A DNA stretch of 10,412 bases from Actinomycetes bacterium (lineage in GTDB: Bacteria > Actinomycetota > Acidimicrobiia > Acidimicrobiales > RAAP-2), in NCBI GenBank assembly GCA_021826655.1, contig JAKAZC010000067.1, positions 1-10,412 of the forward strand, read 5' to 3'. The notes beneath the pieces were generated by a model. The model saw only the letters and a program-made list of their open reading frames with translations, had not been told where the DNA came from and searched no databases. A program made the translations under genes and the position numbers. The stretch's first letter is position 1. Each line of letters starts with the position of its first letter. Below are positions 1 to 10,412 of the stretch, in pieces.

Positions 1-1
1 C

Positions 2-1555
2 GACCCCGCCACGGGGTCGGCACTCCCCGGCTGGCCGTTCCTGAACACCGACAGCACCCACGCGACGGCCGCGCTGGCCGACCTCTACGGCACGGGGAGC
101 GACGAGATCGTCCAGGCCTCGGACCAGTCGTCCGGGTTCGGCAACGGGCAGACCTATCACGCCGGCGGGATGTTGCGGATCCTGTCCGGCACGGGCAACG
201 TCATCTGTCAGGCATCCACCAACCAGGTGCTCGACTCGTCCCCCGCCGTCGGCGGGTTCCTGGCCGGTGGGGCCACCGGCATCGTGTCGGGGACCGGCGC
301 GTACTTCGCCGGAGCGTCGGACACCGACACCGTGCAGGCCTTCGACTCGCACTGTCGCCCCTCATGGTCGGCCAGGCTCGATGGCAGCACCGACTCGTCG
401 CCGGCCCTGTCCGACGTGCTTGGGAACGGTGCGCTGCAGGTCGTGGAGGGGACGGACACCGGCTCTGGCGGCTCGGTCTACGTGCTCGACGGTGCCACCG
501 GCGCCACGGTGTGGTCCACCCCGGTCACGAACCGGGTGATCGGTTCGGTGACGACCGCCGACCTGTTCCGACAGGGCTACAACGACGTGCTGGTGCCGAC
601 CACCGACGGGCTCGACATCCTGGACGGTCGGACGGGCGCCCTGGTCGTCACGCTCGACGGGGCCGGCCAAGGTGACCTGGGCCTGCAGAACTCGCCACTG
701 GTGACGGCCGACCCCAACGGCACGGTGGGCATCACGCTCGCCGGATACATCGGGCCAAACAACTCCGGCCGGGTCGACCACTTCGAGATCGCCGGTTCGG
801 ACGGTGCGGCCGCGTTGACCGATCAGGCGTGGCCGATGTTCCACCACGATCCTCAACTCACCGGCGACGCCGGCGGCACGCCGGCGGTCGGCTCGGTGTC
901 GGCCTGTTCGGTCCCGAGTGCTGCATACGGTGGCTACGACATGGTGGCCGCGGACGGCGGGGTCCTGGCCTTTCCGAGCCCGGGCCAGCCCTTCTGCGGG
1001 TCAGCCGGGGGGGTGCACCTGAACCGTCCGGTGGTGGGCATGGCCGTGGCCGCGGCCGCGGGCGGCTACTGGCTCGTCGCGTCCGACGGCGGCGTCTTCT
1101 CCTTCGGCGACGCCGCGTTCTACGGCTCGATGGGCGGCAGCCCGCTCAATGCACCCATCGTGGGCATGGCCGCGACCGCGGACGGGGGCGGCTACTGGCT
1201 CGTCGCGTCCGATGGCGGCGTCTTCTCCTTCGGCGACGCACGGTTCCAAGGCTCTCTCGGTGGACTGCACCTTGCACGTCCCGTAGTCGGGATCGCGCTC
1301 GACGCCCACTCCGGCGGCTACTGGCTCGTCGCGTCCGACGGCGGCATCTTCGCGTTCGGGGGCGCTCCGTTCCTCGGCTCGACCGGGGCGTTGACCCTGG
1401 TCGCACCCGTCACCGGCATGGCCGCCACCACCGACGGTACCGGCTACCGGCTCGCGGCCACCGACGGCGGCCTCTTCAGCTTCGGCGCGCCGTTCTTCGG
1501 TTCGGCGGCGAACCTGGGGCTCGTCGCACCAGTGACCGGCATGGCCGGGTTCTGA
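2..1555 (+). CDS. Secreted-type beta-propeller protein, 5' end outside window (FG-GAP/PQQ-like plus GYWLVASDGG repeats)
   Basis: The frame is open from base 2 to the TGA at 1553-1555, giving 517 visible residues. The start and any signal peptide lie upstream of the window. The first ~280 residues look like FG-GAP/PQQ-type propeller blades: repeated SSPALSD- and SSPAVGG-like strands, LDGATGATVW, LDGRTGALV, and a closing WPMFHHDPQLTG, a motif common in such proteins. The C-terminal ~215 residues hold five tandem units with the pattern GGYWLVASDGGVFSFGDA, then xFxGSxGG, then a hydrophobic PVVGMA strand. The last four units are spaced exactly 126 bases (42 residues) apart. I recall this repeat as very common in exported proteins of Acidimicrobiia. 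The role is probably extracellular or surface binding; no catalytic motif is visible. An upstream ATG at 170 would cut through the propeller, so it is not the start. Family call is firm, function unknown. Confidence 0.85.
   Translation, partial: DPATGSALPGWPFLNTDSTHATAALADLYGTGSDEIVQASDQSSGFGNGQTYHAGGMLRILSGTGNVICQASTNQVLDSSPAVGGFLAGGATGIVSGTGAYFAGASDTDTVQAFDSHCRPSWSARLDGSTDSSPALSDVLGNGALQVVEGTDTGSGGSVYVLDGATGATVWSTPVTNRVIGSVTTADLFRQGYNDVLVPTTDGLDILDGRTGALVVTLDGAGQGDLGLQNSPLVTADPNGTVGITLAGYIGPNNSGRVDHFEIAGSDGAAALTDQAWPMFHHDPQLTGDAGGTPAVGSVSACSVPSAAYGGYDMVAADGGVLAFPSPGQPFCGSAGGVHLNRPVVGMAVAAAAGGYWLVASDGGVFSFGDAAFYGSMGGSPLNAPIVGMAATADGGGYWLVASDGGVFSFGDARFQGSLGGLHLARPVVGIALDAHSGGYWLVASDGGIFAFGGAPFLGSTGALTLVAPVTGMAATTDGTGYRLAATDGGLFSFGAPFFGSAANLGLVAPVTGMAGF
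1061..1555 (+). repeat. Tandem 126-bp coding repeats (GYWLVASDGG units)
   Basis: The tyrosine codon of the GYW or GYR motif falls at 1067, 1193, 1319 and 1445, an exact 126-base period. A more diverged unit precedes it, with its tyrosine codon at 935 (132 bases earlier). The segments 1061-1113 and 1187-1239 differ at only one of 53 bases, a silent GAC/GAT change. The third copy matches the first for 33 bases from 1313. This points to recent duplication or gene conversion between blades. Confidence 0.85.
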
Positions 1556-1596
1556 ACGAGGCGGACACCGCCAGGGTTCGGCCCGGACCGACCACC

Positions 1597-1602
1597 TAGA
1601 CT
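1597..1602 (+). promoter_or_regulatory. Putative leaderless -10 box for the ParA operon
   Basis: TAGACT matches the actinobacterial TAnnnT -10 consensus and ends 6 bases before the GTG start at 1609, so transcription would begin at or next to the start codon. No Shine-Dalgarno sequence precedes that GTG. No convincing -35 is seen: the nearest candidate, TTCGGC at 1577, has a spacer of only 14. The same arrangement occurs before the Ppx gene at 9130. Confidence 0.55.
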
Positions 1603-1608
1603 TCCCCC

Positions 1609-2394
1609 GTGACCGACGTCCTGGCAGTGGCCAACCAGAAGGGCGGCGTGGCGAAGACCACGACTGTCCACTCGCTGGGTGTGGCGTCTGCCGAACTCGG
1701 GCGCCGCTCCCTGGTGGTCGACCTCGACCCCCAGGCATGCCTGACGTTCTCCCTCGGATTCGATCCCGACCGACTCGACGGTTCGCTGCACGACGTGTTC
1801 GTCCGGAGTGCCGGTGTCGCGGAAGTGACACTCGCCGTACCTGGCGTCCCCGGCCTCGACGTCCTCCCTGCGACGATCGACCTGGCCGGTTCAGAGGTCC
1901 ACCTCCTGACCCGCACCGGCCGCGAGCACGTGTTGGCCCGGGCGCTCGAGCCCGTGCTGGATCGTTACGACCTGATCCTGATCGACTGTCCCCCGTCCCT
2001 CGGCGTGCTCACCATCAACGGCCTGACTGCCGCGGGGTCGGTACTGATCCCGCTGCAGTGCGAGGCGCTGTCCCACCGCGGCGTGGGTCAGCTCCTCGAG
2101 ACCATCGAGGACGTGCGGGCCTTCGCCAACAGCGGTCTCACCGTGCGCGGGGTAATCGCCACCATGTACGACGACCGCACCAGGCACGCACGGCACATCT
2201 TCGAGGAAGTGGAGGACCGCTACCGGATCCCTGTACTGCAGCCCCCGGTCCGCAAGTCGATCCGCTTCGCCGAGGCGCCTGCACGTGGTAAGTCGATCCT
2301 CCAGCACGCCCCGAATTCCCCCGGGGCGGCGGCCTACCGCGCCCTTGCCGCCGCGTTGCTCGAACCCGGCGTGGTGGCGGGTTCGCCGAGCTGA
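1609..2394 (+). CDS. ParA/Soj-family ATPase (orphan, no ParB nearby)
   Basis: 261 residues, the usual size of a Soj-like ParA. It should be a nucleotide-dependent dimerising ATPase that binds DNA nonspecifically and positions a cargo. Seen: deviant Walker A KGGVAKTT at residues 11-18, with both the signature lysine K11 and the P-loop lysine K16; Walker A' VVDLDPQA at 36-43; Walker B LILIDCPPS at 122-130. Basic C-terminal patches TRHAR (191-195) and KSIRFAEAPARGKSI (216-230) fit DNA-binding surfaces of the family. The start is GTG at 1609, supported by the adjacent -10 box and by the first strand beginning at once (VLAVANQKGG). The stop overlaps the next ATG (TGATG), so the downstream gene is translationally coupled. 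No ParB gene and no parS-like site are seen in the window, so a role in chromosome segregation is not supported. Positioning of another cargo is more likely. Confidence 0.9.
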   Translation: MTDVLAVANQKGGVAKTTTVHSLGVASAELGRRSLVVDLDPQACLTFSLGFDPDRLDGSLHDVFVRSAGVAEVTLAVPGVPGLDVLPATIDLAGSEVHLLTRTGREHVLARALEPVLDRYDLILIDCPPSLGVLTINGLTAAGSVLIPLQCEALSHRGVGQLLETIEDVRAFANSGLTVRGVIATMYDDRTRHARHIFEEVEDRYRIPVLQPPVRKSIRFAEAPARGKSILQHAPNSPGAAAYRALAAALLEPGVVAGSPS

Positions 2395-2771
2395 TGGCCA
2401 CCGGGTCGGACCCTTTCGGTAGGCACGCACTGTTCTCGGCACCGGAGCGGGTCGAGGCCGAAGGCGATCCCCGGGCGACCGGAGCGACCCGAGCCGAGCC
2501 CGCCGGTAGGCGCGCACTGTTCACCGATCCCTCAGCCGGCGACGAGGCCGCACCAGCCCGGGCCACCAGGCGAGACGACTCCTCGGCCACGACTGGGGTC
2601 CTGGCGGTGACGTGCTCGACCTGTGGTGCGTCGGCGCGGGTCGGCATCGTCGAATTCCTCGCCCTGCAACTCCCGTTCGGGGCGTGGTTGCCTCGACGCA
2701 CGTTCGACCGGTGGATGACCTGCCCGGTCTGTCGGCGGCGCACCTGGACCAGCGTGTCCCTCGCCCGGTGA
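2394..2771 (+). CDS. Zinc-ribbon protein with duplicated GRxALF motif, possible ParA partner
   Basis: 125 residues, not a family I can name. It starts at an ATG sharing one base with the ParA stop codon and ends in a GTGA overlap with the DedA gene, so all three are likely made together. The N-terminal ~65 residues are rich in A, R, E, D and G and look disordered. They carry two copies of a short motif: GRHALFSAP at residues 9-17 and GRRALFTDP at 38-46. The C-terminal half contains C74-S-T-C77 and C110-P-V-C113, a typical zinc ribbon, with a hydrophobic stretch between (FLALQLPFGAWL, residues 88-99). Inference: a basic-hydrophobic short motif on a flexible tail followed by a folded domain resembles the layout of ParA-activating partners, whose N-terminal peptide stimulates ParA ATPase. 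The motif could instead bind something else. Real gene: fairly sure. Function: unknown. Confidence 0.75.
   Translation: MATGSDPFGRHALFSAPERVEAEGDPRATGATRAEPAGRRALFTDPSAGDEAAPARATRRDDSSATTGVLAVTCSTCGASARVGIVEFLALQLPFGAWLPRRTFDRWMTCPVCRRRTWTSVSLAR
2417..2522 (+). repeat. Pair of 19-bp direct repeats inside the zinc-ribbon gene
   Basis: CGGTAGGCACGCACTGTTC at 2417-2435 and CGGTAGGCGCGCACTGTTC at 2504-2522 match at 18 of 19 bases. They lie 87 bases (29 codons) apart in the same frame and encode the GRHALF and GRRALF motifs. The single difference changes His to Arg. Because synonymous positions are also conserved, the copies look recently duplicated, although codon bias in GC-rich DNA would also raise identity. 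Confidence 0.8.
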
Positions 2772-3583
2772 CCGTGCCCCTCCTGCTGGCCGCGGTGTCG
2801 AGCACGTCCAATCCCGGTGGCATCACCGGGTGGTTGCTGCACGTCAACGGCACCTGGGCCTACGCGGTGATCGGGTTCCTCGCGTTCGCCGAATCGGCGT
2901 TCATGGTCGGGTTCTTCTTCCCCGGCGAGACGGCGATCATCGTGGGTGGCGTGCTGGCCGGGCTGGGCCGCCTCAATCTGGGAGTGATCATCGTGGTCGT
3001 GGTCGTGGGCGCCATCAGCGGCGACTCGGTCGGGTTCGAGGTGGGGAAGCGGTCCGGTCCCTGGCTGCTGGAACATCGGCCGCTCAAAGGCAAGGCGGGC
3101 GTGACCTACACGCTCGGGTTGCTCGAGCGGTACGGGGGACCGGCGGTGTTCCTCGGTCGGTTCATCACATTCGTGCGCGTGGTCATCCCCGGGCTGGCGG
3201 GGATGAGCGGGCTCCGGTACCGGACCTTCCTGTTCTGGAACGTGCTCGGAGGGACCTGCTGGGGTGTGGGCTACACCCTCCTCGGGTACGTCGTCGGGAT
3301 CTCGATCGAGCACCTGCTGAGCCAGATCGGCCTGTGGTTCGCCGCGGTTGTGGGCGTCGCGCTCGGGGGATTCGCGGTGTTCGAGGTCCGACGGCGACGC
3401 CGGGAGCGTGCTCGGATCACCGTCGATCTCGCGGACATGGAGGACGGGGGTACGCCGACGACCGACGACCGACGCCCTGCTTCCGGGTCGGGCCCGGGAA
3501 TCGGTTCCGGCTCGAGGCCCGTCGCTGACATGGAGGGGGTCAATGACGAGGCACAGACTCCCGGATCCGATCCGGTCCCCTGA
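2768..3583 (+). CDS. DedA-family integral membrane protein
   Basis: 271 residues from GTG at 2768, whose GTGA overlaps the preceding stop. A longer reading from 2612 would only translate the neighbour out of frame. DedA/SNARE-associated (VTT) proteins are inner-membrane transporters or lipid scramblases linked to envelope integrity and proton-motive force. Seen: hydrophobic segments at about residues 31-50, 56-82, 125-147, 155-178 and 188-206; FAESAFMVGFFFPGE at 40-54; GDSVGFEVGKRSG at 85-97; and the core GRFITFVRVVIPGLAGMSG at 130-148. E42, R131 and R137 appear to match the essential acidic and arginine residues described for E. coli DedA proteins, with E54 in place of the Asp of the usual PGD (alignment from memory). 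After residue 206 come a basic stop-transfer run (RRRRRERAR) and a ~50-residue acidic, Gly/Ser/Pro-rich cytoplasmic tail beyond the usual family core. The link to ParA is only by operon. Confidence 0.88.
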   Translation: MTVPLLLAAVSSTSNPGGITGWLLHVNGTWAYAVIGFLAFAESAFMVGFFFPGETAIIVGGVLAGLGRLNLGVIIVVVVVGAISGDSVGFEVGKRSGPWLLEHRPLKGKAGVTYTLGLLERYGGPAVFLGRFITFVRVVIPGLAGMSGLRYRTFLFWNVLGGTCWGVGYTLLGYVVGISIEHLLSQIGLWFAAVVGVALGGFAVFEVRRRRRERARITVDLADMEDGGTPTTDDRRPASGSGPGIGSGSRPVADMEGVNDEAQTPGSDPVP

Positions 3584-3591
3584 CCGGATCG
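3568..3591. terminator. 10-bp perfect hairpin between convergent genes
   Basis: CGATCCGGTC (3568-3577), loop CCCT, then GACCGGATCG (3582-3591): a perfect 10-bp stem. The DedA stop codon TGA (3581-3583) lies in it. It sits within about 20 bases of the 3' end of the convergent gene that ends at 3611, so it could stop transcription in both directions. No T-run follows on either strand, so it is not a classical intrinsic terminator. U-poor hairpins are common at actinobacterial gene ends. A third element, CCGGATC at 3561-3567, can pair with GATCCGG at 3569-3575 as an alternative fold. Confidence 0.5.
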
Positions 3592-3610
3592 CCCGCCCGG
3601 TAGGCGGCGC

Positions 3611-5743
3611 TCAGCCCGTCTGGGGGTGGGTGGGGGAGGTGCCGTTGGCGAGGAGGTTGTCGAAGCCGTCGGGAATCGCCAGCATACCCGGGGTGGTTCC
3701 CTTCTGGTCGGTGATCCCGTACTGCCACACGATGTTGTCCGTGGCCGGATCGATGACGACGACGCGATCACGGTAGTCGTCGTTGACCATGATGAGTCCG
3801 TTGGGCAGCCGCTCGGCCAGCGATGGCCGCTTCAACATGGCGTCGCCGGCCTTCACGTCGTACACCCAGGGCGTCGTGCCCGCCCGGGTGAAGGTGAGCA
3901 CCTTGCCCTCGGCGGGCGGGTCGTAGTCCGTCATGAGGTACAGGTCGGCACCCAGTTGCTGGGGGTCGGACGGGTAATTGACCCCGGTCATGTGGACGGA
4001 CCAGACCATCTGCCCGGTCATGGTGTACTCGTCGATCCACGAGCCGTCGATCTCCGAGACGAGGAGGTTCCCGTCGGCGAGCGGAGTGTCCCCGTTCGGG
4101 TAGGCGAGGGAGACGCCGGGCACGTGGGCGTCAATCCCGTTGCCGATCTGCCCGGTCACCTGACCAGTTGGCGACAGGAACAGGATCCGGTTGTTCGAGG
4201 CATCGGCGACGGTGATCGTCCCCGACTTCAGGAGGTAGGCGTCATCGGGCTGGTCCAGGTAGCCGGCGGCCGAGCCGGCCTGCATGGGATGGCCGTACTG
4301 CCACAGGACCTTGCCCGACGGGTAGCCGATCTGGACGATGGTGTGGTTGTTCTCCTGGTTCGAGATGATCGCGGTGCCCCGGCGCACGAAGAACGAGTCG
4401 TCGGGGAAGTAGAACCCCCCTGGCGGTGCGGGCATCGACGGTGAAGGGTAGACCCAGGTCTGGTTTCGGCTGGAGTCGAGGGCGATGAGCCGGTCGTTGC
4501 CGCGGTCGGCGATCAGCAGTGTCCCGGAATAGGGGGAGCCGGCGCCGGGCGTGCCCGCCATCCCGGCCCAGTTGCTCATCCGGAGCGAGAGGACCGTCTG
4601 CAGGGTGCCGGAGCCGATACCGGCCTGGTCGGGGCCGGACTGGGCCGCCACCTCGCCTCCGGCGATGTAGCCGATGGCAGTCCGTCCGGTGCCCACCGTG
4701 GTGTAGCCGCCGAAGGCCTCTGCCTGGGGGAGCAGCCCGGCGTTCAGTACCTTGCGGGTGGACGGCACGTACGCGTCGATCGCGGTGAGGGTCACGCCAC
4801 CCGGCACCTGTCCACCGGCTACGTAGATTGTTCCGTCGATGACGAACGCGGCGGCACCGTACAGGGGTTGGGGCAGGTGGGCGACCACCCTGGAGGTGTG
4901 CGCAACCGGATCGACGACCTGGATGTCGTCCGTCGCCGAGGTGGTCGATCCGGCCGATCCGGTCTCGCCGCCGAACACGTAGAGGAGTCCGTCGCGGGCG
5001 ACCACGGCCGGGTAGCGCACCGGGACGGTCAGGTTCGCCACGCTCGAGTAGTGGGTGCCGTCGGTGGTGGCGAGCACCTGGTGCTCGTACGTCGTGCCGT
5101 CATAGCCGCCGACCACATAGGTGGTCGCGCCACCGTGGGCGCTCGGCACCCTGGCGACGGCGAGGTCGGAGCGGGGGGCCGGTAGCTGACCCGAAACGGT
5201 GCCCGCCCGCGCCGGGCTGGGTGTGACTGTCGGGGTGGGGTCGACCACGGTCGGGATCGACTGGACCGTGGCAACCGTGTTGGGTGACCCTCCGCCGAGG
5301 ACGAGATCGTTCGCGCCGGAGGTGGTTGCCGCTGCGTCGTGCACCGCGGCGGCGAGCGTCCCGTCCGCCACGACCGTGCCTGATCCGGGGTCCACCGCAT
5401 AGACGGTGGCCACCGACGCCTGCGATGCGTCCAGACCGCCGAGAACGGTGAACCCGTTGCCGGTGGGCACCACCGCCGTCCGTGAGAGCGCCACCGGCAG
5501 CTGCCACGGCTCGACCCCGGCCTCGAGCGCCGCCGGGCCCGACGACGCGACGGTGCGGGTACTGCCCCCGGCGGTGTCGGAATGGCGAGCGGTCGTGGTC
5601 GAGGACGCCGAGGACGGGGACCCTCCGCTCGACATCGTCAGGGCGACGACGGTGCCCACGACCAGGACGACGACGATCGCCAGCGCCCCGGCCCGACGAC
5701 GCCGTAGGCGCATCCGCCGCTCCCGTTGTTCTCGTCGATCCAC
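3611..5743 (-). CDS. Membrane-anchored kelch/NHL-like beta-propeller protein
   Basis: 710 residues. Very basic N-terminus (residues 1-17), one hydrophobic segment at about 18-36 (GALAIVVVLVVGTVVALTM), then a Ser/Thr-rich linker: a signal anchor or uncleaved signal with the bulk outside the cell. Residues ~80-365 carry kelch-like blades with GG turns: TYVVGGYDG (208-216), LLYVFGGETG (253-262), TIYVAGGQVPGG (305-316), AIGYIAGGE (356-364). Residues ~405-700 form a second NHL/PQQ-like propeller: LLIADRGNDRLIALD (409-423), KVLWQYGHP (478-486), ITVADASNNRILFL (510-523), RVVVIDPATDNIVWQYG (660-676). The GTG start at 5743 has a Shine-Dalgarno GGGGAG with 6-base spacing. Methionine 11 is an alternative start but without that support. 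It follows the metallo-hydrolase gene by 36 bases and is probably cotranscribed. No catalytic residues are recognised; a binding or sensing role at the envelope is inferred. Confidence 0.85.
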   Translation of the reverse strand: MDRREQRERRMRLRRRRAGALAIVVVLVVGTVVALTMSSGGSPSSASSTTTARHSDTAGGSTRTVASSGPAALEAGVEPWQLPVALSRTAVVPTGNGFTVLGGLDASQASVATVYAVDPGSGTVVADGTLAAAVHDAAATTSGANDLVLGGGSPNTVATVQSIPTVVDPTPTVTPSPARAGTVSGQLPAPRSDLAVARVPSAHGGATTYVVGGYDGTTYEHQVLATTDGTHYSSVANLTVPVRYPAVVARDGLLYVFGGETGSAGSTTSATDDIQVVDPVAHTSRVVAHLPQPLYGAAAFVIDGTIYVAGGQVPGGVTLTAIDAYVPSTRKVLNAGLLPQAEAFGGYTTVGTGRTAIGYIAGGEVAAQSGPDQAGIGSGTLQTVLSLRMSNWAGMAGTPGAGSPYSGTLLIADRGNDRLIALDSSRNQTWVYPSPSMPAPPGGFYFPDDSFFVRRGTAIISNQENNHTIVQIGYPSGKVLWQYGHPMQAGSAAGYLDQPDDAYLLKSGTITVADASNNRILFLSPTGQVTGQIGNGIDAHVPGVSLAYPNGDTPLADGNLLVSEIDGSWIDEYTMTGQMVWSVHMTGVNYPSDPQQLGADLYLMTDYDPPAEGKVLTFTRAGTTPWVYDVKAGDAMLKRPSLAERLPNGLIMVNDDYRDRVVVIDPATDNIVWQYGITDQKGTTPGMLAIPDGFDNLLANGTSPTHPQTG

Positions 5744-5749
5744 GACACG

Positions 5750-5755
5750 CTCCCC
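5750..5755 (-). promoter_or_regulatory. Shine-Dalgarno site of the kelch/NHL protein
   Basis: Read on the minus strand this is GGGGAG, 6 bases before the GTG start at 5743. It fixes that start, and it contrasts with the leaderless or overlap-coupled starts of most other genes in the window. Confidence 0.6.
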
Positions 5756-5779
5756 GGTGTTCGGACGAGGCGAAGTTCC

Positions 5780-6838
5780 TCAGTCCCCGGACAGGAAGAA
5801 TAGGGCGGGGGAGGCTCCATCCCGCCGCACCCTCCCCTGGAGTTCGAGGAGCACACAGTGGGCCAGCGTCTCGCCGTTGGCCTGGCGCTGCATGAACGGC
5901 TCGATGTCGTCCCAGGGGCGCGACCAGTGGAGGCGGAGGGTGATCTCCCAGGCCGTGCTCCCGGGATGTGCCGTGACGACCCCGACGATCTCCTCGAGGC
6001 GTTCGGCGTGATGGACGGTGATCTCGTCGATCCGGCCCGTCAGGTCGGCGAAGCGGTACTCGTGCGCCGGAAGCACCTCGTCGGCTCCCACATCGCGGAC
6101 CTTCGCCAACGAGTCGAGGTAGTCGCCGAGCGGATTCGGGAACTGCTGTGCGTGGACGGAGATGTTGGGGGTGATCCTGGGGAGGATGTGGTCACCCGAC
6201 AGGAGGAGGCGGCGGTCTTCGCTGTAGAAACAGACGTGCCCGGGTGAGTGACCGGGTGTCCAGATCGTGCGGAGGCTCCAGCCCGGCAGGTCGATCGCCT
6301 TCTGGTCCTCGAACAGGACGTCCGGCTCGGCCATGGTCACCATCGACTTCAGGACCATCGAGGCGAACGCCAGGTCGGGCAGCTTCTCGTCCGGCACTCC
6401 GGCATCGGCCAGGAAGTGGAACATGGCGTCGAGCAGGCCGTCGGTGTCGCCGTAGCGGGACTCGAGCATCACTGCGTCGTCGGGGTGGAGGCCGATCCAG
6501 GCACCCGATGCCTCGCGGACCCTGCCGGCCAGGCCGTAGTGGTCGGGATGGATGTGGGTGACGAGCACGGCCTCGACGTCCGAGATGCTACCGCCGGCCG
6601 CCGCCAGACCCGACGTCAGCGATGCCCACGCCTCGTCGGTGTCCCAGCCCGCGTCGACCAGGGCGACACCCCCTGACTCGAGTTCCAGGGCGTAGACGAG
6701 CACGTAGCGGAGGGGATTGTCGGGGATCGGTACCGGGATCGACCACAGCCCGGGCCGAACCTGCTCGACGGGTGGCAGGACCTTGTCCTCCCATGCCTGC
6801 TTCTGCACGGTACCGGTGACGACGACCACGCCTGGCAC
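5780..6838 (-). CDS. Metallo-beta-lactamase-fold hydrolase (LACTB2-like, with C-terminal winged helix)
   Basis: 352 residues. MBL-fold enzymes use one or two metal ions (usually Zn) to hydrolyse esters, thioesters, lactones or phosphodiesters; the substrate cannot be told here. The metal ligands look complete: THIHPDH at residues 94-100 (H95, H97, D99, H100), H197 in TPGHSPGH (194-201), D216 in SGDH, and H259 in PAHE. The domain opens with VRPGLWSIPVPIP (27-39) and a VDAGWDT strand (61-67). The C-terminal ~85 residues (TAWEITLRLHW, then ETLAHCVLLELQGRVRRDG) resemble the winged-helix tail of LACTB2-type proteins. The start is uncertain: GTG at 6838 is the longest choice but has no clear ribosome site, and about 20 residues before the fold are poorly supported. 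It is likely the first gene of a two-gene unit with the propeller protein downstream. No membrane segment, so probably cytoplasmic. Confidence 0.88.
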   Translation of the reverse strand: MPGVVVVTGTVQKQAWEDKVLPPVEQVRPGLWSIPVPIPDNPLRYVLVYALELESGGVALVDAGWDTDEAWASLTSGLAAAGGSISDVEAVLVTHIHPDHYGLAGRVREASGAWIGLHPDDAVMLESRYGDTDGLLDAMFHFLADAGVPDEKLPDLAFASMVLKSMVTMAEPDVLFEDQKAIDLPGWSLRTIWTPGHSPGHVCFYSEDRRLLLSGDHILPRITPNISVHAQQFPNPLGDYLDSLAKVRDVGADEVLPAHEYRFADLTGRIDEITVHHAERLEEIVGVVTAHPGSTAWEITLRLHWSRPWDDIEPFMQRQANGETLAHCVLLELQGRVRRDGASPALFFLSGD

Positions 6839-6880
6839 GGTACACGGCAGGCCGCGACCGACGGCGCACGCCGGCGACCG

Positions 6881-6967
6881 CCAAGGCCGATCAAGGCCGA
6901 CCAGCCCGCGTCGGGTCGACCGGCCCGCCTCGGGCCGACTCGGGCCGACTCGCGCCGACTCGCGCCA
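6881..6967. repeat. 10-bp-periodic GCCGA repeat array in the divergent intergenic region
   Basis: Exact 10-base units run CGGGCCGACT (6931-6940), CGGGCCGACT (6941-6950), CGCGCCGACT (6951-6960), then partial CGCGCC (6961-6966). Upstream, AAGGCCGATC and AAGGCCGACC (6883-6902) share the GCCGA core at the same phase, with degenerate units between. GCCGA cores start at 6886, 6896, 6935, 6945 and 6955, with GTCGA at 6915: one helical turn apart. The array stops 6 bases before the -35 box of the next gene. It may be a phased binding array or a slippage product. The rest of 6839-7062 holds no gene that I can support. Confidence 0.6.
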
Positions 6968-6972
6968 AATCC

Positions 6973-7001
6973 TTGTACCCGAGGTCCCCGGTGCCTAGAT
7001 T
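6973..7001 (+). promoter_or_regulatory. Promoter for the GGDEF-EAL gene
   Basis: TTGTAC (6973-6978) and TAGATT (6996-7001) are separated by 17 bases, the ideal spacing for a principal-sigma promoter. Transcription would start near 7008, leaving a leader of about 108 bases before the GTG at 7116. This is the best -35/-10 pair in the window. Confidence 0.65.
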
Positions 7002-7062
7002 GACCCGAAACCTCTCCCCGCGTGCGGGGTACTGGAACGGAAGCCGGTTGGAGCGCACACCC

Positions 7063-7119
7063 ATGGTCGACGATCTCGGACGGTTGCGGTTGCGGCTCCC
7101 GCGGCGACGGGTGGCGTGA
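7063..7119 (+). CDS. Possible 18-residue leader ORF coupled to the GGDEF-EAL gene
   Basis: ATG at 7063 has GGAG at 7050-7053, 9 bases upstream. It reads MVDDLGRLRLRLPRRRVA and stops at TGA 7117-7119. That stop overlaps the GTG start of the GGDEF-EAL gene as GTGA, the same 4-base coupling as between the zinc-ribbon and DedA genes. The predicted product is strongly basic (six of the last twelve residues are Arg). It may be a leader whose translation delivers ribosomes to the poorly served GTG. It is too short for coding statistics and could be chance. Confidence 0.35.
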   Translation: MVDDLGRLRLRLPRRRVA

Positions 7120-8915
7120 TCTTGCAGCGGCAGCAGGGATCGGGTCTGCCCGTCATGAGAGCGGACGGTCGCCAGTCGGCCGATCGCCGCCTCGACCGCC
7201 TGGTCGCCGCGTGCCCGGACGCGTTCCTCGAGATCGACCGGGGTGGCGTCGTCGTCGAATGGAACGCCGTGGCGGAGTCCACGTTCGGCTGGCGTCGTGA
7301 CGACGTGGTCGGCACGTTCGTCACGGACACCGTGCTTGTCGGCCCGTTCGCCCGGTCACCCTTCGGGCTCCTCGTGGCCGACACCACCGGTGCCTCGACG
7401 GGTCCGGTCACCGATTCGGTCGTCGGGGGGGGCGTCGATGTGACCCTCGACCTGTGCCACCGGGCCGGTCACCGTGTACGGACAGCGGGCCGGCTCGTCG
7501 TGCTGGGCCAGGGTCGCGAGCGTTCGGTGGCCGCCTTCCTCCGACCGCCAGCCGACGGCGGCCGGCCGGTGCCTTCGGCCGAGGCCGCCGCCGGCCGTGA
7601 CCCGCTGACCGGACTCGCCGACCGCGCCACCTACCTGGCCCTCCTCGCCGGCGCGACGACGGCCTACGCCGGCACGCCCGGCAGCGTCGCAGTGGTGCTG
7701 TTGGACCTGGATCGCTTCAAGGCGATCAACAACTCGATGGGCCACGCGCTCGGCGACGACGTCCTGGCCGCGGTGGCGAGGCGACTCGAGGATGTGGCCG
7801 GAGGCGTCGACCTGGTGGCCCGCTTCGGTGGTGACGAGTTCCTCGCGCTGGTCACGGACCCGTCGGGCGGGGCCGCCGGTGACGCGACGGCGTTCGTCGG
7901 CAGGGTCCGGACGGCGATGGCCTCCCCCTTTCCGGTGGCGGGGGCCGAGGTCTTCCTGGACGCCTCCGTCGGCGTGGCGCTCAACACCTTCGGAGCGGAC
8001 GATCCTGACGAGCTCCTGGCCCACGCCGAGGCGGCGATGTACCAGGCCAAGCGGCGCGGCGGGTTCGGCGTCGAGACCTTCGGCGAGTCGCTCCGGATCG
8101 ACGTGCTCGACACCATGGCCACCGAGCACTCGCTCCATCGGGCGCTGGAGCGCAGCGAACTCATGCTCCACTACCAGCCGGTCGTCGAGGTCCAGGGGTC
8201 GACCACCGTCGGCGTGGAGGCGCTCATCCGGTGGCACCACCCGGACCAGGGCCTGGTGGCTCCCGGTCGGTTCATCCCCGTGGCGGAGGAGAGTGGGCTG
8301 ATCATCCCCATCGGTGCCTGGGTGCTCGAGCAGGCGTGTGGGCAATTGCGTGCCTGGCACCATCGGGGCCCGGTCGGCCCCGATGGTGCCGTAGAACCTC
8401 GGGGCTCCGTCGAAGTCAACCTGTCCGCCCGCCAGATCGACGACCCGGGGATCGTCGACACGGTGGCCGGGATCCTCTCCCGCACCGGCCTGCCGCCCGG
8501 ACACCTGACACTCGAGATCACCGAGAGCGCGCTGATGTGCGATGCGGCCTCGGCGCTGGTGGTCCTGTCAGCCCTGAAGGAGCTCGGCGTCCTGCTGGCC
8601 GTCGACGACTTCGGCACCGGGTACTCGTCGCTCAGCTACCTCCAACGGTTCCCGCTCGACATCTTGAAGGTCGACCGGATGTTCGTGGAGGGGCTCGGCC
8701 TACGGACGGGTGGGGACGAGATCGTCTCGGCGGTGATCCAGTTGGCACATGCCCTGGACCTGCAGGTGGTGGCCGAGGGAGTCGAGACCGAGCTGCAGTT
8801 CGACGTGCTGCGGTCACTCGAGTGTGACTACGCCCAGGGATTCCTCTTCTCGAGGCCGGTTCCGGCGGGAGAGCTTCGGGCGCGCTTCGGGCTTCCGCTG
8901 CGCGAACCGGCGTGA
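7116..8915 (+). CDS. PAS-GGDEF-EAL cyclic-di-GMP turnover protein
   Basis: 599 residues, no membrane segment. A PAS-like sensor spans about 24-140 (PDAFLEIDRGGVVVEWNAVAESTFGWR at its core). The GGDEF domain spans about 160-325: RDPLTGLADR (161-170), LLDLDRFKAINN (195-206), RFGGDEF (236-242). The diguanylate cyclase signature is intact, but the position expected for the Arg of the RxxD inhibitory site is Gly (GGVD, 229-232), so product inhibition there is unlikely. The EAL domain spans about 345-592 with all the usual catalytic residues: E368 in VEALIRW, N435 in VNLSARQ, E467 in LEITES, D497-D498 in DDFGTGYSS, K518 in LKVD, E554 in AEGVET, Q574 in YAQGF. It could therefore be bifunctional. Residues ~415-430 are an extra loop encoded by a perfect inverted repeat. 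The GTG start at 7116 overlaps the leader ORF; ATG at 7155 is an alternative that leaves PAS intact. Confidence 0.93.
   Translation: MILQRQQGSGLPVMRADGRQSADRRLDRLVAACPDAFLEIDRGGVVVEWNAVAESTFGWRRDDVVGTFVTDTVLVGPFARSPFGLLVADTTGASTGPVTDSVVGGGVDVTLDLCHRAGHRVRTAGRLVVLGQGRERSVAAFLRPPADGGRPVPSAEAAAGRDPLTGLADRATYLALLAGATTAYAGTPGSVAVVLLDLDRFKAINNSMGHALGDDVLAAVARRLEDVAGGVDLVARFGGDEFLALVTDPSGGAAGDATAFVGRVRTAMASPFPVAGAEVFLDASVGVALNTFGADDPDELLAHAEAAMYQAKRRGGFGVETFGESLRIDVLDTMATEHSLHRALERSELMLHYQPVVEVQGSTTVGVEALIRWHHPDQGLVAPGRFIPVAEESGLIIPIGAWVLEQACGQLRAWHHRGPVGPDGAVEPRGSVEVNLSARQIDDPGIVDTVAGILSRTGLPPGHLTLEITESALMCDAASALVVLSALKELGVLLAVDDFGTGYSSLSYLQRFPLDILKVDRMFVEGLGLRTGGDEIVSAVIQLAHALDLQVVAEGVETELQFDVLRSLECDYAQGFLFSRPVPAGELRARFGLPLREPA
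8356..8390. repeat. Perfect 15-bp inverted repeat inside the EAL coding sequence
   Basis: GGCACCATCGGGGCC (8356-8370), a 5-base loop CGGTC, then the exact reverse complement at 8376-8390. In the mRNA this gives an uninterrupted 15-bp, mostly G-C stem in mid-gene. It encodes WHHRGPVGPDGA, part of a loop that appears longer than usual for EAL domains between the LRAW helix and the VNLSARQ strand. Confidence 0.85.
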
Positions 8916-8982
8916 GCTGGCTGCGGTGATGGCCAACCGTGCGTAGGTTGCACTGTCTGCGATGCCCTGAGACATCACGCCG

Positions 8983-9056
8983 TCGGGACGACAGGATTTG
9001 AACCTGCGACCTCCTGCTCCCAAAGCAGGCGCGCTACCAAGCTGCGCTACGTCCCG
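8983..9056 (-). tRNA. tRNA-Pro(UGG)
   Basis: Read on the minus strand, 74 bases fold as a cloverleaf. Acceptor CGGGACG pairs fully with CGTCCCG; the D-stem is GCGC/GCGC with loop AGCTTGGTA; anticodon stem CCTGC/GCAGG encloses loop TTTGGGA with anticodon TGG at 9020-9022; T-loop TTCAAAT sits on a GCAGG/CCTGT stem. The discriminator is A and CCA is not encoded, so the CCA-adding enzyme must complete it. It reads proline codon CCA, and CCG by wobble. It is transcribed convergently to the GGDEF-EAL gene and divergently from the Ppx gene. The 67 bases 8916-8982 show nothing beyond a weak 5-bp hairpin. Confidence 0.96.
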
Positions 9057-9082
9057 TTTGCGCCGACGATCCGGCTCCGCCC

Positions 9083-9088
9083 AGCGTA
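9083..9088 (-). promoter_or_regulatory. Possible -10 box for tRNA-Pro
   Basis: The minus strand reads TACGCT, fitting TAnnnT, about 27 bases before the tRNA 5' end, which would give a leader of about 20 bases. No good -35 was found at the expected distance, so this rests on one hexamer. Confidence 0.3.
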
Positions 9089-9129
9089 CGGCATCGCACC
9101 ACCCGTCCCTCGACCGCGTGGTCACGGGA

Positions 9130-9135
9130 TAGCGT
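9130..9135 (+). promoter_or_regulatory. Putative leaderless -10 box for the Ppx/GppA gene
   Basis: TAGCGT ends 7 bases before the ATG at 9143, so the transcript would start at or next to the start codon. No ribosome site lies between. This is the same layout as before the ParA gene and supports 9143 as the start. Confidence 0.5.
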
Positions 9136-9142
9136 CGCACCG

Positions 9143-10141
9143 ATGCCCACCGTCCGCGTAGCCGTCTTCGACCTGGGCAGCAGCTCCTTCCACCTCATGG
9201 TGGTCGACGCCTCTCGCGACGGCCGGTTGGACCCGGTCCTCCGGCGGCGATCGTTCCTCCACCTCGGGACCGAGGTGGCCCGCACCGGCGGTGTCCCGGG
9301 GGACCGTTCGGCGCTGGCCGTGAGGACCGTCAGGCGCCTGCACGGGGCCGCCGAGGACGCCGGGGCGGACGTTGTCGTCGCCATGGCCACCGCCGCCCTG
9401 CGCGATGCCGACAACGGGGAGCGCTTGCTCGGCCGGCTGGAGCGGATCCTCGGGAGCCCCATCCACCTGCTCTCGGGTGAGGAGGAGGCCCGACTGTGCT
9501 TCCTCGGACAGCGGGCCGGCGTCTGGGTGGGTGACGTCCCGGTGCTGGGGCTCGATCTGGGTGGCGGCAGCCTCGAGGCCGGGATCGGGACGGTCGACGA
9601 CGTGTCCTCGGTGGCCAGTGTGGCGCTGGGCACGGCCCGCATACGGGGTGAGCTGGACACGGGAGACCGACTGTCGGCGGGGGAGCGGCGCGCGATCGGG
9701 GATCTCGCAGTGGAGCGGTCGGCACCCATCGTAGAGATGCTCGGCGCCAACCCGGGAGCGGGGGACCGGGTGGTCGCCAGTGGTGGCACCGTCCGGGCCC
9801 TCGCCCGCCTGGCCATGGGGCTCCACCGACCGCCACCGCGGGCGGGACGGTCGGGCGCCCCGTCGGTGAACCAGGTCGAGCTCCCGGCGGGTCAGCTCCA
9901 CGAGCTGGCCGACCGACTGTCCACGCTCGATCTCGATGCCCGGATGGCGCTCCCGGGAGTCCAGGCCCGCAGGGCACCCCTGTTGCCCATCGGAGCGGTG
10001 GTGTTCTCGACCCTGGTCGAGCACCTGGGCCTGCGAGGACTGGTGGTGAGCGAGTGGGGGCTCCGCGAAGGGGCGGTCTTCGACAGCCTGTCGCTCCCCG
10101 CCGCATCGGACGGACGGCGTCCGGCGGGTCCGTTGCCGTGA
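9143..10141 (+). CDS. ppx: Ppx/GppA-family phosphatase (exopolyphosphatase / pppGpp phosphohydrolase)
   Basis: 332 residues, the short two-domain form typical of actinobacterial Ppx1 proteins rather than the ~500-residue E. coli form. Members of this ASKHA-fold family remove terminal phosphate from polyphosphate or convert pppGpp to ppGpp; the sequence does not decide between these. Seen: first phosphate-binding loop VFDLGSSSFHLMV at residues 8-20; MATAALRDADNGE at 81-93; SGEEEARLCFLG at 111-122 with the catalytic-type acidic residues; second phosphate loop LDLGGGSLE at 137-145; the C-terminal PIGAVVFSTLVEHLGLRGLVVSEWGLREG near residues 285-315 that closes the second domain. ATG at 9143 begins right at the first strand and follows a leaderless -10 box. 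It stands alone on its strand, divergent from tRNA-Pro. It may adjust phosphate or alarmone pools under stress (family knowledge). Confidence 0.92.
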   Translation: MPTVRVAVFDLGSSSFHLMVVDASRDGRLDPVLRRRSFLHLGTEVARTGGVPGDRSALAVRTVRRLHGAAEDAGADVVVAMATAALRDADNGERLLGRLERILGSPIHLLSGEEEARLCFLGQRAGVWVGDVPVLGLDLGGGSLEAGIGTVDDVSSVASVALGTARIRGELDTGDRLSAGERRAIGDLAVERSAPIVEMLGANPGAGDRVVASGGTVRALARLAMGLHRPPPRAGRSGAPSVNQVELPAGQLHELADRLSTLDLDARMALPGVQARRAPLLPIGAVVFSTLVEHLGLRGLVVSEWGLREGAVFDSLSLPAASDGRRPAGPLP

Positions 10142-10252
10142 TCACCGGGCGCCCGGGCCGCCACCGGCGCCCAACGGGGACGGCCGGCCGGCCAGACGGG
10201 CCCCGGGCCAGTCGGACGCGGCGGACCCGCAGGGTGCCGCCCTCCTCCGGGA
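10142..10252. other. Convergent intergenic gap with GC palindromes
   Basis: This gap separates the Ppx stop from the stop of the small zinc-ribbon gene on the other strand. It contains two 12-base self-complementary stretches, CCGGGCGCCCGG (10145-10156) and GGCCGGCCGGCC (10182-10193), with no T-run. They may help terminate one or both transcripts, but palindromes of this kind are frequent in such GC-rich DNA. Confidence 0.3.
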
Positions 10253-10405
10253 CTAGGCGTTCTTGCCCAGGATCCTGTTCATCCCGGTGCCACAGACCGG
10301 GCACTTGCCCTTGGCCGAACGACGGCCGTTGGCCATCTCGACGACCTCGCCGTCGAACTCACGCTTCTCCCGGCACTTGACGCAATATCCCTCGTACATA
10401 GCCAT
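10253..10405 (-). CDS. Small zinc-ribbon protein, DUF5679-like
   Basis: 50 residues from ATG at 10405 to TAG at 10253-10255. It reads MAMYEGYCVKCREKREF, a short linker with ANGRRSAKGKCPVCG, and ends NRILGKNA. C8-V-K-C11 and C35-P-V-C38 form a zinc ribbon. Both the order and the spacing match the small actinobacterial DUF5679 proteins as I remember them (YCVKCR, then GRPAxxGxCPxCG). AGGA at 10409-10412 lies 3 bases before this ATG but 9 before a second ATG at 10399, so translation may begin there and give 48 residues. The window ends 7 bases upstream, so the promoter and the full ribosome site are not visible. The family has no established function known to me; nucleic-acid or protein binding is a guess from the fold. 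Confidence 0.85.
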   Translation of the reverse strand: MAMYEGYCVKCREKREFDGEVVEMANGRRSAKGKCPVCGTGMNRILGKNA

Positions 10406-10412
10406 GGTTCCT

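What the first reader, a model, noticed from the sequence alone, without database searches (positions are those of the whole stretch)
1609..3583. Orphan ParA - GRxALF zinc ribbon - DedA operon: candidate undescribed positioning system
Three genes are joined by 1-base and 4-base overlaps behind one leaderless promoter. The ATPase has an intact deviant Walker A, but no ParB or parS is present. Known ParA systems without ParB use a cargo adaptor with a short activating peptide. The middle protein has two such short motifs and a zinc ribbon, and the third gene encodes a membrane protein. The unit could position a membrane or envelope cargo, or couple DedA activity to nucleoid position. The overlaps and motifs are seen; the functional link is inferred.
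Basis: partly seen in the sequence, partly recalled or inferred. Interest (0 to 1): 0.72.

Follow-up and report, generated by a model that had tools for sequence, protein, structure and literature searches.

The report
ParA positioning pair with zinc-ribbon partner
The window holds a bacterial ParA motor-like ATPase with a small zinc-binding partner protein that sits beside it in many Actinomycetota, and comparison of many genomes suggests this unnamed partner does the job that ParB does in chromosome segregation, for a cargo not yet known.

Summary
The genes and overlaps are real. ParA (1609-2394) overlaps a 125-aa two-motif zinc-ribbon protein (here MID, 2394-2771) by 1 base; MID overlaps a DedA/VTT gene (2768-3583) by 4. 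MID matches no Pfam or NCBIfam family above cut-off. The ParA-MID pair is no local curiosity: in 88 of 89 distinct MID loci a ParA ortholog lies directly upstream (the 89th is cut by a contig end), and in a phylum sample all 24 genomes with a credible MID also carry that ParA. DedA is a lineage-restricted addition (15 of 89). The 13 related genomes checked also hold a canonical ParA-ParB pair. In the ParA tree MID looks ancestral and lost several times. Three of five ParA positions conserved where MID is present but relaxed where it is absent are residues shown in Myxococcus ParA to bind ParB's activating peptide (D62, D91, I136). MID's (L)G-K/R-x-A-L-F/Y peptide resembles ParB's LGRGLxALI. 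Best reading: a second ParA system with MID as ParB-like activating adaptor. The DedA/envelope cargo idea is not supported beyond adjacency. Nothing biochemical is shown.

The parts
1597..1602 (+). TAGACT, -10-like element (TANNNT) 6 nt before the GTG start: possible leaderless promoter
   Evidence: the same spacing recurs in related loci (e.g. L001, L002, L009, L016, L024, L035)
1609..2394 (+). ParA-type ATPase (261 aa), of a group distinct from the ParB-linked ParA; ortholog of PDB 4PFS (that this is the Rv3213c/MSMEG_1927 group is recalled, not tested)
1639..1659 (+). Deviant Walker A, KGGVAKT (residues 11-17)
1792..1794 (+). ParA D62, equivalent to M. xanthus ParA E82 (region through which ParB R13 acts)
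   Evidence: PMC12462528
1879..1881 (+). ParA D91, equivalent to M. xanthus ParA D110 (same acidic region)
2014..2016 (+). ParA I136, equivalent to M. xanthus ParA L155 (hydrophobic ParB-peptide pocket)
2394..2771 (+). MID: 125-aa protein, disordered N-part with two G-[KR]-x-A-L-F motifs and a C-terminal zinc ribbon; proposed ParA partner
2418..2438 (+). MID motif 1, GRHALFS (residues 9-15), behind D6-P7
2505..2525 (+). MID motif 2, GRRALFT (residues 38-44)
2601..2762 (+). Zinc ribbon (residues 70-123; Cys 74, 77, 110, 113) with a hydrophobic, cationic insert between the Cys pairs
2768..3583 (+). DedA/VTT membrane protein (271 aa), lineage-restricted third gene

Best explanation
ParA and MID form a two-protein, ParA-type positioning system separate from the chromosomal ParABS. 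Proposed working: ParA-ATP dimers bind the nucleoid; MID, bound through its zinc ribbon to a cargo, inserts its short (L)G-K/R-x-A-L-F/Y peptide(s) into the ParB-peptide pocket at the ParA dimer edge, the basic residue contacting the acidic D62/D91 patch and the hydrophobic residues contacting the Walker-B-proximal loop at I136; this triggers ATP hydrolysis and release, so the cargo follows the ParA gradient. Shown here: anatomy, near-obligate adjacency, single copy, a tree that fits ancestry and repeated loss, and pocket residues that track MID. Inferred: binding, activation, nucleoid binding. Unknown: the cargo.
For: Adjacency: ParA directly upstream of MID on the same strand in 88 of 89 distinct loci, ParA 52-91% identical to the window's. 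One MID match per hit genome: 17 of 17, 32 of 32 (one, G149 at E 7e-4, weak and not examined), 26 of 26 (one, G285/L133, spurious). Co-occurrence: the 24 credible MID genomes that both phylum samples cover (26 hits less G001, not in the second sample, and G285) are all among the 33 genomes with ParA at E <= 1e-70. Of 60 MID-negative genomes given to hold a clear ortholog (55-81% identity) and one (L200) a distant relative. Separate ParABS: a ParB-family match in 13 of 13 genomes (12 over cut-off; 11 of the 13 are MID genomes), each beside its own ParA, with ParB N-termini such as GLGRGLGALIP. Pocket: before any structure paper was read, one search listed ParA columns conserved in MID-carrying rows and relaxed in MID-less ones (62, 91, 94, 136, 170, 217). 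Mapped on PDB 8RAY, 62=E82, 91=D110, 136=L155, all mutated and tested in PMC12462528; 3 of 5 discriminating columns are such residues where 5 of 73 conserved columns are (P=0.0015, not corrected for phylogeny). Four further MID-less ParAs not used for that choice (L168, L169, L170, L172): of 70 conserved columns only 91 and 136 changed in 2 or more of the 4. Six more MID-less ParAs (L238, L241, L247, L253, L257, L259) have E/H at 62 and L/V at 136, while 23 of 23 MID-carrying loci of the same call have D62 and 22 of 23 I136 (these loci largely repeat genomes or lineages seen before). Tree: the MID label needs 7 changes against 50.4 in shuffles, with MID-less rows nested inside.
Against: No interaction, ATPase or localisation data. 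The pocket association rests on few independent losses: the phylogeny-aware pair test has 4-5 pairs and cannot reach 0.05. The columns do not agree in every set: D62 was kept in all 4 rows of the later test and in 11 of 54 MID-less rows; D91 is kept in 32 of 54 MID-less rows and in 5 of the 6. With the paper's vicinity residues added, P weakens to 0.029. L168 and L039 lack a detected MID yet keep D62 and I136; 5 of 82 MID-carrying rows lack I136, 2 lack D62, 4 lack D91. The MID motif is two residues shorter than ParB's, and two other pocket residues of M. xanthus (L187, L192) are mostly D and T/A in this ParA family, so binding cannot be identical. 9 of the 33 ParA genomes had no MID match, and Mycobacteriales and Propionibacteriales loci keep ParA without MID, so ParA has uses without MID.
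Confidence: 0.7

Rival explanations
1. The three genes are one functional unit in which ParA and MID position DedA or an undecaprenyl-phosphate-linked envelope cargo.
For: 4-base MID-DedA overlap in the window; DedA follows MID in 15 of 89 distinct loci (13 at the stricter E-value); in L168 and L169 MID is absent but a DedA-like frame still follows ParA; the ribbon insert is hydrophobic, aromatic and cationic; in at least 10 of 22 Propionibacteriales-clade loci ParA is followed by an L,D-transpeptidase gene.
Against: DedA was not found after most MID loci, nor after 8 of 22 in the family of G001 (one query, so divergent DedA could be missed, and L155 and L167 have under 1 kb downstream); genes after MID in six other loci are metabolic, transport or unassigned, and many next frames are convergent.
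Confidence: 0.15
2. MID is a zinc-ribbon regulator or nucleic-acid-binding protein (RNA polymerase, ribosome or DNA) whose activity is switched by ParA; no cargo is moved.
For: Generic ribbon, weak sequence similarity to ribosomal protein eL42 (best E 0.034), mean net charge about +6 over the insert plus the 12 residues after the second Cys pair.
Against: Would not by itself explain why ParA's ParB-peptide pocket tracks MID; no informative fold match (best E 0.48).
Confidence: 0.15
3. The G-K-x-A-L-F peptide is a docking motif for another hub (for example the replication clamp), and ParA is only a neighbour in the operon.
For: The A-L-F tail superficially resembles clamp-binding motifs (recalled, no call).
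Against: The near-invariant G and basic residue are not clamp-motif features (recalled); ParA pocket covariation is not expected.
Confidence: 0.04
4. A relic of a plasmid or other mobile partition cassette.
For: ParA proteins are common on plasmids (general knowledge); the only PHROG hit of ParA is a ParA-like partition family.
Against: Single copy, no ParB or parS nearby, a tree in which the label is strongly clustered, and retained operon structure.
Confidence: 0.03

Closest known systems
Chromosomal ParABS (ParA-ParB-parS)
   Same: ParA of the same superfamily (M. xanthus 8RAY, E 1.1e-52), deviant Walker A, part of the acidic and hydrophobic peptide pocket present; partner gene adjacent; basic plus hydrophobic short peptide in the partner's disordered N-part
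   Different: No ParB or parS in the window; partner is a zinc ribbon, motif two residues shorter; LSxRG where canonical ParA has YYALEG after QCE, D168 and T/A173 in place of pocket leucines; coexists with a ParA-ParB pair in the 11 MID genomes checked
McdA-McdB and other ParA/MinD-ATPase positioning pairs (PMC10241942, passages read)
   Same: ParA-type ATPase plus dedicated partner whose disordered, basic N-terminus is thought to contact the ATPase while the rest binds cargo
   Different: MID was not compared directly with McdB, PomX, MinE or other partners; it matches no curated family above cut-off; cargo unknown
PDB 4PFS, 5IHP, 5IF9 (and, from recall, Rv3213c / MSMEG_1927)
   Same: Same ParA group (4PFS E 3.2e-84 to the window ParA)
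   Different: The mycobacterial loci examined lack MID; PDB entries are named cobyrinic acid a,c-diamide synthase; for Rv3213c/MSMEG_1927 PMC10482377 (passages read) gives only partial complementation of an E. coli minDE mutant, data not shown
DedA/VTT family (PRK10847, UptA)
   Same: VTT domain above Pfam cut-off
   Different: Below the NCBIfam equivalog cut-offs for PRK10847 and UptA; lineage-restricted neighbour

Membership tests
ParABS chromosome segregation system | ParA ATPase with deviant Walker A | tested here: met
   KGGVAKT, AAA_31 172.7 bits
ParABS chromosome segregation system | Cognate ParB (CTPase/HTH) beside ParA | tested here: not met
   one search shows no ParB domain in the eight window proteins scanned; in the 13 related genomes checked ParB lies beside another ParA
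ParABS chromosome segregation system | parS sites near the operon | tested here: not met
   0 matches in the window with up to 3 mismatches (consensus recalled)
ParA/MinD-type positioning system with a dedicated partner | Partner gene stably linked to the ATPase gene | tested here: met
   88 of 89 distinct loci; 24 of 24 MID genomes carry the ParA
ParA/MinD-type positioning system with a dedicated partner | Partner carries a basic, disordered ATPase-contacting peptide | tested here: inconclusive
   Sequence and AF2 model fit and ParA pocket residues track MID; binding not shown
ParA/MinD-type positioning system with a dedicated partner | ATP-dependent binding to nucleoid or membrane; partner-stimulated ATPase | not testable with these tools
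   Needs biochemistry
ParA/MinD-type positioning system with a dedicated partner | Identified cargo whose position depends on the pair | not testable with these tools
   No cargo identified; DedA not conserved beside MID
MinD (bacterial or archaeal) | Above the NCBIfam MinD cut-offs | tested here: not met
   minD_bact 34.7 bits against 212.9; minD_arch 84 against 201.75
DedA/VTT membrane family (third gene) | VTT domain above Pfam gathering score | tested here: met
   57.5 bits against 33.9
UptA / DedA PRK10847 equivalogs | Above NCBIfam equivalog cut-off | tested here: not met
   88.2 against 236 (PRK10847); 34.7 and 28.9 against 300 and 250 (UptA)

The most novel reading that the evidence does not exclude
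ParA-MID is an ancestral, phylum-wide second segregation or positioning machine of Actinomycetota in which a tiny zinc-ribbon protein took the place of ParB by a re-spaced version of the same activating peptide; its ribbon docks on the membrane or a membrane-linked cargo, so that nucleoid position is coupled to envelope growth, and mycobacteria and Propionibacteriales have lost or replaced the adaptor (in the latter perhaps by the cytosolic tail of an L,D-transpeptidase).
Probability: 0.2. Interest if true: 0.85.

Novelty: new variant of a known kind. Interest (0 to 1): 0.62.

Why it matters
Many ParA-type ATPases are called orphans because their partner is unknown. Here a partner family without a recognised name is proposed for an ATPase group that also includes a protein with solved but apparently misnamed structures (4PFS and two others; from recall the mycobacterial Rv3213c type). 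Because some lineages lack the partner, three named ParA residues (D62, D91, I136) and a six-residue peptide give direct, cheap tests of how ParA systems change partners without crosstalk with ParABS in the same cell.

Full report
What is there. The window carries, on the + strand, a ParA ATPase (1609-2394), a 125-aa protein here called MID (2394-2771) and a DedA/VTT protein (2768-3583), joined by a 1-base and a 4-base overlap. Flanks are a beta-propeller-like protein upstream and, downstream, a convergent Kelch protein, an MBL-fold hydrolase, a GGDEF-EAL protein, a tRNA-Pro and a Ppx/GppA phosphatase. ParA starts at a GTG six bases after TAGACT, a spacing that fits a leaderless transcript and recurs in relatives.

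MID. MID has no Pfam or NCBIfam match above cut-off and no PHROG match at E 0.01. A first search gave 167 homologs, a profile search 716 (the best 120 of each were listed). Alignment of 35 of the first list shows an invariant D-P-x-G start, a second G-K/R-x-A-L-F copy and four invariant Cys. In a more diverse set of 28 rows only M1, the four Cys, a Pro and a Trp are invariant; G38, L42 and S44 of the ribbon-proximal motif are near-invariant, and the first copy is absent from several rows. The shortest forms are 75-82 aa: one motif or motif variant plus the ribbon. Among 89 distinct loci 40 have one strict motif, 40 two or more, 9 near variants only. The segment between the Cys pairs is 31-34 residues in 87 of 89, hydrophobic and aromatic, and a Trp follows the second pair in 88 of 89. 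AF2 predicts a disordered N-part and a confident beta-beta-alpha-beta-beta ribbon.

Linkage. Searching with the MID profile instead gave 32 of 148 class genomes, 26 of 149 phylum genomes (one spurious) and 22 of 61 family genomes, lower bounds because of candidate caps. Pooled and deduplicated, 88 of 89 MID loci have ParA directly upstream; the exception starts at a contig edge. The 24 credible MID genomes that both phylum samples cover are all among the 33 ParA genomes; the other 9 ParA genomes had no MID match, and in 6 of them the fetched locus was checked and holds no MID beside ParA. Sixty MID-negative genomes were searched for ParA: 5 have a clear ortholog and one a distant relative; 4 have no match at 1e-40; most others show the canonical QCEYYALEG-type ParA, and for 5 loci my script could not assign the type. 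A deeper MID search in those 6 genomes found nothing credible (best E 0.106).

Two ParA systems. In 13 of 13 related genomes checked (11 with MID) a ParB-family gene lies beside a different, canonical ParA, and the tree separates the canonical rows from this ParA group with SH-aLRT 100. Within the group MID-carrying rows are at the base and MID-less rows (Mycobacteriales, Propionibacteriales, scattered others) are nested, so loss is the simpler account (quick tree, SH-aLRT only).

Pocket evidence. Comparing 82 MID-carrying with the MID-less ParAs, without structural input, gave six columns conserved in the first and relaxed in the second: D62, D91, G94, I136, R170, S217. PMC12462528 (abstract, outline, passages and one section read) reports that in M. 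xanthus ParA the ParB peptide uses V116, L150, L152, L155, L187, L192 and that ParB R13 acts through the region of Y81, E82, D110, E117. By the printed alignment to 8RAY, D62 is E82, D91 is D110, G94 is G113 (near the peptide by NMR in that paper) and I136 is L155. With 8RAY in the alignment 5 columns pass and 3 are pocket residues, P 0.0015; adding the paper's vicinity residues gives P 0.029. Four further MID-less ParAs, not used for choosing, changed in at least two rows at only two of 70 conserved columns: 91 and 136; D62 was unchanged in all four. Six more MID-less ParAs differ at 62 and 136, but five of them keep D91. Over the main set D62, I136 and D91 are kept by 11, 1 and 32 of 54 MID-less rows against 80, 77 and 78 of 82 MID-carrying rows. 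Exceptions in both directions are given in the Against line. The pair test with 5 independent pairs goes the predicted way for 62 and 136 and almost never the other way, but cannot be significant. I read this as good but not conclusive evidence that MID occupies the ParB-peptide site.

Motif logic. ParB motifs in these genomes mostly read GLG[RK]GLxAL[IL]; M. xanthus uses L11, R13, L15, L18, I19 (PMC12462528). MID reads (L)G-[KR]-x-A-L-[FY]-S: a hydrophobic residue where L is present, a basic one, then a hydrophobic pair, two residues shorter. Group-wide changes in ParA at M. xanthus L187 (mostly D), L192 (T/A) and E176 (R) fit a pocket retuned for another peptide and insulated from ParB. This is inference.

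DedA and cargo. DedA follows MID in 15 of 89 loci, 14 of them in the family of G001; in two relatives a DedA-like frame follows ParA with MID gone. Elsewhere MID ends the operon or precedes unrelated genes. DedA is therefore a possible client, not a core part. In at least 10 of 22 Propionibacteriales-clade loci the gene after ParA is a YkuD L,D-transpeptidase; in 8 of the 9 sequences printed a PRYGR stretch precedes the predicted membrane segment, a hint toward the envelope but no more.

Verdict. A real ParA-partner pair, not described in the papers that the searches named above listed, working most likely like other ParA positioning pairs but failing the ParABS membership test; cargo unknown.

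Noticed in passing
L020, L025, L028, L032, L045, L047, L059, L067, L078 (and L015), directly downstream of ParA: Propionibacteriales-clade orthologs of this ParA lack MID; in these ten loci a YkuD L,D-transpeptidase gene follows, with a PRYGR stretch before the membrane segment in eight of the nine printed.
   Followed up: partly
L168 from 2283; L169 from 2295: Two close relatives have ParA followed by a DedA-like frame with MID absent, so the ParA-DedA neighbourhood outlived MID.
   Followed up: partly
L200 from 2274: A distant relative of this ParA (QCEYLSLRG variant) lies just upstream of an FtsZ-like reading frame (FtsZ likeness judged by eye).
   Followed up: no
PDB 4PFS, 5IHP, 5IF9: Solved structures of close ParA orthologs are labelled cobyrinic acid a,c-diamide synthase, probably a misnomer.
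   Followed up: no
L011, L019, L022, L026, L058, L127-L132: Some MID relatives have an FDR[VIL]- or LDRV-type stretch near the N-terminus in place of the first GKRALF copy, perhaps a second kind of docking motif.
   Followed up: no
window 8982-9056 (-) and 9143-10141 (+): tRNA-Pro(TGG) next to a Ppx/GppA phosphatase gene; ordinary.
   Followed up: no
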